From an uncultured Lachnospiraceae bacterium (GTDB lineage: Bacteria; Bacillota; Clostridia; Lachnospirales; Lachnospiraceae), in NCBI GenBank assembly GCA_944384025.1, contig CALWRS010000002.1:124001-188000 (forward strand): a DNA stretch of 64,000 nt, given 5' to 3'. The notes beneath the pieces are model-generated. The model ran no database searches and was not told the origin of the DNA. It saw only the letters and a program-made list of their open reading frames with translations. Shown here piece after piece: positions 1 to 64,000 of this stretch (positions are counted from its first letter, which is position 1; each line of letters starts with the position of its first letter). The position numbers and the translations under genes were made by a program.

Positions 1-1061
1 CCATTCTTTGTCTGGCGGAAGACGCGGCGGATTTAAAGGAACGCCTTTCTCGAATGATTGTTGCGTACCGGTACGACGCAACGCCGGTTTACGCGCAGGA
101 TTTAGGCGCGGTCGGAGCGATGATGGCGCTTCTTCGCGATGCAATTCGTCCGAACCTTGTGCAGACGATCGAAAATACGCCTGCTATTGTACACGGCGGC
201 CCGTTTGCAAATATCGCGCACGGCTGCAACAGTGTTCGCGCTACAAAAGCGGCGCGAAAGTTAGCGGATATTACGATTACCGAAGCCGGGTTTGGCGCGG
301 ATTTAGGAGCTGAAAAATTCTTTCACATCAAGTGCCGCATGGCGGGCATTCGTCCGGACGCGGTTGTTCTTGTCGCTACTGTGCGCGCGCTTAAATATAA
401 CGGCGGCGCGTCCAGATATGTACTCGCAAAAGAGAATATGGAAGCGTTAAAAAAAGGAATTTGCAATCTGGAAAAGCACATTGAAAATTTACAAAAATTC
501 GGCGTTCCGGTTGTCGTTACTTTAAACCGGTTTTCGGGAGATACCGACGCAGAATTGCAATATGTTCGTGACTTTTGCTTGGAGCGAGGCTGCGATTTCG
601 CTCTTTCGGAAGTTTGGGAAAAAGGCGGAGAGGGCGGCCTAGCGCTTGCAGCGCAGCTTGTAAAGACGCTTGAAACAAAGCCGTCGGATTTTCATCTTTT
701 ATACGACGACGCCGCGCCCCTGAAGGAAAAAATCGAGACGGTGGCAAGAGAAATTTACGGAGCGGGCAGTATCAGCTTTGAACCGCAGGCAGAAGCAATG
801 CTTGGACGCATTACGGAAATGGGCTACGGCTCTTATCCAGTGTGCATTGCAAAAAATCAATACTCCTTGTCCGACGATCCTACAAAACTGGGACGCCCGC
901 AAGGCTTTCCGATTCACATTCGCGAAGTTTACGTTTCTGCCGGCGCAGGGTTTGTCGTAGCGTTAACAGGGACGATTCTTGCGATGCCCGGGCTTCCGAA
1001 GCACCCGGCGGCGGAGCGGATTGACGTAGATGCAAACGGAACAATATTGGGGCTGTTCTGA
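1..1061 (+). CDS. fhs: Formate--tetrahydrofolate ligase, C-terminal part (5' end outside window)
   Basis: ATP-dependent ligation of formate to tetrahydrofolate, giving 10-formyl-THF in cytosolic one-carbon metabolism. The open frame runs in from the left edge (first full codon at base 3) and ends at a TAA at 1059-1061, leaving about 352 residues of a family normally near 556. Conserved stretches are visible: [49 protein letters not shown] and, near the end, [17 protein letters not shown]. The N-terminal P-loop lies outside the window. The next gene begins 31 bases downstream but is functionally unrelated. A 5-formyl-THF cyclo-ligase encoded at 57.6 kb acts on the same cofactor pool. Confidence 0.97.
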
Positions 1062-1092
1062 AATATAAATGTACTTATGGAGGGTTTAGTTT

Positions 1093-2172
1093 ATGAAACA
1101 AAGCAAAACAAAAACCTGCTGTCTGCTTCTTGCAGCAGCGCTTCTGTTTTGCGGCTGCGGCATCCTTCCGCAGGAGGAGGAGCTGCGCACAGCGCCGGTC
1201 GTTTCCTCTATGGAGGAGGATTACTTTAGCACCGAGGAAGTAAAATCGGGCGACGTCGTAGACCGTGTACAGGTTTATTGCTACTACCAGAAGCAAAATT
1301 CCGCAAACTACGGATTTGAAGTCGTAGAGGAAGGTATTACCCTGAAAGGAATTTACGTGCAGGAAGGAGACGTTGTAAAGGCGGGTACCGTTCTTGCAGA
1401 ACTCGAGCTTGGAAGCCTTGGCGAAGAGATCGAGCAAAAGCAGCAGGCTTACGACGAACTTAGCAAACAAGTCGATTACTGTGAGAACATGCTGGAGTTT
1501 GAGCGGCAAAGACAGGAGCTTGCGGATGACTACGGCAGAGATTATGACGACGCTGCGTTAACTTCGTACGAAGAACAGCTGGAAGGGCTAAACGACCGGC
1601 TTCATATTGCGCAGCTGGAATTAGACGAAGTTTCCGAAAAGCTCAGCGAAAGACAGCTTGTAGCAGAGTTTGACGGCGTCGTTTCTTTTGTTAAGCAGTT
1701 TAACCCTTGGGAGTGGCTTCGCGCGGGAGAAACGATGGTAAGCGTGGAGAGCGAAAACGCTGCCTTTATTGGGAATACGGATCAGGGCTCGTATTTTCCG
1801 GAAGGCATGGAAGTAAACGTAACGACGACTACAGGGATTTATCAGGCGACGGTTACGGAGACAAAAGTGCTGGAAAACGGAAATACCAGACTGGTTATGG
1901 AAGTGAAAAACCCGGACAATTCGCTTGTTATAAACCTTCGCGGAACGATTAGTGCAGTAACGGCTTCGGCAGAAAACGTCACGTACATCCCGTATGCCGC
2001 GCTAAGAAAAATGGGCGATCAATACGCGGTATATGTACAGGATGCGGATGGCCTGCGGGAAATCCGGTATGTGGAAGTAGGCTTGATTGTTAGCGGCAGC
2101 CTGACGTCTGACGATAACCGCGTGGAAATTGTAAGCGGTTTAAATCCGGGCGAGACGGTCATTATTCGATAA
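1093..2172 (+). CDS. Lipoprotein membrane-fusion (adaptor) subunit of an ABC exporter, HlyD/MacA type
   Basis: Predicted extracytoplasmic adaptor, 359 residues. The N-terminus is a signal peptide with a lipobox-like end (LLFCGC, Cys about 21), so it is probably lipid-anchored. A biotinyl-lipoyl-like half-motif (GIYVQEGDVVKAGTVLAELE, residues about 90-110) is followed by a helical hairpin of about 80 residues (EQKQQAYDELSKQ ... LDEVSEKLSERQ), the second half-motif (AEFDGVVSFV) and a beta-barrel tail ending in GLNPGETVIIR. This is the standard MacA/HlyD order. An AGGGTTT-type ribosome site precedes the ATG. It heads a five-gene run with 12-18 base gaps, so it very likely works with the downstream permease and ATPases. 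The substrate cannot be read from sequence. Confidence 0.85.
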   Translation: MKQSKTKTCCLLLAAALLFCGCGILPQEEELRTAPVVSSMEEDYFSTEEVKSGDVVDRVQVYCYYQKQNSANYGFEVVEEGITLKGIYVQEGDVVKAGTVLAELELGSLGEEIEQKQQAYDELSKQVDYCENMLEFERQRQELADDYGRDYDDAALTSYEEQLEGLNDRLHIAQLELDEVSEKLSERQLVAEFDGVVSFVKQFNPWEWLRAGETMVSVESENAAFIGNTDQGSYFPEGMEVNVTTTTGIYQATVTETKVLENGNTRLVMEVKNPDNSLVINLRGTISAVTASAENVTYIPYAALRKMGDQYAVYVQDADGLREIRYVEVGLIVSGSLTSDDNRVEIVSGLNPGETVIIR

Positions 2173-2190
2173 CGCATGGAGGAGCATAAA

Positions 2191-4341
2191 ATGGGGTTGA
2201 AAAAATTGGTTCGCGCGGGGCTTGGTGTTTTTATAGCGCTTTCTTTGACGGCTTGTGGCGGAAAAGAAGAAAAAGCACCGGAGCTCTTGGAACCTACGGA
2301 AAACCGGGATGCGATTTATACAGTCGCTCGGGGAGATTTAACGACGATACACTACAGCGAGGGTTGGGTTTCTCCGGGATACATAACGTTTGCGCCCGGA
2401 TATGCTACGACCGTATCTGACATTGCGGTCAAGGTAGGCGATTCAGTCAGCCAAGGGCAGCAAATGATGAAATTGAATGCAGATTTGCAGCAGCAAATAG
2501 AAAATTTGCAGGAAGAAATCTCCATACAGGAAAAGTCGTTCGAAGTACTGCTTGAGCGGCAGGAAGACCAGTTGGACGCGCTCAAGCAGCAAAAAAGAAT
2601 GTTCCAGAATATAGGCGATAATTACAACGCGCGTCTGGTGCAGATTTCGATTGACCAAATGGAATACGAATTTTCCTTCCAAAACGCCGATACGCAGCTT
2701 CAGCTCGAAGAAATGAAGCAGACGCTTGCGGACTACGAGGAAGAAGTAAAAAATACAATCGTTACGGCGCCTTGTTCCGGGACCGTTGTTTATATGAACG
2801 CAACCGAGGACGGAGAAGTTGCGGCGGATGCTCCGTATTTAATTTTAGCCAGAGAGGATGAAAAGTATCTGGCCTGCGCGTACTTAGAGGAAGAGACGCT
2901 TGCGGAATATTCGAGCGTTCAGGTGCGAATTAACGGTGAATTGTACGATGTAGAGCATATTCCGTATACGGAGCAGGAGCTGTACGAGCGGGAAGAATCC
3001 GGAACGTTAACCGAGAGCAGGTTCTGGTCGGAATCGCTTCCGCAGACATTGCAGTACGGCGACTACGTAGCGTTCCAATTCACAAAAGTAAAAGAGGACG
3101 TTTTAAGCGTTCCAACGGATGCGCTAACGCTTACAGGTGACCAGTATTACGTCTCCATTTACAAAGACGGCAAACTGGAACAGCGAGCAGTTGAAATTGG
3201 CGAACACAATCTCAACAACACGGAGATTACTGAAGGACTTTCGGAACAGGAAAGCGTGTTCGTAGCAAAGAACCTTTCCAGTTATTCTGCAACTAAGGAA
3301 ACGGTTTCCGCGCAAAAAGGCGAGTTTTCGCTTGAAGTGAAAATGACCGGCGCAGAGCGCCATGCTGCATGGCTTGGAACGTTGGAAAATAAAATCCCAG
3401 GAACGATTACAGAGCTTTTGATTCAAAACGTTTCCGAAGTATATGTAGAAGAAGGGCAAGGGCTGTATGTAATTGAAGCGAACATTTCCGAAGTGGACAT
3501 CGCACAGGCACAGCTTGACCTTAAAAACGGGCAAAAAGAATACAGCGACCGTGTTGAACAATACGAAGAACAGATTGAAGAGCAGCAGGAACGCCTAGAG
3601 GATATGAAAAAAGGCACGGAGAAGGAATTAGCGGAAGCTGCGCTTGCAAATCTGATTAAAGAGTACGAGCAATACGTAGAAGACGGGGCTAAGCACGTAG
3701 AAGAGCTTTCTGAGCGTGCGGAAAATTTTGCTGCATGGCAGGGACAAGAAGTAACGGTTTGCGCAGAGCAAAATTGCGTAATCGAGAGCTTCTCCAGCCT
3801 CAAAGTAGGGCTTGAGCTGCCGGAAAACGAATTTATATGCAACATCCTTGACCCAAATACGTTTACAATTCGCGTAAACGATTCGAGCGGTCAGTTGCAT
3901 TACGGCCAGAAAGTTATCTACCAGTCCACCAAAAACGGAGAGAGCATTTCGGCGGAAGCAACCGTACTGTTTACGGAAGGCTCGGACAGTGTTTGGGACG
4001 GTCAGACCGTGATTGTACTGGATGACCCGGCAATGTACTACGAGGCAAACAATACTGGAACGATTGTTTTTGACCGCTGTCAAGTATCCGACGCTTTGCT
4101 CCTTTCTACGACAGTGCTTCGTCAGGAAATTATCTCCGTTGATGACGAAAATGGAGGAAATAGCGGAAATGCCCCCGGCTCGAACGAGGATTCGGAAGGT
4201 ACGGCAACGGTTTATTATGTTTGGGTGCTAAACGACGACGGAGTGACCGTGCGAAGAGACGTTGCCGTTGCAGAAACTTATTATGAGAACGCATGGATTA
4301 TCGACGGGCTGAGTGAAGACGATCTCGTTGTTACGCCGTAG
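2191..4341 (+). CDS. Double-module adaptor lipoprotein of the same ABC exporter
   Basis: Second adaptor, 716 residues from the chosen ATG at 2191. GGAGG lies at 2178-2182, so it overlaps the alternative ATG at 2176 and is well spaced only for 2191. A signal peptide ends in the lipobox LTAC (Cys about 22). It is about twice the usual adaptor length because two adaptor-like units are fused. Unit 1 (about 30-365) has AVKVGDSVSQGQQMMKLN, a coiled-coil hairpin, TAPCSGTVVYM and a barrel ending GLSEQESVFV. Unit 2 (about 370-716) repeats the order: TITELLIQNVSEVYVEEGQG, a hairpin, a barrel and the tail GLSEDDLVVTP. Both units close with a similar YYV..YKDGK / YYVWVLNDDG strand. Function is inferred from family and operon. 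Confidence 0.82.
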   Translation: MGLKKLVRAGLGVFIALSLTACGGKEEKAPELLEPTENRDAIYTVARGDLTTIHYSEGWVSPGYITFAPGYATTVSDIAVKVGDSVSQGQQMMKLNADLQQQIENLQEEISIQEKSFEVLLERQEDQLDALKQQKRMFQNIGDNYNARLVQISIDQMEYEFSFQNADTQLQLEEMKQTLADYEEEVKNTIVTAPCSGTVVYMNATEDGEVAADAPYLILAREDEKYLACAYLEEETLAEYSSVQVRINGELYDVEHIPYTEQELYEREESGTLTESRFWSESLPQTLQYGDYVAFQFTKVKEDVLSVPTDALTLTGDQYYVSIYKDGKLEQRAVEIGEHNLNNTEITEGLSEQESVFVAKNLSSYSATKETVSAQKGEFSLEVKMTGAERHAAWLGTLENKIPGTITELLIQNVSEVYVEEGQGLYVIEANISEVDIAQAQLDLKNGQKEYSDRVEQYEEQIEEQQERLEDMKKGTEKELAEAALANLIKEYEQYVEDGAKHVEELSERAENFAAWQGQEVTVCAEQNCVIESFSSLKVGLELPENEFICNILDPNTFTIRVNDSSGQLHYGQKVIYQSTKNGESISAEATVLFTEGSDSVWDGQTVIVLDDPAMYYEANNTGTIVFDRCQVSDALLLSTTVLRQEIISVDDENGGNSGNAPGSNEDSEGTATVYYVWVLNDDGVTVRRDVAVAETYYENAWIIDGLSEDDLVVTP

Positions 4342-4353
4342 GAGGGGGGACAT

Positions 4354-7209
4354 ATGCTGCGATTTATTTTTCAAAAACTGTTAAACAAGAAGTGGCTTGT
4401 CCTCTGTATTCTTGTCGGAAACATACTGCTTGTCGGGATTGCCTGCTGCAACCCGATGTATACACGGGCAGCGCTGCAAAAGATGCTGACCAAAAACATG
4501 AACCAGTCGCTTCAGGAAACGAACCAATATCCTTGCATGGAGATTATCACAGCAAAACTGAGTGAAACGCGGCTGGAAAAATATGGCTCTACCATATTTC
4601 CGGATTACCTTTCCGTTACCGAGATTGTAGAAAAGCTGTACGGAATGAAGCCGCTGCAAACGGTAACGCTTTACGATACGAGCAATTCCCAAGATGCGCG
4701 GTTTGAAACGGATCGGGGAACGGAAGGCAGCAACTCTCTTGAACTTAAGCTGGCGGCGCTTTCCGATTTGCCCGAACATGTGGAAATGATTTCCGGTTCC
4801 ATGTATTCTTCCACTGTGGACGAAGAAGGGATTATCGACTGCGTTGTTAACGAAACAGTGTACCTTTCACACGATATGGTCATCGGTGAGATCATCCAGA
4901 TGAAGTCTTACGATGACGTTTCCGGAAATCCGGTGCGCCTGCGCGTTTGCGGCGTGTTCCGTGCGAAAGATACGAGCAGCGCGTATTGGGTAAAAGATCC
5001 GCTTAGCTACGAAGAGGAGTTTTTCCTTGACAAGAGCCTCTATGAGCAGCTCTTTATGAAGGACAATACCATTGCCGGAAACGTTACGGCAACCTGGTAC
5101 ACATTGTTTGATTACACGAACATCGAAATTGAGCAGGTAGAACAGATGCTTGCGGTGCATGGTAAGCTTAACGCAGACGCCGTTGGCGACGGACAGCTCT
5201 ACGTCCCTGTAAGCACATACGAATCGATTTTCGAAGATTTTCAGGCGCAGTCCGGCAAGATTTCCAGAACTATGTGGATTTTGCAAGTACCTATCCTTGT
5301 GCTTTTGGCAGTGTTTATTTTCATGGTATCCAATCAGGTTATTACAATTGAAGCCGGTGAAATTGCCATGTTAAAGAGCCGTGGCGTAAGCCGTCGGCAG
5401 TTGATTGGTACATATTTTTTCCAGTCGCTGTTTTTGGCTTTGATTGCGCTTGTACTTGGAATTCCTTTAGGATATTTGCTTTGCCACGTTTTCGGTTCGG
5501 CAAATGCGTTCTTAGAGTTTGTCGGAAGAGCGGCTATGCCAGTGAAACTCACGGGAAGTGCGCTGCTATTTGCCCTTTTGGCTGCGTTTGCAGGCATCCT
5601 TATTATGACGCTGCCGGTACTAAAGTACGCACGCTTTAGCATTGTGGAGCAAAAGGCAAACAAAAGAAAATCGAAGCGCCCGATGTGGCAGCGCATGTTT
5701 TTGGACTTTGCTTTGCTTGCGATTTCCATTTACGCGTATTATAACTTTAACTCGCAGACCGATTTGCTCTTGCAAAAAGTTGCTAACGGAGAAGCGCTTG
5801 ACCCGCTGCTGTTTTTATCGGCGTCCCTGTTTATCCTAAGCTGTGCGATCTGCTTTTTAAGAGTAATTCCGATTTTGTCTTATTTAATCTTCCGTATCGG
5901 AAGAAAAGTTTTCCGGCCGTCGCTTTACGCATCGTTTTTGCAAATTACAAGAGACAGCCGCAAGCAAAGCTTTATTACGGTATTTCTTGTACTGACAATC
6001 GCGCTTGGTATTTTTAATGCGAACATTGCGCGGACAGTAAACGAAAACGAAGAAATTCGGCTTCGCTACGACAACGGCGCGGACGTTGTTTTGCAAGAAA
6101 AATGGCAGAGCAACGAAGCCAGCTACGAGCTAGGATATGTAGACGAGCTTGTGTACCAAGAACCCGACTTTTCCAAATACGAGCAGCTGCAAAGCGAACA
6201 TGCAAAAGAGTTGGTTTCTATGGCGCGCGTCCTTACGGACACGATAGAAGTAAGCGTTGGACGGGGAAGTTTCCCGAATACTTCTTTGATGGCAATCCAC
6301 ACAAAGGATTTTGGCAATACTGCGTGGATGCCAGAAGGGTATACGCAGCAGCACTGGTTCAACGACCTAAACGCGCTTGCCCAAAGACCGGACGGAGCGA
6401 TTATTTCCTCGAATCTGGCGCAAAATGCCGGTCTGGAAGTCGGCGGCACGTTTACGATTTATCGTTGGGACGCAAAGCAGCAGTCAAATACGAATCAGCG
6501 GCTGACGGTTGTTGCGATTGTCGATTTGTGGCCGGGCTACGAAGACAAGCGCGAAGTGAAAAACGAGGACGGAACTACAGCGCTTGAGGAGCGGTTCCTC
6601 GTTGTAACCAACATGGAAAACCTCCTGCGGGATTTTGACGTTCGTCCGTATCAGATCTGGATGCACGTAGAAGGTTCTACGGATTTTCTCTACGACTGGA
6701 TTGAAGAAAATTCCGTACGTCTGACGAGCATGACCGATACGTCGGCAGACATTCAAAACATGAAAAACGATCCGTACTTCCAAGTGACAAACGGTATGTT
6801 AACGATTACGTTTATCGTTGTCATTGTCATCTGCGCGATTGGCTTCCTGATTTACTGGATTACATCGATTCGCTCCAGAGAGTTGATTTTCGGTATTTAC
6901 CGCGCGATGGGTATGTCGATGAACGAACTAATTATGATGCTAATCAACGAGCACTTTTTTGGATCGGTACTACCGATTTTGTTTGGCGCAGGCGTTGGCG
7001 TTTTGGCATCGAAGCTCTTTGTTCCGCTGATTGAAATTGCATACTCGCCTACGATACAGACGTTGGAAATCCGTACGTTCTCTTCGGAAAGCGATATGAT
7101 TCGGATTGCGGTTGTCGTTTGCTTGATGCTGCTGTTTTGTATCAGCGCGATTTCCATGCTGCTGTCCAAGATTAAGATTAATCAGGCTTTGAAGCTTGGT
7201 GAAGACTGA
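4354..7209 (+). CDS. ABC transporter permease, FtsX/MacB superfamily (951 aa)
   Basis: Large integral-membrane subunit. One N-terminal membrane segment (about 14-33) is followed by a long extracytoplasmic region (about 40-305), a cluster of hydrophobic segments (about 307-330, 350-375, 395-420, 445-465, 485-555), a second large external domain (about 560-805) and three terminal segments ending about residue 940. This is a duplicated FtsX arrangement, longer than MacB (about 650). The cytoplasmic-loop sequence EIAMLKSRGVSRRQLIGTYF and its echo RELIFGIYRAMGMSMNELIM are typical ATPase-coupling loops of this superfamily. A strong site (GGAGGGGGG) lies just before the ATG. It sits between the adaptors and two ATPases and probably forms a mechanotransmitting exporter. 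Substrate unknown. Confidence 0.9.
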   Translation: MLRFIFQKLLNKKWLVLCILVGNILLVGIACCNPMYTRAALQKMLTKNMNQSLQETNQYPCMEIITAKLSETRLEKYGSTIFPDYLSVTEIVEKLYGMKPLQTVTLYDTSNSQDARFETDRGTEGSNSLELKLAALSDLPEHVEMISGSMYSSTVDEEGIIDCVVNETVYLSHDMVIGEIIQMKSYDDVSGNPVRLRVCGVFRAKDTSSAYWVKDPLSYEEEFFLDKSLYEQLFMKDNTIAGNVTATWYTLFDYTNIEIEQVEQMLAVHGKLNADAVGDGQLYVPVSTYESIFEDFQAQSGKISRTMWILQVPILVLLAVFIFMVSNQVITIEAGEIAMLKSRGVSRRQLIGTYFFQSLFLALIALVLGIPLGYLLCHVFGSANAFLEFVGRAAMPVKLTGSALLFALLAAFAGILIMTLPVLKYARFSIVEQKANKRKSKRPMWQRMFLDFALLAISIYAYYNFNSQTDLLLQKVANGEALDPLLFLSASLFILSCAICFLRVIPILSYLIFRIGRKVFRPSLYASFLQITRDSRKQSFITVFLVLTIALGIFNANIARTVNENEEIRLRYDNGADVVLQEKWQSNEASYELGYVDELVYQEPDFSKYEQLQSEHAKELVSMARVLTDTIEVSVGRGSFPNTSLMAIHTKDFGNTAWMPEGYTQQHWFNDLNALAQRPDGAIISSNLAQNAGLEVGGTFTIYRWDAKQQSNTNQRLTVVAIVDLWPGYEDKREVKNEDGTTALEERFLVVTNMENLLRDFDVRPYQIWMHVEGSTDFLYDWIEENSVRLTSMTDTSADIQNMKNDPYFQVTNGMLTITFIVVIVICAIGFLIYWITSIRSRELIFGIYRAMGMSMNELIMMLINEHFFGSVLPILFGAGVGVLASKLFVPLIEIAYSPTIQTLEIRTFSSESDMIRIAVVVCLMLLFCISAISMLLSKIKINQALKLGED

Positions 7210-7222
7210 CGGAGGTGGGGAA

Positions 7223-7930
7223 ATGAGCGAAATATTAAAAACTATTGGGGTAAAAAGAAGCTTTCCGGTAGCAGGCGGCTTATTCTGGGCGCTAAAAGGC
7301 ATCGACATTACCGTCCCGGAATCTGCTTTAACCATTTTAAAGGGCAGATCCGGTTCCGGTAAAACGACGCTGTTAAATATTATCGGCGCACTTGATACGC
7401 CGACCGAAGGACAGGTTTTCTTTGACGGAACCGACATTGCAAAAGCAGGCGAGAGCGAAAGAGAAAAACTTCGCCGCAAAAAAATAGGATATATCTTTCA
7501 GTCGGTAGCGCTGATTCCGGTAATGTCTGCATACGAAAACGTGGAATACGCGCTGCGGCTGGCAAACTTTAAAGGCAATTACAAAGAACGCGTAATGGAA
7601 TGTCTGCGGTTAGTCGGTCTAAGCAAGCGGGCGTCACATATGCCGGAAGAGCTCTCCGGCGGTGAACAGCAGCGTGTCGCCATTGCCAGAGCAATTGCCC
7701 ATCATCCGAAAATCATTTACGCGGATGAGCCGACGGGAGCCCTTGACTCCTCGACTTCGCTGCAGGTTATCGCTATTTTTAAAGAGCTGATTGAAAAAGA
7801 AGGCATTACGATTGTCATGACAACGCACGATCCGAAATTGATGGATTACGGCGACCTTGTTTATGAAATCGGTGACGGAGAAATCGTTTCGATCAGAAGA
7901 AATCAGGAAGGAGAGCAAGCGAATGAGTAA
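7223..7930 (+). CDS. ABC transporter ATP-binding protein, MacB/LolD type
   Basis: Cytoplasmic ATPase, 235 residues, complete single nucleotide-binding domain: Walker A GRSGSGKTT, Q-loop FQSVALIPVMSAYENVEYAL, signature [14 protein letters not shown], Walker B IIYADEPTGALD and H-loop MTTHD. The ATG at 7223 is chosen because GGAGGTGGGG lies directly upstream; an upstream in-frame start at 7196 would overlap the permease and lacks a site. The 13-base gap to the permease and 8-base overlap with the next gene show one transcript. Family members pair with FtsX-like permeases. Confidence 0.93.
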   Translation: MSEILKTIGVKRSFPVAGGLFWALKGIDITVPESALTILKGRSGSGKTTLLNIIGALDTPTEGQVFFDGTDIAKAGESEREKLRRKKIGYIFQSVALIPVMSAYENVEYALRLANFKGNYKERVMECLRLVGLSKRASHMPEELSGGEQQRVAIARAIAHHPKIIYADEPTGALDSSTSLQVIAIFKELIEKEGITIVMTTHDPKLMDYGDLVYEIGDGEIVSIRRNQEGEQANE

Positions 7931-8945
7931 ACAGGAATCGGAAACCTATCAGGCGCCGCTTCTTTCTGATGCGCTGCGCAAGTCCTTTATGCAAGCTTAC
8001 GCGAAATCCACGAACGGAGAGCTTGAGGACGAGCTGGGCGATAACGTCATGATTCTTTGCGAAAACCTCGTAAAGATTTTCAAGACGAAAGAGACGGAAG
8101 TACTTGCCTTGCAAGGCCTTGAGCTTAAAGTGGAAAAGGGCGAGTTTATTGCCATCATCGGAAGCAGCGGAAGCGGAAAATCGACGTTTCTAAACATGAT
8201 TGGCGGACTGGATCGCCCAAGCGCCGGAAAATTGTACGTAGACGGACAGGATTTGTTTAAGCTGACAGAAAAACAGCTTGTAACTTATAAGCAGCAGACC
8301 GTTGGATTTGTATGGCAGAACAATGCCAGAAACCTGTTCCCGTATCTGACTGCTATCCAAAACGTTCAGCTTCCTATGATGTTTATGGACGGGAAGGATA
8401 CGCAGCAGCGAGCAATGGATTTGCTGAACCTAGTAGGAATGGGACATAAAAAAGACAGCAAGCTAAACCAGCTCTCCGGTGGTGAGCAGCAGCGGATTGC
8501 CATTGCAATCGCGCTTGCAAACAAGCCGAAGCTGCTTCTTGCCGACGAGCCGACCGGTGCGGTTGACCAAAAGACGTCCGACGCAATTTTAGATGTGTTC
8601 CGCTACTTAAACAAAGAGCTTGGCATTACGATTGTAATTGTAACGCACGATATTAATCTGGCAACAAAGGTAAGCCGCGTCGTTATGATGCGCGACGGTA
8701 AAACGAGCAGTGAGCGCGTTATGCGAAGCGAAAAGAAGCTGGAAACGCTTCGCGGCTTTGCAGAAGAGGAAAATACGCACGATGAGTACGTAATCCTTGA
8801 CCGCGCCGGAAGAGTACAGCTGCCTAGAGAGATGCTGGATGAAATTGGCGTCCGCAGCAACCGCGTGCAGCTTAAAATTGAAAACGGCACGATTGTTGTT
8901 TCGCCAACGGAAGCCGATAAGCAAACGGCAAAAGCCGGCGGCTGA
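7923..8945 (+). CDS. ABC transporter ATP-binding protein with C-terminal AbrB-like domain
   Basis: Second ATPase of the exporter, 340 residues from the ATG at 7923, which overlaps the previous stop (ATGAGTAA). An N-terminal extension of about 45 residues precedes the nucleotide-binding domain: Walker [10 protein letters not shown], signature [14 protein letters not shown], Walker [14 protein letters not shown]-loop VTHD. After the ATPase core, residues about 285-328 ([19 protein letters not shown], then [14 protein letters not shown]) fit the swapped-hairpin AbrB/MazE/SpoVT fold pattern, in which a G-R-hydrophobic-P turn is followed by a short helix and two strands. The role of this tail is unknown; protein dimerisation or nucleic-acid contact are possibilities. 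Having two ATPase genes for one duplicated permease suggests a heterodimeric motor (inference). Confidence 0.9.
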
Positions 8946-8956
8946 AAAAGAAAAAA

Positions 8957-9001
8957 GTCGGAACCGCGTTCCCCAAAAGAAAGGGCGGTTCCGATTTTTT
9001 T
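8957..9001. terminator. Bidirectional Rho-independent terminator
   Basis: Ten-base stem TCGGAACCGC (8958-8967) pairs with GCGGTTCCGA (8985-8994), followed by seven T on the plus strand. On the minus strand the same stem runs into a T-rich tract (complement of 8946-8956). It ends the exporter operon and the convergent pyrBI transcript; the pyrI stop codon lies at its edge. Confidence 0.9.
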
Positions 9002-9428
9002 AATTTTGTCCTTTATATTCCTCGTCGCAGTAAGCGCACCGATAAGTGCTTTTTTCCGGATTGGTTAAGAGGAAAACATGGGGGAGTTCCTGCTCAATGG
9101 AAGTAATGCAGCGAGGGTTTTTGCAGCGAAGAATGTTCGTAACTTTCTCCGGAAGCCGGAGCTTTCGCTTTTCTACGATTACGTTGTCTCTTATAATATT
9201 TACCGTAATGTTCGGATCGAGTACGGCAAGCGTATCCAAATCCAGAGCGAACGGACCTTCAATTTTAATGATGTCCTTTCGTCCCATCTTTTTGCTGCTG
9301 GCATTTTTTATAATTGCGACGCAGCAATCCAGTTTCCCAAGTTCTAAATACTCGTAAATGTCCATTGCATGTCCTGCAACGATGTGGTCGATAACCACGC
9401 CTTCGTGAAGTCCGCCAATGTTTAGCAT
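9000..9428 (-). CDS. pyrI: Aspartate carbamoyltransferase regulatory chain
   Basis: Allosteric subunit that binds nucleotide effectors and holds the catalytic trimers of aspartate transcarbamoylase together in pyrimidine synthesis. 142 residues from the ATG at 9428, preceded by GGAGGGCTGAT; upstream in-frame codons lie inside pyrB. The N-terminal allosteric domain begins MLNIGGLHEGVVIDHIVAG. The C-terminal zinc domain shows the four expected cysteines, C-x4-C in CKNPRC and C-x2-C in CAYC. It starts one base after the pyrB stop codon, so the two are translationally linked. Separate pyrB and pyrI genes are usual in many Clostridia but not in Bacillus. Confidence 0.96.
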   Translation of the reverse strand: MLNIGGLHEGVVIDHIVAGHAMDIYEYLELGKLDCCVAIIKNASSKKMGRKDIIKIEGPFALDLDTLAVLDPNITVNIIRDNVIVEKRKLRLPEKVTNILRCKNPRCITSIEQELPHVFLLTNPEKSTYRCAYCDEEYKGQN

Positions 9429-9429
9429 A

Positions 9430-10356
9430 TCAGCCCTCCTTTTTGTTTTGCTCAAGCAGCGTAAGAATGAGCGCCATTCTTGCATAGACACCGTATTGCG
9501 CCTGTTCGAAATAAGAAGCGCGCGGGTCTTTGTCTACTTCCACGGAAATTTCGTTAACGCGGGGAAGCGGATGTAAAATATACATATCTTTCTTTGCGTT
9601 TTCCAGTTTCTTTGGTGTAAGAATAAAGGAATCTTTTAAGCGAATATAATCCTCTTCGTTAAAGAACCGCTCCTTTTGCACACGCGTCATATACAAAATA
9701 TCCAGCTCCGGCATAACGTCTTCCAGCTTAGAGACTTCTTTATACGGGATGTTTTTCGCGTCCAGCGTCTCTTCCCGCAGATAAGCGGGGATGCGCAGCT
9801 CATCCGGCGAAATAAGCACAAAGCGGATGTTTGGATAGCGAACCATTGCGTTAATCAGCGAATGCACGGTGCGTCCAAATTTTAAGTCGCCGCAAAGACC
9901 GATAGTCAGGTTGTCCAAACGCCCTTTACGTTCGGAAATCGTAAGCAAGTCAGTCAGCGTCTGCGTAGGGTGGTTGTGTCCGCCGTCTCCCGCGTTTATT
10001 ACTGGAATGCGGGAATACAAAGACGCAACATACGGAGCGCCTTCTTTTGGATGGCGCATGGCGCAAATGTCGGCGTAACAAGAAATAATGCGAATTGTAT
10101 CGGCAACGCTTTCGCCTTTGCTTGCCGAGCTGGAATCCGCAGAATGAAAGCCCAGCGTCTTCCCGCCAAGATTTAGCATAGCGGCCTCAAAGCTCAGTCT
10201 CGTTCTTGTGCTTGGTTCGTAAAAACAGGTTGCCAGCTTTTTGCCTTCGCAGGCGTGCGCATATTGCTCGGGATGTTTCATAATGTCTTTTGCAAGCGCA
10301 AGAATGTCGTTGATTTCCTCAACGGAAAGATCCAAAGGGGTGATCACATGTTTCAT
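9430..10356 (-). CDS. pyrB: Aspartate carbamoyltransferase catalytic chain
   Basis: Condenses carbamoyl phosphate and aspartate to N-carbamoylaspartate. 308 residues, normal for the family. The ATG at 10356 is chosen because GGAGGTAGCT lies immediately before it; an in-frame start four codons upstream would bury that site. Carbamoyl-phosphate loop [10 protein letters not shown] at residues 48-57, [10 protein letters not shown] in the middle, and [10 protein letters not shown] near the C-terminus are all present. A hairpin-T element lies about 30 bases upstream (see 10384-10415), so expression may depend on a promoter inside the end of uxaC or on controlled read-through. Confidence 0.97.
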
Positions 10357-10383
10357 AGCTACCTCCACAAGTTTTTAATGACG

Positions 10384-10415
10384 GAAAAATAGCTTTCGGA
10401 TTTAATCCGAAAGCT
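10384..10415 (-). terminator. Terminator of uxaC / possible attenuator before pyrB
   Basis: Near-perfect palindrome AGCTTTCGGATT / AATCCGAAAGCT (10391-10415), followed on the minus strand by ATTTTTCC. The uxaC stop codon lies in the loop region. The structure ends about 28 bases before the pyrB start codon, leaving no room for a separate pyrB promoter after it. Confidence 0.7.
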
Positions 10416-11814
10416 GAAAATCAAAATAACGGTTGCAATTGCCAAAGGAAATGTCCTGTACAACTGAACCAAGGAATGCCAAATTCGCCGGATATTCGCC
10501 GGCGTCTACCCATTGACCAATGAGATTGCAAAGGATTCTGCGGAAATACTCATGGCGCGTATAAGAAAGAAAACTGCGCGAATCCGTCAGCATTCCGATA
10601 AAGTTGGAGAGCAGTCCAAGATTCGCAAGAGACGTCATCTGTTCTTCCATACCGGTTTTGTTGTCGTTAAACCACCACGCCGAACCGTGCTGCACTTTTG
10701 CAATGGCGGAGTCGTCTTGAAAACAGCCGATAATAGAGCCAATCGCAGCGTTGTCGATTGGATTTAGAGAATACAAAACCGTCTTTGGCAGCTGATTCGT
10801 TTCCGCCAAGCCGTTTAAAAAATCCGCTAGGCACGCGCTTGGGGTATAGTTGTCAATGCAGTCAAAGCCGGTATCGGGCCCAATTTGGTTAAAGAGATAC
10901 CGGTTGTTGTTGCGCTTAACGCCGTAGTGCAGCTGCATAACAAGACCAAGACGATGATATTCCTGCCCAAGATATGTCAAAAGTGCAGTTTTGTATTGCA
11001 GTTCTTCTGCGGGAAGCAGTTTACCGCCCGCCAGTTTCTTTTGGAAAATGGCGTTTGCTTGCTCCTTCGTGCAAGGCTCGTACATAACGTAGGAGAGCCC
11101 ATGATCCGAAACCTTACAGCCAAGCGAGCAAAAATAAGCAAGCCGTTCGCTCAAACACTGCGTTAAATCCGAGAAGGAAACGATCTTGCGGCCGCACACC
11201 GCGCCAAGTTTTTCGATATAATCGGCAAAGGTTTCTTTTTCAATGTAAAGCGCGTTGTCCGGGCGAAATGCCGGAAGTACGCGAACCGGAAAACTCTTGT
11301 CGCCTGCAAGCTGTTTGTGCCAGCGCAAATCGTCAATCGGATCGTCGGTTGTGCAAAGCAAACGGACATTGGAACGCAAAATCAGTCCGCGGGCGGACAT
11401 GGAGGGCTCCTTCAGTTTTTTGTTGCATTCTTCGTAAATTCTGGCAGCATTTGCTTTTGTCAGCGGTTCGTAAATGGAGAAATAACGCTGAAGCTCCAAA
11501 TGACTCCAGTGATAGAGCGGATTGCCAATCGCGCGTTCCAGCGTTTCCGCCCACTTTTCAAATTTTTCAAAATCAGAGGCATCTCCAGTTATGTAGCGCT
11601 CCGGCACGCCGTTGCTGCGCATTTGCCTCCATTTGTAATGGTCAGCGCCAAGCCAGACCTGCGTAATAGTAGAAAAGCGCACATCCTCCGCAATTTCCTT
11701 TGGGGGAATGTGACAATGATAATCAATAATGGGCGTTTGAGCCGCAAATTCGTGATACAGCCGTTGCGCAAATTCGGTTGTAAGTAAAAAATCCTTGTCC
11801 ATGAAGTTCCGCAT
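10402..11814 (-). CDS. uxaC: Glucuronate (uronate) isomerase
   Basis: Isomerises D-glucuronate to D-fructuronate (and D-galacturonate to D-tagaturonate) in hexuronate catabolism. 470 residues, the normal length. It starts MRNFMDKDFLLTTEFAQRLY; the ATG at 11814 follows GGAGGTGCTTTT, and upstream in-frame codons lie in the promoter. Signature metal-site stretch IIDYHCHIPPKEIAED, then LGADHYKWRQMRSNGV and GNPLYHWSHLELQRYF match the amidohydrolase-fold family. No other hexuronate genes (uxuA, uxuB, kdgK) are adjacent. It is divergent from a DUF4867 gene. Confidence 0.96.
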   Translation of the reverse strand: MRNFMDKDFLLTTEFAQRLYHEFAAQTPIIDYHCHIPPKEIAEDVRFSTITQVWLGADHYKWRQMRSNGVPERYITGDASDFEKFEKWAETLERAIGNPLYHWSHLELQRYFSIYEPLTKANAARIYEECNKKLKEPSMSARGLILRSNVRLLCTTDDPIDDLRWHKQLAGDKSFPVRVLPAFRPDNALYIEKETFADYIEKLGAVCGRKIVSFSDLTQCLSERLAYFCSLGCKVSDHGLSYVMYEPCTKEQANAIFQKKLAGGKLLPAEELQYKTALLTYLGQEYHRLGLVMQLHYGVKRNNNRYLFNQIGPDTGFDCIDNYTPSACLADFLNGLAETNQLPKTVLYSLNPIDNAAIGSIIGCFQDDSAIAKVQHGSAWWFNDNKTGMEEQMTSLANLGLLSNFIGMLTDSRSFLSYTRHEYFRRILCNLIGQWVDAGEYPANLAFLGSVVQDISFGNCNRYFDFQLSD

Positions 11815-11838
11815 AAAAGCACCTCCAATTCTCTTTTC

Positions 11839-11867
11839 ATCATAGCATACAGAATGTTGTATCACAA
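11839..11867 (-). promoter_or_regulatory. Sigma-A promoter for uxaC
   Basis: Minus-strand -35 TTGTGA (11862-11867) and -10 TATGAT (11839-11844) with a 17-base spacer, about 25 bases before the uxaC start codon. The divergent DUF4867 gene may start from the same region: TTGCAG at 11889-11894 and TACCAT at 11912-11917, or an extended -10 at 11904-11912, are weaker matches. Confidence 0.72.
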
Positions 11868-11959
11868 GGGGAAAAATGAAAAAACCTATTGCAGGTTTGC
11901 GCATGCTATGCTACCATGTAGAGAAGAAACATAGAAGGAAAGAAGGGAGCTTTTTACTT

Positions 11960-12601
11960 ATGGCACTGAAGATTCAACATGTAACCGATCCGGCATTTTC
12001 TGTTTACGGACGCGTCGTAGACGGCTACGACATGGAAGGGCTTTTAGAGGCGCTGAAAAAGACGCCGGCTTCTTTAACGGGCGTTGATTACGTACCGGGA
12101 GACGCAAGCCTTGAGGCAACACCGGCCATGGAAGATTTCCGGCAAAACTGCTACGGAGGAATGCCTATCCAGATTGGTTATTGCAACGGCGTAAATACGC
12201 GTCTTAACTGCTTGGAGTATCACAGAGACAGTGAAATTGACGTAGCGGGTGAGGATTGCATTCTTTTGCTTGCAAGACAGCAGGATTGTATGCAGGGAGA
12301 TCTGGACACCGCAAAAGTAGAAGCGTTTCTTTGCCCGAAAGGAACTGCGGTAGAGCTTTACGCGACGACGCTTCATTACGCTCCTTGCAGCGCAAAGAGC
12401 GGCGCAACTTTCCGTGTCGCTATCATTTTGCCGAAGGGTACAAATTACGAAAAGCCGGAAATTACCGTAAAAAATGCGGACGATGCCCGGCTCTTTGCCG
12501 CAAACAAATGGCTGATTGCGCACAAAGACGCGCCGGAAGCGAAAAATGGAGCCGTTATCGGGCTTGTCGGAGAAAATATCGACATTGCGGACCTGATTTA
12601 G
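11960..12601 (+). CDS. DUF4867 family protein
   Basis: 213-residue cytosolic protein (no signal peptide or membrane segment) beginning MALKIQHVTDPAFSVYGRVV. The ATG at 11960 follows an AAGGGAG site; longer in-frame starts run back into the uxaC promoter. The sequence has the look of DUF4867, a cupin-like family of Clostridia: GGMPIQIGYCNGVNTRLNCL, then EYHRDSEIDVAGEDCILLL, and AVELYATTLHYAPCSA. The recurrent His/Glu/Asp pattern on strands would suit a metal-binding cupin or a sugar lyase/isomerase (inference). Its divergent position next to uxaC hints at a role in uronic-acid or sugar use, but no reaction can be assigned. Confidence 0.72.
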   Translation: MALKIQHVTDPAFSVYGRVVDGYDMEGLLEALKKTPASLTGVDYVPGDASLEATPAMEDFRQNCYGGMPIQIGYCNGVNTRLNCLEYHRDSEIDVAGEDCILLLARQQDCMQGDLDTAKVEAFLCPKGTAVELYATTLHYAPCSAKSGATFRVAIILPKGTNYEKPEITVKNADDARLFAANKWLIAHKDAPEAKNGAVIGLVGENIDIADLI

Positions 12602-12618
12602 AAAATGTTCTGGAGCTG

Positions 12619-12885
12619 CTACAATTCCAGTTTGCAAGGAAACAGCAGCTCCTTTGCATTGATATCGACCAAAATAACATCGGGACCAATTTTACAAATA
12701 CAGCGAAACGGAATGACGTATTCCTGGTCGTGGCCAAGAAAGCCCCAAATCCGGCAAGGACCCGGGACAATGATCTTTTCTATGCAGCCCGTGCACGGAT
12801 CGAAGATGACGTCGCAGACATAGCCCAGACGTTCGCAGTCGCAGCAGTTGATGACTTCTTTTTGACGCAGTTCGCAAAAACGCAT
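12619..12885 (-). CDS. YlmC/YmxH family PRC-barrel protein (spore-lineage)
   Basis: Small protein of 88 residues beginning MRFCELRQKEVINCCDCERL, with RLGYVCDVIFD, EKIIVPG and PDVILVDI blocks typical of the YlmC/YmxH group, a PRC-barrel-like family common in spore-forming Firmicutes and annotated as sporulation-associated. It carries nine cysteines, several in pairs, which may bind metal (inference). AAGGAGCCGCC precedes the ATG. It is convergent with the DUF4867 gene, with a 17-base gap holding a possible long-loop stem (GGAGCTGCT / AGCAGCTCC), and divergent from nrdR. Confidence 0.85.
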   Translation of the reverse strand: MRFCELRQKEVINCCDCERLGYVCDVIFDPCTGCIEKIIVPGPCRIWGFLGHDQEYVIPFRCICKIGPDVILVDINAKELLFPCKLEL

Positions 12886-12974
12886 GGCGGCTCCTTAGTT
12901 CCGGATTGGCTTAGTAAAGAATATGCCAAAAAACGCGCAGAGGTTCCGATTTTGGTTCGCAGATTGGAGGAAAT

Positions 12975-13439
12975 ATGAAGTGTCCCTTTTGTGGAGCGGA
13001 AAATACCCGGGTAATTGATTCCCGGCCGGCGGAGGAGTCCAATTCCATTCGCCGCAGACGGCAATGCGACGTCTGTCGGAAACGCTTTACCACCTACGAA
13101 AAGGTGGAGACGATCCCTTTTATTGTGATTAAAAAGAACAATATGCGCGAGCAATACGACCGAAGCAAAATTGAGGCGGGCGTCGTGCGCTCCTGCCATA
13201 AACGACCAATTGGCGTGCAGCAGATTACGCGGGCAGTGGATGAAATAGAAACGCAGATTTTTAACCGGGAAGAAAAGGAAATTCCAAGCCACGTGATTGG
13301 AGAACTGGTCATGGACAAATTAAAGGAATTGGATCCGGTTGCATATGTGCGCTTTGCTTCTGTTTACCGCGAGTTTAAAGACGTGCCAACCTTTATGAAC
13401 GAACTGAAGTCGTTGTTGGAACATGAGAAAAGCTTGTGA
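12975..13439 (+). CDS. nrdR: Transcriptional repressor NrdR
   Basis: Nucleotide-sensing repressor of ribonucleotide reductase genes. 154 residues, usual length. The zinc ribbon is formed by Cys3, Cys6, Cys31 and Cys34 (CPFC ... CDVC). The ATP-cone domain starts with VETIPFIVIKKNNMREQYDR and ends in the conserved VAYVRFASVYREFKD stretch. GGAGGAAAT lies before the ATG. It is followed by its own terminator at 13501-13542, so it is probably monocistronic. Confidence 0.97.
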   Translation: MKCPFCGAENTRVIDSRPAEESNSIRRRRQCDVCRKRFTTYEKVETIPFIVIKKNNMREQYDRSKIEAGVVRSCHKRPIGVQQITRAVDEIETQIFNREEKEIPSHVIGELVMDKLKELDPVAYVRFASVYREFKDVPTFMNELKSLLEHEKSL

Positions 13440-13500
13440 ATATTGCCAAAGAAGCGAGACGCGAATTGGAAGTATTGTACATCGCGCAGAAATAAATTAC

Positions 13501-13542
13501 GGAACGCCTTGCCCGAAAATACGGGGAAAGCGTTCTTTTTTT
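13501..13542 (+). terminator. Rho-independent terminator after nrdR
   Basis: GGAACGC (13501-13507) pairs with GCGTTC (13530-13535), with inner CCCG / CGGG pairing in the loop, then seven T. Confidence 0.82.
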
Positions 13543-13557
13543 GTGAAAACGTACTCT

Positions 13558-13586
13558 TTGAGACGCTTTGCAGCGTTTGCTAAAAT
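13558..13586 (+). promoter_or_regulatory. Sigma-A promoter for comM-dprA region
   Basis: TTGAGA (13558-13563), a 17-base spacer and TAAAAT (13581-13586), starting just after the nrdR terminator and about 30 bases before the comM-like start codon. Confidence 0.7.
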
Positions 13587-13618
13587 GGGAAGGAAAACAA
13601 ACGAAGGGGGAGAGAAGG

Positions 13619-15175
13619 TTGCTTTGCAATACATACAGTTTTTCGCTTCACGGAATGGACGCGCTTTTGGTACAGGTGGAAATTGACGTTGGAAGCGGAC
13701 TGCCGGGAATTGAAATGGTTGGCTCGTTGTCAAAAGAAGTACGGGAGGCAAGAGAAAGAGTTCGCGTTGCGGTGCGAAACTCCGGTTTTGTGCTTCCGGC
13801 GCGCAAAGTAACCGTGAATTTATCTCCGGCGGACGTGCGTAAGGCAGGGACTGCCTACGACCTTGCTATTGCGCTTGGCATACTTGGCGGACTTGCTTAT
13901 CTTCCTATCGTCTCTTTTCACGAAGTATGTATGGTGGGAGAGTTGGGACTTGACGGAAGCGTGCGGCCGGTTGCCGGCGTTTTGTCGTGTACCTTTGCCG
14001 CAAGAGAGCGAGGATTTCGGCGGATTTTAGTTCCAGAAGCAAACGCGCAGGAAGCAAGAGTCCTTGAAGGAATTGAAGTTTGCGCCGTTAAAAGCTTAAC
14101 GCAGGCGATAGACGTTGTTTTGGAACGCGAAAAAGAGAGTTCGCTTTTGCCAGCGCCAACGCCGCAAAAAAGCGAAAAATTATCCGGAGATTTCTCGGAA
14201 ATTTATGGGCAGCATTTGGCAAAACGCGCTGCAGAAATTGCCGCAGCGGGGCAGCATAATTTATTGCTTTTGGGCCCGCCGGGAGCCGGTAAGACCATGC
14301 TTGCGCAACGAATTCCCGGAATTTTGCCGAAGATGACGCGCGAGGAGGCGCTTGAAGTAAGCCGCATATACAGCGTGGCCGGGCTTTTGCCGGAAGGAAG
14401 CGGACTGCTATTTAGGCGGCCGTTTCGTGCGCCGCATCATTCGTGTACGGTACAGGCTTTAACGGGCGGAGGGAGGGATGCGCGTCCCGGAGAAATTTCG
14501 CTGGCGACGCACGGTGTCTTATTTTTAGATGAATTTCCGGAATTTCGTCGTGCGGCGCTTGAATCGCTTCGACAGCCGCTTGAAGAACGCCGGATTTTTA
14601 TTTCGCGCGTGTCAAAAAGCGTGCAGTATCCCGCTTCCTTTTTGCTTGTTGCAGCAATGAACCCTTGCCCCTGCGGGTATTTTCCGGATCGGAATCGCTG
14701 CCGGTGTACGGACGACCAGATCCGCCGCTACCGAGGAAAAATCAGTCACCCGCTTATGGACCGCATTGACCTTTGCGTGGAGATGCCGGAAGTTCCTTTT
14801 TCGGAGATGCGAAAGAAAAAAGCGCCCGAATCTTCGGAGGATATTCGAGCCCGCGTGGAAAAAGCCGCTGCCATTCAGGAAAAGCGCTACGAAAAAACCG
14901 GATTTTGTTTTAACTCTCAAGTAGGAGCTATGGAGCACGACTCGTTTTTTCCTTTGTCACAGGCTTGTCAAAACGTTCTTCGGGAGCGTTTTCAGAAAAA
15001 TCAATTTTCCGTTCGGTCATATCACAGAATTATTCGGGTGGCAAGAACGATTGCTGATTTGGACGGCGCGGCGCAAATTGAGGCAGCTCATATTACGGAA
15101 GCGCTTTGCTATAATCGGTGGGACTTCGTTTATCAGATGTGGGAAGACTCCCGGCTCTATAGGCGGCGAGTATAG
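13619..15175 (+). CDS. YifB/ComM family Mg-chelatase-like AAA+ ATPase
   Basis: 518 residues from a TTG at 13619, giving the family-typical start MLCNTYSFSLHGMDALLVQV; a GGGGGAGAGAAGG site lies upstream, while an earlier in-frame TTG at 13568 falls in the promoter. An N-terminal S5-like ChlI domain (about 20-140) is followed by the AAA+ core with Walker A GPPGAGKTM, the conserved FRAPHHSCTVQALTGGG and Walker B VLFLDEFPEF, then CPCGYF and a C-terminal Mg_chelatase lid ending in RSYHRIIRVARTIADLDG. ComM relatives are hexameric helicases aiding branch migration in natural transformation. The dprA neighbour supports a DNA-uptake or recombination role. The last 45 bases also form one arm of a long inverted repeat. 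Confidence 0.92.
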   Translation: MLCNTYSFSLHGMDALLVQVEIDVGSGLPGIEMVGSLSKEVREARERVRVAVRNSGFVLPARKVTVNLSPADVRKAGTAYDLAIALGILGGLAYLPIVSFHEVCMVGELGLDGSVRPVAGVLSCTFAARERGFRRILVPEANAQEARVLEGIEVCAVKSLTQAIDVVLEREKESSLLPAPTPQKSEKLSGDFSEIYGQHLAKRAAEIAAAGQHNLLLLGPPGAGKTMLAQRIPGILPKMTREEALEVSRIYSVAGLLPEGSGLLFRRPFRAPHHSCTVQALTGGGRDARPGEISLATHGVLFLDEFPEFRRAALESLRQPLEERRIFISRVSKSVQYPASFLLVAAMNPCPCGYFPDRNRCRCTDDQIRRYRGKISHPLMDRIDLCVEMPEVPFSEMRKKKAPESSEDIRARVEKAAAIQEKRYEKTGFCFNSQVGAMEHDSFFPLSQACQNVLRERFQKNQFSVRSYHRIIRVARTIADLDGAAQIEAAHITEALCYNRWDFVYQMWEDSRLYRRRV

Positions 15176-15217
15176 CAAATTCGTATCAGTGGCGGGAGTC
15201 AATCCCCCATCTGATAA
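15130..15217 (+). repeat. Long inverted repeat across the comM stop codon, with overlapping direct repeat
   Basis: The left arm 15130-15152 begins TTATCAGATG, and the right arm 15194-15217 ends CATCTGATAA; they are complementary over about 20 of 23 positions. A partial direct copy of the left arm (TATCAGTGGCGGGAG, 15184-15198) competes for the same right arm by forming a local hairpin. Two mutually exclusive foldings are therefore possible, one including the end of the comM coding sequence. Confidence 0.7.
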
Positions 15218-15332
15218 ACGCTCCGCTTAGGATGCGCAGGGATTCGGTAAGGAAAATGTCAGCTAAAGCTGACCCGAATCCCGCGCCAAGACCCGCGAGC
15301 GGGCCTTGAAAGGAAAGAGGCGTAAGAACGCC
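15184..15332 (+). ncRNA. Strongly folded RNA segment between comM and dprA (candidate structured ncRNA or leader)
   Basis: In about 150 bases five helices can be drawn. (1) TATCAG-TGG-GGG / CCC-CCA-CTGATA, 15184-15216. (2) GCGC-a-GGGATTCGG (15234-15247) with CCGAATCCC-GCGC (15274-15286). (3) Nested inside it, GTCAGC-TAAA-GCTGAC (15258-15273), leaving a 10-base purine-rich bulge TAAGGAAAAT on one side. (4) CCCG-CGAG-CGGG (15292-15303). (5) GGCG-TAAGAA-CGCC (15319-15332). The last ends just before the dprA ribosome site. The density of helices and lack of any reading frame argue for a functional RNA. It might belong to the raiA RNA class, which is found near competence-type genes in Firmicutes, but I could not match it from memory with confidence. 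Confidence 0.6.
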
Positions 15333-15346
15333 GGAGGGGAGAAGAC

Positions 15347-16498
15347 GTGTCGGATTGTTATCAAATGTGGCTTTGCGCACAGACGCAAAATATTTCTGTA
15401 ATTCGGGAGCTGCTTGCTTATTTTGGAAGCGCGCAGGAAGTTTTTCGCTGCCGCAAAGAAGAATTTTTGGAATTGCCTTTTTTACAGGAAAATCAAAAGA
15501 GAAAGCTTGCGGAGGCGGCGTCGGAAAAAGTGCTTGAAAAACTGGAGCGCGACAGAAATCGGTTTCAGGTATCTTTTGTATGGAAGGAAGACCCAGAGTT
15601 TCCTGGGCGGCTGCTGTCTTTTTCGGACTGCCCGTATGGACTGTTTTATCAGGGGCGGCTGCCGGAGGCATCTGCACCGGCACTCGCTGTTGTAGGCGCA
15701 AGAGCTAATACGTTTTACGGAGCAGAAATGACGCGCCGCTTTGTGCGCGAACTGGCTTCGTACGGAATCGGAATCATTAGCGGGCTTGCTATGGGAATTG
15801 ACGGAATTGCGCACCGCGAGGCGCTGGAAGCAGAAGGAAAAACATTTGGAATTTTAGGCTCTGGAATCGGGACGCCGTATCCGAAGGAAAACTGGAATTT
15901 ATATTACCGCATGTTAGAGGAAGGCGGCGGTGTTTTGTCGGAATACGCTATGGGCGCGCCGCCCTTAAAGCAGCATTTTCCGTACCGAAACCGTCTAATT
16001 TCCGGGCTTTCGGACGGTGTACTTGTAGTAGAAGCAAAAGAAAGAAGCGGGACGATGCTTACGGTAGACCATGCCCTCCAGCAAGGCAAAGATGTCTACG
16101 TGATTCCAGGAAGACTTTCGGACGTGTGCAGTCTTGGCTGCAACCGGCTGATTCAACAAGGTGCAAAGCCGGCTCTTTCGCCGGAAGAATTGGCACAGGA
16201 GCTGGCGGGGGAAAATAAGGCGCTGTATGAAATGCTAAAAAAGGAAAAAACAGCGTCGGTTCGCAAAGGAGGCTTCGGAGAGAAAAATAGTAAAAATCCT
16301 CTTGCATCCGATGAGAAAATAGTGTATGCTTGTCTGCGTTTAGACCTTAAGCATTTCGATGCAATAGTTGACGAAACTGGTTATCGACCTTCGGAACTGG
16401 CGGGAATTCTTTTGTCGCTCGAGACCGGAGGGTGGATTTGTCAGCCCGTGCCCAATTATTATGCTGCGGTCTATCAGGAGGAGAAAGGCTCTGTCTGA
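15347..16498 (+). CDS. dprA: DNA-processing protein DprA
   Basis: Loads RecA on incoming single-stranded DNA in transformation; also widespread in species not known to be competent. 383 residues with a GTG start at 15347 after GGAGGGGAGAAG. Order: N-terminal SAM-like region (1-75), Rossmann-like core with VVGARANTFYGAEMTRRFV, GIISGLAMGIDGIAH and ILGSGIGTPYPKEN, then YRNRLISGLSDGVLVVEA, GTMLTVDHALQQGKDVY and the C-terminal winged-helix domain (about 325-375). The folded RNA segment lies directly upstream and topA 76 bases downstream, the standard dprA-topA order. Confidence 0.97.
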   Translation: MSDCYQMWLCAQTQNISVIRELLAYFGSAQEVFRCRKEEFLELPFLQENQKRKLAEAASEKVLEKLERDRNRFQVSFVWKEDPEFPGRLLSFSDCPYGLFYQGRLPEASAPALAVVGARANTFYGAEMTRRFVRELASYGIGIISGLAMGIDGIAHREALEAEGKTFGILGSGIGTPYPKENWNLYYRMLEEGGGVLSEYAMGAPPLKQHFPYRNRLISGLSDGVLVVEAKERSGTMLTVDHALQQGKDVYVIPGRLSDVCSLGCNRLIQQGAKPALSPEELAQELAGENKALYEMLKKEKTASVRKGGFGEKNSKNPLASDEKIVYACLRLDLKHFDAIVDETGYRPSELAGILLSLETGGWICQPVPNYYAAVYQEEKGSV

Positions 16499-16574
16499 TA
16501 AGCACCTTGTGGGTTCTAAACAGAAGTAACGGTTTTTAAGAAAGCTCTTTGCAAGAGTTGTATGGAGGACAGCC

Positions 16575-18554
16575 ATGTCAAAAAATCTTGTTATTGTTGA
16601 GTCGCCTGCAAAAGCAAAAACGATTAAAAAATTTCTTGGAAACAACTACGACGTAATCGCCTCGGGAGGACACGTTCGAGACTTGCCAAAGAGCACGCTG
16701 GGCGTGGATATCGAAAACGACTACGAACCGCATTATATTACCATTCGCGGCAAAGGAGATGTGCTTGCCGCGCTTCGCAAGGCTGCAAAAAAAGCAAGCA
16801 AAATATATCTGGCAACCGACCCGGACCGGGAAGGAGAAGCCATCTCTTGGCATCTAAAGCAGCTTTTGAAGCTCGATGACAGCAACTCTTATCGCATCAC
16901 CTTTAACGAGATTACGAAAAATGCAGTTAAAAATTCCATCAAACAAGCAAGAGAATTAAATATGAACATGGTCGATTCCCAGCAAACCCGCAGGATTTTG
17001 GATCGTATGGTTGGGTATCGGATTAGCCCGCTGCTTTGGAATAAAATTAAGCGCGGATTAAGCGCGGGGCGCGTTCAGTCGGTAACGCTTCGTCTAGTCT
17101 GCGACCGCGAGGAAGAAATTGCTTCTTTTGTCCGCGAGGAGTATTGGTCGCTCACCGGTATTTTTTCCGCGGAGCAGGGGAAAAAACCGTTAGAAGCAGC
17201 ATATTATGGAAGAAATGGGAAGAAGAACGAGCTTAAAACACAGGCGGAAGTAGACGCAGTCTGTGAAGAGCTTGCCGGAAAAGTCGGAAAAGTGCAGGAA
17301 GTGCGGCATGCAGAGCGGCGCAAAAAACCGGCGCTTCCGTTTACGACAAGTACGATGCAGCAGGAAGCTTCCCGTTCGTTAAATTTCTCGACGCAAAAGA
17401 CGATGCGCATTGCCCAGCAGCTCTACGAAGGAGTGGATATTAAAGGGCATGGGACGATCGGTTTGATTACGTATTTGCGAACCGATTCGACGCGTATTTC
17501 GGAAGAGGCAGACCGGGCGGCAAAAGAATATATCCTTTCGCAGTACGGAGAAGCATACCTTGGTACGCGGGAAGAGAAAAAAGAAAGCGACCGACGGATT
17601 CAGGATGCGCACGAAGCTATCCGTCCTACTTATCTGGAGCTGACGCCGGCGCTTGTAAAAGAGCAGCTAAGTCGGGAACAGTTCCGGCTTTACCAGTTGA
17701 TTTGGCGGCGCTTTGTCGCAAGCCGGATGACGGATGCGATTTACGAAACTGCGACTGTTCGGATTGGTGTTGGCGAACACGAATTTCATGCGTCAACTTC
17801 CGCAATCAAGTGGGAGGGCTACCTTTCGGTCTACTCCGACGAAGATGAAAAAATTGGAAAGCAGCTGGGACGGCTCCCGGAAGACGGAACGGAATTTGCG
17901 CAAACCGAGTACCGCAAGGAGCAGCATTTTACGCAGCCCCCGGCGCATTATACGGAAGCCTCTCTCGTAAAGACGATGGAAGAGCTTGGGATTGGACGCC
18001 CGAGCACATACGCGACTACGATTACGACGCTGCTTACGCGGCGATATGTCGCAAAAGAAGGGAAAAATTTGTTTGTAACGGAGCTTGGAGAAGCAGTCAA
18101 CAATATGATGAAGCAGGCGTTTCCAAGCATTGTCGAAGTAGATTTTACCGCGAATTTGGAGCTTTTGCTTGACGGCGTGGAAGACGGAAGCGTTCCGTGG
18201 AAGGAAATTGTCAGAAATTTTTATCCGGATTTGGAGACGGCGGTAAAGCAGGCGGAAGAGTCTTTGGAGTCCGTAAAGATTGCGGACGAAGTATCGGAGG
18301 AAGTTTGCGAAAACTGCGGACGGAACATGGTTGTAAAATACGGTCCGCACGGACGTTTCCTTGCCTGCCCCGGATTTCCGGAATGCAAAAACACAAAACC
18401 GTATCTGGAAAAAATCGGCGTTCCCTGTCCGAAGTGCGGAAAGGAGCTTGTCATTCGTCGGACGCGAAAAGGGCGTAAGTATTTCGGCTGCGAAAGCTAT
18501 CCGGAATGCGATTACATGTCGTGGCAGATGCCAAAGACGGAGGAGAAAACATGA
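16575..18554 (+). CDS. topA: DNA topoisomerase I (type IA)
   Basis: Relaxes negative supercoils. 659 residues; GGAGGACAGCC precedes the ATG. The TOPRIM domain begins MSKNLVIVESPAKAKTIKKF with the acidic motif TDPDREGEA. The active-site tyrosine is Tyr300 in ITYLRTDSTRIS. Two zinc ribbons end the protein: CENCGRNM ... CPGFPEC and CPKCGKEL ... CESYPEC. The final codons overlap the codY start (ATGA), so the two genes are coupled; topA-codY adjacency is common in Clostridia. Confidence 0.98.
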   Translation: MSKNLVIVESPAKAKTIKKFLGNNYDVIASGGHVRDLPKSTLGVDIENDYEPHYITIRGKGDVLAALRKAAKKASKIYLATDPDREGEAISWHLKQLLKLDDSNSYRITFNEITKNAVKNSIKQARELNMNMVDSQQTRRILDRMVGYRISPLLWNKIKRGLSAGRVQSVTLRLVCDREEEIASFVREEYWSLTGIFSAEQGKKPLEAAYYGRNGKKNELKTQAEVDAVCEELAGKVGKVQEVRHAERRKKPALPFTTSTMQQEASRSLNFSTQKTMRIAQQLYEGVDIKGHGTIGLITYLRTDSTRISEEADRAAKEYILSQYGEAYLGTREEKKESDRRIQDAHEAIRPTYLELTPALVKEQLSREQFRLYQLIWRRFVASRMTDAIYETATVRIGVGEHEFHASTSAIKWEGYLSVYSDEDEKIGKQLGRLPEDGTEFAQTEYRKEQHFTQPPAHYTEASLVKTMEELGIGRPSTYATTITTLLTRRYVAKEGKNLFVTELGEAVNNMMKQAFPSIVEVDFTANLELLLDGVEDGSVPWKEIVRNFYPDLETAVKQAEESLESVKIADEVSEEVCENCGRNMVVKYGPHGRFLACPGFPECKNTKPYLEKIGVPCPKCGKELVIRRTRKGRKYFGCESYPECDYMSWQMPKTEEKT

Positions 18555-19327
18555 GCGTACAATTGCTGGACAATACAAGAAAGCTGAACCAGTTGCTGCA
18601 CAACAACGCCAATTCCGGCAAAGTAATTTTTAACGATATTTGCCGAATTCTCTCAGAAGTGCTTTCTTCGCATGTCCTTGTCATCAGCCGAAAGGGAAAG
18701 CTCCTTGGGCTGCATGACCCGGCGGACAGTAAGGCGCTTGGACAGTTTTTGTCCGACCGTGTCGGAAGCTATATTGACCGGTTGCTTAACGAACGATTTT
18801 TAAATATTCTTTCCACCAAGGAAAACATGAACCTTTTAACGCTCGGCTTTGAAGAGAGCGTATCGGAATGTCAGGCGATGGCGTCGCCGATAGAAATTGC
18901 GGGAGAACGGCTTGGCACGCTGTTTTTGTATCGCTTTGGCGCGCCGTATACGATTGACGACATAATCCTAAGCGAGTACGGCACGACCGTTGTTGGTTTG
19001 GAGATTATGCGCTCGGATGCGGAGCAGTCTGCGGAAGAAATTCGCCAGCAGCAAATTGTGCGGTCTGCGCTAGGGAGCCTTTCTGTAACAGAGATGGACG
19101 CGGTAAAGCATATTTTTCATGAACTTTCCGGGACGGAAGGCATTCTTGTTACAAGCAAAGTGGCGGATCGAGCAGGAATTACGCGCTCTGTCATTGTGAA
19201 CGCGTTGCGAAAACTGGAGAGCGCAGGAATTGTCGAATCGCGTTCTTCCGGCATGAAAGGTACGTATTTGCGGGTTTTAAACCCGTTTTTACTCACGGCT
19301 TTGGAAGCATCCGGGCAGACGTTATAA
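18551..19327 (+). CDS. codY: GTP- and branched-chain amino acid-sensing global regulator CodY
   Basis: 258 residues from the ATG at 18551, which shares ATGA with the topA stop. An N-terminal GAF effector domain (about 1-155) begins MSVQLLDNTRKLNQLLHNN, a linker helix follows, and the C-terminal winged helix-turn-helix carries the invariant recognition stretch ADRAGITRSVIVNALRKLES (about 208-227). CodY represses adaptation genes when GTP and branched-chain amino acids are plentiful. I looked for the consensus box AATTTTCWGAAAATT near the metabolic genes in this window and saw no close match. Confidence 0.97.
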   Translation: MSVQLLDNTRKLNQLLHNNANSGKVIFNDICRILSEVLSSHVLVISRKGKLLGLHDPADSKALGQFLSDRVGSYIDRLLNERFLNILSTKENMNLLTLGFEESVSECQAMASPIEIAGERLGTLFLYRFGAPYTIDDIILSEYGTTVVGLEIMRSDAEQSAEEIRQQQIVRSALGSLSVTEMDAVKHIFHELSGTEGILVTSKVADRAGITRSVIVNALRKLESAGIVESRSSGMKGTYLRVLNPFLLTALEASGQTL

Positions 19328-19367
19328 ATTTTTTACAAAAAAGATACCGAAAAACCTAAAAAATTAC

Positions 19368-19396
19368 TTGTTTCCTGTTCTGCCGTGTGCTATAAT
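19368..19396 (+). promoter_or_regulatory. Sigma-A promoter for rpsB
   Basis: TTGTTT (19368-19373), 17-base spacer, perfect TATAAT (19391-19396), 100 bases upstream of the rpsB ATG. No convincing codY terminator is seen between 19328 and 19367. Confidence 0.82.
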
Positions 19397-19403
19397 TATT
19401 TAG

Positions 19404-19488
19404 GCAAAAAAGCACGCATCCGGGTTCGAAGCCGGTGCCTTCGGGTCGCTTAGATAACCGGTGCGGAAGAAGAAACCAAATGGAGGAA
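19404..19488 (+). promoter_or_regulatory. Candidate rpsB leader with alternative pairings
   Basis: The 5' untranslated segment holds GCATCCGG (19416-19423) and two copies of its partner CCGGTGC (19432-19438 and 19458-19464), so two exclusive hairpins are possible. Ribosomal-protein operons are often controlled by such leaders. No family match could be made by eye. Confidence 0.35.
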
Positions 19489-19495
19489 TGAAACA

Positions 19496-20248
19496 ATGAG
19501 TGTAATTTCAATGAAACAGCTTCTGGAAGCTGGTGTACATTTTGGTCACCAGACAAGAAGATGGAACCCCAAAATGGCTCCGTACATTTATACGGAGAGA
19601 AACGGCATCTACATTATTGACTTGCAGAAATCGGTTGGTAAAGTAGACGAAGCTTACGCAGCTATTAAGGACATCGTAGCAAACGGCGGAAAAATCCTTT
19701 TTGTCGGCACAAAGAAGCAGGCACAGGATTCCATCAAGAGCGAAGCACAGCGCTGCGGTATGTTCTACGTAAACGAAAGATGGCTTGGCGGTATGTTAAC
19801 CAACTTCAAGACCATTCAGTCCAGAATTAAGAGTTTAAAGGACATTGAGAAGATGGCCGAGGACGGAACGTTTGACGTTCTTCCGAAAAAAGAAGTTATC
19901 AAATTAAAGAAAGAATGGGAAAAACTCGAGAAGAACCTTGGCGGAATTAAGGAAATGAAAGAAATTCCGGACGCTATTTTTGTTGTAGATCCGAAGAAGG
20001 AAAGAATCTGCGTACAGGAAGCTCATACGCTTGGCATTCCGCTTATCGGCATTGCGGACACAAACTGTGACCCGGACGAACTGGATTACGTGATCCCGGG
20101 CAACGACGACGCCATCCGTGCGGTTAAGCTGATTGTTTCTAAAATGGCAGACGCTGTTATTGAAGCAAATCAGGGTGAGCAATTTACGGACACACAGGCG
20201 GAAGAAGAGACTGCAGCAGCAGAAGAAGTTACAGAATCAATGGAATAA
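19496..20248 (+). CDS. rpsB: 30S ribosomal protein S2
   Basis: 250 residues. TGGAGGAATGAAACA precedes the ATG. Family blocks [46 protein letters not shown] and [20 protein letters not shown] are all intact. The C-terminal tail is acidic ([17 protein letters not shown]). First gene of the rpsB-tsf pair, with its own promoter. Confidence 0.99.
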
Positions 20249-20258
20249 AAACAGGCGG

Positions 20259-20295
20259 CAGAGCGGTATTCCGAAAAATCGGGCTACCGCCTCTG
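20259..20295 (+). other. Stable hairpin between rpsB and tsf
   Basis: CAGAGCGGTA (20259-20268) pairs with TACCGCCTCTG (20285-20295, one bulged C), with inner CCGA-AAAA-TCGG. It lacks a T-run, so it is more likely a partial attenuator or processing signal setting the S2 to EF-Ts ratio than a full terminator. Confidence 0.6.
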
Positions 20296-20321
20296 CGGTT
20301 CTTCGCATAAGGAGGAAGATT

Positions 20322-21254
20322 ATGGCAATTACTGCTTCGATGGTAAAAGAACTGCGTGAGATGACCGGCGCAGGAATGATGGATTGCAAAAAGGCTTTGA
20401 GTGAAACAAACGGCGATATGGATGCCGCAGTAGAATTTTTGAGAAAGAACGGTCAGGCAAAAGCCGAAAAGAAGGCCGGAAGAATTGCGGCAGAAGGACT
20501 TTGCCGCGTTGCTGTTAGCGGAAATACCGCAGCGGTTGTAGAAGTAAACTCGGAAACCGACTTCGTTGCGAAAAACGAAGAGTTCCAGGAGTTCGTAGAA
20601 AACGTAGCAAACCAGGCAGTAAAGAGCGATGCTTCCGATATGGACGCGTTTCTTGCGGAGGCATGGATTGCGGACGGCAGCATAAGCGTAAAGGACGCTT
20701 TAATTGCAAAAGTTGCTAAAATTGGCGAGAATTTGTCCATTCGCCGTTTTAAGAAAGTTGTTGCGAACGAAGGCTGCGTTGTTTCGTACGTTCACGGCGG
20801 CGGAAGAATCGGCGTTATCGTAGAAGCAAAGACGGACGTAGTAAACGACAGCGTAAAGGCTGCGATGTCAAACATCGCGATGCAGGTTGCCGCACTTAGC
20901 CCGAAGTATGTATCCGATGCGGATATTGACGCTGAATTTATTGCGCACGAAAAAGAGATTATCCTTGCACAGATTATGAACGATCCGAAAGAATCCGGAA
21001 AGCCGCAGAAGGTTATTGACGGAATGGTTGCCGGACGTTTGAAGAAAGAGTTGAAGGAAATCTGCTTGATGGATCAGGTTTACGTAAAGGCGGAAGACGG
21101 AAAGCAGACCGTTGCACAGTACGTTGCACAGGTGGCAAAAGAGCTGGGCGCGGATTTCAGTATAAAGAGCATCGTTCGTTTCGAGACCGGTGAAGGTCTT
21201 GAAAAGAAGGAAGAAAACTTTGCAGAAGAAGTTGCAAAGCAGATGGGAATGTAA
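20322..21254 (+). CDS. tsf: Translation elongation factor Ts
   Basis: Nucleotide exchange factor for EF-Tu. 310 residues from the ATG at 20322, which follows GGAGGAAGAT; earlier in-frame codons overlap rpsB. The N-terminal UBA-like domain reads MVKELREMTGAGMMDCKKAL, then the EF-Tu contact SETDFVAKNEEF, with the dimerisation domain in the C-terminal half. The stop codon lies inside a small perfect hairpin (TGGGAAT-GTA-ATTCCCA, 21244-21260). Confidence 0.98.
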   Translation: MAITASMVKELREMTGAGMMDCKKALSETNGDMDAAVEFLRKNGQAKAEKKAGRIAAEGLCRVAVSGNTAAVVEVNSETDFVAKNEEFQEFVENVANQAVKSDASDMDAFLAEAWIADGSISVKDALIAKVAKIGENLSIRRFKKVVANEGCVVSYVHGGGRIGVIVEAKTDVVNDSVKAAMSNIAMQVAALSPKYVSDADIDAEFIAHEKEIILAQIMNDPKESGKPQKVIDGMVAGRLKKELKEICLMDQVYVKAEDGKQTVAQYVAQVAKELGADFSIKSIVRFETGEGLEKKEENFAEEVAKQMGM

Positions 21255-21385
21255 TTCCCAAACAAATTTCGAGCAAAAAAGGAAATATATGCCTCTTTGG
21301 TCAGGAGGGGTCAGGAAGACGGCGGCGTTTCTTTTTGGCATAGCGAGGCGGCGAGAATTGCTTTGCTCCCTGCCCGCATTATTCG

Positions 21386-21416
21386 ACTGGCTTTGATACA
21401 GGAAATCAAAGCCGTC
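21386..21416 (+). other. Hairpin in the pflB leader
   Basis: GAC-t-GGCTTTGAT pairs with ATCAAAGCC-GTC (21386-21416), ending 31 bases before the pflB ATG. The rest of the tsf-pflB gap (21261-21385) shows no gene and no convincing promoter, and no terminator that would separate pflB from tsf. Confidence 0.5.
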
Positions 21417-21447
21417 GGAAAACTACAGAGAAAGGAAGGAAGCAGAC

Positions 21448-23724
21448 ATGAAACAATTTGAACAGTGGAATGGTTTCAAAGGAAGGCTCTGGAAAGAAGG
21501 CGTAGATGTGCGCGACTTCATTCAGAACAATTACAAGCCCTACGATGGCGACGAGTCGTTCCTTGCTGGACCGACCGATGCAACCAATAAATTGTGGGGC
21601 AAATTGCAAGAACTGCAAAAGCAGGAACGCGAAAAAGGCGGCGTTTTGGACGTTGAGACCGAAGTCGTAACTTCGCTTACTGCATATGGCCCGGGCTACA
21701 TTGACGAGTCCATGAAAGATCTGGAACAGATCGTCGGCCTACAAACCGACAAGCCGCTTAAGCGTGCATTTATGCCGTACGGCGGAATCAAGATGGCGGA
21801 ACAGTCCTGCACAACGTACGGCTACCAGCCGAGCGAGAAATTGCACGAAATCTTTACAAAATACCACAAGACACACAACGACGCAGTGTTTGATATTTAC
21901 ACGCCGGAAATGCTTAAGGCACGTCATACGCATATTTTGACAGGTCTTCCGGATACGTACGGCCGCGGACGTATTGTAGGCGACTACCGTCGTGTAGCGC
22001 TTTACGGTATTGATTATCTGATCGAAGAGAAGAAGAAAGACTTCGCAGGGACGGCTCGTCCGGGAATGCGCGAAGACACATTCCAGCTCAGAGAGGAAAT
22101 CGCAGAGCAGGTAAAGGCTTTGAAGGGCATGAAGGAAATGGCTGCTATTTACGGCTACGACATTTCCGAACCGGCTAAGAACGCGAAGGAAGCCGTACAG
22201 TGGTTGTACTTCGGTTATCTGGCTGCTATCAAGACGCAAAACGGCGCGGCAATGAGCGTTGGTCGTGTATCTACGTTCCTTGATATTTACATCGAAAGAG
22301 ACCTTGCAAACGGCACCCTGACAGAAGAGCAGGCGCAGGAGTTGATTGACCACATCGTTATGAAATTCCGTATGGTTAAATTTGCAAGAATTCCTTCCTA
22401 CAACGAGCTGTTCTCCGGCGACCCGGTTTGGGCTACGCTTGAAGTGGCAGGTCTTGGTATGGACGGACGTCATCAGGTTACGAAGAACGACTTCCGTTTC
22501 CTGCATACGCTTGAAAATATGGGACCGTCTCCGGAGCCGAACCTTACGGTTCTTTACTCCAAGAGACTGCCGGAAGCATTCCGGAAATATTCCGCATATA
22601 TTTCCATCAAAACAAGCTCGATTCAGTACGAGAACGACGACGTTATGCGTCCTGTCTGGGGAGACGACTACTCGATTTGCTGCTGCGTATCCGCTACGGA
22701 AACTGGCAAGGAGATTCAGTTCTTCGGCGCGCGCGCAAATCTTGCAAAGTGTCTGCTTTACGCAATCAACGGCGGCGTAGACGAGAAGTTCAAAGACAAG
22801 AAGACGGGAGAGCCTATCCAGTGCGGTCCGGCATATCGCCCGATTACTTCCGAGTACTTGGATTACGACGAAGTGCTTGCGAAGTACGACGATATGATGA
22901 CATGGCTTGCGAAGCTGTACGTGGAAGTATTAAACTGCATCCACTGGTCGCATGACAAGTACTACTACGAAGCAGCAGAAATGGCGCTTATCGATACCAA
23001 CGTACGTCGTACGTTCGCTACCGGTATTGCAGGTTTCTCGCACGTTGTAGATTCTCTTTCCGCTATTAAGTACGCAAAAGTTAAAGTAATTCGTGACGAA
23101 AAGACCGGTCTTGCTACGGATTTCGAAATCGAAGGAGATTTCCCGAGATACGGAAACGACGACGACCGTGCGGACGATATTGCCGTATGGCTTTTACGCA
23201 CCTTTATGGGCAAGATTCGTTCTTGCTGGACATACCGCAACTCCGAACCGACGACCTCGATTTTGACGATTACGTCGAACGTAGTTTACGGCGAGGCTAC
23301 GGGTGCTCTTCCGGATGGAAGGCCTGCATGGGAGCCGCTTTCTCCCGGTGCAAACCCGGCATACGGCGCAGAGAAGAACGGATTGGTTGCTTCCCTGAAC
23401 TCTGTTGCAAAGCTTCCTTACGAAGAAGCGCTTGACGGTATTTCCAATACGCAGACGATCAACCCGGGCGCACTTGGCAATACGGAAGAAGAGCGTGTTG
23501 ACAACCTTGTAAACGTTATGGACGGTTATTTCGAGCAAGGTGCGCATCACCTCAACGTTAACGTATTCGGAACAGAGAAGCTGATTGACGCTATGAACCA
23601 TCCGGAAAAACCGGAGTATGCGAACTTTACCATTCGTGTATCCGGCTACGCGGTTAAGTTTATCAGTCTGACGAAGAAACAGCAGCTTGACGTTATCGCA
23701 AGAACCTGCCATGAGAGGATGTAA
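21448..23724 (+). CDS. pflB: Formate C-acetyltransferase (pyruvate formate-lyase)
   Basis: Anaerobic glycyl-radical enzyme converting pyruvate and CoA to acetyl-CoA and formate. 758 residues, as in the family. The active-site cysteines lie in CCCVSAT (Cys412 and Cys413 match the catalytic pair, with an extra Cys411). The radical glycine is Gly733 in [10 protein letters not shown] near the C-terminus. AAAGGAAGGAAGCAG precedes the ATG. The activase gene begins on the next base after the stop. Its location between tsf and pyrH is unusual. Confidence 0.98.
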
Positions 23725-24495
23725 ATGAATAACGAACAAAGAATCGGATATGTCCATTCTTTGGAGTCGTTTGGCGCTGCGGACGGACCGGGCGTTCGGT
23801 ATATGATTTTTTTGAGCGGCTGCGCTATGCGCTGTCAGTTCTGTCATAATCCGGACACCTGGAAAGTCGGCGCCGGTACCCCTTATACGGCAGATGCGCT
23901 GTTAGAACAGGCATTAAGATACCGCTCTTACTGGGGAAGTAAGGGCGGTATTACTGTTAGCGGGGGCGAGCCTCTAATGCAGATTGATTTTTTGCTGGAG
24001 CTTTTTCAAAAGGCAAAGAAACTGGACATTCACACCGCAATCGACACGAGCGGACAGCCGTACACGACAGAAGAGCCGTTTGCTTCCAAGTGGAACGAAC
24101 TAATGAAAGTGACGGATTTGGTGCTGCTTGATATTAAACAGATAGACAACGAGGAACATAAAAAGCTTACCGGCTTTGAAAACACAAACATTCTTGCGCT
24201 GGCACGAGATTTGTCTGATCGCAATATTCCGGTTTGGATTCGCCACGTGCTTGTACCCGGTGGGAGCGATCGCGACGAGTATTTGCATCGTCTTGCAGAT
24301 TTTCTTGCGACGCTTACGAATATTGAGCGTGTGGATGTGCTGCCATATCATACGTTAGGTGTTTTCAAATGGGACAACTTAGGAATTCCCTATCCTCTAA
24401 AAGGTGTAGAACCGCCGACCAAAGAACGCATTGCAAATGCGGAGCGTATTTTGCACGTGGCGGATTACCACCACGAAGAACATCATTACGCATAA
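23725..24495 (+). CDS. pflA: Pyruvate formate-lyase-activating enzyme (radical SAM)
   Basis: Installs the glycyl radical on PflB using S-adenosylmethionine and a [4Fe-4S] cluster. 256 residues. Cluster motif C-x3-C-x2-C is Cys33, Cys37 and Cys40 (GCAMRCQFCHN). The glycine-rich VSGGEPLMQ and IRHVLVPG follow. The ATG abuts the pflB TAA, with a ribosome site (GAGAGGATG) inside the end of pflB. A terminator follows at 24517. Confidence 0.97.
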   Translation: MNNEQRIGYVHSLESFGAADGPGVRYMIFLSGCAMRCQFCHNPDTWKVGAGTPYTADALLEQALRYRSYWGSKGGITVSGGEPLMQIDFLLELFQKAKKLDIHTAIDTSGQPYTTEEPFASKWNELMKVTDLVLLDIKQIDNEEHKKLTGFENTNILALARDLSDRNIPVWIRHVLVPGGSDRDEYLHRLADFLATLTNIERVDVLPYHTLGVFKWDNLGIPYPLKGVEPPTKERIANAERILHVADYHHEEHHYA

Positions 24496-24516
24496 AACAT
24501 CAGAATTGATATTAAA

Positions 24517-24545
24517 AGAGCTTCCGATTGCGGAGGCTCTTTTTG
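24517..24545 (+). terminator. Rho-independent terminator after pflA
   Basis: AGAGCTTCCG (24517-24526) pairs with CGGAGGCTCT (24531-24540) around a four-base loop, followed by a run of five T (24540-24544). The AT-rich stretch 24546-24690 holds no recognisable gene. Confidence 0.88.
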
Positions 24546-24693
24546 ACAAAATCAAATGATGCGATTGCATTAATAGAAGAGAGAAAGAAGTAATTTTTGT
24601 GATTTTTTTAAAAATGTCGCGTTTTGAGGCGATTTTTGTGTGCAATCTGCAAAAAAAAGGTAAAAAAAATGTGTAGAAAAAGTGAAAAGGCTA

Positions 24694-24722
24694 TTGCGAT
24701 TTTTCCTCCTGTATGGCATAAT
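24694..24722 (+). promoter_or_regulatory. Promoter of the sugar ABC importer
   Basis: TTGCGA (24694-24699), 17-base spacer, CATAAT (24717-24722). Two dyads that could be operators follow within 60 bases. Confidence 0.6.
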
Positions 24723-24729
24723 GTGAGCA

Positions 24730-24756
24730 ATGGCAAAAAATTTACCAATTTGCCAT
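24730..24756 (+). promoter_or_regulatory. Operator-like dyad 1
   Basis: Perfect eight-base arms ATGGCAAA (24730-24737) and TTTGCCAT (24749-24756) around an 11-base centre. It lies immediately downstream of the -10, the usual place for a repressor site. No local regulator gene is present. Confidence 0.5.
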
Positions 24757-24761
24757 GCGCA

Positions 24762-24780
24762 TTTGTGACATTGTTACAAA
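24762..24780 (+). promoter_or_regulatory. Operator-like dyad 2
   Basis: TTTGTGAC-ATT-GTTACAAA (24762-24780), arms matching at seven of eight positions. It is a different sequence from dyad 1, so it could serve a second regulator or be a chance palindrome in AT-rich DNA. Confidence 0.4.
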
Positions 24781-24811
24781 TGGAACAAAAAAGTGAAGGA
24801 GTGTAAAAACT

Positions 24812-26164
24812 ATGAAGCGTGTAACAAAGCTTTTGTCCCTGTGCCTCGTTCTCATGATGGTAGTAGGAATGCTGTCTGCATGTGGCGACAAGGAAGAAAA
24901 AGCGGGCAGCTTTTCGGATGGCGGAAAAGTTTTGAACATTCGTGTTTGGAACGACGAGTTCGCTAGAAGAATGAGAGATCACATGCCTGGCTATACCGCA
25001 AAAAATCCGGACAATGCTCTGGAAGGCGGTACACTTGGTGACATCACTGTTAACTTTATTCAGGTTGAAAACCAGGGAACGGCATATCAGGATGCTCTGG
25101 ACGCAGCTCTGGAAGCACAGGCAAATGCAAGCGGAGATGACCTGCTTGACATTTTCCTCGTAGAAGTTGACTATGCTGCAAAGTATGTACAGTCGGAATA
25201 CTCCCTTGATGTGAAGAAGCTTGGACTTACCGATACGGATCTTGCAAACCAGTATCAGTACACCAAGGACGCCGTTACTTACAACGGTGCTCTTAAGGGC
25301 GTTACCTGGCAGGCATGCCCGGCAGGTCTTATCTACAACAGAGAGATCGCTAAGGAAGTTCTTGGAACGGACGATCCTGCAGAAGTTCAGAAGGCAGTTA
25401 GTGACTGGGCTACCTTTACTGCAACTGCAGAAGAGATGAAAGAAGCTGGTTACTACATGGTAGCTGGTTACGACGATACTTTCCGTGTATTCTCCAACAA
25501 CGTTTCTTCTAAGTGGGTAGAAGACGGCAAGTTGAACATCGACGCACAGTTGAGCGCATGGGTTGACCAGACAAAGGAATTCACCGATAAAGGCTACAAC
25601 AACAAGGCATCCCTTTGGGGAGATACTTGGTCCGCTGGCTTCTATCCGGACGGAGGCGTTTTCTGCTACTTTGGACCGGCTTGGTTCATTGACTTCTCCA
25701 TGGCAGCTGATACCGAAGGAAGTATTGCAAACCAGGGCGGCTGGGGACTTTGCGAAGGTCCGCAGAACTACTTCTGGGGCGGTACTTGGATCTGTGCAGC
25801 ATCCGGAACCGACAATGCTAAAGAAATCGTTGAGATCATGAAGGCTATGACCTGCAACGAAACCGTTATGAAGGGAATCGTTGAAAAAGACGGTGACTTC
25901 ATAAACCACAAGCCTGCAATGGAAGCAATGGCACAGACCGATTACTCCAACAAGGTACTCGGTGGACAGAACCCGCTTCCGATTTTCGTAGCGGCTGCAA
26001 ACAGCATCGAACTTAAGAATCTTTCTACATACGATCAGGGTTGCAACGAGACGTTCCAGGCGGCAATGAAGGACTACTTTGACGGTGTTTGTGATTACGA
26101 GACCGCATTGAAGAACTTCAAAGAAGATATTCACACCAAATATCCAGCAATTTCTGTTGACTAA
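24812..26164 (+). CDS. Sugar ABC transporter substrate-binding lipoprotein
   Basis: Extracellular solute-binding protein of the CUT1 (family 1) type, 450 residues. The signal peptide ends in lipobox LSAC (Cys24), so it is lipid-anchored. AAGTGAAGGAGTGTAAAAACT precedes the ATG. The ligand-binding body contains LDIFLVEVDYAAKYVQS and a tryptophan- and glycine-rich C-lobe (GGWGLCEGPQNYFWGGTW), typical of oligosaccharide binders. Two permeases follow in the same transcript. The ligand cannot be deduced; no glycosidase or regulator is adjacent. Confidence 0.92.
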   Translation: MKRVTKLLSLCLVLMMVVGMLSACGDKEEKAGSFSDGGKVLNIRVWNDEFARRMRDHMPGYTAKNPDNALEGGTLGDITVNFIQVENQGTAYQDALDAALEAQANASGDDLLDIFLVEVDYAAKYVQSEYSLDVKKLGLTDTDLANQYQYTKDAVTYNGALKGVTWQACPAGLIYNREIAKEVLGTDDPAEVQKAVSDWATFTATAEEMKEAGYYMVAGYDDTFRVFSNNVSSKWVEDGKLNIDAQLSAWVDQTKEFTDKGYNNKASLWGDTWSAGFYPDGGVFCYFGPAWFIDFSMAADTEGSIANQGGWGLCEGPQNYFWGGTWICAASGTDNAKEIVEIMKAMTCNETVMKGIVEKDGDFINHKPAMEAMAQTDYSNKVLGGQNPLPIFVAAANSIELKNLSTYDQGCNETFQAAMKDYFDGVCDYETALKNFKEDIHTKYPAISVD

Positions 26165-26174
26165 TCTCTTGTTC

Positions 26175-26201
26175 GGGGAATCCTCTTTATGGGGATTCCC
26201 C
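26175..26201 (+). other. Intercistronic hairpin between binding protein and permeases
   Basis: GGGGAATCC (26175-26183) pairs with GGATTCCCC (26193-26201). There is no T-run after it. Such hairpins commonly stabilise the binding-protein message and lower permease expression. Confidence 0.7.
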
Positions 26202-26255
26202 AAATAAAAAACACGACTTCACGAGATTTCACAATGATTCATCCGGAGGTAAACT

Positions 26256-27173
26256 ATGGCAGATGTACAAAAAAGCCAGAAGCATCGCTCGGTAACAAAA
26301 GGAAAATGGGGCATTATCTTCATGATCCCTTTTGCACTTGCCTTTTTTGCTTTTCAGCTTTACCCGTTATTTTCCACAGTATATAACAGTTTTTTTGAAA
26401 ATTATAAAGATGGACTAAACCAAGTTGGTCCTAACTTTATCGGCATAGACAATTATAAAGAAATTCTTTCTGACGGATCTTTGCTGCGCCTTGCGTATAA
26501 TACGCTGATTATGTGGCTGATCGGATTTGTGCCGCAGATTCTTATTTCTCTTTTGCTTGCTTCGTGGTTTGCAAATCATCGGCTGCGTATTCGCTGTGCG
26601 GGATTTTTCAAAACCGTAATCTATATGCCGAACCTTATTATGGCGTCGGCGTTCGCGATGTTGTTCTTCGCGCTGTTTTCCGATATCGGACCGGTGAACG
26701 CGATGTTAAGCAGCATGGGATTCGGAACGTTTCGTTTCTTCTCAAGCCCTTGGGCAACGCGAATCATTATCGGTTTTATGAATTTCCTGATGTGGTTCGG
26801 AAATACGACGATCCTCTTAATGGCTGGTATTATGGGCATTGACCCTGCGCTTTTTGAAGCAGCCGAGGTGGACGGCGCTAGACCGGGACAGATTTTCCGG
26901 AAGATTACGCTGCCTATCTTAAAGCCGATTTTGCTTTACGTAATGTTAACGTCTATGATCGGTGGTATTCAGATGTTCGACGTTCCGCAAATCTTAACAA
27001 ACGGCAGCGGTAGCCCGAACAAGACGGCTCTGACGCTGATTATGGAGCTGAACAAACACATGTACAGCAAGAACTACGGTATGGGTGGTGCGATTTCCGT
27101 TGTTCTGCTTATAATGACGGCTATCTTGAGCTTGCTGGTGTTCAAATTCATGGTAAAGAAGAAGGAGGACTAA
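26256..27173 (+). CDS. Sugar ABC transporter permease (MalF/UgpA type)
   Basis: 305 residues with six hydrophobic segments (first about 26-48, last about 275-297). The ATPase-coupling EAA loop reads EAAEVDGARPGQIFRKITLP. GGAGGTAAACT precedes the ATG. It forms the heterodimeric channel with the next gene. No ATP-binding gene lies in this cluster, so energy is probably supplied by a shared MsmX/UgpC-type ATPase encoded elsewhere (inference from the CUT1 family). Confidence 0.93.
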   Translation: MADVQKSQKHRSVTKGKWGIIFMIPFALAFFAFQLYPLFSTVYNSFFENYKDGLNQVGPNFIGIDNYKEILSDGSLLRLAYNTLIMWLIGFVPQILISLLLASWFANHRLRIRCAGFFKTVIYMPNLIMASAFAMLFFALFSDIGPVNAMLSSMGFGTFRFFSSPWATRIIIGFMNFLMWFGNTTILLMAGIMGIDPALFEAAEVDGARPGQIFRKITLPILKPILLYVMLTSMIGGIQMFDVPQILTNGSGSPNKTALTLIMELNKHMYSKNYGMGGAISVVLLIMTAILSLLVFKFMVKKKED

Positions 27174-27177
27174 GGCA

Positions 27178-28059
27178 ATGGCAAGAAGAAAAGTTCATTT
27201 GTATGATGAAACAGAAATTAAAGAGAACATGAGCCTTACCGGTCGACGGACGATTGCACATATCGTGCTGATTTTCCTGACGCTGCTTTGCCTGTTCTGG
27301 TTTTACATGCTCTTTATCAACTGTACACGTTCCAACTCGGAAATTATGAAAGGTTTTAGCTGGCTTCCGGGAAAGAATTTCTTTGAGAACTGGAAGAACT
27401 TAAAGAACAGCACGGTAGACGTATTTACCGGACTTAAAAACAGCGCTATTGTATCCATTATCAGTGCAGCGCTGTGCGTATACTTCTCAACACTTACGGC
27501 ATTTGCTATCCATGCGTATAATTTCCCAGCGAAAAACGCGGTGTATACGTTTATCCTTATGATTATGATGATTCCGACGCAGGTTACTTCGCTCGGTTTC
27601 GTAAAGTTCTGTCGGGATGTCGGTTTGGAAAACAGCTTCCTTCCGATTGTACTGCCGTCAATAGCGGCTCCGGTTACATTTTTCTACCTGAAACAATATA
27701 TGGACAGTTCCCTGTCGCTTTCGCTTATTGAAGCGGCGCGAATTGACGGTTCTTCGGAATTCCGGACGTTTAATTCGATTGTCCTTCCGCTTATGAAACC
27801 GGCTATTGCCGTACAGGCTATTTTCACCTTCGTATCCAGCTGGAACAACTACTATGTTCCCGCGCTGCTTTTGCAAAAGGACGAGAAGAAGACGCTGCCT
27901 CTTTTGATTGCGCAGCTTCGTTCCTCTGACTGGCAGAAGTTTGACATGGGTCAGGTGTATATGTGTATTGCCTTTTCCATCTTCCCGGTTGTTATCGTTT
28001 ACCTGCTTCTTTCGAAGTTTATTGTAGCAGGCGTACAGCTGGGCGGCGTTAAAGAGTAA
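27178..28059 (+). CDS. Sugar ABC transporter permease (MalG/UgpE type)
   Basis: 293 residues, six predicted membrane segments beginning about residue 24 (IAHIVLIFLTLLCLFWFYM). The EAA loop reads EAARIDGSSEFRTFNSIVLP. It starts four bases after the previous stop and ends in the typical tail FIVAGVQLGGVKE. The transcript stops at a clear terminator 22 bases downstream. Confidence 0.94.
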   Translation: MARRKVHLYDETEIKENMSLTGRRTIAHIVLIFLTLLCLFWFYMLFINCTRSNSEIMKGFSWLPGKNFFENWKNLKNSTVDVFTGLKNSAIVSIISAALCVYFSTLTAFAIHAYNFPAKNAVYTFILMIMMIPTQVTSLGFVKFCRDVGLENSFLPIVLPSIAAPVTFFYLKQYMDSSLSLSLIEAARIDGSSEFRTFNSIVLPLMKPAIAVQAIFTFVSSWNNYYVPALLLQKDEKKTLPLLIAQLRSSDWQKFDMGQVYMCIAFSIFPVVIVYLLLSKFIVAGVQLGGVKE

Positions 28060-28081
28060 ATGGTTTCCAAAAATCCAAAAA

Positions 28082-28112
28082 CAGATCCCGACACAAGCGG
28101 GGTCTGTTTTTT
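28082..28112 (+). terminator. Rho-independent terminator after the sugar importer
   Basis: CAGATCCCG (28082-28090) pairs with CGGGGTCTG (28098-28106), then six T. It separates the importer from pyrH. Confidence 0.88.
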
Positions 28113-28114
28113 CA

Positions 28115-28143
28115 TTGATTTCCCTCTTCCTATGTGCTACAAT
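28115..28143 (+). promoter_or_regulatory. Sigma-A promoter for the pyrH-polC cluster
   Basis: TTGATT (28115-28120), 17-base spacer, TACAAT (28138-28143), directly after the terminator and about 50 bases before the pyrH start. Confidence 0.78.
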
Positions 28144-28193
28144 GGAACACGATGACGGACGTATTGTGGGATACGTCGGAAACGGAGGAGAAC

Positions 28194-28898
28194 ATGGCAG
28201 AGTATCGGCGTGTATTGCTTAAATTAAGCGGCGAGGCTTTGGCGGGAGAAAAGAAAACCGGCTTTGACGAAGAAACGTGTATTCAGGTCGCAAAGCAGAT
28301 TGCATGGCTTGTAGAAAACGGAATTCAGGTAGCTGTTGTTATTGGCGGCGGGAATTTCTGGCGGGGGAGAAGCAGCAAAACCATAGACCGGACAAAAGCG
28401 GATTCTATTGGAATGCTTGCCACAGTTATGAACTGCGTTTATATGTCGGAAATATGTCGGTTTTGCGGAATGAAAACTAGGATTTTCACTCCGTTTGCCT
28501 GCGGAAGCTTCAGCGAACTTTTCTCCAAGGATTTGGCTGTTTCCGCTATGAAAAACAGCGAGGTTGTTTTCCTTGCGGGCGGAACGGGACATCCGTATTT
28601 TTCTACGGACACTGCTACAGCGCTTCGCGCCATTGAATTAGAGTGCGACGCTATTGTAATGGCCAGAGCGGTGGACGGCGTGTACGACAGCGATCCGAAG
28701 ACAAATCCAAACGCCAAAAAATATCAAACGGTTACTTATCAGGAATTGCTTGACAAACAGCTTGCAATCCTGGATCTGACAGCAACGGTAATGTGTATGG
28801 AAAATCACGTGCCTACGCTTGTGTTTTCCCTGAACGAGGAAAACAGCATTGTGAACAACGTATCCGGAAAATTGACCGGAACGGTAGTAAGCGCATAA
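28194..28898 (+). CDS. pyrH: UMP kinase
   Basis: Phosphorylates UMP to UDP; bacterial UMP kinases are hexameric and GTP-activated. 234 residues from the ATG at 28194, after CGGAGGAGAAC; earlier in-frame codons lie in the promoter. Motifs: LLKLSGEALAGE at the N-terminus, VVIGGGNFWRG, GGTGHPYFSTDTATALRA and ARAVDGVYDSDPKTNP. It opens the conserved pyrH-frr-uppS-cdsA-dxr-rseP series, here with its own promoter because tsf is 7 kb away. Confidence 0.98.
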   Translation: MAEYRRVLLKLSGEALAGEKKTGFDEETCIQVAKQIAWLVENGIQVAVVIGGGNFWRGRSSKTIDRTKADSIGMLATVMNCVYMSEICRFCGMKTRIFTPFACGSFSELFSKDLAVSAMKNSEVVFLAGGTGHPYFSTDTATALRAIELECDAIVMARAVDGVYDSDPKTNPNAKKYQTVTYQELLDKQLAILDLTATVMCMENHVPTLVFSLNEENSIVNNVSGKLTGTVVSA

Positions 28899-28921
28899 AC
28901 GCGCTTGGGAAGGAGAACTCT

Positions 28922-29473
28922 ATGAATGAATTATTGGCGCCATTCGAAATCAAAATGCAAAAATCCAGAGACAGTTTAAAAGAGGAATACCAAAACATCC
29001 GTGCTGGCCGTGCAAATCCGCATTTGCTTGACAAGCTGCGCGTGGATTATTACGGAGTTCCGACAGCGTTTCAGGCTGTTGCGAACATTTCCATTCCGGA
29101 AGCAAGAATTATCCAGATTCAGCCTTGGGAGACAAAGATGATTCGTGAAATTGAGAAAGCGATCCTTGCCTCCGACCTTGGTCTTACGCCTAGTAACGAC
29201 GGCAAAGTAATTCGTCTTGTCTTTCCGGAACTTACGGAAGATCGCAGAAAAGAGCTTGCAAAAGACGTGAAAAAGAAGGGCGAAAACGCGAAAGTTGCTC
29301 TTCGCAACATCCGCAGAGATGCAAACGACGCAATTAAAAAAGCCGGAAAAACAGATCTTTCCGAAGACGAGGTAAAGAAGTTAGAAGACGCTTCGCAGAA
29401 GCTGACAGACAAGTACATCGCCGAAATTGACGATTTGATCGATCAAAAAACGAAAGAGATTATGACAGTATAA
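28922..29473 (+). CDS. frr: Ribosome recycling factor
   Basis: Splits the post-termination ribosome with EF-G. 183 residues, from the ATG at 28922 after AAGGAGAACTCT. Conserved blocks IRAGRANPHLLDKLRVDYYG, IQPWETKMIREIEKAI and RRDANDAIKKA are present. It lies 23 bases after pyrH. Confidence 0.98.
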   Translation: MNELLAPFEIKMQKSRDSLKEEYQNIRAGRANPHLLDKLRVDYYGVPTAFQAVANISIPEARIIQIQPWETKMIREIEKAILASDLGLTPSNDGKVIRLVFPELTEDRRKELAKDVKKKGENAKVALRNIRRDANDAIKKAGKTDLSEDEVKKLEDASQKLTDKYIAEIDDLIDQKTKEIMTV

Positions 29474-29480
29474 GACGTGC

Positions 29481-29536
29481 GGGATGGCACCATTTTGCAG
29501 GGCGTAGACGGGAACAGATACGCCCTGTCTCAATCC
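29481..29536 (+). other. Nested hairpin between frr and uppS
   Basis: The inner stem CAGGGCGTA (29498-29506) pairs perfectly with TACGCCCTG (29519-29527); an outer GGGAT (29481-29485) can pair with ATCCC (29532-29536). It occupies most of the 84-base gap and ends 21 bases before the uppS ATG. No T-run follows. Confidence 0.6.
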
Positions 29537-29557
29537 CGTGGAAAAAACGAGGTGGAT

Positions 29558-30274
29558 ATGGCTGAGGAAAGAGAAAACTGCGGCTTGCAGCATGTAGCTA
29601 TCATTATGGACGGAAACGGCCGGTGGGCGAAAAAGAGGTTCCTTCCGCGCAATGCAGGACATGCGCAGGGAAGTCGGGTTGTAGAGCAGATTTGCGAAGA
29701 CGCTTACAATCTTGGTATAAAGTATCTGACAATTTATGCCTTCTCTACGGAAAATTGGACGCGGCCGAAAGAAGAAGTGGACGCTCTTATGGATCTTTTG
29801 CGCAAGTATATGAAAACTTCCCTTGAAAGAAGCAAAAAGAACAATATGCGCGTTCGCGTAATCGGCGACGTAAGCCGTTTAGACGCTGACTTGCAGGAGA
29901 GCATTCGGGAATTAGAGCAATCGTCGGCAAACAATACCGGTCTTTTTTTTCAAGTTGCAATCAACTACGGAGGAAGAGACGAAATTTTGCGTGCGGCAAA
30001 AAAATTAGCGCAGGACGCAGCCAAGGGAAAGGTTTCTCCCGAGCAATTAACGCAGGAGCAGTTTTATCGCTACTTTGATACCGCAGATATTCCATATCCG
30101 GATTTGCTTATCCGAACGAGCGGAGAGAAGCGTCTCTCGAATTTCCTGCCGTGGCAGCTTGCTTATTCGGAGTTTTATTTTACCGACGTTTTGTGGCCGG
30201 ATTTTAACAAAAAAGAACTGCAAAAGGCCATTGCTTATTACAACAGCCGGGATCGTCGTTTCGGCGGGATATGA
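29558..30274 (+). CDS. uppS: Isoprenyl transferase (undecaprenyl diphosphate synthase family)
   Basis: Extends farnesyl diphosphate with cis-isoprene units to make the lipid carrier for cell wall precursors. 238 residues from the ATG at 29558 after GAGGTGGAT; a longer GTG start at 29477 would swallow the leader hairpin. Catalytic aspartate in IIMDGNGRWAKKR, then YLTIYAFSTENWTRP and the C-terminal LLIRTSGEKRLSNFLPWQ. It precedes cdsA by 17 bases. Confidence 0.97.
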   Translation: MAEERENCGLQHVAIIMDGNGRWAKKRFLPRNAGHAQGSRVVEQICEDAYNLGIKYLTIYAFSTENWTRPKEEVDALMDLLRKYMKTSLERSKKNNMRVRVIGDVSRLDADLQESIRELEQSSANNTGLFFQVAINYGGRDEILRAAKKLAQDAAKGKVSPEQLTQEQFYRYFDTADIPYPDLLIRTSGEKRLSNFLPWQLAYSEFYFTDVLWPDFNKKELQKAIAYYNSRDRRFGGI

Positions 30275-30291
30275 AAGGTGCGTAAGAGAAA

Positions 30292-31101
30292 ATGTTTTGG
30301 ACAAGATTATTCAGTGGAATTGCCCTGCTGCTCGTTATGTTTGGCGCTATTTTCTTTGGCGGCGACGTTTTGCTTGGGCTTTTGTTTCTTACCTCTTTGA
30401 TTGGCGTATTTGAATTTTATCGCGTATTGCACATACAAAAAACGGTTCCCGGATTTGTCGGGTATTTTTTGACGTGCGTTTATTTCCTTTTTCTGCGGCA
30501 GGAGTTTAACGCTTACATCCCGGCTTTGTTTGCCGGCTTTTTGCTTGTTTTGATGGCGTGCTACGTGTTTGGGTATCCGCGCTATTCGGTTAAGCATATT
30601 ACCGGTTGCTTTTTCGGCTTTTTTTACGTAGCGTTTTTGCTTGGCTGCATTTACGGCATCCGGCAGATGGCAAGCGGCGTGTATTTGGTTTGGCTTGTTT
30701 TTATCGGTTCGTGGGGATCGGACACTTGCGCGTACTGCGCCGGGAGATTGTTTGGAAAACACCAAGCGTTTCCGGTGCTTAGCCCGAAAAAGTCGTGGGA
30801 AGGATGCGTTGGCGGCGTAATCGGCGCGGCGCTCATTGGTTTTCTTTACGCGATTATCTTTCAGTCCCAGATGCATACGCTAAAAAATCCGATCGTTCTT
30901 ATTCCTCTTGTTGCGGGAATTTCATCGGTTTTTGCGCAAATTGGAGACTTAGCGGCATCCGCCGTGAAGCGTGAGAAGCGAATAAAAGATTATGGACGCC
31001 TGATTCCTGGTCACGGAGGAATTTTGGATCGGTTTGACAGCGTAATTTTTATAGCCCCGGCAGTATACTATCTGCTGTTTTTTCTGGGAGAAGTGATATA
31101 A
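30292..31101 (+). CDS. cdsA: Phosphatidate cytidylyltransferase
   Basis: Makes CDP-diacylglycerol for phospholipid synthesis. 269 residues with about seven hydrophobic segments. The family signature is complete near the C-terminus: SAVKREKRIKDYGRLIPGHG followed by GILDRFDS (about residues 222-249). It is followed after one base by dxr. Confidence 0.97.
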   Translation: MFWTRLFSGIALLLVMFGAIFFGGDVLLGLLFLTSLIGVFEFYRVLHIQKTVPGFVGYFLTCVYFLFLRQEFNAYIPALFAGFLLVLMACYVFGYPRYSVKHITGCFFGFFYVAFLLGCIYGIRQMASGVYLVWLVFIGSWGSDTCAYCAGRLFGKHQAFPVLSPKKSWEGCVGGVIGAALIGFLYAIIFQSQMHTLKNPIVLIPLVAGISSVFAQIGDLAASAVKREKRIKDYGRLIPGHGGILDRFDSVIFIAPAVYYLLFFLGEVI

Positions 31102-31102
31102 G

Positions 31103-32275
31103 ATGAAATCGATAACGGTTTTGGGATCGACCGGTTCTATTGGAACGCAGACGTTGAATATTGTCCGCGCTTATCGGTCAGAATTCAAAGTAGAGGCGCT
31201 TGCCGCCGCCAAAAACGTAGAAAAAATAGAAGCGCAGGCGCGGGAGTTTTTGCCGCAAGTCGTATGCTTGTACGACGAAGAAAAAGCGAGCGAATTGCGC
31301 GTTCGGCTTCGTGATTTGCCAATCCGTGTGCTCTGTGGCATGGATGGGCTTATTTCCTGCGCACAGCTTTCGCAAACGCAGCTTGTCGTTACCGCTATGG
31401 TAGGCATGATTGGGCTGCGTCCTACAATAGCAGCCATAGAAGCAGGAAAAGACATTGCTCTAGCAAATAAGGAAACGCTTGTTACGGCAGGGCATTTGAT
31501 TATGCCGCTGATCCGCGAAAAAAAGGTTGCCCTGCTTCCGGTAGACAGCGAACATTCCGCAATTTTTCAGTCGCTTCAAGGGCTTCCTTATGACGGCGCG
31601 GTTTCGGAGGGCAACGCACAGATTGCGCGGATTTTGCTAACGGCGTCCGGCGGACCTTTTCGCGGAAAAACAAAGGCGCAGATGCGGGGCATCACTCCAG
31701 CGGATGCACTAAGGCACCCGAACTGGGCGATGGGCAAAAAGATTACTATCGACTCTTCCACCATGGTAAATAAAGGGCTGGAGATGATGGAGGCACGCTG
31801 GCTTTTTGGACTAAAGCCGGAGCAGGTGACGGTGCTTATTCATCCGCAAAGCATTTTGCACTCGGCCGTAGAATTCGTAGACGGCGCTGTTGTTGGACAA
31901 ATGGGAGTGCCCAGCATGGAGCTGCCGATTCAATACGCAATGTTTTATCCGAAGCGGATGCCAATGCAGGCGCATAAGCTGGATCTCTTCCAAATTGGAA
32001 CCCTGCAATTTGAAAAGCCGGATTTTGAGAACTTCCCGGCGCTTTCTTTGGCATACGAAGTTATGAAGCAGGGAGGCAGCCTTCCGACCGTTTACAACGC
32101 GGCAAATGAATGGGCAGTTTCCCAGTTTTTAAAAGGCGAACTCGATTTTCTTGGGATTGCCGGAAACATTCAAAAAGCGGTAGAGAAACATAAGAACATT
32201 TCAAATCCTTCCTTAGCGGAGATTCTTAATGCCGAGAAAGAAACATATGAATTGCTTGAGGGGAGCAGCAGATAA
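31103..32275 (+). CDS. dxr: 1-deoxy-D-xylulose-5-phosphate reductoisomerase
   Basis: Second step of the MEP isoprenoid pathway. 390 residues. NADPH site GSTGSIGTQTLNIV at residues 7-20; ALANKETLVTAG, LLPVDSEHSAIFQSL, and HPNWAMGKKITIDSSTM hold the metal and substrate ligands. It starts one base after the cdsA stop. With ispG downstream, two MEP-pathway genes flank rseP. Confidence 0.98.
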   Translation: MKSITVLGSTGSIGTQTLNIVRAYRSEFKVEALAAAKNVEKIEAQAREFLPQVVCLYDEEKASELRVRLRDLPIRVLCGMDGLISCAQLSQTQLVVTAMVGMIGLRPTIAAIEAGKDIALANKETLVTAGHLIMPLIREKKVALLPVDSEHSAIFQSLQGLPYDGAVSEGNAQIARILLTASGGPFRGKTKAQMRGITPADALRHPNWAMGKKITIDSSTMVNKGLEMMEARWLFGLKPEQVTVLIHPQSILHSAVEFVDGAVVGQMGVPSMELPIQYAMFYPKRMPMQAHKLDLFQIGTLQFEKPDFENFPALSLAYEVMKQGGSLPTVYNAANEWAVSQFLKGELDFLGIAGNIQKAVEKHKNISNPSLAEILNAEKETYELLEGSSR

Positions 32276-32299
32276 CAGAAAGGAACATGTTGTAAAACA

Positions 32300-33610
32300 A
32301 TGAGCGGTATTTTTAATATTCTTCTGGCGCTCCTTATGATTAGCGCTGTTATTATCTTTCATGAACTCGGGCACTTTCTTCTTGCCAAATTAAACGGAAT
32401 TGAAGTTCTTGAATTTTCGCTTGGCTTAGGTCCGCGCATCATAAGTAAGCAAATCGGAAAAACAAGATACTCTTGGAAGCTTTTTCCGCTTGGCGGATCT
32501 TGTCATATGCTTGGCGAGGACGAAGGAGACGACGCTCCAGGTTCTTTTAACAGCAAAAATGTTTGGCAGCGAATCAGCGTCGTTGTAGCAGGGCCGATAT
32601 TTAATTTCTTGCTTGCGTTTGGCATGGCGGCCATTATTATCGGTTATCTTGGAATCGACATTCCTTATGTTACAAGCGTGGAAGATTCGATTTTGGAGCA
32701 GGTGGATTTGCGTCCGGGAGACCGGATTTTAGAATACAACGGTCACAAGATTTCCGTTGGCCGCGAGCTTTCTTTGTACGAGCAATTAGACGGCATTGAC
32801 AGCGAGCCCATCACCCTTTTGATTGAGCGCGACGGAAAAGAGCTGACGCTTACGTACGAACCGGCACACGTTGCTTATTATTTGGGCGTTGTGTATACGG
32901 TGTCGCAGGAAGCAAGCGAACCGCTGACGCTCTCCGGCGTTTCTGCGGGCGGAGCAGCCGAGCAGGCAGGACTTCGTGAGGGCGACGTCATCACCGCTAT
33001 TAACTCCACTGCAATTGCATCTGCAAGAGATTTCACGGAATATATGTCGGATAATCCGCTGGACGGCTCGGAAGTTTCCTTAACGTATGTTCGAGACGGG
33101 CAGGAGACAACCGTACGTCTTACGCCAAAGGAATCGCAAAGCTATTCCCTTGGGTTTGGGTATAACTTATACGGAAGAGAAAAACAATCCGTTCTTGGCG
33201 TTATCAAATACAGCGCACTGGAACTGAAATACTGGGTAAAAGCGACAGTAAAAAGCCTTGGTTATATGCTGCAGGGCAAAGCTTCCAGCGAGGATATTGG
33301 AGGACCGGTACGGGTAATCAGCGAGATGAGCGACGTAGTAGAGGAAAGCTACTCTACCGACGGAGCTGTGTATGCTGCCTTAAACCTGATTAACTGGGGG
33401 ATTTTGTTAAGCGCGAACCTTGGCGTTATGAATTTGCTGCCAATTCCGGCGCTGGACGGCGGACGGCTTTTATTTTTTATTATCGAGGTCATTCGAGGGA
33501 AAAGGCTGGATCCGAAAAAGGAAGGCTTTATTCACTTTATTGGATTCGTCCTTTTGATGATCCTGATGCTGCTGATTTTCTTTAACGATATTCGCAATTT
33601 ATTGCATTAA
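32300..33610 (+). CDS. rseP: RIP metalloprotease RseP (site-2 protease)
   Basis: Intramembrane zinc protease cutting anti-sigma factors and remnant signal peptides. 436 residues. The zinc-binding HELGH is at residues 21-25 in the first membrane segment. A PDZ domain covers about 200-285 (GLREGDVITAINST). The third ligand lies in the NLLPIPALDGGRLLFF segment near the C-terminus, followed by a last membrane helix. Its stop codon overlaps a possible upstream ATG of ispG. Confidence 0.97.
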   Translation: MSGIFNILLALLMISAVIIFHELGHFLLAKLNGIEVLEFSLGLGPRIISKQIGKTRYSWKLFPLGGSCHMLGEDEGDDAPGSFNSKNVWQRISVVVAGPIFNFLLAFGMAAIIIGYLGIDIPYVTSVEDSILEQVDLRPGDRILEYNGHKISVGRELSLYEQLDGIDSEPITLLIERDGKELTLTYEPAHVAYYLGVVYTVSQEASEPLTLSGVSAGGAAEQAGLREGDVITAINSTAIASARDFTEYMSDNPLDGSEVSLTYVRDGQETTVRLTPKESQSYSLGFGYNLYGREKQSVLGVIKYSALELKYWVKATVKSLGYMLQGKASSEDIGGPVRVISEMSDVVEESYSTDGAVYAALNLINWGILLSANLGVMNLLPIPALDGGRLLFFIIEVIRGKRLDPKKEGFIHFIGFVLLMILMLLIFFNDIRNLLH

Positions 33611-33627
33611 TGCATTGGAGGCTTGCT

Positions 33628-34686
33628 ATGGAGCGCAGACAAACGCGGCCCGTTCGGGTCGGAAATCGGATTTTAGGAGGGGGAAATCCCATTCTGATTC
33701 AGTCCATGTGCAATACAAAAACCGAAGACGTAGCGGCGACGGTAGCGCAGATTCGCGCGTTAGAGGACGCCGGCTGTGACTTGATTCGTCTGGCAGTTCC
33801 TACGATGGAAGCCGCGGCAGCGATTCGCGAAATAAAGCGAAGCATTCACATTCCGCTTGTGGCGGACATTCATTTTGATTACCGCCTTGCAATCGCTTCT
33901 ATGGAGGCGGGCGCGGATAAAGTGCGCATTAATCCGGGCAATATTGGCTCAAGCGAGCGGATTCGCGCTGTTGTGGAGAAGGCCAAGGAATACCAGGTGC
34001 CGATTCGGGTTGGCGTAAATTCGGGCTCTTTGGAAAAAGAGCTTGTAGAAAAATACAACGGCGTAACAGGGGAAGGGCTTGTGGAGAGCGCCTTAGACAA
34101 AGTACATATCCTGGAGAGTTTCGACTTTGACCAAATTGTAATCAGCATCAAATCGTCCGATGTTTTGATGTCGATTGCCGCGCACGAAATGCTCTCGAAG
34201 CTGACCGACTATCCGCTTCATGTAGGAATAACGGAAGCCGGGTCGGTGTATGCAGGGAATATCAAATCGGCAATCGGTATCGGAAACATTCTTTATCAGG
34301 GCATTGGCGATACCATCCGCGTTTCTTTAACGGACGAGCCTTTAGAAGAAATTCGCTCCGCTAAGCTTATTTTGCGTACGTTAGGACTGCGAAGAGAAGG
34401 CATTGAGCTTGTATCGTGCCCGACTTGCGGAAGGACGCAAATCGATTTAATTTCCCTGGCAAAGGAAGTAGAAAAATTAGTTGCACAGTACCCGTATCCG
34501 ATTAAAGTTGCTGTTATGGGCTGTATTGTAAACGGCCCCGGAGAAGCAAAAGAAGCCGACCTTGGAATTGCAGGCGGCAAAGGCGAAGGGCTTTTGTTTC
34601 GAAAGGGAGAAATTTTGCGCAAAGTCCCGGAGCAGGACTTATTGCAGGAACTAAAGAAAGAACTGGATGCTTATGAAGTTTTATGA
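33628..34686 (+). CDS. ispG: 4-hydroxy-3-methylbut-2-enyl diphosphate synthase
   Basis: Iron-sulfur enzyme of the MEP pathway. 352 residues from the ATG at 33628, chosen because GGAGG lies six bases upstream; the in-frame ATG at 33610 overlaps the rseP stop and lacks a site. TIM-barrel blocks NPILIQSMCNTKTEDV, LVADIHFDYRLA and VRINPGNIG are followed by the cluster ligands CPTC and MGCIVNGPGEA in the C-terminal domain. It overlaps the start of polC by 14 bases. Confidence 0.97.
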   Translation: MERRQTRPVRVGNRILGGGNPILIQSMCNTKTEDVAATVAQIRALEDAGCDLIRLAVPTMEAAAAIREIKRSIHIPLVADIHFDYRLAIASMEAGADKVRINPGNIGSSERIRAVVEKAKEYQVPIRVGVNSGSLEKELVEKYNGVTGEGLVESALDKVHILESFDFDQIVISIKSSDVLMSIAAHEMLSKLTDYPLHVGITEAGSVYAGNIKSAIGIGNILYQGIGDTIRVSLTDEPLEEIRSAKLILRTLGLRREGIELVSCPTCGRTQIDLISLAKEVEKLVAQYPYPIKVAVMGCIVNGPGEAKEADLGIAGGKGEGLLFRKGEILRKVPEQDLLQELKKELDAYEVL

Positions 34687-37600
34687 CGTTTTTTCGGAAC
34701 TAAGAGTGGACGGACGGCTGGAGCGGGCCTTTGACTGCGTGGAAGTAGTGAAAATAAAATCGTTTCGCAGCGCGCCTCGGATGGAAGTGGCTCTAATGAG
34801 CGAAAAGATTGTCCGGCCGACCGACCAAAAGCGCATGGAGCTGGAACTAAAGCGCCAATATTTTTACGACTCCGGCAAGGAAGTGCAAATTGTGTTTACA
34901 TATGCGCTTCCGGCCACGAATCAACCGGAAGAAATGTATAAGACGTGCCTGCCGTATTTGATCGAAGAGCTTTCCCTTTCGAATCACTTAGATGCGACGC
35001 TTCTAGAGAACGCGAAAGTTTCTTTCCCGGAAAATCGTATTACGCTTTGCTTAACAGAAAGCAATGTCGCGAAGTCGCGGGAAACGGATTTACTGCGGTT
35101 TTTAAAAGAAAAAATGCAGCAGTATTGGAACCGAGAGTGCGCCTTTTCGATTGTATACGCGCCGCCGGAAAAGAAAGTGGAAGCGGGCGCGGACGTTTTT
35201 GATTACGAAGAATTTTTGCAGCGTGCCCGCAAGGAAAAAGAAAAAAAGGATTTGCAAAAAACGGAGAAGGAGCGCCCTGCACCGCCTCCAGAAACTGCGG
35301 AGCGCACAAAATTTCGCAAGCGTCTCCCCGACGATCCGGATTTGTTTTACGGGAGACCTTTTGAGGGAGAGCTTACTCCGATTTGTGAAATTCAGGACGA
35401 AATCGGCGAAGTTGTCGTTCATGGAAAAGTAATTAAACGCGATGAGCGGGATTTGCGAAGCGAAAAGAAGCTGCTTAGCTTTGCCTTGACCGATTTTACC
35501 GATACGATTAACGTAAAACTATTTTTGCGAAAAGAAGCTTATGAAAAACTTTGCTCCGTTATAAAAGAAGGAGCTTTTTTGCGTGTCCGGGGAATGGCGC
35601 AATACGACAAGTTTGACCACGAAGTTATGTTGGGTTCCGTATCGGGCATAAAAAAAGAAAAGGATTTTACAATTCGGCGAAAAGATACGGCGCCGGTAAA
35701 GCGCGTAGAGCTGCATTGCCATACGCAAATGAGCGATATGGACGCTGTTGTCAATACAAAAAAGCTTGTCAACACGGCGTTTTCTTGGGGACATCCGGCC
35801 ATTGCGATTACCGACCACGGCGTTGTGCAGTCGTTTGTAGACGCGGCGCATGCGCTTGACAAAAAGAAATTTGCCGACGACCCTGAAAAGCTGCAGCAGC
35901 TAAAGGATTTTAAAATTATCTATGGGATGGAAGGGTACTTGGTTGACGACGAGGTGGCTACGAACGCAAACGGAGGCCCTCTGGATTTAGAAAACGACAA
36001 AGAGGAAATCCGCAAGCTTCGAAGCTATCATATTATTCTGCTTTGCAAAAACGATATCGGACGCATTAATTTATATCGGCTGGCGTCGCTGTCGCATTTG
36101 CATTACTTTTCCCGCAGGCCGAAAATTCCAAAAAGCTTGCTGCGCAAGTACCGGGAAGGGTTAATTGTCGGTTCGGCGTGTGAAGCCGGAGAACTCTTTC
36201 AGGCTATTTTACATAAAAAAGAGGGAGAAGATCTCCAAAGAATCCTCGACTTTTACGATTATTACGAAATTCAGCCAATCGGAAACAACCACTTTATGAT
36301 CCGCGACGAAAGCCTGCCGGACATCACGTCGGAGCAGGATTTGATAGAGCTAAACAAAACGGTTGTGCGCCTTGCGGAAGAGCAAAATAAGCTGTGCGTA
36401 GCAACGTGCGACGTGCATTTTCAGGATCCGGAAGATGAAATCTACCGCAGAATCATTATGGCCGGAAAGAAGTTTGCCGACGCAGACTTGCAGCCGCCGC
36501 TTTATTTTCGGACAACGGAAGAGATGTTAGACGAGTTTCGTTATTTGCCGAAAGAAAAGGCGATGGAAATTGTCGTAACAAATACAAACCGAATTTGCGA
36601 TATGATTGAGAAAATTCAGCCGGTTCGTCCGGACAAGTGTCCGCCGGTCATTGAAAATTCGGATCAGGAGCTTACGGAGCTTTGCTTCCAAACTGCGCGC
36701 GACTGGTACGGAGAAAATTTGCCGATACAAGTAACAAGTCGTTTGGAAAGAGAGTTAAATTCCATTATTAAAAACGGATTTGCGGTCATGTACATTATTG
36801 CGCAGCGTCTTGTGAAGCATTCGAACGAAGACGGATATTTGGTCGGTTCGCGCGGCTCCGTCGGCTCGTCGTTTGTCGCGACAATGGCCGGCATTACGGA
36901 AGTAAATCCGCTGCCTGCGCACTATTATTGCAAGCATTGCCATTACTACGATTTTGATTCGCCGGAGGTTGCCGCATACAATCAGATGTCGGGCTTTGAC
37001 ATGCCAGATAAAGCATGCCCGAACTGCGGACATATGCTGATAAAGGACGGGCAGAACATCCCGTTTGAAACCTTTCTTGGTTTTTACGGCGACAAGGAGC
37101 CGGATATTGACTTAAACTTTTCTGGAGAATACCAAAGCAAGGCCCACGCTTACACGGAAGTGCTGTTTGGAAAAGGACATACGTTCCGTGCGGGGACGAT
37201 TGGTACGCTTGCAGACAAGACCGCGTATGGATTTATAAAAAATTACTTCGAGGAGCGCGGAATTCACAAGCGTGCTGCAGAGATTGACCGGATTGTGCAA
37301 GGATGCGTAGGCGTTCGGCGTACGACCGGACAGCATCCGGGCGGGATTGTCGTTTTGCCTCACGGGGAAGAAATTTATTCCTTTACCGCCGTGCAGCATC
37401 CGGCAAACGACAATTCGTCAAATATTGTCACAACACACTTTGATTATCATTCCATCGACCACAACTTGTTAAAGTTGGATATTCTCGGGCACGACGATCC
37501 GACGATGATTCGTATGCTGGAAGACCTTACCGGTCTTGACGCGAAAGGGCTTCCGATGGACGATGCAAAAGTAATGTCGCTGTTTGAGAGTACAGAGGCG

Positions 37601-38545
37601 CTTGGCGTTAAACCCGAAGATTTGGACGGGTGCGATTTGGGCTGCCTTGGCGTTCCGGAATTGGGAACGGAATTCGTTATGCAAATGCTGCGGGACACGA
37701 AGCCGAAAAATTTCTCCGATATGATCCGCATCTCCGGGTTGTCGCACGGAACAGACGTGTGGCTAAACAATACGCAAACGCTCATCGAAGAAAAGAAGTG
37801 TACTCTTTCTACAGCAATCTGTACGCGTGACGATATTATGACGTACCTGATTCACATGGGCGTGGAAAACGGCAAAGCGTTTAAGATTATGGAAAGTGTG
37901 CGCAAAGGGCGAGGCCTGACGCCGGAAATGGAAGCGGACATGCTGGCGCAAAACGTGCCCGATTGGTACATTTGGTCTTGTAAAAAGATCAAGTATATGT
38001 TCCCTAAGGCACATGCATGCGCGTACGTTATGATGGCGCTCCGGATTGCCTATTTTAAAGTTTATTACCCGCTTGCTTATTACGCCGCTTATTTTTCCAT
38101 CCGCGCGAAGGCATTTAGTTACGAGCTGATGGCGCTTGGAAAAGACGTATTTTGGCAGCACTATAACGATTTTAAGCGCAGAAACGCTGCCGGAAAGCTT
38201 TCTAATAAAGAGCAGGAGCAGCTTAAGGATATGAAAATCGTTATGGAAATGTACGCAAGAGGGCTGGAGTTTCTGCCAATTGATATTTACAAAGTGAAAT
38301 CGACCCGTTTTCAGATTATAGACGGGAAACTTATGCCTTCCCTCACTTCGATTACTGGACTGGGAGATACGGTTGCACAGCAAATTGAAGACGGAGCGCA
38401 GGAAGGCGCGTTTCTTTCCTGCGAAGACTTTCAAAAACGCTGTCGGGTAGGGCGGACAACGGTCGATTTACTGACAGATTTGGGTGTACTAAACGATCTG
38501 CCAAAGACAAATCAGCTGGATTTGTCAAGTTTTTTATCTTATTAA
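34673..38545 (+). CDS. polC: DNA polymerase III alpha subunit, PolC type, lacking the 3'-5' exonuclease domain
   Basis: Main replicative polymerase, 1290 residues from the ATG at 34673 (an ATG at 34667 is possible); PolC proteins are usually about 1430-1470. Order: N-terminal domain (1-225); OB fold (about 236-330); PHP domain starting ELHCHTQMSDMDAV (about 346) with AITDHGVVQSF; polymerase with GSRGSVGSSFVATMAGITEV (about 723), zinc ligands CKHC and CPNC, catalytic PDIDLNFSGEY (about 809) and LLKLDILGHDDPTMI. After YLVDDEVATNANG (about 421-433), where PolC normally carries the inserted DEDD exonuclease with FDVETTG, only about 15 linker residues occur before LRSYHIILLCKNDIGRINLY resumes the PHP domain. 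No exonuclease motif is found elsewhere in the protein. The frame is open throughout. Confidence 0.95.
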   Translation: MKFYDVFSELRVDGRLERAFDCVEVVKIKSFRSAPRMEVALMSEKIVRPTDQKRMELELKRQYFYDSGKEVQIVFTYALPATNQPEEMYKTCLPYLIEELSLSNHLDATLLENAKVSFPENRITLCLTESNVAKSRETDLLRFLKEKMQQYWNRECAFSIVYAPPEKKVEAGADVFDYEEFLQRARKEKEKKDLQKTEKERPAPPPETAERTKFRKRLPDDPDLFYGRPFEGELTPICEIQDEIGEVVVHGKVIKRDERDLRSEKKLLSFALTDFTDTINVKLFLRKEAYEKLCSVIKEGAFLRVRGMAQYDKFDHEVMLGSVSGIKKEKDFTIRRKDTAPVKRVELHCHTQMSDMDAVVNTKKLVNTAFSWGHPAIAITDHGVVQSFVDAAHALDKKKFADDPEKLQQLKDFKIIYGMEGYLVDDEVATNANGGPLDLENDKEEIRKLRSYHIILLCKNDIGRINLYRLASLSHLHYFSRRPKIPKSLLRKYREGLIVGSACEAGELFQAILHKKEGEDLQRILDFYDYYEIQPIGNNHFMIRDESLPDITSEQDLIELNKTVVRLAEEQNKLCVATCDVHFQDPEDEIYRRIIMAGKKFADADLQPPLYFRTTEEMLDEFRYLPKEKAMEIVVTNTNRICDMIEKIQPVRPDKCPPVIENSDQELTELCFQTARDWYGENLPIQVTSRLERELNSIIKNGFAVMYIIAQRLVKHSNEDGYLVGSRGSVGSSFVATMAGITEVNPLPAHYYCKHCHYYDFDSPEVAAYNQMSGFDMPDKACPNCGHMLIKDGQNIPFETFLGFYGDKEPDIDLNFSGEYQSKAHAYTEVLFGKGHTFRAGTIGTLADKTAYGFIKNYFEERGIHKRAAEIDRIVQGCVGVRRTTGQHPGGIVVLPHGEEIYSFTAVQHPANDNSSNIVTTHFDYHSIDHNLLKLDILGHDDPTMIRMLEDLTGLDAKGLPMDDAKVMSLFESTEALGVKPEDLDGCDLGCLGVPELGTEFVMQMLRDTKPKNFSDMIRISGLSHGTDVWLNNTQTLIEEKKCTLSTAICTRDDIMTYLIHMGVENGKAFKIMESVRKGRGLTPEMEADMLAQNVPDWYIWSCKKIKYMFPKAHACAYVMMALRIAYFKVYYPLAYYAAYFSIRAKAFSYELMALGKDVFWQHYNDFKRRNAAGKLSNKEQEQLKDMKIVMEMYARGLEFLPIDIYKVKSTRFQIIDGKLMPSLTSITGLGDTVAQQIEDGAQEGAFLSCEDFQKRCRVGRTTVDLLTDLGVLNDLPKTNQLDLSSFLSY

Positions 38546-38566
38546 AATTTGTGTGTGGAGAATGCT

Positions 38567-40615
38567 ATGCTGGGACTTGTTTATTTGTTTGTTGGAACCA
38601 TGGTCGGATTTTTCCTGCTTTGGAAACTTCTTCCGGAGTACGTTTACAAGAAAAAAGGGGAAAATTTGCTTTTTTTCGTTTTCCCTGCGTCTTTTTTAAT
38701 GGGAATGCTTGCGCTTGGCTGGTTGACGTACGCATCCGCGTGGGCAGCTTCCCACTGGACGAATCAGCCGCTTCTTTGGGCGAACGGCATCGTATTTGCC
38801 TTATGCATATTCCCAATTTGGGAGCTGAAAGACGTCCCTTGGAAAAAAGTGCTGCCTTGTCTGCGGCCAACTTGGGGCGGCGCAGCGTTTCTTGTCTTTT
38901 GTTTTCTCTACGCCGGCGTGCTTATGTGCAGAAGTTTTTGGTATTCTGACGGAGTTATCGGCATTGGAGAGACGAACGCAGGAGATTTTGAAGTGCATTT
39001 GAGCATGATTCGCTCTTTTTCCATGATGCAAAATATCCCTGCGGATTATACACTGTACGCCGGTTCCGACCTGAAATACCACTTTATGTTTGACTTTCTT
39101 GCGGGAAATTTGGAATTTCTCGGACTGCGGTTAGATCTTGCCGTGAACCTTCCGAGTATTTTCGGATTATCCGGGATGCTGATGGCGCTTGCAGGGCTTG
39201 CAAGCTCGTTAAGCGGAAGGCTGCAGACAGGGTATTTGGCCGGTATTTTGGCGGCATTTCGCAGCTCGCTTGCTGTATTTGACCGTTTCTTTTCGCTGGA
39301 AGAACCGGTTTGGGAAAATTTCCTTGACAGTACGCGGTTTGTCGGAAGCACAATTCTGGAAGACTGGGGCATATACAGCCCGAACGTTTATGCAAACCAG
39401 CGGCATTACGCTTTTGGAATGACCGCCGTTTTTTTGGTGCTTTTTGTGTTCCTCCCGTACTTCCAGGAAGGAATGTGCAATTTGCGCCGGTATTTGCGCA
39501 TGTGGAGAAAGGAAACGAATCTGCACAAGGATCGTTTTCTTATGTGGATGCGAGAAGATGCGTTTGTAATCGATGCCAAAGGAGCCCGCGTTGGCGTTTA
39601 TAGCGGTTTGCTCCTTGGAATGCTTGTGTTTTGGAACGGTCCTGCGGCAATTGCCTCGCTGCTCATCTTGTTTGTGCTTGCCTTTTTCTCAAGCCATAAG
39701 TTGACGTTTGCTTACACCGCACTTTTAACGGTTTTGTCCGCATTTGCGCAGCTGCGCATTTTTGCTGCCGGTGCCGATACGTTTTCCATCCAAAGAATTC
39801 ACGGCTGGATTTTACAGGATGTTTCCTTCCTTGGCTATGCCCGCCACTTTGTTATGCTGCTTGGCGTTGCGTTCTTTTTGCTGTTTCTTTATTTCCTTAA
39901 GGAGAAGGCAGAAAAGCGCGTATTTTTCCTCGCAACGCTGGCGCCGCTTGTCTTTGGATTTTCCGTACAGATGACGCGCGACGTAAATCAAAACAGCAAG
40001 TATACGATGCTGACTTTTTTGCTCTTTGCGATTTTTTATGCGGACGTGCTGGAGTGTATCGGGCGGTTTTTGCTCCGAAAGATTTCCGGCTGGACAAAGA
40101 CGGGAAAGGTCGGACGGTTTCTTTTACGGACGGTATGCATTTTCTCTTTTGGCGTCGTTTTATTTTCTCTGACGGCAAACGGCATATACGATTATTACAC
40201 CGTTTGTTATAAGAGCACGCCTCCAAGAGCGTACCAACTAAAAGAAAATACAGAGTTTTTGCAATGGGTAAGGGAAAATGTGGACAAAGATGATTTGTTT
40301 ACATGCCCGAAAAATTATATGTCGCCGTTTACATACGCCGGTGTGGAAATTTATCTGGGCTGGTCGCTTTTTCCGTGGACGGTCGGTTACGATACGGATA
40401 CGCGGGGCGCCGTGCAGGCGGCGATTTACTCCGCCGAAAGCAAGCAGGAGCTGCTGGAAGCTGCAAACAGCGCAAATATCCGCTATATCGTCGTAAGCTC
40501 GGCAAGCAAGCAGTATTATGAAAATCCGGCAGCAAATCGGCTGATAGAAGAAACGCTTCCGCTTGCTTTTTCGTTCGAAGGATTTTCTATTTACGAAGTG
40601 CCTAAGAAACCGTGA
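38567..40615 (+). CDS. Polytopic membrane protein, GT-C glycosyltransferase-like
   Basis: 682 residues from the ATG at 38567, after TGTGGAGAATGCT. About 13-14 hydrophobic segments fill residues 1-535, followed by a soluble tail of about 140 residues. An acidic motif in the first large outer loop (GETNAGDFEVHLSMIRSF) and LKYHFMFDFLAGNLEFLG resemble the DD/DE-type loop and His-rich sites of lipid-linked sugar transferases of the GT-C fold. I cannot name the acceptor or sugar. The C-terminus (ENTEFLQWVRENVDKDDLF, then ANSANIRYIVVSS) is typical of such membrane proteins. It overlaps the end of the convergent YczE-like gene by 14 bases. Confidence 0.6.
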   Translation: MLGLVYLFVGTMVGFFLLWKLLPEYVYKKKGENLLFFVFPASFLMGMLALGWLTYASAWAASHWTNQPLLWANGIVFALCIFPIWELKDVPWKKVLPCLRPTWGGAAFLVFCFLYAGVLMCRSFWYSDGVIGIGETNAGDFEVHLSMIRSFSMMQNIPADYTLYAGSDLKYHFMFDFLAGNLEFLGLRLDLAVNLPSIFGLSGMLMALAGLASSLSGRLQTGYLAGILAAFRSSLAVFDRFFSLEEPVWENFLDSTRFVGSTILEDWGIYSPNVYANQRHYAFGMTAVFLVLFVFLPYFQEGMCNLRRYLRMWRKETNLHKDRFLMWMREDAFVIDAKGARVGVYSGLLLGMLVFWNGPAAIASLLILFVLAFFSSHKLTFAYTALLTVLSAFAQLRIFAAGADTFSIQRIHGWILQDVSFLGYARHFVMLLGVAFFLLFLYFLKEKAEKRVFFLATLAPLVFGFSVQMTRDVNQNSKYTMLTFLLFAIFYADVLECIGRFLLRKISGWTKTGKVGRFLLRTVCIFSFGVVLFSLTANGIYDYYTVCYKSTPPRAYQLKENTEFLQWVRENVDKDDLFTCPKNYMSPFTYAGVEIYLGWSLFPWTVGYDTDTRGAVQAAIYSAESKQELLEAANSANIRYIVVSSASKQYYENPAANRLIEETLPLAFSFEGFSIYEVPKKP

Positions 40616-41264
40616 GAAACCGTTCCAGTTTCTTTTGCATCCACGCAATTACAGGGCCAAGGAAAAAAGCTACGAGGAAAGTGACGATGCCAACGACGCC
40701 TCCAAGCAAAAAGCCTCCAATTAAAAACGCTGTGTCCCAAAGCACTCGGATGAGACGAAACGAAATTTTATGGATGTGGTCGGAGAGAATAAAAGGGACG
40801 CCGTCGTAAGGCGACATGCCAAGATCGGCAGTCATATATGCGGCGGCGCCAAGCAAAAAGACAAGCAGCGCCGGCAGCAAAAGACCGTAGCGAACAAAAG
40901 TCCCTTCAAAGAAGCTGTCCGGAAGAAACCGGTTGTAAAGACTTGTGTAAAAATCAGAGAGGTAGCCAAGACAGCACATATTTCCGATAGTTCCAAAGCC
41001 GATTTTGCCGCGGTCAAAAATGCAGACAACCACAAAGTTCATCAGATGGCACAAAACCTGCGCAGTTCCAAAAGAGAGCGGCAAATAGCGAGTGACGCCT
41101 TGCGTAAAGCAAGTGCACGGATCTGTCCCCAGACGAAGTTGTAAAAGCAAAGAGACGCCAAGCGCCTGAAAAAGAATGCCAAAGGTCATCAAAAAAAAGC
41201 GGTTTTTAAATTTGGGCGGGCGCGCAAACGGGCGCCTTTTATCGGAAGTAGTGTTGCGGCTCAT
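40602..41264 (-). CDS. YczE/YyaS/YitT-family integral membrane protein
   Basis: 220 residues, about five to six hydrophobic segments: FFLMTFGILFQALGVSLLLQ, the conserved LGTDPCTCFTQGVTRYLPLS and, repeated in the second half, TADLGMSPYDGVPFILSD. This pseudo-repeat of an L-G-x-x-P motif is characteristic of YczE/YitT-type proteins, whose function is largely unknown. The ATG at 41264 follows GAGAGGATTCCTTTC. It lies 26 bases beyond the tRNA terminator, so it may rely on read-through from the tRNA promoter. Confidence 0.8.
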   Translation of the reverse strand: MSRNTTSDKRRPFARPPKFKNRFFLMTFGILFQALGVSLLLQLRLGTDPCTCFTQGVTRYLPLSFGTAQVLCHLMNFVVVCIFDRGKIGFGTIGNMCCLGYLSDFYTSLYNRFLPDSFFEGTFVRYGLLLPALLVFLLGAAAYMTADLGMSPYDGVPFILSDHIHKISFRLIRVLWDTAFLIGGFLLGGVVGIVTFLVAFFLGPVIAWMQKKLERFLTVS

Positions 41265-41289
41265 GAAAGGAATCCTCTCTTTTTTGCGT

Positions 41290-41318
41290 AAAAAAAGTCG
41301 GTTATTAACCGACTTTTT
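41290..41318. terminator. Terminator downstream of tRNA-Glu, usable in both directions
   Basis: AAGTCGGTTA / TAACCGACTT (stem core 41297-41304 with 41306-41313) flanked by seven A on one side and five T on the other. On the minus strand it follows the tRNA 3' end and runs into TTTTTTT. Confidence 0.8.
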
Positions 41319-41320
41319 AG

Positions 41321-41392
41321 CAGCTTGTAGGGGAATCGAACCCCTGTTTTCGCCGTGAGAGGGCGACGTCTTAACCGCTTGACCAACAAGCC
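41321..41392 (-). tRNA. tRNA-Glu (anticodon CTC)
   Basis: Minus-strand cloverleaf of 72 bases. Acceptor GGCTTGT pairs with ACAAGCT, with G1-U72 as a wobble pair. The D arm GGTCAAGCGGTTAAGAC resembles Firmicute tRNA-Glu. Anticodon stem TCGCC / GGCGA encloses loop CTCTCAC, giving anticodon CTC. T arm AGGGG-TTCGATT-CCCCT. The 3' end is G then CTA, so CCA is not encoded. Confidence 0.95.
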
Positions 41393-41412
41393 ATATCTCA
41401 ACTGCGTTTTCG

Positions 41413-41441
41413 ATGATAACAAAGAAATGCAAAAAATGCAA
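41413..41441 (-). promoter_or_regulatory. Sigma-A promoter for tRNA-Glu
   Basis: Minus-strand TTGCAT (41436-41441), 17-base spacer, TATCAT (41413-41418), 20 bases before the tRNA 5' end. Confidence 0.75.
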
Positions 41442-41483
41442 GCCCTTTTTGCACTTTTTTGAAAAAACTTGCAAGCGGATTCG

Positions 41484-41512
41484 TTGACAAGCAGCGGACG
41501 GATAATTATAAT
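41484..41512 (+). promoter_or_regulatory. Consensus sigma-A promoter for alaS
   Basis: Perfect TTGACA (41484-41489) and TATAAT (41507-41512) with a 17-base spacer. The leader to alaS is under 60 bases and holds no T-box, unlike many Firmicute synthetase genes. Confidence 0.93.
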
Positions 41513-41569
41513 AATATCCATTGAGCCTAAAAGAAACAAAAATGCCGGAAGGGTATGGGAAGAAAAAGA

Positions 41570-44221
41570 ATGAAGAAATATGGCGTAAATGAATTAAGAA
41601 AGATGTATTTGGACTTCTTTGAAAGCAAAGGTCACCTGAAAATGAACAGCTTTTCGCTGGTGCCGCAAAACGACAAAAGTCTTTTGTTGATTAATGCCGG
41701 TATGGCACCGTTAAAGCCTTATTTTACCGGGCAGGAGATTCCGCCAAGACGCCGCGTAACGACTTGTCAGAAGTGCATCCGCACCGGAGATATTGAAAAC
41801 GTAGGAAAGACGGCACGGCACTTGACGTTTTTTGAGATGCTTGGAAATTTCTCCTTCGGAGACTATTTCAAGCACGAAGCGATTGCGTGGTCGTGGGAAT
41901 TTTTATCGAAAGTGATTGGGCTGGATGAAAACCGCCTGTATCCGTCGATTTACGAAAGCGACGAGGAAGCGTTTGCTATCTGGAACGAGGAGGTTGGCAT
42001 TCCGAAGGAGCGCATCTTCCGCTTTGGGAAAGAAGATAACTTTTGGGAGCATGGCGCAGGTCCCTGCGGCCCGTGTTCGGAAATTTATTACGACAGAGGA
42101 GAGCGCTACGGCTGCGGGAGGCCAGGCTGTACGGTTGGCTGCGACTGCGACCGGTACATGGAAGTTTGGAACAACGTATTTACGCAGTTTAACGGAGACG
42201 GAAAGGGCGGCTACGAAGAGCTGACAAATAAAAACATTGACACCGGCATGGGGCTGGAGCGTCTTGCCGTTGTTGTTCAGGACGTTGACTGCGTATTTGA
42301 CATCGATACGATGAAAGCCATCCGTGACCGGATTTGTACGCTTGCAGCTACGGCGTACCAGACCGATGAGACGAAAGACGTTTCCATCCGTCTGATTACC
42401 GATCATATCCGTTCCGTAACGTTTATGGCCTCCGACGGAATTTTGCCTTCCAACGAAGGCCGTGGCTACGTGATGCGCCGTCTGCTTCGCCGTGCGGCAA
42501 GACACGGGCGTTTGCTTGGCATTCCGGGAGAATTTTTGGCAAACCTCGCGCAGACGGTTATTGCCGAGTCGAAGGACGGTTATCCGGAGCTGGAAGAAAA
42601 GAAAGAGCACATTTTAAAAGTGCTTACCATGGAAGAGGAGAAGTTCAACAAAACCATTGACCAAGGGCTGGAAATTCTTTCGGGACTTTGCAAAGAATTA
42701 AAAGAATCCGGAAAGACGGTGCTTAGCGGAGAAGATGCTTTTAAGCTCTACGACACTTACGGCTTCCCGATGGATTTAACACAGGAAATTCTTTCGGATC
42801 AAGGCTTTACGGCTGATCAGGAAGGATTTGCGGCATGCATGAACCGGCAGCGAGAAACTGCAAGAAAAGCAAGAGCGAAGACCAACTACATGGGCGCCGA
42901 CTTAACCGTATACGACCAAATAGATCCGGCAATTACTTCTCATTTTTGCGGTTATGACCGATTGACGCATACGTCTTCGATTCAGGTTTTAACGACGGAG
43001 ACCGAATTGGTCGAGCAAATAGTGGAAGGACAGCTTGCTACCATTATCACTAAAGAAACCCCGTTTTACGCGGCTATGGGCGGGCAAGCAGCAGATAGCG
43101 GAACGATTTCCATGAACGGAGCGTCCTTCTTAGTAGAAGACGTTGTGAAATTAAAAGGCGGGAAAATCGGACATGTCGGAACGGTAACCGAAGGAAGTTT
43201 TCAAACCGGGGATGTGGTGACGCTTTCGGTTGATGCGCACAACCGCACGTTAACTTGCCGTAATCACAGCGCGACGCACCTTTTGCAAAGTGCGCTTCGT
43301 AAGGTTCTCGGCTCACATGTCCAGCAGCACGGCTCTTACGTTGCGCCAGATCGGCTGCGGTTTGACTTCTCGCATTTTGCCGCGATGACAAAACAGGAAC
43401 TCTCTCAGGTCGAAAAAATGGTAAACGACGCAATTACAAGCGCGCTTACCGTAGAAACGAAAGTTATGTCCGTTGAAGACGCAAAGAAGACCGGCGCCAT
43501 GGCGCTTTTTGGAGAAAAGTACGGCGAAACGGTTCGCGTAGTTTGCATGGGCGAAGATTTCAGCAAAGAATTTTGCGGAGGAACGCACGTAGCAAATACA
43601 GCGGAAATCACAGCGTTTAAGATTGTATCCGAATCCGGCATTGCCGCAGGCGTTCGCCGAATCGAAGCGATTACTTCGGAAGGGCTGTTTGCTTATTACG
43701 AAAAGCTTGAGCAGCAGCTTGCAGAAGCTTCCCGGGCGGCAAAAACCGACGCTGCGGGACTGGTTCGTCGGATTGAGACGATGAGCGAGGAAATAAAGCT
43801 CTTGCAGTCGGAAAACGAGAAGTTAAAAGCAAAATTAGCAGGGAATTCCCTTGGCGAAGTTTTGTCAAACGTCAAAGAAATAGCCGGAATAGCCGTACTC
43901 GCAGCATCCGTTAAAGATGTAGACGGAAACGGCTTGCGAAACTTGGGAGACCAGCTAAAAGACAAGCTGGGAGAGTGTTTGCTCCTGCTTGCCTGCGTGG
44001 CAGACGGAAAAGTCAGCCTGATGGCAATGGCAACCGATCAAGCAGTTTCTAAGGGCGCTCATGCAGGAAACTTAATTAAGGCAGTCGCTGGATGCGTTGG
44101 CGGCGGCGGCGGCGGTCGGCCAAACATGGCGCAGGCCGGAGGAAAAGATCCAAGCGGCATACCTGCGGCAATCGAAAAAGCTTATGAGATTGCCACGGCG
44201 CAGCTAGGCGAAAACGCATAA
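41570..44221 (+). CDS. alaS: Alanine--tRNA ligase
   Basis: Charges tRNA-Ala and edits Ser/Gly mischarging. 883 residues from the ATG at 41570 (MKKYGVNELRKMYLDFFESK), with GGGAAG seven bases upstream; an ATG five codons earlier is possible but too close to its site. Catalytic blocks NAGMAPLKPYFTGQEIPP and TARHLTFFEMLGNFSFGDYF. Editing-domain zinc ligands His566 and His570 (NHSATHLL) and Cys669 and His673 (CGGTH). The C-Ala domain ends in a glycine-rich GGGGGGRPNMAQAGG. A strong terminator follows. Confidence 0.98.
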   Translation: MKKYGVNELRKMYLDFFESKGHLKMNSFSLVPQNDKSLLLINAGMAPLKPYFTGQEIPPRRRVTTCQKCIRTGDIENVGKTARHLTFFEMLGNFSFGDYFKHEAIAWSWEFLSKVIGLDENRLYPSIYESDEEAFAIWNEEVGIPKERIFRFGKEDNFWEHGAGPCGPCSEIYYDRGERYGCGRPGCTVGCDCDRYMEVWNNVFTQFNGDGKGGYEELTNKNIDTGMGLERLAVVVQDVDCVFDIDTMKAIRDRICTLAATAYQTDETKDVSIRLITDHIRSVTFMASDGILPSNEGRGYVMRRLLRRAARHGRLLGIPGEFLANLAQTVIAESKDGYPELEEKKEHILKVLTMEEEKFNKTIDQGLEILSGLCKELKESGKTVLSGEDAFKLYDTYGFPMDLTQEILSDQGFTADQEGFAACMNRQRETARKARAKTNYMGADLTVYDQIDPAITSHFCGYDRLTHTSSIQVLTTETELVEQIVEGQLATIITKETPFYAAMGGQAADSGTISMNGASFLVEDVVKLKGGKIGHVGTVTEGSFQTGDVVTLSVDAHNRTLTCRNHSATHLLQSALRKVLGSHVQQHGSYVAPDRLRFDFSHFAAMTKQELSQVEKMVNDAITSALTVETKVMSVEDAKKTGAMALFGEKYGETVRVVCMGEDFSKEFCGGTHVANTAEITAFKIVSESGIAAGVRRIEAITSEGLFAYYEKLEQQLAEASRAAKTDAAGLVRRIETMSEEIKLLQSENEKLKAKLAGNSLGEVLSNVKEIAGIAVLAASVKDVDGNGLRNLGDQLKDKLGECLLLLACVADGKVSLMAMATDQAVSKGAHAGNLIKAVAGCVGGGGGGRPNMAQAGGKDPSGIPAAIEKAYEIATAQLGENA

Positions 44222-44229
44222 AGCATTTG

Positions 44230-44293
44230 GCTCCTCATACGAATAGAAAACGAGAATTCCCACGTTGCTATTCGATGAGGAGCTTGTTTTTTT
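44230..44293 (+). terminator. Rho-independent terminator after alaS
   Basis: GCTCCTCAT-a-CGAATAG (44230-44246) pairs with CTATTCG-ATGAGGAGC (44268-44283), 16 paired bases, followed by TTGTTTTTTT. It marks the left boundary of the AT-rich cassette. Confidence 0.88.
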
Positions 44294-44467
44294 AAAGTCG
44301 GATTGCAAAGCTTCAATATGCATAACACAATATGAACAGCAAACTGTAACCCAGATGATATAGGTGGTGATAAAACTGAATAAACCGAAAAAAAACAAAC
44401 AAAATCGCGCAAAAAGCACTTTAAATTTGCCACAGGAGGAAATTTAGTAAAATACGTTTGAAAAAGC
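44294..44467 (+). other. Gap after alaS with a possible 26-codon gene remnant
   Basis: A GTG at 44367 opens a 26-codon frame to TAG at 44445-44447, encoding a Lys- and Asn-rich peptide that ends LPQEEI. The upstream site is poor. A good AGGAGG (44434-44439) lies near its end without a start codon at the right distance. This looks like the debris of a former gene start rather than a working gene. Confidence 0.25.
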
Positions 44468-44496
44468 TTGACATCTTTCCGAAAAATACCTATAAT
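44468..44496 (+). promoter_or_regulatory. Consensus sigma-A promoter of the accessory cassette
   Basis: Perfect TTGACA (44468-44473) and TATAAT (44491-44496) with a 17-base spacer, 65 bases before the first cassette start codon. This implies constitutive, strong transcription unless a repressor intervenes. Confidence 0.92.
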
Positions 44497-44560
44497 GCAC
44501 TTGATGAGCGAATACGAAATTCAAACGCTCTACTATATATTAGGCGAAGGAGATGAGTTT

Positions 44561-45385
44561 ATGAAAAGAAAAGAAGTTATTAATTTCTTTGTTGGGGTGA
44601 TGATGTCAGTTTTGATATGTTTTAGTGCCTTGTTGGGTGTTTACTGCTTTAGCGAACAGAAAACCGGAACAGCCGCCGACGTAATAACCGAAAAAAATGA
44701 TATTGAAAGAAAAATTGCGAAAGCATATTCGAAATATTCGAATGTTACGGTCTCGGCCGGATCAGAAACAAAGGTGAATTGTAATAATCATAATCAGACA
44801 AAACTGAGAGAGTATTTTAACAAACATAACGGTGACAGGACTGATATAGCAGAGGGAATATGCTGGGCTTCTGCAACCACTTCTTTGTTGGAGTTTTATA
44901 AAGCGTCAAAAAAGAGTTCGAATGTGATATGCTTTGATGTTATCGATATGGCAGAAAGAAATTCGTATGTAGTATACGGGACCGATGGAAAAGTATTCTA
45001 TGACGACGGATTCACACACGACAACCAAGACAACCTAATCACCAAAATGTTCAAAAAATATTCTATGGATAAAAAAGGAAATAATGATTATTACAATATT
45101 TATAAAACTTTAACAAAGGAGATCGATAGTGGTCGAGCCGTTATTTTCTCCATAAAGGGACATACTATGACAGGTAGTGGGTATGTTACATATAAAGTTA
45201 AATATTTCAAAAAGAATTTACTCGGCAAAAAGGTCTCCGTTACCGAGGAGCTTAACTATGTGATTGTAAATGATACATGGGCTGAAAACAGAGATCGACA
45301 GTACTCTTATTTCCCAGAAAACAAAATTGGAACAGGAATTAGCACTAGGTGGAATTTTGGAATAACAAAGGTGAGAAATAAGTAG
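44561..45385 (+). CDS. Exported papain-like cysteine peptidase (C39/staphopain-like), putative
   Basis: 274 residues from the ATG at 44561, after GAAGGAGATGAGTTT. A signal or anchor helix spans residues 8-29, without a lipobox. A probable propeptide or linker (about 31-75) is followed by a domain with the papain-type order: nucleophile Cys101 in EGICWASATTSLLEFY, His201 in IKGHTMTGSGYV and Asn237/Asp238 in YVIVNDTW. The spacing and flanks fit C39-like or staphopain-like clan CA peptidases; identity is inferred from motifs only. The DNA is much more AT-rich than the core (11 G+C among the 60 bases 45061-45120), a sign of transfer. It is followed by a small membrane-anchored protein and an ABC transporter, suggesting one system. 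Confidence 0.68.
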   Translation: MKRKEVINFFVGVMMSVLICFSALLGVYCFSEQKTGTAADVITEKNDIERKIAKAYSKYSNVTVSAGSETKVNCNNHNQTKLREYFNKHNGDRTDIAEGICWASATTSLLEFYKASKKSSNVICFDVIDMAERNSYVVYGTDGKVFYDDGFTHDNQDNLITKMFKKYSMDKKGNNDYYNIYKTLTKEIDSGRAVIFSIKGHTMTGSGYVTYKVKYFKKNLLGKKVSVTEELNYVIVNDTWAENRDRQYSYFPENKIGTGISTRWNFGITKVRNK

Positions 45386-45446
45386 AAAGCAAAAAATAGA
45401 TAAGCGTAAATAGCCTAATGATTTAAAAATTGATATGGAGCTTGAA

Positions 45447-46142
45447 ATGAAGAAAGTAGCCTTGTGTCTTATTATTTTCGCACTTCTCGCAGCAGGAGTT
45501 TTAATTTTCCGCACAAAAGCGAATCAGACAAAAGATGTAGTGATTGTTAGCCAAGATGGAAATGTGTCCATTGTTTTTGCAGGAGCAACAATGGACGAGG
45601 TGGAAGAACATCAAGCCTATTTTACTACAACTTTCACCCCGCTTTCTCCGGATAATTTCTATGAGAACTACATAGCAAATCAAGAGTATTATATTTGTTC
45701 CCTTTCTGAGGACATGGAGAAGGTAGAAGGAGAAACTGGAGTTTATCTTTTGTCGAAAGATTTTCATTACTTTTACGTTACTGTGGATGGCACGACAGTA
45801 ACGGCTCAGGAAATGGTTGCTGAATATTATCCACCGGAGCATTCTTGTGCCCCGCTTCTTGCCGTTCCGTTTTTAGAATCCGCGCTGCCCCACAGTACTC
45901 TTGCGTCTGTTTCGTGGGAGGATATGATCCTCGCAAGCAACTGGACAGAATTGATTGATTTCTACAAGTCCATTCAATGGCCCTACGAGCTGGATGACGA
46001 GGTCTTGTATTTATCCTTATGTGAAAAATATCCACCGGAGGTTTCTGAATTATGGTATGAGCGTGCCGTAAAAATTATAGAGACAGCAAGCGGAATACAG
46101 ATAGAACTAATTAAGGATGGATTGCCGAAATATGAGCAGTAA
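45447..46142 (+). CDS. Membrane-anchored exported protein of unknown function in the accessory cassette
   Basis: 231 residues from the ATG at 45447 (GGAG six bases before; an in-frame ATG at 45435 is possible). One N-terminal hydrophobic helix (about 5-21) without lipobox, then an acidic soluble domain. The central part (FYENYIANQEYYICSLSEDM ... LLSKDFHYFYVTVDG) looks like an all-beta lipocalin- or NTF2-like body, and the C-terminus is helical with YPPEVSELWYERAVKIIE. I recognise no family. The last 11 bases overlap the ATPase gene, so it is translated with the transporter. It may be an immunity protein, chaperone or substrate partner; this is speculation. Confidence 0.75.
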   Translation: MKKVALCLIIFALLAAGVLIFRTKANQTKDVVIVSQDGNVSIVFAGATMDEVEEHQAYFTTTFTPLSPDNFYENYIANQEYYICSLSEDMEKVEGETGVYLLSKDFHYFYVTVDGTTVTAQEMVAEYYPPEHSCAPLLAVPFLESALPHSTLASVSWEDMILASNWTELIDFYKSIQWPYELDDEVLYLSLCEKYPPEVSELWYERAVKIIETASGIQIELIKDGLPKYEQ

Positions 46143-46992
46143 AAATGCATTAGTGGTGGAAGATGTATCCTTTTCGTATAAGAAGGAAAAAGTGTTATCC
46201 CATGTTTCCTTTCAGGTGAACAAGGGAGAAATCCTTGGAATTGTCGGTGCAAACGGGAGCGGGAAAACAACACTTCTAAAACTAATTTCTCAATTTCTTC
46301 CAGTGCAAATTGGCAAAATCGCCATGGAAGACAATACCGTGCCGAGGTTTGGCGGTTTTATAGAAACCCCTAAATTTTGGAACAGTATGACAGGAATGGA
46401 TAACGCAAGATACTACTTACGAGATAGATATGACGCCGAGAAAATTCAGCAGTCGTTTTGTCTGTGGAACATGGATGAAGCCTTGACATGGTGTGTAAAA
46501 AAGTATTCTCTGGGAATGAAGCAGAAACTTGCGATTATAATTTCTATGGAATCCAACGCAGATGTCTTTCTTTTTGACGAGCCAACGAACGCTTTGGATT
46601 ACGAAAGTAGGAAATTGTTTTACAAGCAGATATCTTTATTGAAACAAAAAGGGAAAATCATACTTGTCGTTTCGCACGATATTACAGAGCTTTGCATGTA
46701 TGCATCGAAAATGGTTTGCATAAAAGACGGTGTAGTAGAACCATATTTCATGCGATCGTTGACGGAAAAACGCAGATTCCGAATGGATTTTATTTCAAAG
46801 GAAGCGGCAGAAGAAGCGTTGAAGGAAATCAGCAACATAGAGGATATAGAGAGCTCGGAGAGTCAGAGCTGTGTCGCTGATGAAAGTTCTATTTGGATAT
46901 TTATAAATCCAAATCGCATTCCCGATGTTGTAAAAAGAACTGCTGTTTTCGGAATTATGGGAGTTACCTGTCTGGAGGAAACGAAGGTATGA
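46132..46992 (+). CDS. ABC transporter ATP-binding protein of the accessory cassette
   Basis: 286 residues from the ATG at 46132 (an ATG at 46117 is also in frame). Walker A GANGSGKTT, a degenerate signature YSLGMKQKLAI in place of LSGGQ, Walker B VFLFDEPTNALD and H-loop VVSHD. The short Q-loop region GGFIETPKFWNSMTG and the SLGMKQ signature are typical of lantibiotic-immunity and bacitracin-type ATPases (BcrA/LanF-like). A C-terminal extension of about 75 residues follows the core. It overlaps the permease gene by four bases (ATGA). Confidence 0.88.
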   Translation: MSSKNALVVEDVSFSYKKEKVLSHVSFQVNKGEILGIVGANGSGKTTLLKLISQFLPVQIGKIAMEDNTVPRFGGFIETPKFWNSMTGMDNARYYLRDRYDAEKIQQSFCLWNMDEALTWCVKKYSLGMKQKLAIIISMESNADVFLFDEPTNALDYESRKLFYKQISLLKQKGKIILVVSHDITELCMYASKMVCIKDGVVEPYFMRSLTEKRRFRMDFISKEAAEEALKEISNIEDIESSESQSCVADESSIWIFINPNRIPDVVKRTAVFGIMGVTCLEETKV

Positions 46993-47948
46993 AAAGCATT
47001 CTGTTTCGAATATCAAAATCGTGGAACGTAGTGTTCCTGAGCGTCTGCCCTTTATTATTTGTTATCCTCATGTCCCTGCTTTTTCTAAACGACTGTGAAA
47101 AACGAGATCTATGGTGGGCGTATCCTATAGACGAATATACAAACAGCAGCGATATCGATATGCAAATCGAGCAGATAACGATTTTAGAGCAAGAATGCAG
47201 CGCTGAAGACGCTGTAATTATGAAAGAGACGAAAGAAATACTCGAATTTCTAAAGAAAAACGATCTGAAATATGACGATGTACAAGAAGGAAGCATTTTG
47301 ACACCGTCCGTCAGGGAACAGAGGAGCTACTCTTTTTATATGATGGAAGTCTTATTTTTCTTTCAACTGTTTCTCTCAATTTACGTCGTGTTTTTAGTGA
47401 ATAATATCGGAAAGTCAAACGGCGCTTTTTCCATCGCCTATCTTATGCATGGAAAAAAACGATGCTTTTGGGAGGAAGGTCTTAGTTATCTTTTCATTAT
47501 GCTTTATTGTTTGATTCCGCAGCTGATTTATATAGTATTAACGCGGAAAGCGCTCCCGGACAGTCATAACACGCTTTTGTTTTACAACAACGGAGAAATC
47601 CAATTGACTTCAACACAAACAGAATTTACATTTTTGACAATTTCTCTTTGTGTCACCATGCTGTGCGTATACCTCTTGCATTTCATCCTGTCAGAAATCT
47701 TAGACAACGTTATTCTTTTTGTATTTCTCTCAGGCGTTGTAAATTTATTGACAATTCTGTTAGTGAATTCGTCGGGAGCAGGCGGTACACTCATTTTGGG
47801 TGTATGGTTAAACAGCATATACGAATACGGATTAACAGTTAGAACGTATGTAATATCGCACGCACTTTTGCTTGTTTTTCTGGGTGCATTGGTTTTTGGC
47901 GCTTATAAATTGAGCATGCAAAAGAAGATTCGGACAGAATACAATTGA
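46989..47948 (+). CDS. ABC-2 type permease of the accessory cassette, putative
   Basis: 319 residues from the ATG at 46989, preceded by GGAGGAAACGAAGGT. Six hydrophobic segments: about 15-33, then after a roughly 90-residue acidic external loop, about 118-137, 160-180, 215-240, 247-270 and 287-307. The arrangement of one helix, a large outer loop and five helices resembles ABC-2 or BcrB-type permeases with a sensor-like loop. Sequence alone gives no firm family. Gene overlap with the ATPase makes it the membrane partner. No terminator follows immediately; the rpsU promoter begins 70 bases downstream. Confidence 0.75.
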   Translation: MKSILFRISKSWNVVFLSVCPLLFVILMSLLFLNDCEKRDLWWAYPIDEYTNSSDIDMQIEQITILEQECSAEDAVIMKETKEILEFLKKNDLKYDDVQEGSILTPSVREQRSYSFYMMEVLFFFQLFLSIYVVFLVNNIGKSNGAFSIAYLMHGKKRCFWEEGLSYLFIMLYCLIPQLIYIVLTRKALPDSHNTLLFYNNGEIQLTSTQTEFTFLTISLCVTMLCVYLLHFILSEILDNVILFVFLSGVVNLLTILLVNSSGAGGTLILGVWLNSIYEYGLTVRTYVISHALLLVFLGALVFGAYKLSMQKKIRTEYN

Positions 47949-48018
47949 TACACTGGTTTTTAGGACATCGTCCTAAGCACATAGAAGGCAAAAGTACGCG
48001 TTCGCGCGAAAAAAGTTG

Positions 48019-48046
48019 TTGACATATAAGAAAATTATGCTAAAAT
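48019..48046 (+). promoter_or_regulatory. Sigma-A promoter for rpsU
   Basis: Perfect TTGACA (48019-48024), 16-base spacer, TAAAAT (48041-48046). The leader contains GTTGTAT / ATACACAAC, which can fold into a small hairpin just before the GGAGGGAGGG ribosome site. Confidence 0.82.
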
Positions 48047-48120
48047 TCTTATAGTGCTAGTAATACCCGTAACAGTTGTATACGCACAATACACAACTGG
48101 AGGGAGGGACAGGTGAGTTT

Positions 48121-48297
48121 ATGTCGAATGTAATCGTAAAAGAAAATGAATCGTTGGACAGCGCTCTTCGCCGTTTTAAGAGAAACTGCGCGAAGGCCGG
48201 CATTCAGCAGGAGATTCGTAAAAGAGAGCATTATGAAAAGCCCAGTGTAAGACGTAAGAAAAAGTCTGAAGCTGCTCGCAAGAGAAAGTATAAGTAA
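48121..48297 (+). CDS. rpsU: 30S ribosomal protein S21
   Basis: 58 residues, very basic, beginning [20 protein letters not shown] and ending in [15 protein letters not shown]. The ATG at 48121 follows GGAGGGAGGGACAGGTGAGTTT. It has its own promoter and a strong terminator, marking the return of core DNA after the AT-rich cassette. Confidence 0.98.
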
Positions 48298-48309
48298 GTT
48301 TACGACGGG

Positions 48310-48336
48310 AGGCGCCTTTTGGCGCCTTCTTTTTTT
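48310..48336 (+). terminator. Rho-independent terminator after rpsU
   Basis: AGGCGCC-TTTT-GGCGCCT (48310-48327) followed by TCTTTTTTT. Confidence 0.9.
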
Positions 48337-48383
48337 CTTCGGGAAGCATATACATAAAACGGAAAGAAGTCCGGAGATTGTCC

Positions 48384-48737
48384 ATGAAACGACCGGATGT
48401 AAAAAAAAGAGCCGAAAAAGGGATTATTTACGACAATGTACGCAAAGTTGAAAAGGGCTGGAGAGAAAGCGCGGTAAGCTACACGGAACGCATAACGCAA
48501 AAGCTTCGCCTGCCGCCGGATATTTTGGCAGGCAACCCGCTTGTCCACCTGCTTGGAAGAGGCAGCGTAGTTGTCGAAAATTACAAAAAACTGATCGACT
48601 ATCAGGAAGCGTGCATTCGCATCTTAACCACGATTGGAAGCTTGTATATTCGGGGAGAACACCTTCGAATTGTCTTGTATACGAGGGACGAAATCAAAAT
48701 TGTTGGCCGAATTAACGAGGTTGAGGTAAAGACGTGA
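48384..48737 (+). CDS. yqfC: Sporulation protein YqfC
   Basis: 117 residues from the ATG at 48384, after CGGAGATTGTCC. The family core is LRLPPDILAGNPLVHLLGRG, SVVVENYKKLIDY and a terminal GRINEVEVK. In Bacillus and Clostridia YqfC is produced in the mother cell under SigE together with YqfD. Its stop overlaps the GTG start of yqfD. I saw no convincing SigE promoter in the 47 bases after the rpsU terminator, only an AT-rich CATATACAT. Confidence 0.93.
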   Translation: MKRPDVKKRAEKGIIYDNVRKVEKGWRESAVSYTERITQKLRLPPDILAGNPLVHLLGRGSVVVENYKKLIDYQEACIRILTTIGSLYIRGEHLRIVLYTRDEIKIVGRINEVEVKT

Positions 48738-49987
48738 GGCGCATCCTTTTATGGCTACAGGGCTATTTAATTATATGGGTTACCGGAAGAGAACCGCGGC
48801 GCTTTCTTACGCTGCTTTCGGGGCGCGGAATGCTGCTTTCGGGAACGATTCCCGGCGCACCGCCGCAGGAAGAAGGAAGCGGTTATTGGGCGCGTATGAA
48901 GCTTTCCGATTACAAGCGTGTTGGCCCTTACGCCAGAAAATGCGGTGTGCTCCCTTTGGTGTATCGGCGCGTAGGATTTCCCTTTTGGCAAGAGAGCGCA
49001 AAGCGCTATCGGACGCGGACAATCGGCATTGCCTTGTTTGTCGCTTTGCTGTATGTGCTTTCTTTGTTTCTTTGGTCCATCCAAATTCAGGGCAATTTTG
49101 TCCACAGCGACGAACAACTGCTTACTTTTTTGCGAGAGCAAGGCATTGCCGCCGGAATTCGGATGAATACCATCTCCTGCGAGGAAATTGAAACAATGCT
49201 TCGGACAACGTATCCGGACATTTTATGGGTTTCCTGCGAAAAAGCGGGGACGCGTCTTAAAATTCACATAAAAGAAGCGTATCGCTATACAATCGCCGAA
49301 TCGCCGGATTTAACAAGCGGGGATATCGTAGCTACAACCTCCGGCGTCGTCAGAAAAATTTTGGTCCGCGCAGGCACACCGCTTGTAAAAGTCGGCGACA
49401 GCGTGGCGGCAGGGGATGTTCTGGTTTCCGGCACACGAATTGTAACGGACGCTTACGGTACGGAGCTGTCCCGAAGTTTCGTGCTTTCTGACGCCGACAT
49501 AGAAATTGAACAAGTCGTAGAAGAGGAAATGTCCTTTCCTATGACAGAGCAAGTGAAGGAATACGAAAAAAAAGGAAAAACGCACTATACGCTGACCGTG
49601 TTCGGGCATAAATTAATGAAATATCAATCTGGTATTCCGACTAAGGATTGTGATATAATAACGACGTATGCGGATTTGCGCCTTTTTAAACAACTTTATT
49701 TGCCAGTTTCGTGGAGCAAGTCCACCTATCAGCCTTACCATGTGGTGACAAAAGAGCATACGGAAGAATCCATAAAAGAACGTGCCTCCAAAGCGTACCT
49801 TGCGTACTTGGAGACACTTGTAAAAAACGGTTACGAAATTCTTGCGGAAGAGAGCGAGCTTGTCCTCACCGAAGAAACTGCCGTGCTGCACATTACCCTG
49901 CGGGTAGCAAGCAGAGGCTGCCGACTGGAAAAGATTCAAAAGGAGGATGCACTCATTGACGGAGACGAGGATGAACATTCCGATTGA
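48734..49987 (+). CDS. yqfD: Sporulation protein YqfD
   Basis: 417 residues from a GTG at 48734 that shares GTGA with the yqfC stop. A short N-terminal domain (RRFLTLLSGRGMLLSGTIPG) is followed by one membrane helix (about 97-116, GIALFVALLYVLSLFLWSI) and an extracytoplasmic POTRA-like region with FVHSDEQLLTFLREQGI, then SGDIVATTSGVVRKILVRAG typical of the family. YqfD is a SigE-dependent membrane protein needed for efficient sporulation. Confidence 0.95.
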   Translation: MRRILLWLQGYLIIWVTGREPRRFLTLLSGRGMLLSGTIPGAPPQEEGSGYWARMKLSDYKRVGPYARKCGVLPLVYRRVGFPFWQESAKRYRTRTIGIALFVALLYVLSLFLWSIQIQGNFVHSDEQLLTFLREQGIAAGIRMNTISCEEIETMLRTTYPDILWVSCEKAGTRLKIHIKEAYRYTIAESPDLTSGDIVATTSGVVRKILVRAGTPLVKVGDSVAAGDVLVSGTRIVTDAYGTELSRSFVLSDADIEIEQVVEEEMSFPMTEQVKEYEKKGKTHYTLTVFGHKLMKYQSGIPTKDCDIITTYADLRLFKQLYLPVSWSKSTYQPYHVVTKEHTEESIKERASKAYLAYLETLVKNGYEILAEESELVLTEETAVLHITLRVASRGCRLEKIQKEDALIDGDEDEHSD

Positions 49988-50981
49988 GCATCAGAAAAAT
50001 GTTTTTGGGGAACTGGACGTTTACGCGAAGCGAATCGAAAAGACGCTTCATGTCACCTTGATTGCCCGCGGAGAAGAAATAAAAATTATCGGCGAGGAAG
50101 GGCCTGCCGCTGGAGCGGGGCGGGTTTTGTCTACGCTTGCAGACCTGGCCGCAAGAGGAAACGCAATTACGGAGCAAAACGTGCAATATGCACTTGCGCT
50201 TGCTATGGAGCATCGGGAAAAAGAACTTCTTGCCATCGATCAGGATCTTGTTTGTCATACCATTAGCGGCAAGCCGATTAAGCCGAAAACGCTTGGGCAA
50301 AAAAGCTACGTTGATAAAATCCGAGAAAATATGATTGTATTTGGAATCGGTCCTGCCGGAACCGGAAAAACTTATCTAGCTATGGCTATGGCCATCCAAG
50401 CGTTTAAAAATGACGAGGTAGGAAGAATTATTCTGACGCGTCCTGCCATAGAAGCCGGAGAAAAACTAGGTTTTCTGCCGGGGGATTTGCAAAGCAAAAT
50501 TGACCCGTACTTACGGCCTCTCTACGACGCCCTGTACCAAATTATGGGCGCGGAGTCCTTTCAGAAAAATTCCGAAAAAGGCTTAATTGAAGTGGCGCCG
50601 CTTGCTTATATGCGCGGCAGAACTTTGGATAACGCGTACATTATACTGGACGAGGCGCAAAATACGACACCGGCGCAGATGAAAATGTTTCTAACGCGTA
50701 TCGGCTTTGGCTCAAAAGTAATTATTACCGGAGACCAAACGCAAAAGGACTTACCATCCGGACAAGTTTCCGGCCTGGATGTGGCGATGAAAGTGCTTCG
50801 CGACATAGAAGGGATTGGCTTTGAGTTTTTGTCAAGCAAAGACGTTGTACGTCACCCGCTTGTGCAAAGGATTGTCGAGGCATACGAAGGCTACGAAAGG
50901 CAGCAGGAGGCGCGTGCCGGACGAAGAGCACAGCGCAGCATGCGAAGGGACAAGCCTGCTGAAGGAAGGAGAGACTCGTGA
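49971..50981 (+). CDS. PhoH family protein (ATPase)
   Basis: 336 residues from the ATG at 49971, after GGAGACGAGG; it overlaps yqfD by 17 bases. A KH-like N-terminal region (1-85) precedes the helicase-type ATPase: Walker A GPAGTGKTYLAMAMAI, then LTRPAIEAGEKLGFLPGDLQ, Walker B IILDEAQNTT and ITGDQTQKDLP. PhoH proteins are thought to act in RNA metabolism with YbeY, which is encoded next. Confidence 0.95.
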   Translation: MNIPIEHQKNVFGELDVYAKRIEKTLHVTLIARGEEIKIIGEEGPAAGAGRVLSTLADLAARGNAITEQNVQYALALAMEHREKELLAIDQDLVCHTISGKPIKPKTLGQKSYVDKIRENMIVFGIGPAGTGKTYLAMAMAIQAFKNDEVGRIILTRPAIEAGEKLGFLPGDLQSKIDPYLRPLYDALYQIMGAESFQKNSEKGLIEVAPLAYMRGRTLDNAYIILDEAQNTTPAQMKMFLTRIGFGSKVIITGDQTQKDLPSGQVSGLDVAMKVLRDIEGIGFEFLSSKDVVRHPLVQRIVEAYEGYERQQEARAGRRAQRSMRRDKPAEGRRDS

Positions 50982-51478
50982 GCGTTTTTATTGAAAAAGA
51001 ATGTGATCTGACACTATCTTTTGATTACGAAGAGCTGATAAAGGACGTTGTAAATGAAGCGCTTGATTACGTTGGCTGTCCGTTTGAAGCCATGGTATCG
51101 ATTCTTTTAACAGACAACGAAGCCATTCAGGAATTGAACCGTACTTACCGGCACATAGACCGCGCTACGGACGTACTTTCGTTTCCGAGCATTACTTACG
51201 AGACACCGGCGGATTTTAGCCGTCTGGAAGAAGAGCCAGAGACATACTTCGACCCGGAAAGCGGGGAGCTTTTATTTGGCGACATTGTAATTTCGCTGGA
51301 AAAAGTGCGGGAACAAGCGGCGTTATACGGCCACAGCGAGAAGCGGGAGCTGGCGTTTCTTGTGGCGCACAGTATGCTGCATTTGGCCGGATATGACCAT
51401 ATGGAAGCAAAAGAGCGGGAACAGATGGAAGCCCGTCAGGAAGAAATTTTGCAAAAATTACATCTGACCAGAGGATAG
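50978..51478 (+). CDS. ybeY: rRNA maturation RNase YbeY
   Basis: Zinc endoribonuclease for 16S rRNA 3' end maturation and ribosome quality control. 166 residues, GTG start at 50978 overlapping the phoH stop (GTGA). The zinc motif H-x3-H-x5-H is visible as HSMLHLAGYDH near residues 129-139. RATDVLSFP is the second family block. Confidence 0.97.
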   Translation: MSVFIEKECDLTLSFDYEELIKDVVNEALDYVGCPFEAMVSILLTDNEAIQELNRTYRHIDRATDVLSFPSITYETPADFSRLEEEPETYFDPESGELLFGDIVISLEKVREQAALYGHSEKRELAFLVAHSMLHLAGYDHMEAKEREQMEARQEEILQKLHLTRG

Positions 51479-51482
51479 GGAC

Positions 51483-53117
51483 TTGAAACAACAAACAAGG
51501 ACTCGAAAAGCGAACAGCATTCTCGTGCAAGGGTCGATTTTGGCTGCTGCATCTTTGCTAGTGCGCTTAATCGGTTTATTTTATCGAATTCCATTGACGC
51601 GTATTCTTGGTGACGAGGCAATGGGGTATTACAGTACAGCTTTTCAATTTTACAATCTTGCCCTTTTGCTTTCTTCTTACAGCCTTCCGCTTGCTGTTTC
51701 CAAACTTGTTTCGGCAAGAGAAGTGCGAAAGCAATACCGAAATTCCCGAAAAGTCTTTTTGTTCGCGCTTGGATTCGGCGCAATTGTCGGGACAATCGCC
51801 ACGCTTGTCGTCTTTTTCGGCGCGGAAGCCTACGGGCGCTTTAATAAAACAGAGCTGGTTGCGATTCCTCTTCGCGTACTTGCTCCGACCATTCTTGTAT
51901 TTTCCCTAATGGGCGTACTTCGCGGCTATTTTCAGGGGCATAACAATATGATTCCGACCGCGCTCTCGCAGGTGATAGAGCAGCTTGTCAACGCCGGAGT
52001 CAGCATTGCCGCTGCCATGTACATGGTAAAAAAACATGCCGGAGACCCGGCGGTAGACGCATACGGGGCGGCCGGAGGAACGCTTGGTACGTTTTTAGGC
52101 GCCTGTGCGGCGGCCATTTGCCTTTTTGTGATTTATCTTATACATCGCCCGATGTTTCTTGCGCTATGCAGGCAAGATACAAGCGATTACAAGGAAAGCA
52201 ATCAAAAAGTAATTAAAGCTTTGCTTGCAACGGTGCTGCCGGTTGTGATTAGCCAGACGGTGTATCAGCTTTCCGGAAATATCGACGTCTCGGTTTTTCA
52301 TCGTATTTTAAGCGATCGAAACTTCTCAGCGTCCGTGCGGAGCCAGTGGTGGAGCATTTACAGCAATAAATACGTCCTTTTGTCGAACGTTCCCGTAGCG
52401 ATTGCCTCGGCAATGGGGACAGCGATTGTTCCTGGGTTGATTGCGGAATATGCGAACATGAATTTTCAGGGCGTAAGGCAGCGCGTAGCCTCGGCCATTA
52501 AGTTTAATATGCTCATTGCCATTCCGTCCGCCGTTGGACTTTCAGCGCTTGCCGGACCGATTTTGCGGCTTTTGTTTAACGATAACAACGCGCTGAGTGC
52601 AAAAATGTTAACTGTGGGCGGAGTCAGCGTTATCTTTTTTGCGCTCTCTACGGTAACAAACGGTGTTTTGCAGGGCATCGACCGTATGCGAATTCCGGTA
52701 GTACACTCTGCAATTGCTTTAGGACTTCATGTCGTTTTATTGGTCACTTTACTGGAATTTACGACGCTAAACGCGATGTCTCTTGTGCTTGCCAATCTGT
52801 TTTTTGCTTTTTCGGTATGTATTTTAAACGCTCGCTCCATTCGAAAATATTTGGATTACAAACAGGAAATTAGGCATACATTTGTTCGGCCCTTGCTGGC
52901 CTCGCTCGTTATGGGTGCGGCGGCATGGGGGCTGCAGCGCCTGCTTTGCGCGCGAATCGGAGATACGTTTGCGACGCTTCTTGCGATTGTGGCCGCGGTA
53001 TTCGTGTACGGCGTCGGGCTTGTTTTGTTTCGCTGCCTGACAGAAGAAGAGCTTCGCTCCATGCCAAAGGGGACGCTGCTGCTTCGCTTGCTAAAAAAAC
53101 TTCATATCCGCTTGTAA
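51483..53117 (+). CDS. SpoVB/MurJ-like polysaccharide or lipid-linked precursor flippase
   Basis: 544 residues with about 14 membrane segments, MOP superfamily. A TTG start at 51483 follows AGAGGATAGGG. Family blocks: ILVQGSILAAASLLVRLIGL, GYYSTAFQFYNLALLLSSY, LPLAVSKLVSAREV and LRGYFQGHNNMIPTALSQVI. In spore formers SpoVB is required for spore cortex; close relatives export other polymers. The stop codon lies in a small stem (CCGCTTG / CAAGCGG, 53108-53132). Confidence 0.9.
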   Translation: MKQQTRTRKANSILVQGSILAAASLLVRLIGLFYRIPLTRILGDEAMGYYSTAFQFYNLALLLSSYSLPLAVSKLVSAREVRKQYRNSRKVFLFALGFGAIVGTIATLVVFFGAEAYGRFNKTELVAIPLRVLAPTILVFSLMGVLRGYFQGHNNMIPTALSQVIEQLVNAGVSIAAAMYMVKKHAGDPAVDAYGAAGGTLGTFLGACAAAICLFVIYLIHRPMFLALCRQDTSDYKESNQKVIKALLATVLPVVISQTVYQLSGNIDVSVFHRILSDRNFSASVRSQWWSIYSNKYVLLSNVPVAIASAMGTAIVPGLIAEYANMNFQGVRQRVASAIKFNMLIAIPSAVGLSALAGPILRLLFNDNNALSAKMLTVGGVSVIFFALSTVTNGVLQGIDRMRIPVVHSAIALGLHVVLLVTLLEFTTLNAMSLVLANLFFAFSVCILNARSIRKYLDYKQEIRHTFVRPLLASLVMGAAAWGLQRLLCARIGDTFATLLAIVAAVFVYGVGLVLFRCLTEEELRSMPKGTLLLRLLKKLHIRL

Positions 53118-53138
53118 AAGAGTATCAAGCGGACGGTT

Positions 53139-53168
53139 TTGGGTCATACTTTTCTTAGCCTGTAAAAT
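53139..53168 (+). promoter_or_regulatory. Possible promoter before the 53.2 kb secreted-protein gene
   Basis: TTGGGT (53139-53144), 18-base spacer, TAAAAT (53163-53168), 25 bases before the start codon. The -35 match is weak. Confidence 0.4.
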
Positions 53169-53192
53169 AACGGGCGGGAAAGGAGACGCGCA

Positions 53193-53846
53193 ATGAAACA
53201 GATAATTGGTACGGCAGCGATTGCATTATGTCTTACGGTTGGATTTGGAATCTATACTTCCCGCGTCCTCTCGGATGTAAAAAAAGAGGTTGCCGGGTAT
53301 GCGGATGCGGCGCAGGAACAAATACAAATGCTGCGCGAAACGTTTACGGATGCGCTTACAACCGTTCAGGAATTTTTGCCTTCGCTCACAGCTTCCGGCG
53401 GCAATGCGCAGACGACAAAAGAAGCCACCCGGCTTGTGTGCATTGTCTGCGACGAAAAAGGAGAGTTTTTGTACGAAACAGAGGAACTGCTTCCGGAGTA
53501 CTTGGTAAACTTGTCAAGAGAGCAAATTGCAGGCTTTTACGAGGGAATTTACAGCGATTTTAAAGAAAACAGCGAACAGACTGCCGTAAAGCAGGCGCAG
53601 CTAATTTCCTTTTCTCCGGAAGCCGTTGTTGTGAAAAAGTTTTGTGAAGCGAAGAAAGATACATTTTTTGTTTCCATGAAAGACGGCATGGTTGTCGTTT
53701 ATTACGAAGACAGAAAGACCATTTACGAAGCGACGGATATTTCCGTAAGCGAACTGGAAGAAAAAGAGCAGGAAGAGCTTGCAGAAGGCTTTTTGGTGGA
53801 GGGGATTGAGGAATTGTTTTCCGTTTTGGAATCCTTCACAAGCTAA
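53193..53846 (+). CDS. Secreted or membrane-anchored protein with a BofC-like C-terminal region
   Basis: 217 residues. An N-terminal membrane helix (about 4-23) is followed by a coiled stretch (DVKKEVAGYADAAQEQIQ) and an extracytoplasmic domain. The last 70 residues (FFVSMKDGMVVVYYEDRKTI, YEATDISVSELEEKEQEELA and a final EELFSVLESFTS) resemble the C-terminal domain of BofC, a forespore regulator of SpoIVB signalling, where strands with a V-V-Y pattern precede an acidic helix. The resemblance is from memory and modest. AAAGGAGACGCGCA precedes the ATG. Its neighbours are spoVB-like and flavoprotein genes. Confidence 0.7.
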   Translation: MKQIIGTAAIALCLTVGFGIYTSRVLSDVKKEVAGYADAAQEQIQMLRETFTDALTTVQEFLPSLTASGGNAQTTKEATRLVCIVCDEKGEFLYETEELLPEYLVNLSREQIAGFYEGIYSDFKENSEQTAVKQAQLISFSPEAVVVKKFCEAKKDTFFVSMKDGMVVVYYEDRKTIYEATDISVSELEEKEQEELAEGFLVEGIEELFSVLESFTS

Positions 53847-53863
53847 GAAAGAGGAGGGAAAGG

Positions 53864-55108
53864 ATGCAGGTGCTTGTAATCGGAGGCGGAGCCTCTGGAA
53901 TGATGGCGGCAATCCATGCGGCGGCCGGTGGTTGCCGCGTGACTCTTTTGGAGCAAAACAAAAAGCTTGGGAAAAAACTGTACGCAACCGGAAACGGCAA
54001 GTGCAATCTCACAAATTTGCAAATGCATCCGGGAGATTATCGGGGAAATGATCCGGCGTTTGCCGTGGAAGCGCTCCGAAATTTCTCCGTTTCCGACACG
54101 CTTTCTACGTTTTCCGAAATGGGACTTATGACAAAAGAACGATACGGTTACGTTTATCCGCACTCAGAGCAGGCAAAAAGCGTTGTTTCAATTCTTACGT
54201 TAGAGCTGCGCCGGTTGGGCGTGCGCGTTCTTTTATCCTGCAAGGCGCTTTGTGCAGGGCAGGAAAACGGTGTTTTTTACGTAGATGCAGAACTTACGGA
54301 AGAAGGAAGACGGCAGCGCCTATTCGCGAACTGTCTTGTGCTTGCAAGCGGCGGATTGGCAGGACAAAACCTTGGCACAGGAGAAGTTGGTTACGAAATT
54401 TGCCGCCTTTTCGGGCATCGGCTCTTTCCGACAGTCCCTGCTTTGGTGCAGCTGCAAACAGCGGAGCGATTTCTTCGTCCTGCCGCCGGATGCCGCGCAG
54501 ATGCAGACGTGACGCTTCAGGTTGGAGAGAAAAATTACCGAGAGAACGGAGAGATTATCGTTACGGATTACGGCATAAGCGGCATTCCTATTTTGCAGCT
54601 AAGCCGCTACGTAGCAATGGCAAAAAAAGAAGAAGTCTGCGTGCTGCATTTAAATTTCTTTCCGGGGAAAGAGAAGGAAGACATTCGCGCGCTTGTGGAA
54701 ATTCAGCTTCAAAAGTCATTTGCTCTAGAGCGCACGGCGGAAGAAGCGTTTTGCGGTATGCTGCCTGACAAACTGCTTTACGCACTTTTAAAAGAAGCAG
54801 GTATTTCCGGTAGCGAGGCGGCCGGCTGCATTCACGAGCAGCAAAGGAAACGTCTGGCAAGCCTGTTTGGGAATCTTCGGCTAACGGTAACGAAAACGCT
54901 TGATTTTACAAAAGCGCAAGCGACTGCCGGAGGAGTTGACGTCTCGGAAATTCACCCGCATACGATGGAGTCACGGCGCATACCGGGGCTGTACATAACG
55001 GGCGAACTGTTGGATATTGACGGCACCTGCGGAGGATACAACCTGCAATGGGCGTGGACAAGCGGGGCTTTGGCAGGAAAAGCGCTTGCAAAGGCGGTGA
55101 AACCATGA
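53864..55108 (+). CDS. NAD(P)/FAD-dependent oxidoreductase, BaiN/HI0933 family
   Basis: 414 residues. FAD-binding Rossmann motif VLVIGGGASGMMAAIHAAAG at the N-terminus, family-specific LEQNKKLGKKLYATGNGKCN, then LASGGLAGQNLGTG and C-terminal GLYITGELLDIDGTCGGYNL. Members are flavoproteins with few known substrates; BaiN was linked to bile-acid dehydroxylation, but most homologues are not. AGAGGAGGGAAAGG precedes the ATG. Four-base overlap (ATGA) with the next flavoprotein gene. Confidence 0.93.
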   Translation: MQVLVIGGGASGMMAAIHAAAGGCRVTLLEQNKKLGKKLYATGNGKCNLTNLQMHPGDYRGNDPAFAVEALRNFSVSDTLSTFSEMGLMTKERYGYVYPHSEQAKSVVSILTLELRRLGVRVLLSCKALCAGQENGVFYVDAELTEEGRRQRLFANCLVLASGGLAGQNLGTGEVGYEICRLFGHRLFPTVPALVQLQTAERFLRPAAGCRADADVTLQVGEKNYRENGEIIVTDYGISGIPILQLSRYVAMAKKEEVCVLHLNFFPGKEKEDIRALVEIQLQKSFALERTAEEAFCGMLPDKLLYALLKEAGISGSEAAGCIHEQQRKRLASLFGNLRLTVTKTLDFTKAQATAGGVDVSEIHPHTMESRRIPGLYITGELLDIDGTCGGYNLQWAWTSGALAGKALAKAVKP

Positions 55109-56730
55109 TAAAAATACAGCAGGTAAAGTTGCCAGTTGCTTATACAAAAGAAGACTTAAAACAGGCAGTATGCCGTCGGCTTCGCATCCGCATGGAAGAC
55201 CTTCTGGAAGTAGAAATCCGCAAGCAATCGCTCGATGCAAGAAAAAAAGACGCTGTTTTTTATAGTCTTTCGGTTTCCGCGCGAGTAAGAGACGAGGACG
55301 CTGTCTTACGCCGTTTGCCAAGGGAAAGCGTTTGCCGCGAAGAGAAAAAAGCGTATGCTCCGCCGCAATCCGGAAGCAGCCCGCTTTCGGAAAGACCGAT
55401 TATTGCAGGAAGCGGCCCCGCCGGACTTTTATGCGGTTATTTGTTAGCGCTGTGCGGATATCGTCCGCTTCTTTTAGAGCGCGGGAAGCGGGTAGAAGAA
55501 AGGGTGCAGGACGTAGAAGCCTTTTTTTCGGGCGGAGAGCTTTTGCCAAACAGCAACGTATCGTTTGGCGAAGGCGGCGCTGGAACGTTTTCGGACGGCA
55601 AGCTGAATACGCTTGTAAAAGATCGGGACGGGAAAGGCGCTTATGTTTTAGAATTGTTTGCGAAAATGGGCGCCCCGGAAGAGATTTGCTACATAAACAA
55701 GCCGCACATCGGAACCGATCGACTGCGGGAGATGGTACGCAACCTGCGAAACGAAATTGTACGTTTGGGCGGCGAAATTCGCTTTGAAAGCTGTCTGACG
55801 GATTTGGAAATTCACGGCGGAAAACTTCAAGGAATTGTCGTTAACGGGAAGGAGAAAATTGCCTGTCAGGCGCTTGTTTTGGCTATTGGCCACAGCGCAA
55901 GAGATACGTTTGAAATGCTTTTGCGGCGCGGCGTATGGATGGAGCCTAAAGCCTTTGCCATAGGCGTGCGCATCCAGCATCCGCGAAGCTTTGTAAACGA
56001 ATGTCAATACGGTTCTTTTGCAAATAAGCTTCCAAGCGCCGACTACAAATTGACGCACACTTGTAAAAACGGAAGAGGGGTATACAGCTTTTGCATGTGT
56101 CCGGGCGGATACGTTATTAACGCTTCTTCGGAAGAAGGAAGGCTTTGCATAAACGGAATGAGCAACTACGCAAGAGACGCTAAAAATTCCAACAGCGCGC
56201 TTGTCGTTACCGTTACGCCGGAAGATTACGCGCAGACGCTTCCAGATGCGAAGGAGCATTTGCTAGCCGGGATGTATTATCAGCGCTGCCTGGAAGAAGC
56301 GGCGTTTCAAGCTGGAGAAGGCAAGATTCCAACGCAGACATGCGCAGACTTTTTAGCAGGGCAAAAAAGCAGTAGTTTTGGTTTAGTTGCACCAGATACA
56401 AAGGGGGCGGTTCATCCGGCAAACTTACGGAACTGCCTTCCGGAAGAAATTACAAAATCCCTGCTGGAAGGGCTTGCCTCGTTTGATCAGAAAATGCCGG
56501 GCTTTTTGCGTCCGGACGCGCTTTTATCCGCTGTGGAAGCAAGAACGTCTTCTCCTGTGCGGATTTTACGAAACGAACGAAACGAAAGCGTTGCCGTTAG
56601 CGGTCTTTATCCGTGCGGAGAGGGAGCTGGGTACGCCGGCGGCATCACTTCTGCGGCGATGGACGGCCTTCGCGTGGCGGAAGCCATTATCGGAAACTAT
56701 GCGCCTATCAATAAAACAAGACAGGAATAA
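55105..56730 (+). CDS. NAD(P)/FAD-dependent protein (uncharacterised FAD dehydrogenase family)
   Basis: 541 residues from the ATG at 55105, which overlaps the previous stop. An N-terminal domain of about 90 residues (MIKIQQVKLPVAYTKEDL) precedes an FAD site in which IIAGSGPAGLLCGYLLALCG carries the G-x-G-x-x-G. Then LLERGKRVEERVQDVEAFF, SFGEGGAGTFSDGKLNTLV and VYSFCMCPGGYVINASSEEG, all typical of this conserved family. The C-terminus has YPCGEGAGYAGGITSAAMDG. Reaction unknown. It precedes proB by 13 bases. Confidence 0.9.
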   Translation: MIKIQQVKLPVAYTKEDLKQAVCRRLRIRMEDLLEVEIRKQSLDARKKDAVFYSLSVSARVRDEDAVLRRLPRESVCREEKKAYAPPQSGSSPLSERPIIAGSGPAGLLCGYLLALCGYRPLLLERGKRVEERVQDVEAFFSGGELLPNSNVSFGEGGAGTFSDGKLNTLVKDRDGKGAYVLELFAKMGAPEEICYINKPHIGTDRLREMVRNLRNEIVRLGGEIRFESCLTDLEIHGGKLQGIVVNGKEKIACQALVLAIGHSARDTFEMLLRRGVWMEPKAFAIGVRIQHPRSFVNECQYGSFANKLPSADYKLTHTCKNGRGVYSFCMCPGGYVINASSEEGRLCINGMSNYARDAKNSNSALVVTVTPEDYAQTLPDAKEHLLAGMYYQRCLEEAAFQAGEGKIPTQTCADFLAGQKSSSFGLVAPDTKGAVHPANLRNCLPEEITKSLLEGLASFDQKMPGFLRPDALLSAVEARTSSPVRILRNERNESVAVSGLYPCGEGAGYAGGITSAAMDGLRVAEAIIGNYAPINKTRQE

Positions 56731-56743
56731 AAGAGAGGGAGTT

Positions 56744-57622
56744 ATGGATCGAAAGGAACAAATGAAGGAGAAGAACCGCATTGTAGTAAAAATCGGTTCC
56801 TCCACACTTACCCATGCGGAAACCGGAGAACTAAATTTGGAGCGGCTTGAACAGCTTGTCCGCGTTTTGACCGATTGGAGCAATCGCGGAAAGGAAGTCG
56901 TGCTCGTCTCTTCCGGTGCTATTGCGGTTGGAAGAAAAACGATGAAACTAAAAGAGCGGCCAAGCGAAAAGGCAGTCAAGCAGGCGTGCGCGGCAATCGG
57001 GCAGACCCGCTTGATGATGGTATACCAGCGGTTGTTTGCGGAATACAACAAAGTTCCGGCGCAGATTTTAATGACAAAGCTGACAATGGTAAACGACGAA
57101 AACCGCAGAAATGCGCGCGCGACGTTTTCGGAACTTTTGCGCATGGGCGTGATTCCGATCGTAAACGAAAACGATACAGTCGTAACGGACGAAATTGAAT
57201 TTGGCGACAACGATACGCTTTCCGCTATTGTGGCTGCTTTGATTCACGCGGATCTTTTAATTCTTTTGTCGGATATTGACGGATTGTACACGGACGACCC
57301 GCATGTAAATCCGGACGCAAAGCTTGTACAGGAAGTGGAATATATTACCGAAGAGCTCGAAACAATGGCAAAGGGCGCCGGTTCGGATGTTGGAACAGGC
57401 GGAATGGCGGCCAAAATTGCCGCCGCGCGGATTGCAAACGACGCTGGAACGGACATGGTGATTGCAAACGGAGAGAATATCGGCTGCCTGCGTGAAATTT
57501 TAGCGGGCGAACCGGTAGGAACGATTTTTTACGCGCACAAAAATCCGAATTTCCACCTGATTGATTACTTGATGAAACGACCGCAAAAAAAGCAGGAAGG
57601 GGAAGCGGATGGACAAAGCTGA
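56744..57622 (+). CDS. proB: Glutamate 5-kinase, short form without PUA domain
   Basis: First step of proline synthesis, making glutamyl 5-phosphate. 292 residues from the ATG at 56744, after AGAGGGAGTT; upstream in-frame codons lie inside the flavoprotein gene. Amino-acid kinase blocks IVVKIGSSTLTH, VSSGAIAVG, VNENDTVVTDEIEFGDNDTL and GTGGMAAKIAAARIA. The C-terminal PUA domain found in E. coli ProB (367 residues) is absent, as in several Gram-positives. The end overlaps the next gene by 14 bases. Confidence 0.96.
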   Translation: MDRKEQMKEKNRIVVKIGSSTLTHAETGELNLERLEQLVRVLTDWSNRGKEVVLVSSGAIAVGRKTMKLKERPSEKAVKQACAAIGQTRLMMVYQRLFAEYNKVPAQILMTKLTMVNDENRRNARATFSELLRMGVIPIVNENDTVVTDEIEFGDNDTLSAIVAALIHADLLILLSDIDGLYTDDPHVNPDAKLVQEVEYITEELETMAKGAGSDVGTGGMAAKIAAARIANDAGTDMVIANGENIGCLREILAGEPVGTIFYAHKNPNFHLIDYLMKRPQKKQEGEADGQS

Positions 57623-58184
57623 ATTAAGAATCCAAAAACGGAAGCTGCGCAAGGGACTCTCGGTATTCCGAATCCTTAATTATAGTAATCGGATATATGA
57701 AGCGCTGCTTTTGGAGCCGGCATATCAGGAAGCAGATGTCATTTTAGCGTATATGTCGTTTAGTTCCGAAGTGGATACGCACTTTTTGATTGAAGGAGCG
57801 CTAAAAGCAGGAAAACGGGTGGCAATTCCGAAATGTGAAAACCACAAAACGCTTCGCTTTTACTACATAACAGGAAAAGAGCAAACCGCTCCCGGCGCGT
57901 TTGGCATTTTAGAGCCAACGACCAAAAAGGCGGTGGATCCGGAAGACGGAAAGAAATATTTGTGCTTACTGCCGGGTGTTGCGTTTGACGAAAACTGCTA
58001 TCGGCTTGGATATGGCGGCGGATATTACGATCGGTTTTTAACCAAGTATCCGAAAATCCCGCGCATTATGCTTGCTTACGAGCTGGAAAAGACCGAGGAA
58101 CTGCTGCCGGAGGGCACCGACGTTCCCGCGCAAGTTGTTTTAACGGAAGTTCGGCGCTACAGCCGAGAAAAGGAATGCGTATAA
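57609..58184 (+). CDS. 5-formyltetrahydrofolate cyclo-ligase
   Basis: Converts 5-formyl-THF to 5,10-methenyl-THF using ATP, a folate salvage step. 191 residues, usual size. N-terminal [14 protein letters not shown], then [20 protein letters not shown] and the signature [20 protein letters not shown] followed by DRFL. A GGAAGGGGAAGCGG site lies in the end of proB. It sits between proB and proA in the same transcript, although the chemistry is unrelated to proline synthesis. Confidence 0.94.
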
Positions 58185-58197
58185 ACAGGAGGGAGCT

Positions 58198-59442
58198 ATG
58201 AATTTACAGATTATCGGAAAAGAAGCCGTGCTTGCTTCTCAGGTTCTGCAAAAACTTTCCACGCAGGAGAAAAATGCGGCGCTGATAGCGTGCGCAGAAG
58301 CGCTTGTTGCAAGCAGCAAAGAGCTGGTTGCCGCAAACGCTGAGGACGTTGCCGCAGCTAAGAAAAAAGGCGTTAGCGAAGCGTTGGTGGACAGACTTCG
58401 TTTAAGCGACGAGCGAATCCGCTCTATGGCGGAAGGAATTCGCCAAGTTTGCGAGCTGCCGGATCCCGTAGGCGAAGTAATGAGCGAAAACGTTCGTCCG
58501 AACGGCCTGAAAATTACGCAGGTACGAGTGCCGCTTGGCGTTATCGGAATTATATACGAATCGCGCCCGAACGTAACAGCGGATGCTTTCGCGCTTTGCT
58601 TTAAAACAGGCAATGCCGTTATTTTACGCGGAGGAAGCGATGCGCTTCGCTCAAATCTTGCTATTTGCCGCGTATTGCAAAAAACGCTTGAACGTCTTCA
58701 GATTCCGGAAAATTCCGTTCAGGTGCTTACGGATACAAGCCGCGAAACCGCACGGGAATTTATGCGTCTTCGGGCTTATGTGGACGTTTTGATTCCGCGC
58801 GGCAGCGCAGGTCTTATTCGCACCGTGTTGGAAAACAGCACGGTTCCGGTTATTGAGACCGGCGCTGGAAATTGTCATATTTACGTAGATGCCGATGCAA
58901 ACGAAGAGATGGCTCTTTCGATTATCGAAAACGCGAAGACGCAGCGTCTGGGCGTTTGCAACGCCTGCGAATCGCTTGTTGTACATAAAGATATTGCGGA
59001 TTCGTTTTTGCCAAAGCTTGCAAAAAGGCTTTCCGAAAAGCAGGTGGAACTGCGCGGCGATAAGCGAAGCCGCGAAGCGGTAGCTACGATGACGCCCGCC
59101 ACAGAAGAAGACTACGCAACGGAATATTTGGATCGAATTCTGTCCATTCGCGTTGTGGATTCTCTTACAGAGGCAATCGCGCACATCAACCGCTATCATA
59201 CGCAGCACTCGGACTGCATTGTGACATACAACGCGGAAAATGCAAAACAATTTTTAAGAGACGTTGACAGCGCAGCCGTTTATGTAAACGCTTCCACGCG
59301 CTTTACCGACGGTTTTGAATTCGGCTTTGGCGCGGAAATTGGCATCAGTACGCAAAAGCTGCACGCCAGAGGGCCTATGGGACTCGTTGCGCTTACATCG
59401 TACAAATATCTGGTTGAGGGAAACGGCCAGATTCGGGGTTAA
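58198..59442 (+). CDS. proA: Glutamate-5-semialdehyde dehydrogenase (gamma-glutamyl phosphate reductase)
   Basis: Second step of proline synthesis. 414 residues, normal length. GGAGGGAGCT precedes the ATG. Blocks [32 protein letters not shown] and [17 protein letters not shown] (nucleophile Cys in GNCH), [20 protein letters not shown] and the C-terminal [17 protein letters not shown] proC-like gene at the right edge could complete the pathway. Confidence 0.97.
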
Positions 59443-59445
59443 AAG

Positions 59446-60864
59446 ATGACAGACAAAAACCATGCTCCGCTTACGGAACCGGAGCGTCAGTATTTCTTTA
59501 TGAACGCAATGCGCGGCATCGTCTTAGAAAAGGAGCGCCGTTTGGGACGCAAACTAACGATGCACGTGACGACTTTTGGCTGCCAGATGAACGCCAAAGA
59601 CTCGGAAAAATTAAGCGGCATTTTGCAATATATTGGCTACGAGGAAACCGACAGCGAAGACGCGGATTTCGTTTTGTTTAATACGTGCACCGTTCGGGAA
59701 AATGCCAATATGCGCCTTTATGGAAGGCTTGGTTATCTTGGCAGCTGCAAGAAAAAAAAGCCCGATATGCAAATTGCTCTGTGCGGCTGCATGATGCAGG
59801 AAGCGCACGTACTGGAAAAGCTAAAAAAAAGCTATCGGTTTGTTGACATTGTCTTCGGAACGCACAATATCTATCAGCTTGCCGAGCTGATGTACGAGCG
59901 CGAACAAAGCAATAAGCCGGTTGTATGCGTGCTGCATAAGGCAGGCCCGATTGTTGAGGACTTGCCGGCTTTGCAAAAGTATTCTTTTAAGGACGGCATC
60001 AACATTATGTACGGCTGCAACAACTTTTGCAGCTACTGCATTGTGCCGTATGTGCGGGGAAGAGAACGCTCAAGAGAGCCAAAGGACATTATAAGCGAAG
60101 CTACACGACTTGCCAAAAACGGAGTAAAAGAAGTTATGCTTCTTGGGCAAAACGTAAATTCTTACGGAAAGACGCTTGCGCAGCCGGTCTCGTTTGCCGA
60201 GCTTTTACGAATGGTTTCGCAAGTGCCCGGCATCAAACGTATTCGGTTTATGACGCCGCATCCAAAAGATTTATCAGAAGAGCTAATTGCAGAAATTGCG
60301 GCAAATAAAAAAGTCTGCCGTCACCTCCATCTTCCTTTGCAGTCCGGAAGCAGCCGGATTTTGGAAAAGATGAATCGGCATTACACAAAAGAACAATACT
60401 TACAGCTGGTAGCGCAAATTCGAGAAAAAATTCCCGATGCTGCCATCACCACCGATATTATCGTCGGTTTTCCCGGCGAGAGCGAAGAGGATTTTTTAGA
60501 AACGCTTTCGGTTGTGGAACAAGCCGGTTTCTTAAGTGCGTATACATTTTTGTATTCTAAGCGCACGGGCACAGTCGCTGCAAGCTTGCCGGAGCAAGTT
60601 TCGCAGGAAGTTGCAAACGAACGCTTTCATCGCCTTTTAAAGACGGTAGGAGACGTAGCTGCTAAGCAAGCGGAAAAAAATCTGGGAAATGTCGAAGAAG
60701 TGCTAGTAGAAGAGGAAAATCCGGAAAACGGTCTGCTTACAGGGCGTCTTTCAAACAGTATGCTGGTGCATTTTCCGGGCGATCGCTCCTTAATTGGAGA
60801 GCTTGTTCCTGTCAGACTCGAGGAGTGCAAAGGGTTTTACTACTTCGGCAAGATATTTTTTTGA
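59446..60864 (+). CDS. miaB: tRNA-2-methylthio-N6-dimethylallyladenosine synthase MiaB
   Basis: Radical SAM methylthiotransferase acting on i6A37 of tRNAs. 472 residues. The N-terminal UPF0004 domain has FGCQMNAKDSE, FNTCTVRENA and CGCM (three cluster cysteines). The radical SAM motif is CNNFCSYC followed by IVPYVRGRERSR. Then LPLQSGSSRILEKMNRHYT and a C-terminal TRAM domain (about 400-465). The ATG is three bases after proA; the ribosome site (GGGG) is poor, suggesting coupling. Confidence 0.97.
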   Translation: MTDKNHAPLTEPERQYFFMNAMRGIVLEKERRLGRKLTMHVTTFGCQMNAKDSEKLSGILQYIGYEETDSEDADFVLFNTCTVRENANMRLYGRLGYLGSCKKKKPDMQIALCGCMMQEAHVLEKLKKSYRFVDIVFGTHNIYQLAELMYEREQSNKPVVCVLHKAGPIVEDLPALQKYSFKDGINIMYGCNNFCSYCIVPYVRGRERSREPKDIISEATRLAKNGVKEVMLLGQNVNSYGKTLAQPVSFAELLRMVSQVPGIKRIRFMTPHPKDLSEELIAEIAANKKVCRHLHLPLQSGSSRILEKMNRHYTKEQYLQLVAQIREKIPDAAITTDIIVGFPGESEEDFLETLSVVEQAGFLSAYTFLYSKRTGTVAASLPEQVSQEVANERFHRLLKTVGDVAAKQAEKNLGNVEEVLVEEENPENGLLTGRLSNSMLVHFPGDRSLIGELVPVRLEECKGFYYFGKIFF

Positions 60865-60872
60865 ATTTTCTC

Positions 60873-60901
60873 TTGACTTTTTCGGCGCGATGCTTTATCA
60901 T
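60873..60901 (+). promoter_or_regulatory. Sigma-A promoter for rny
   Basis: TTGACT (60873-60878), 17-base spacer, TATCAT (60896-60901), 55 bases before the rny start. Confidence 0.78.
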
Positions 60902-60955
60902 TGGTGTGTTAGGTTTTTGTTAGTTGAAAATTGAATATAGCTGGAGGTGATCTTA

Positions 60956-62536
60956 ATGTCCACAGGATTACAGATTCTGATCGCTGTCTTGATCGCCGTT
61001 CTGGTTACTGCTGCCATCGTTGGTCTGATCGTTTGGAAAGCTGCTATTTCCTATCGGATCAAAACGTACGAAGCAAAAGTAGGCTCTGCACAGGAGCGCG
61101 CAGACGAAATACTGCGCGACGCACAAATACAAGCGAAGAAAACTGCGGAAACTACAAAAAAAGAAGCGCTGCTTGCTGCTAAGGAAGAAGCGCTTAAGAC
61201 TAAGAACGAGTTTGACAGAGAGATGAAGGAGCGCCGGGCGGAAGTACAGCGCTACGAAAAGCGTGTTACCACGAAAGAAGAAAATCTGGACAGGAAGATG
61301 GAATCACTGGAAAAGAAGGAGTCTCGTATGAACTCCAAGGAACAGGAACTGGACAGAAAGCTCGCGGAAGTAAGCGCAAGCTACGAAAAGCAGGTACAGG
61401 TTCTGGAACAAATTTCCGGTTTAACCTCCGATAAAGCAAAGGAATATCTGTTAGAAACTGTTAAAAACGACGTAAAGCATGAAACTGCAGTGATGATCCG
61501 TGAATTGGAAAGTGCTGCAAAGGAAGAAGCAGACAAAAGAGCAAAGGAGCTTGTGATCAACGCCATCCAAAGATGTGCGGCAGACCACGTCGCAGAAGCG
61601 ACAATCTCCGTTGTTCAATTGCCGAATGATGAGATGAAAGGAAGGATTATCGGCCGTGAAGGTCGTAATATCCGAACCATTGAAACCTTAACGGGTATTG
61701 ACTTGATCATTGACGATACGCCCGAGGCAGTAATTTTGTCCGGCTTTGACCCGATTCGGCGCGAAGTTGCCCGAATTGCATTGGAGAAACTGGTTGTGGA
61801 CGGAAGAATCCACCCTGCCAGAATCGAAGAAATGGTCGAAAAAGCCAAAAAGGAAGTGGACAACATTATTCGCGAGGAAGGCGAAGCAGCGGTTCTAAAA
61901 ACCGGTGTACACGCTATTCATCCGGAACTGGTTCGCCTGCTTGGAAAGATGAAATATCGAACCAGCTACGGTCAGAATGCGCTGAAACATTCGGTAGAAG
62001 TTTCCCTGCTTTCCGGTTTGCTTGCCGGAGAGATGGGAGCAGACGTCCGACTTGCCAAACGCGCAGGGCTTCTGCATGATATCGGAAAATCGGTAGATCA
62101 TGAAGTAGAAGGAACCCATGTGCAGCTTGGCGTCGAACTGTGCAAAAAGTACAAAGAATCTCCGATTGTTCTTAACGCGGTAGAATCACATCACGGCGAC
62201 GTAGAGTTCCGTTCCCTGATTGCTTGTATCGTTCAAGCGGCGGATACAATTTCTGCTGCGCGTCCGGGTGCTCGCAGAGAGACACTTGATACTTACACCA
62301 ACAGATTAAAACAGTTAGAAGATATTGCAAACAGCTTTAAAGGAGTCGAAAAATCTTTCGCTATTCAGGCTGGCCGCGAAGTTCGCGTTATGGTTATACC
62401 GGAACAGGTATCGGACGACGATATGGTTCTTATGGCTCGTGAACTTTCTAAGAAAATTGAAGCAGAGCTTGAATACCCGGGTCAAATTAAAATCAATATG
62501 ATCCGAGAATCCAGAGTGGCCGACTACGCAAAATAG
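60956..62536 (+). CDS. rny: Ribonuclease Y
   Basis: Membrane-bound endoribonuclease that starts mRNA decay in Firmicutes. 526 residues from the ATG at 60956, after an ideal GGAGGTGATC. N-terminal membrane helix (about 6-30), a long charged coiled coil (about 35-205), a KH domain with [19 protein letters not shown], and an HD phosphohydrolase domain with [10 protein letters not shown]. It has its own promoter and terminator. Confidence 0.98.
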
Positions 62537-62556
62537 TCCGTTGACTACAAACACAG

Positions 62557-62591
62557 GCAGAAAACAGGGAAACTTGTTTTCTGCTTTTTTT
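62557..62591 (+). terminator. Rho-independent terminator after rny
   Basis: GCAGAAAACA (62557-62566) pairs with TGTTTTCTGC (62575-62584) around an eight-base loop, followed by seven T. Confidence 0.9.
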
Positions 62592-62616
62592 CTTGTCGCA
62601 CAGTGTAAAAAAACAC

Positions 62617-62645
62617 TTGCCTTTTTTAACGCCTTATATTAGAAT
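62617..62645 (+). promoter_or_regulatory. Promoter for the aspartate aminotransferase gene
   Basis: TTGCCT (62617-62622), 17-base spacer, TAGAAT (62640-62645), about 60 bases before the start codon. Confidence 0.62.
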
Positions 62646-62707
62646 GGCAAGGGATTGTATACACGTCTACAATGAACTCAATACGAACTAAGAAAGGGCT
62701 TGGGATT

Positions 62708-63907
62708 ATGGCACTTACGTTATCGAAAAAAGGGCAGGCAGTAAAGCCTTCCTCTACTTTGGCAATTACGGCAAAAGCAAAGGCGTTAAAAGCGGAAGGG
62801 ATGGATGTTGTTGGATTTGGCGCAGGAGAACCGGATTTTAACACGCCGGAGCATATCTGCCAAGCTGCTGTTAAAGCAATTGAAAATGGATTCACGAAAT
62901 ATACGGCTGCGGCAGGAATGCCGGAGTTAAAAAAAGCTGTCAGCGAGAAATTTGCAAAAGTTAATAAGCTTACCTATGCGCCGGAGCAGTGCGTAATCAG
63001 CAACGGAGGCAAACACGCGCTCACAAACGTTTTCGAAGCTATTTTAAATCCGGGAGACGAAGTAATTATCCCGGCTCCTTTTTGGCTGAGCTATCCGGAA
63101 ATCGTAAAGCTTGCGGACGGCGTTCCGGTAATTGTACGCTGTAGCGCAGAGCAAAATTATAAAATCACACCGCAGCAGCTTGCGGAAGCTTGTACGGAAA
63201 AGACAAAGGCATTTATTTTAAACAGCCCGAACAACCCGACCGGTATGGTATACAGCCGGGAAGAACTTTTGGCGCTTGCAAAAGTAATTGTGGAAAAGCA
63301 GATTTATGTTGTTTCGGATGAAATCTACGAAAGCCTCGTTTACGACGACAAGGAATTTGTCAGCATCGGCTCTTTGGGCGAGGACATTCTTGCTCTTACG
63401 ATTACCTGCAACGGTATGGCAAAAGGCTACGCAATGACCGGCTGGAGAATCGGCTACACGGGAGCGCCGCTTGCGGTTGCTAAAGTAATGGGCAGCATCC
63501 AAAGCCATCAGACGAGCAATCCAAACTCCATTGCGCAGGCAGCTTCCTTAGAAGCGCTTTCCGGCCCACAGGAATCTGTTGCGTTTATGCGGACGGAATT
63601 TGACAAGAGAAGAAATTACATTATAGAGCGTATTAATGCAATGCCATACATTCGGGCGATTCGTCCAGAAGGCGCTTTTTATGTATTTGCAGACGTTTCG
63701 AAAGTAATTGGAAAATCCTGCGGGGAAACGCAGATTACGGACGTTAGCGTTATGGCGAAAATCCTGATTGAAAACTATCTGACGGCAGTAATTCCTTGTG
63801 CAGATTTTGGCTTCGCGGATCATATTCGTCTGTCGTATGCGATTAGCATGGAGCAGATCAAAAAGGGAATGGATCGAATCGAGCAGTTTTTAAAAGATCT
63901 GCATTAA
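62708..63907 (+). CDS. PLP-dependent aspartate aminotransferase (subgroup Ib, AspB-like)
   Basis: Transfers the amino group between aspartate and 2-oxoglutarate; relatives may use other amino acids or prephenate. 399 residues from the ATG at 62708 (an in-frame ATG at 62672 lacks a good site). Fold-type I blocks: VVGFGAGEPDFNTPEHI, FTKYTAAAGMPELKKAV, LNSPNNPTGMVYSREEL, SDEIYESLVYD and the PLP-lysine region GMAKGYAMTGWRIGYTG. The C-terminus has HIRLSYAISMEQIKKGMDRI. It lies 18 bases before the proC-like gene. Confidence 0.95.
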   Translation: MALTLSKKGQAVKPSSTLAITAKAKALKAEGMDVVGFGAGEPDFNTPEHICQAAVKAIENGFTKYTAAAGMPELKKAVSEKFAKVNKLTYAPEQCVISNGGKHALTNVFEAILNPGDEVIIPAPFWLSYPEIVKLADGVPVIVRCSAEQNYKITPQQLAEACTEKTKAFILNSPNNPTGMVYSREELLALAKVIVEKQIYVVSDEIYESLVYDDKEFVSIGSLGEDILALTITCNGMAKGYAMTGWRIGYTGAPLAVAKVMGSIQSHQTSNPNSIAQAASLEALSGPQESVAFMRTEFDKRRNYIIERINAMPYIRAIRPEGAFYVFADVSKVIGKSCGETQITDVSVMAKILIENYLTAVIPCADFGFADHIRLSYAISMEQIKKGMDRIEQFLKDLH

Positions 63908-63925
63908 TTTCTTGGAGGAGAGCAA

Positions 63926-64000
63926 ATGTATAAAATTGGATTTATCGGGGCCGGAAACATGGGGTTCCCGGAAATTAAAGGATCGGTTTCCCTTTTGGGC
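63926..64000 (+). CDS. Pyrroline-5-carboxylate reductase-like protein, N-terminus only (runs off window)
   Basis: 25 codons after a GGAGGAGAGCAA site. The first residues, MYKIGFIGAGNMGFPEIKG, form the beta-alpha dinucleotide-binding start with G-x-G-x-x-G seen in ProC. Proline-pathway genes proB and proA 5 kb upstream fit. Other NAD(P)-binding oxidoreductases share this motif, so the call is provisional. Confidence 0.65.
   Translation, partial: MYKIGFIGAGNMGFPEIKGSVSLLG

Follow-up and report, generated by a model that had tools for sequence, protein, structure and literature searches.

A PolC-type replicative polymerase without its exonuclease insertion retains a complete PHP metal site throughout a genus of Lachnospiraceae

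The analysed stretch of DNA, a window of 64,000 nucleotides from the genome of an uncultured Lachnospiraceae bacterium, contains the gene polC, whose features are listed in Table 1. Its reading frame is open to position 38545 from an ATG at 34667 or from a second ATG at 34673, which is the start taken in the initial annotation, with the first ATG located inside the 3' end of an ispG-like reading frame (33610-34686), resulting in an overlap of 20 bases. The run of genes upstream, which ends in ispG, looks to be concerned with isoprenoids and the envelope, as judged from translations that were read by eye instead of by a family scan. The encoded protein is a PolC-type DNA polymerase III α subunit, since it exceeds the cut-offs of two equivalog models of NCBIfam, NF001688 (1468.5 bits with a cut-off of 873) and TIGR01405 (1345.4 bits with a cut-off of 1043). 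Pfam places an OB domain (residues 249-320) ahead of the PHP domain (348-530), the polymerase region (DNA_pol3_alpha, from residue 667), the finger domain (944-1083) and HHH_6 (1199-1280), with the N-terminal domain I (PF14480, 19.4 bits with a cut-off of 22) and the zinc ribbon both found as matches below threshold.

Table 1. Features of polC in the window, with positions counted from its first nucleotide.
Feature	Position	Strand	Details
polC	34667..38545	+	1292 aa, DEDDh exonuclease insertion absent
PHP domain, first part (residues 347-424)	35705..35938	+	ligands H350 (35714), H352 (35720), D359 (35741), H384 (35816), E422 (35930)
28-residue loop LVDDEVATNANGGPLDLENDKEEIRKLR	35939..36022	+	at the site of ~209 exonuclease residues in relatives (alignment)
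PHP domain, second part (residues ~453-640)	36023..36586	+	ligands H455 (36029), C505 (36179), D582 (36410), H584 (36416)
Palm stretch	37103..37480	+	D813, D815 (PDIDLNF) and D938 (LKLDILG), presumed catalytic aspartates of the polymerase
Clamp-binding region QLDLSSFLSY	38513..38542	+	C-terminal; consensus QxxLF absent

The feature that distinguishes this protein is located between Tyr 424 and Ser 453, where 28 residues take the place of the 208-211 that are found in the insertion-bearing rows of our first alignment and that contain the DEDDh exonuclease (Exo). The initial annotation had described a PolC without its proofreading exonuclease and a clean absence of the domain from an intact gene, and both descriptions hold, as the frame is open, the NCBIfam cut-offs are passed and a search with Pfam at E≤10 reveals no RNase_T or other exonuclease domain anywhere in the protein, including the sites outside the junction where such a motif would have spoken against the claim. 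All 20 PolCs of the genus in the first alignment contain 28-30 residues at the insertion site, with the other 19 sharing 58-83% identity with the window protein in blastp. A PolC match was obtained in 21 of the 22 genomes of the genus and it is uninterrupted across the junction in each of the 21, including three (G015, G018 and G020) whose PolCs are severed elsewhere by contig ends; G021, which is 79% complete, shows no PolC match. The same PolC is found on contigs L036-L048 from MAGs named Lachnospiraceae or Lachnoclostridium, which were obtained in several projects, and several of these contigs stem, according to their titles, from ruminant stomach samples. Genomes of other genera in the same search display the split match that is typical of an inserted Exo, except for G047, G053 and G058, where PolC was not found. 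An assembly deletion, which the initial annotation had raised as a possible cause, or another artefact of MAG assembly has a negligible probability: although the named relatives of the genus are all draft MAG assemblies, the same junction recurs in 21 genomes down to a protein identity of 58% and among named MAGs that several projects produced, which rules out this cause. The PHP domain has thus lost its Exo insertion cleanly and without disturbing the frame, and this absence is the natural state of the genus. The window PolC is real and conserved and, as judged from its sequence, looks functional, and the polymerase part of the genus PolCs contains many invariant columns.

The novelty that was implied for this architecture in the initial annotation does not stand, as Exo-less PolCs were already published in 2013 and are common in the phylum. 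Timinskas et al., 2013 (PMC3919608) report that 6% of PolC sequences lack the Exo insertion, those being from Clostridia and Negativicutes besides one copy from Thermotogae, give 16% for the system combining PolC with DnaE1 and term its clostridial version experimentally uncharacterised. Among 149 genomes that were drawn evenly from the phylum and tallied by hand, we counted 66 Exo-less PolCs (one of them, in G475, based on a fragment), 43 split matches, 4 fragments and 36 genomes without PolC match, so that 66 of the 109 resolvable PolC-bearing genomes are Exo-less. In a draw from the class, 21 of 147 genomes, the own genome included, contain a single uninterrupted PolC match. A survey of the family with one genome for each of 150 genera identified an uninterrupted PolC in five, namely the own genus, G239, G318, G346 and G246. 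In the same survey, a second PolC copy of G269 was also found to be uninterrupted; it is a PolC-like frame of 1059 residues (L224, on G269:C9) in a genome whose main PolC contains the Exo. The loops at the insertion site span 8-53 residues in all 60 Exo-less PolCs that we inspected (20 cases of the class besides our own and 40 of the phylum). In phylogenetic trees of PolC, the genus forms a single Exo-less group of 23 rows together with G239 and G318, and in a smaller tree the branch that unites just the 20 genus rows has an SH-aLRT value of 100. On the larger tree the Exo-less label requires nine changes, of which eight are forced by well-supported branches, and parsimony on the weakly resolved tree used for the exclusion test described below yields nine losses of the Exo along with three apparent regains, which we regard as artefacts. 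The proteins described here resemble the published ones (PMC3919608) in the absence of the Exo insertion from the PHP domain, in the presence of a DnaE-type polymerase alongside and in their occurrence in Clostridia, but they constitute one Exo-less group (the genus with G239 and G318) in a family where the Exo is retained by most of the other genera surveyed, and they are here accompanied by a genome-wide search for PF00929 and by an altered clamp motif.

In the window PolC, the alignment shows the PHP region to be a single contiguous domain, in which the nine ligands (HHDHEHCDH) of a trinuclear zinc site are all present, so that inspection of the metal ligands, as suggested in the initial annotation, found nine of nine retained. 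A structure model of residues 215-1292 (mean pLDDT 74.9) shows values of 70-97 in the PHP blocks and below 50 in parts of the palm and fingers. Its best match in Foldseek is the PolC of Geobacillus kaustophilus (Gka PolC, 3f2b; E 5.4e-86, TM 0.47), and in light of this TM score and the low pLDDT in parts of palm and fingers we regard the model as support for the PHP fold only. The same entry is the nearest solved structure by sequence and by fold. It was also determined without the Exo domain (PMC3919608); however, unlike the window PolC, the natural protein contains the Exo and a PHP site with one substituted ligand (PMC5636811). Asn occupies the position of Asp 582 in both solved PolCs, 3f2b and 9qpc. 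According to the same study, Gka PolC, with its one mutated PHP ligand, showed no PHP exonuclease activity in the experiments described, and its DEDD domain is inserted in a loop that matches the groove loop of DnaE1 from Mycobacterium tuberculosis (Mtb DnaE1), a protein that proofreads by its PHP domain with nine ligands, three zinc ions and a loop of 29 residues lining the groove (PMC5636811). The window PolC shares the nine ligand types of Mtb DnaE1 and has a loop of 28 compared to 29 residues, although the latter is a DnaE whose activity was demonstrated in that work, whereas the former is known from its sequence.

We scored the PHP site by the ligand motif HHDHEH[CH]DH (PMC12926913) in 175 distinct PolCs, which remained from 195 after removal of near-identical copies. 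This set is not a random sample, as it combines the genus, its relatives, Exo-less cases of the class, about 70 Exo-bearing cases of the class, ten loci of the family survey and a lineage with a degenerate exonuclease domain (dead-Exo), and it includes two fragments, L066 and L149, that are unscorable for the state of PHP or Exo. The site is complete in all 46 scorable Exo-less PolCs of this first set, in 35 of 35 proteins whose insert contains no intact DEDDh set (31 dead-Exo PolCs and 4 with odd inserts) and in all 40 further Exo-less PolCs of the phylum, which were taken from 64 uninterrupted rows. Among the scored PolCs that do not have a complete DEDDh Exo, the nine ligands are thus kept in 121 of 121. 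With an intact Exo, the site is complete in 86 of 92 proteins and has lost at least one ligand in six (L067, L069, L217, L218, L225 and L229), and among those scored in the first set none has both sites broken. On the tree, all four PHP losses are located on Exo-intact branches, which account for 64% of the tree length, and the mutual exclusion of both losses is not significant (p ~0.17). In view of this value and of the PHP site being kept in 86 of 92 Exo-intact proteins, we claim a regularity but no proven exclusion.

Whether proofreading could have been transferred to a different protein was addressed in searches of whole genomes. Of 13 genus genomes searched with PF00929 at E≤0.001, which are 95-100% complete, 11 show no match, whereas each of the 11 genomes of sister genera included in this search contains the domain in a PolC-sized frame; relocation of the Exo to another gene was thus rejected. 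In G004, there is one RNase_T protein, and the own genome contains one weak match (22 bits) besides its strongest one, a fusion of Cas2 with a DEDDh domain (L001, 1123-1989) that adjoins a cas1-like reading frame. No family of 3'-5' exonucleases is matched by Pol I of the own genome. Of 41 genomes without a live PolC Exo (42 searched minus G269, whose main PolC contains the Exo, and including the 13 of the genus), 27 show no match to PF00929. In the wider phylum, RNase_T proteins are found in 23 of 30 genomes with Exo-less PolC, with 7 of 30 showing no PF00929 match, and all 20 Exo-bearing genomes show the domain in a PolC-sized frame. It is therefore very unlikely that a separate exonuclease proofreads in trans in the genus: RNase_T frames of about 140-350 residues, which occur in sister genera as well as in numerous Exo-less genomes elsewhere in the phylum, would be candidates for such a role, but the top match of the own genome is the Cas2 fusion and 11 of 13 genus genomes have no match, in a search that was directed at this one fold and covered 13 of the 22 genomes, mostly the more complete ones. 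Less improbable, though still rather unlikely, is a PolC without any proofreading, where replication would proceed at lower fidelity and mismatch repair would bear the load. MutS1 is matched in all 38 genomes searched (above the cut-off in 37, with a partial match in G062), and 12 of 13 genus genomes contain, among the matches listed, a tandem pair of additional MutS-domain proteins, which on L252 (2642-4198 and 4210-5754) are about 515 residues long, carry MutS domain V and are located close upstream of polA. No such pair is found among the matches listed for the other 25 genomes, including the Exo-less family members G239, G318, G346 and G246 with two to three MutS-family matches each, and an expansion of MutS as general companion of Exo loss was thus discarded. 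The retention of the nine PHP ligands in the genus and in every scored Exo-negative PolC would also be unexpected for a site that has long been out of use.

A further alternative concerns the role of PolC itself, which might have been demoted to a special task with bulk replication being carried out by a DnaE that has its own PHP proofreading. It draws on the C-terminus, where the clamp consensus QLSLF is described as near-universal in PolC, being found in 98% of sequences (PMC3919608). Scored as Gln, two residues of any kind, one of Leu/Phe/Met/Ile, and Phe, this motif is present in 81 of the 92 PolCs with an Exo, in 29 of the 31 with a dead Exo and in 16 of the 23 Exo-less ones from outside the genus but in none of the 18 scorable PolCs of the genus (three more are cut short), which instead end in sequences such as QLDLSSFL or QMRLEDFF. 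We found no mention of this missing motif in the literature searched. The DnaE of the own genome carries QISLF, and in 19 of 19 genomes of the genus DnaE has intact PHP ligands, as would be expected if it were a DnaE1 rather than a DnaE3; these ligands are also complete in the dead-Exo group (20 of 20 genomes, including G377, which carries a PolC fragment with an unscorable Exo). The same possibility was raised for Clostridia by Timinskas et al., 2013 (PMC3919608), and the missing clamp motif keeps this explanation alive. Against it, 21 of 22 genomes retain a PolC, whose polymerase part shows many invariant columns, the clamp motif is retained in the majority of other Exo-less PolCs quoted above, and the motif of DnaE was read in one genome only. 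Moreover, five Exo-bearing PolCs that cluster with those of the genus in the tree (L027, L034, L052, L053 and L068) also lack the Phe at position five of the motif, and of the two Exo-less kin of the genus one retains the motif while the other does not. In L220 the motif region reads QLSLFDML and in L221 QISFTDMF. The change of the motif thus probably preceded the loss of the Exo or arose independently, instead of being tied to it, and we consider a demotion of PolC unlikely, if slightly less so than replication without proofreading by PolC.

Among the three explanations offered in the initial annotation, which besides lower fidelity included a separate proofreader, the one invoking proofreading by the contiguous PHP domain appears from the sequences to be best supported, whereas a separate DnaQ is disfavoured by the missing PF00929 matches. 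By analogy to Mtb DnaE1, we find it somewhat more probable than its negation that the PHP domain of PolC functions as a 3'-5' exonuclease and provides this polymerase with proofreading. Its metal site would excise mismatches in 3'-5' direction, the 28-residue loop would correspond to the loop lining the groove of the PHP exonuclease in Mtb DnaE1 (PMC5636811), and the Exo, if the PHP site was already active, would have been redundant before its loss. Since DnaE of the same cells contains the same intact PHP site, replication errors would be removed by the PHP domains of both polymerases in combination with mismatch repair, and most members of the genus would manage without any DnaQ-type enzyme that is detectable by PF00929. 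Several observations temper this proposal. The completeness of the PHP site in most Exo-intact PolCs indicates that it is usual in the class, and a site that outlasts the Exo may simply have been inherited. The ligands could instead be kept for metal-dependent stability, as the mutations D23N and D226N reduce the stability of Mtb DnaE1 (PMC5636811), though the six broken sites and the substitutions in 3f2b and 9qpc show that folding by itself does not require the site. The RNase_T proteins in Exo-less genomes of the wider phylum imply that proofreaders other than PHP may operate in those genomes, and the range of loop lengths in other Exo-less PolCs that the length match with Mtb DnaE1 is not general. 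For PHP proofreading in PolC, a genus without PolC Exo, most of whose searched genomes lack a PF00929 exonuclease, offers a clean test, and it has further value as a lead to a lineage of pseudo-exonucleases.

This lineage comprises 31 distinct PolCs (L055-L058, L060-L064, L070, L127-L131 and L133-L148), which retain an insert of 209-228 residues without the DEDDh set next to an intact PHP site. Named carriers are Lachnospiraceae or Clostridiales MAGs, to which relatives of G061 are added. The proteins form a single clade (SH-aLRT 99), and their inserts still match the profile of the live PolC Exo with 100-176 bits. At the DEDDh positions, the commonest residues are Gln or Ser, Val, Glu, Met and Arg, with the last Asp being replaced by Arg in 29 of 31 proteins. 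At matched identity of the polymerase, the dead-Exo domain is less conserved than the live Exo, but 44 of its columns are conserved to at least 90%. A model of the region in L055 has a mean pLDDT of 71, with values of about 78-95 over the Exo domain, and matches structures of PolC and DnaQ in Foldseek. We did not find a description of this lineage in the literature on the exonuclease and proofreading of PolC, as far as this was covered by a search that had subscription papers and preprints outside its scope. Four PolCs whose Exo site is occupied by odd inserts of 146-340 residues (L203, L213, L215 and L219) show no match to the live-Exo profile and we do not claim them as dead Exos. It is conceivable, with a chance that we place a little below even, that in clostridia selection maintains proofreading by the PHP domain instead of the DEDDh domain, with the latter being repeatedly lost and, in this one large lineage, retained as folded pseudo-exonuclease, which perhaps serves as scaffold for the PHP domain or the primer path. 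The dead-Exo clade also contradicts a published statement, according to which inactivation in Pol III α affects the PHP domain and not DnaQ.
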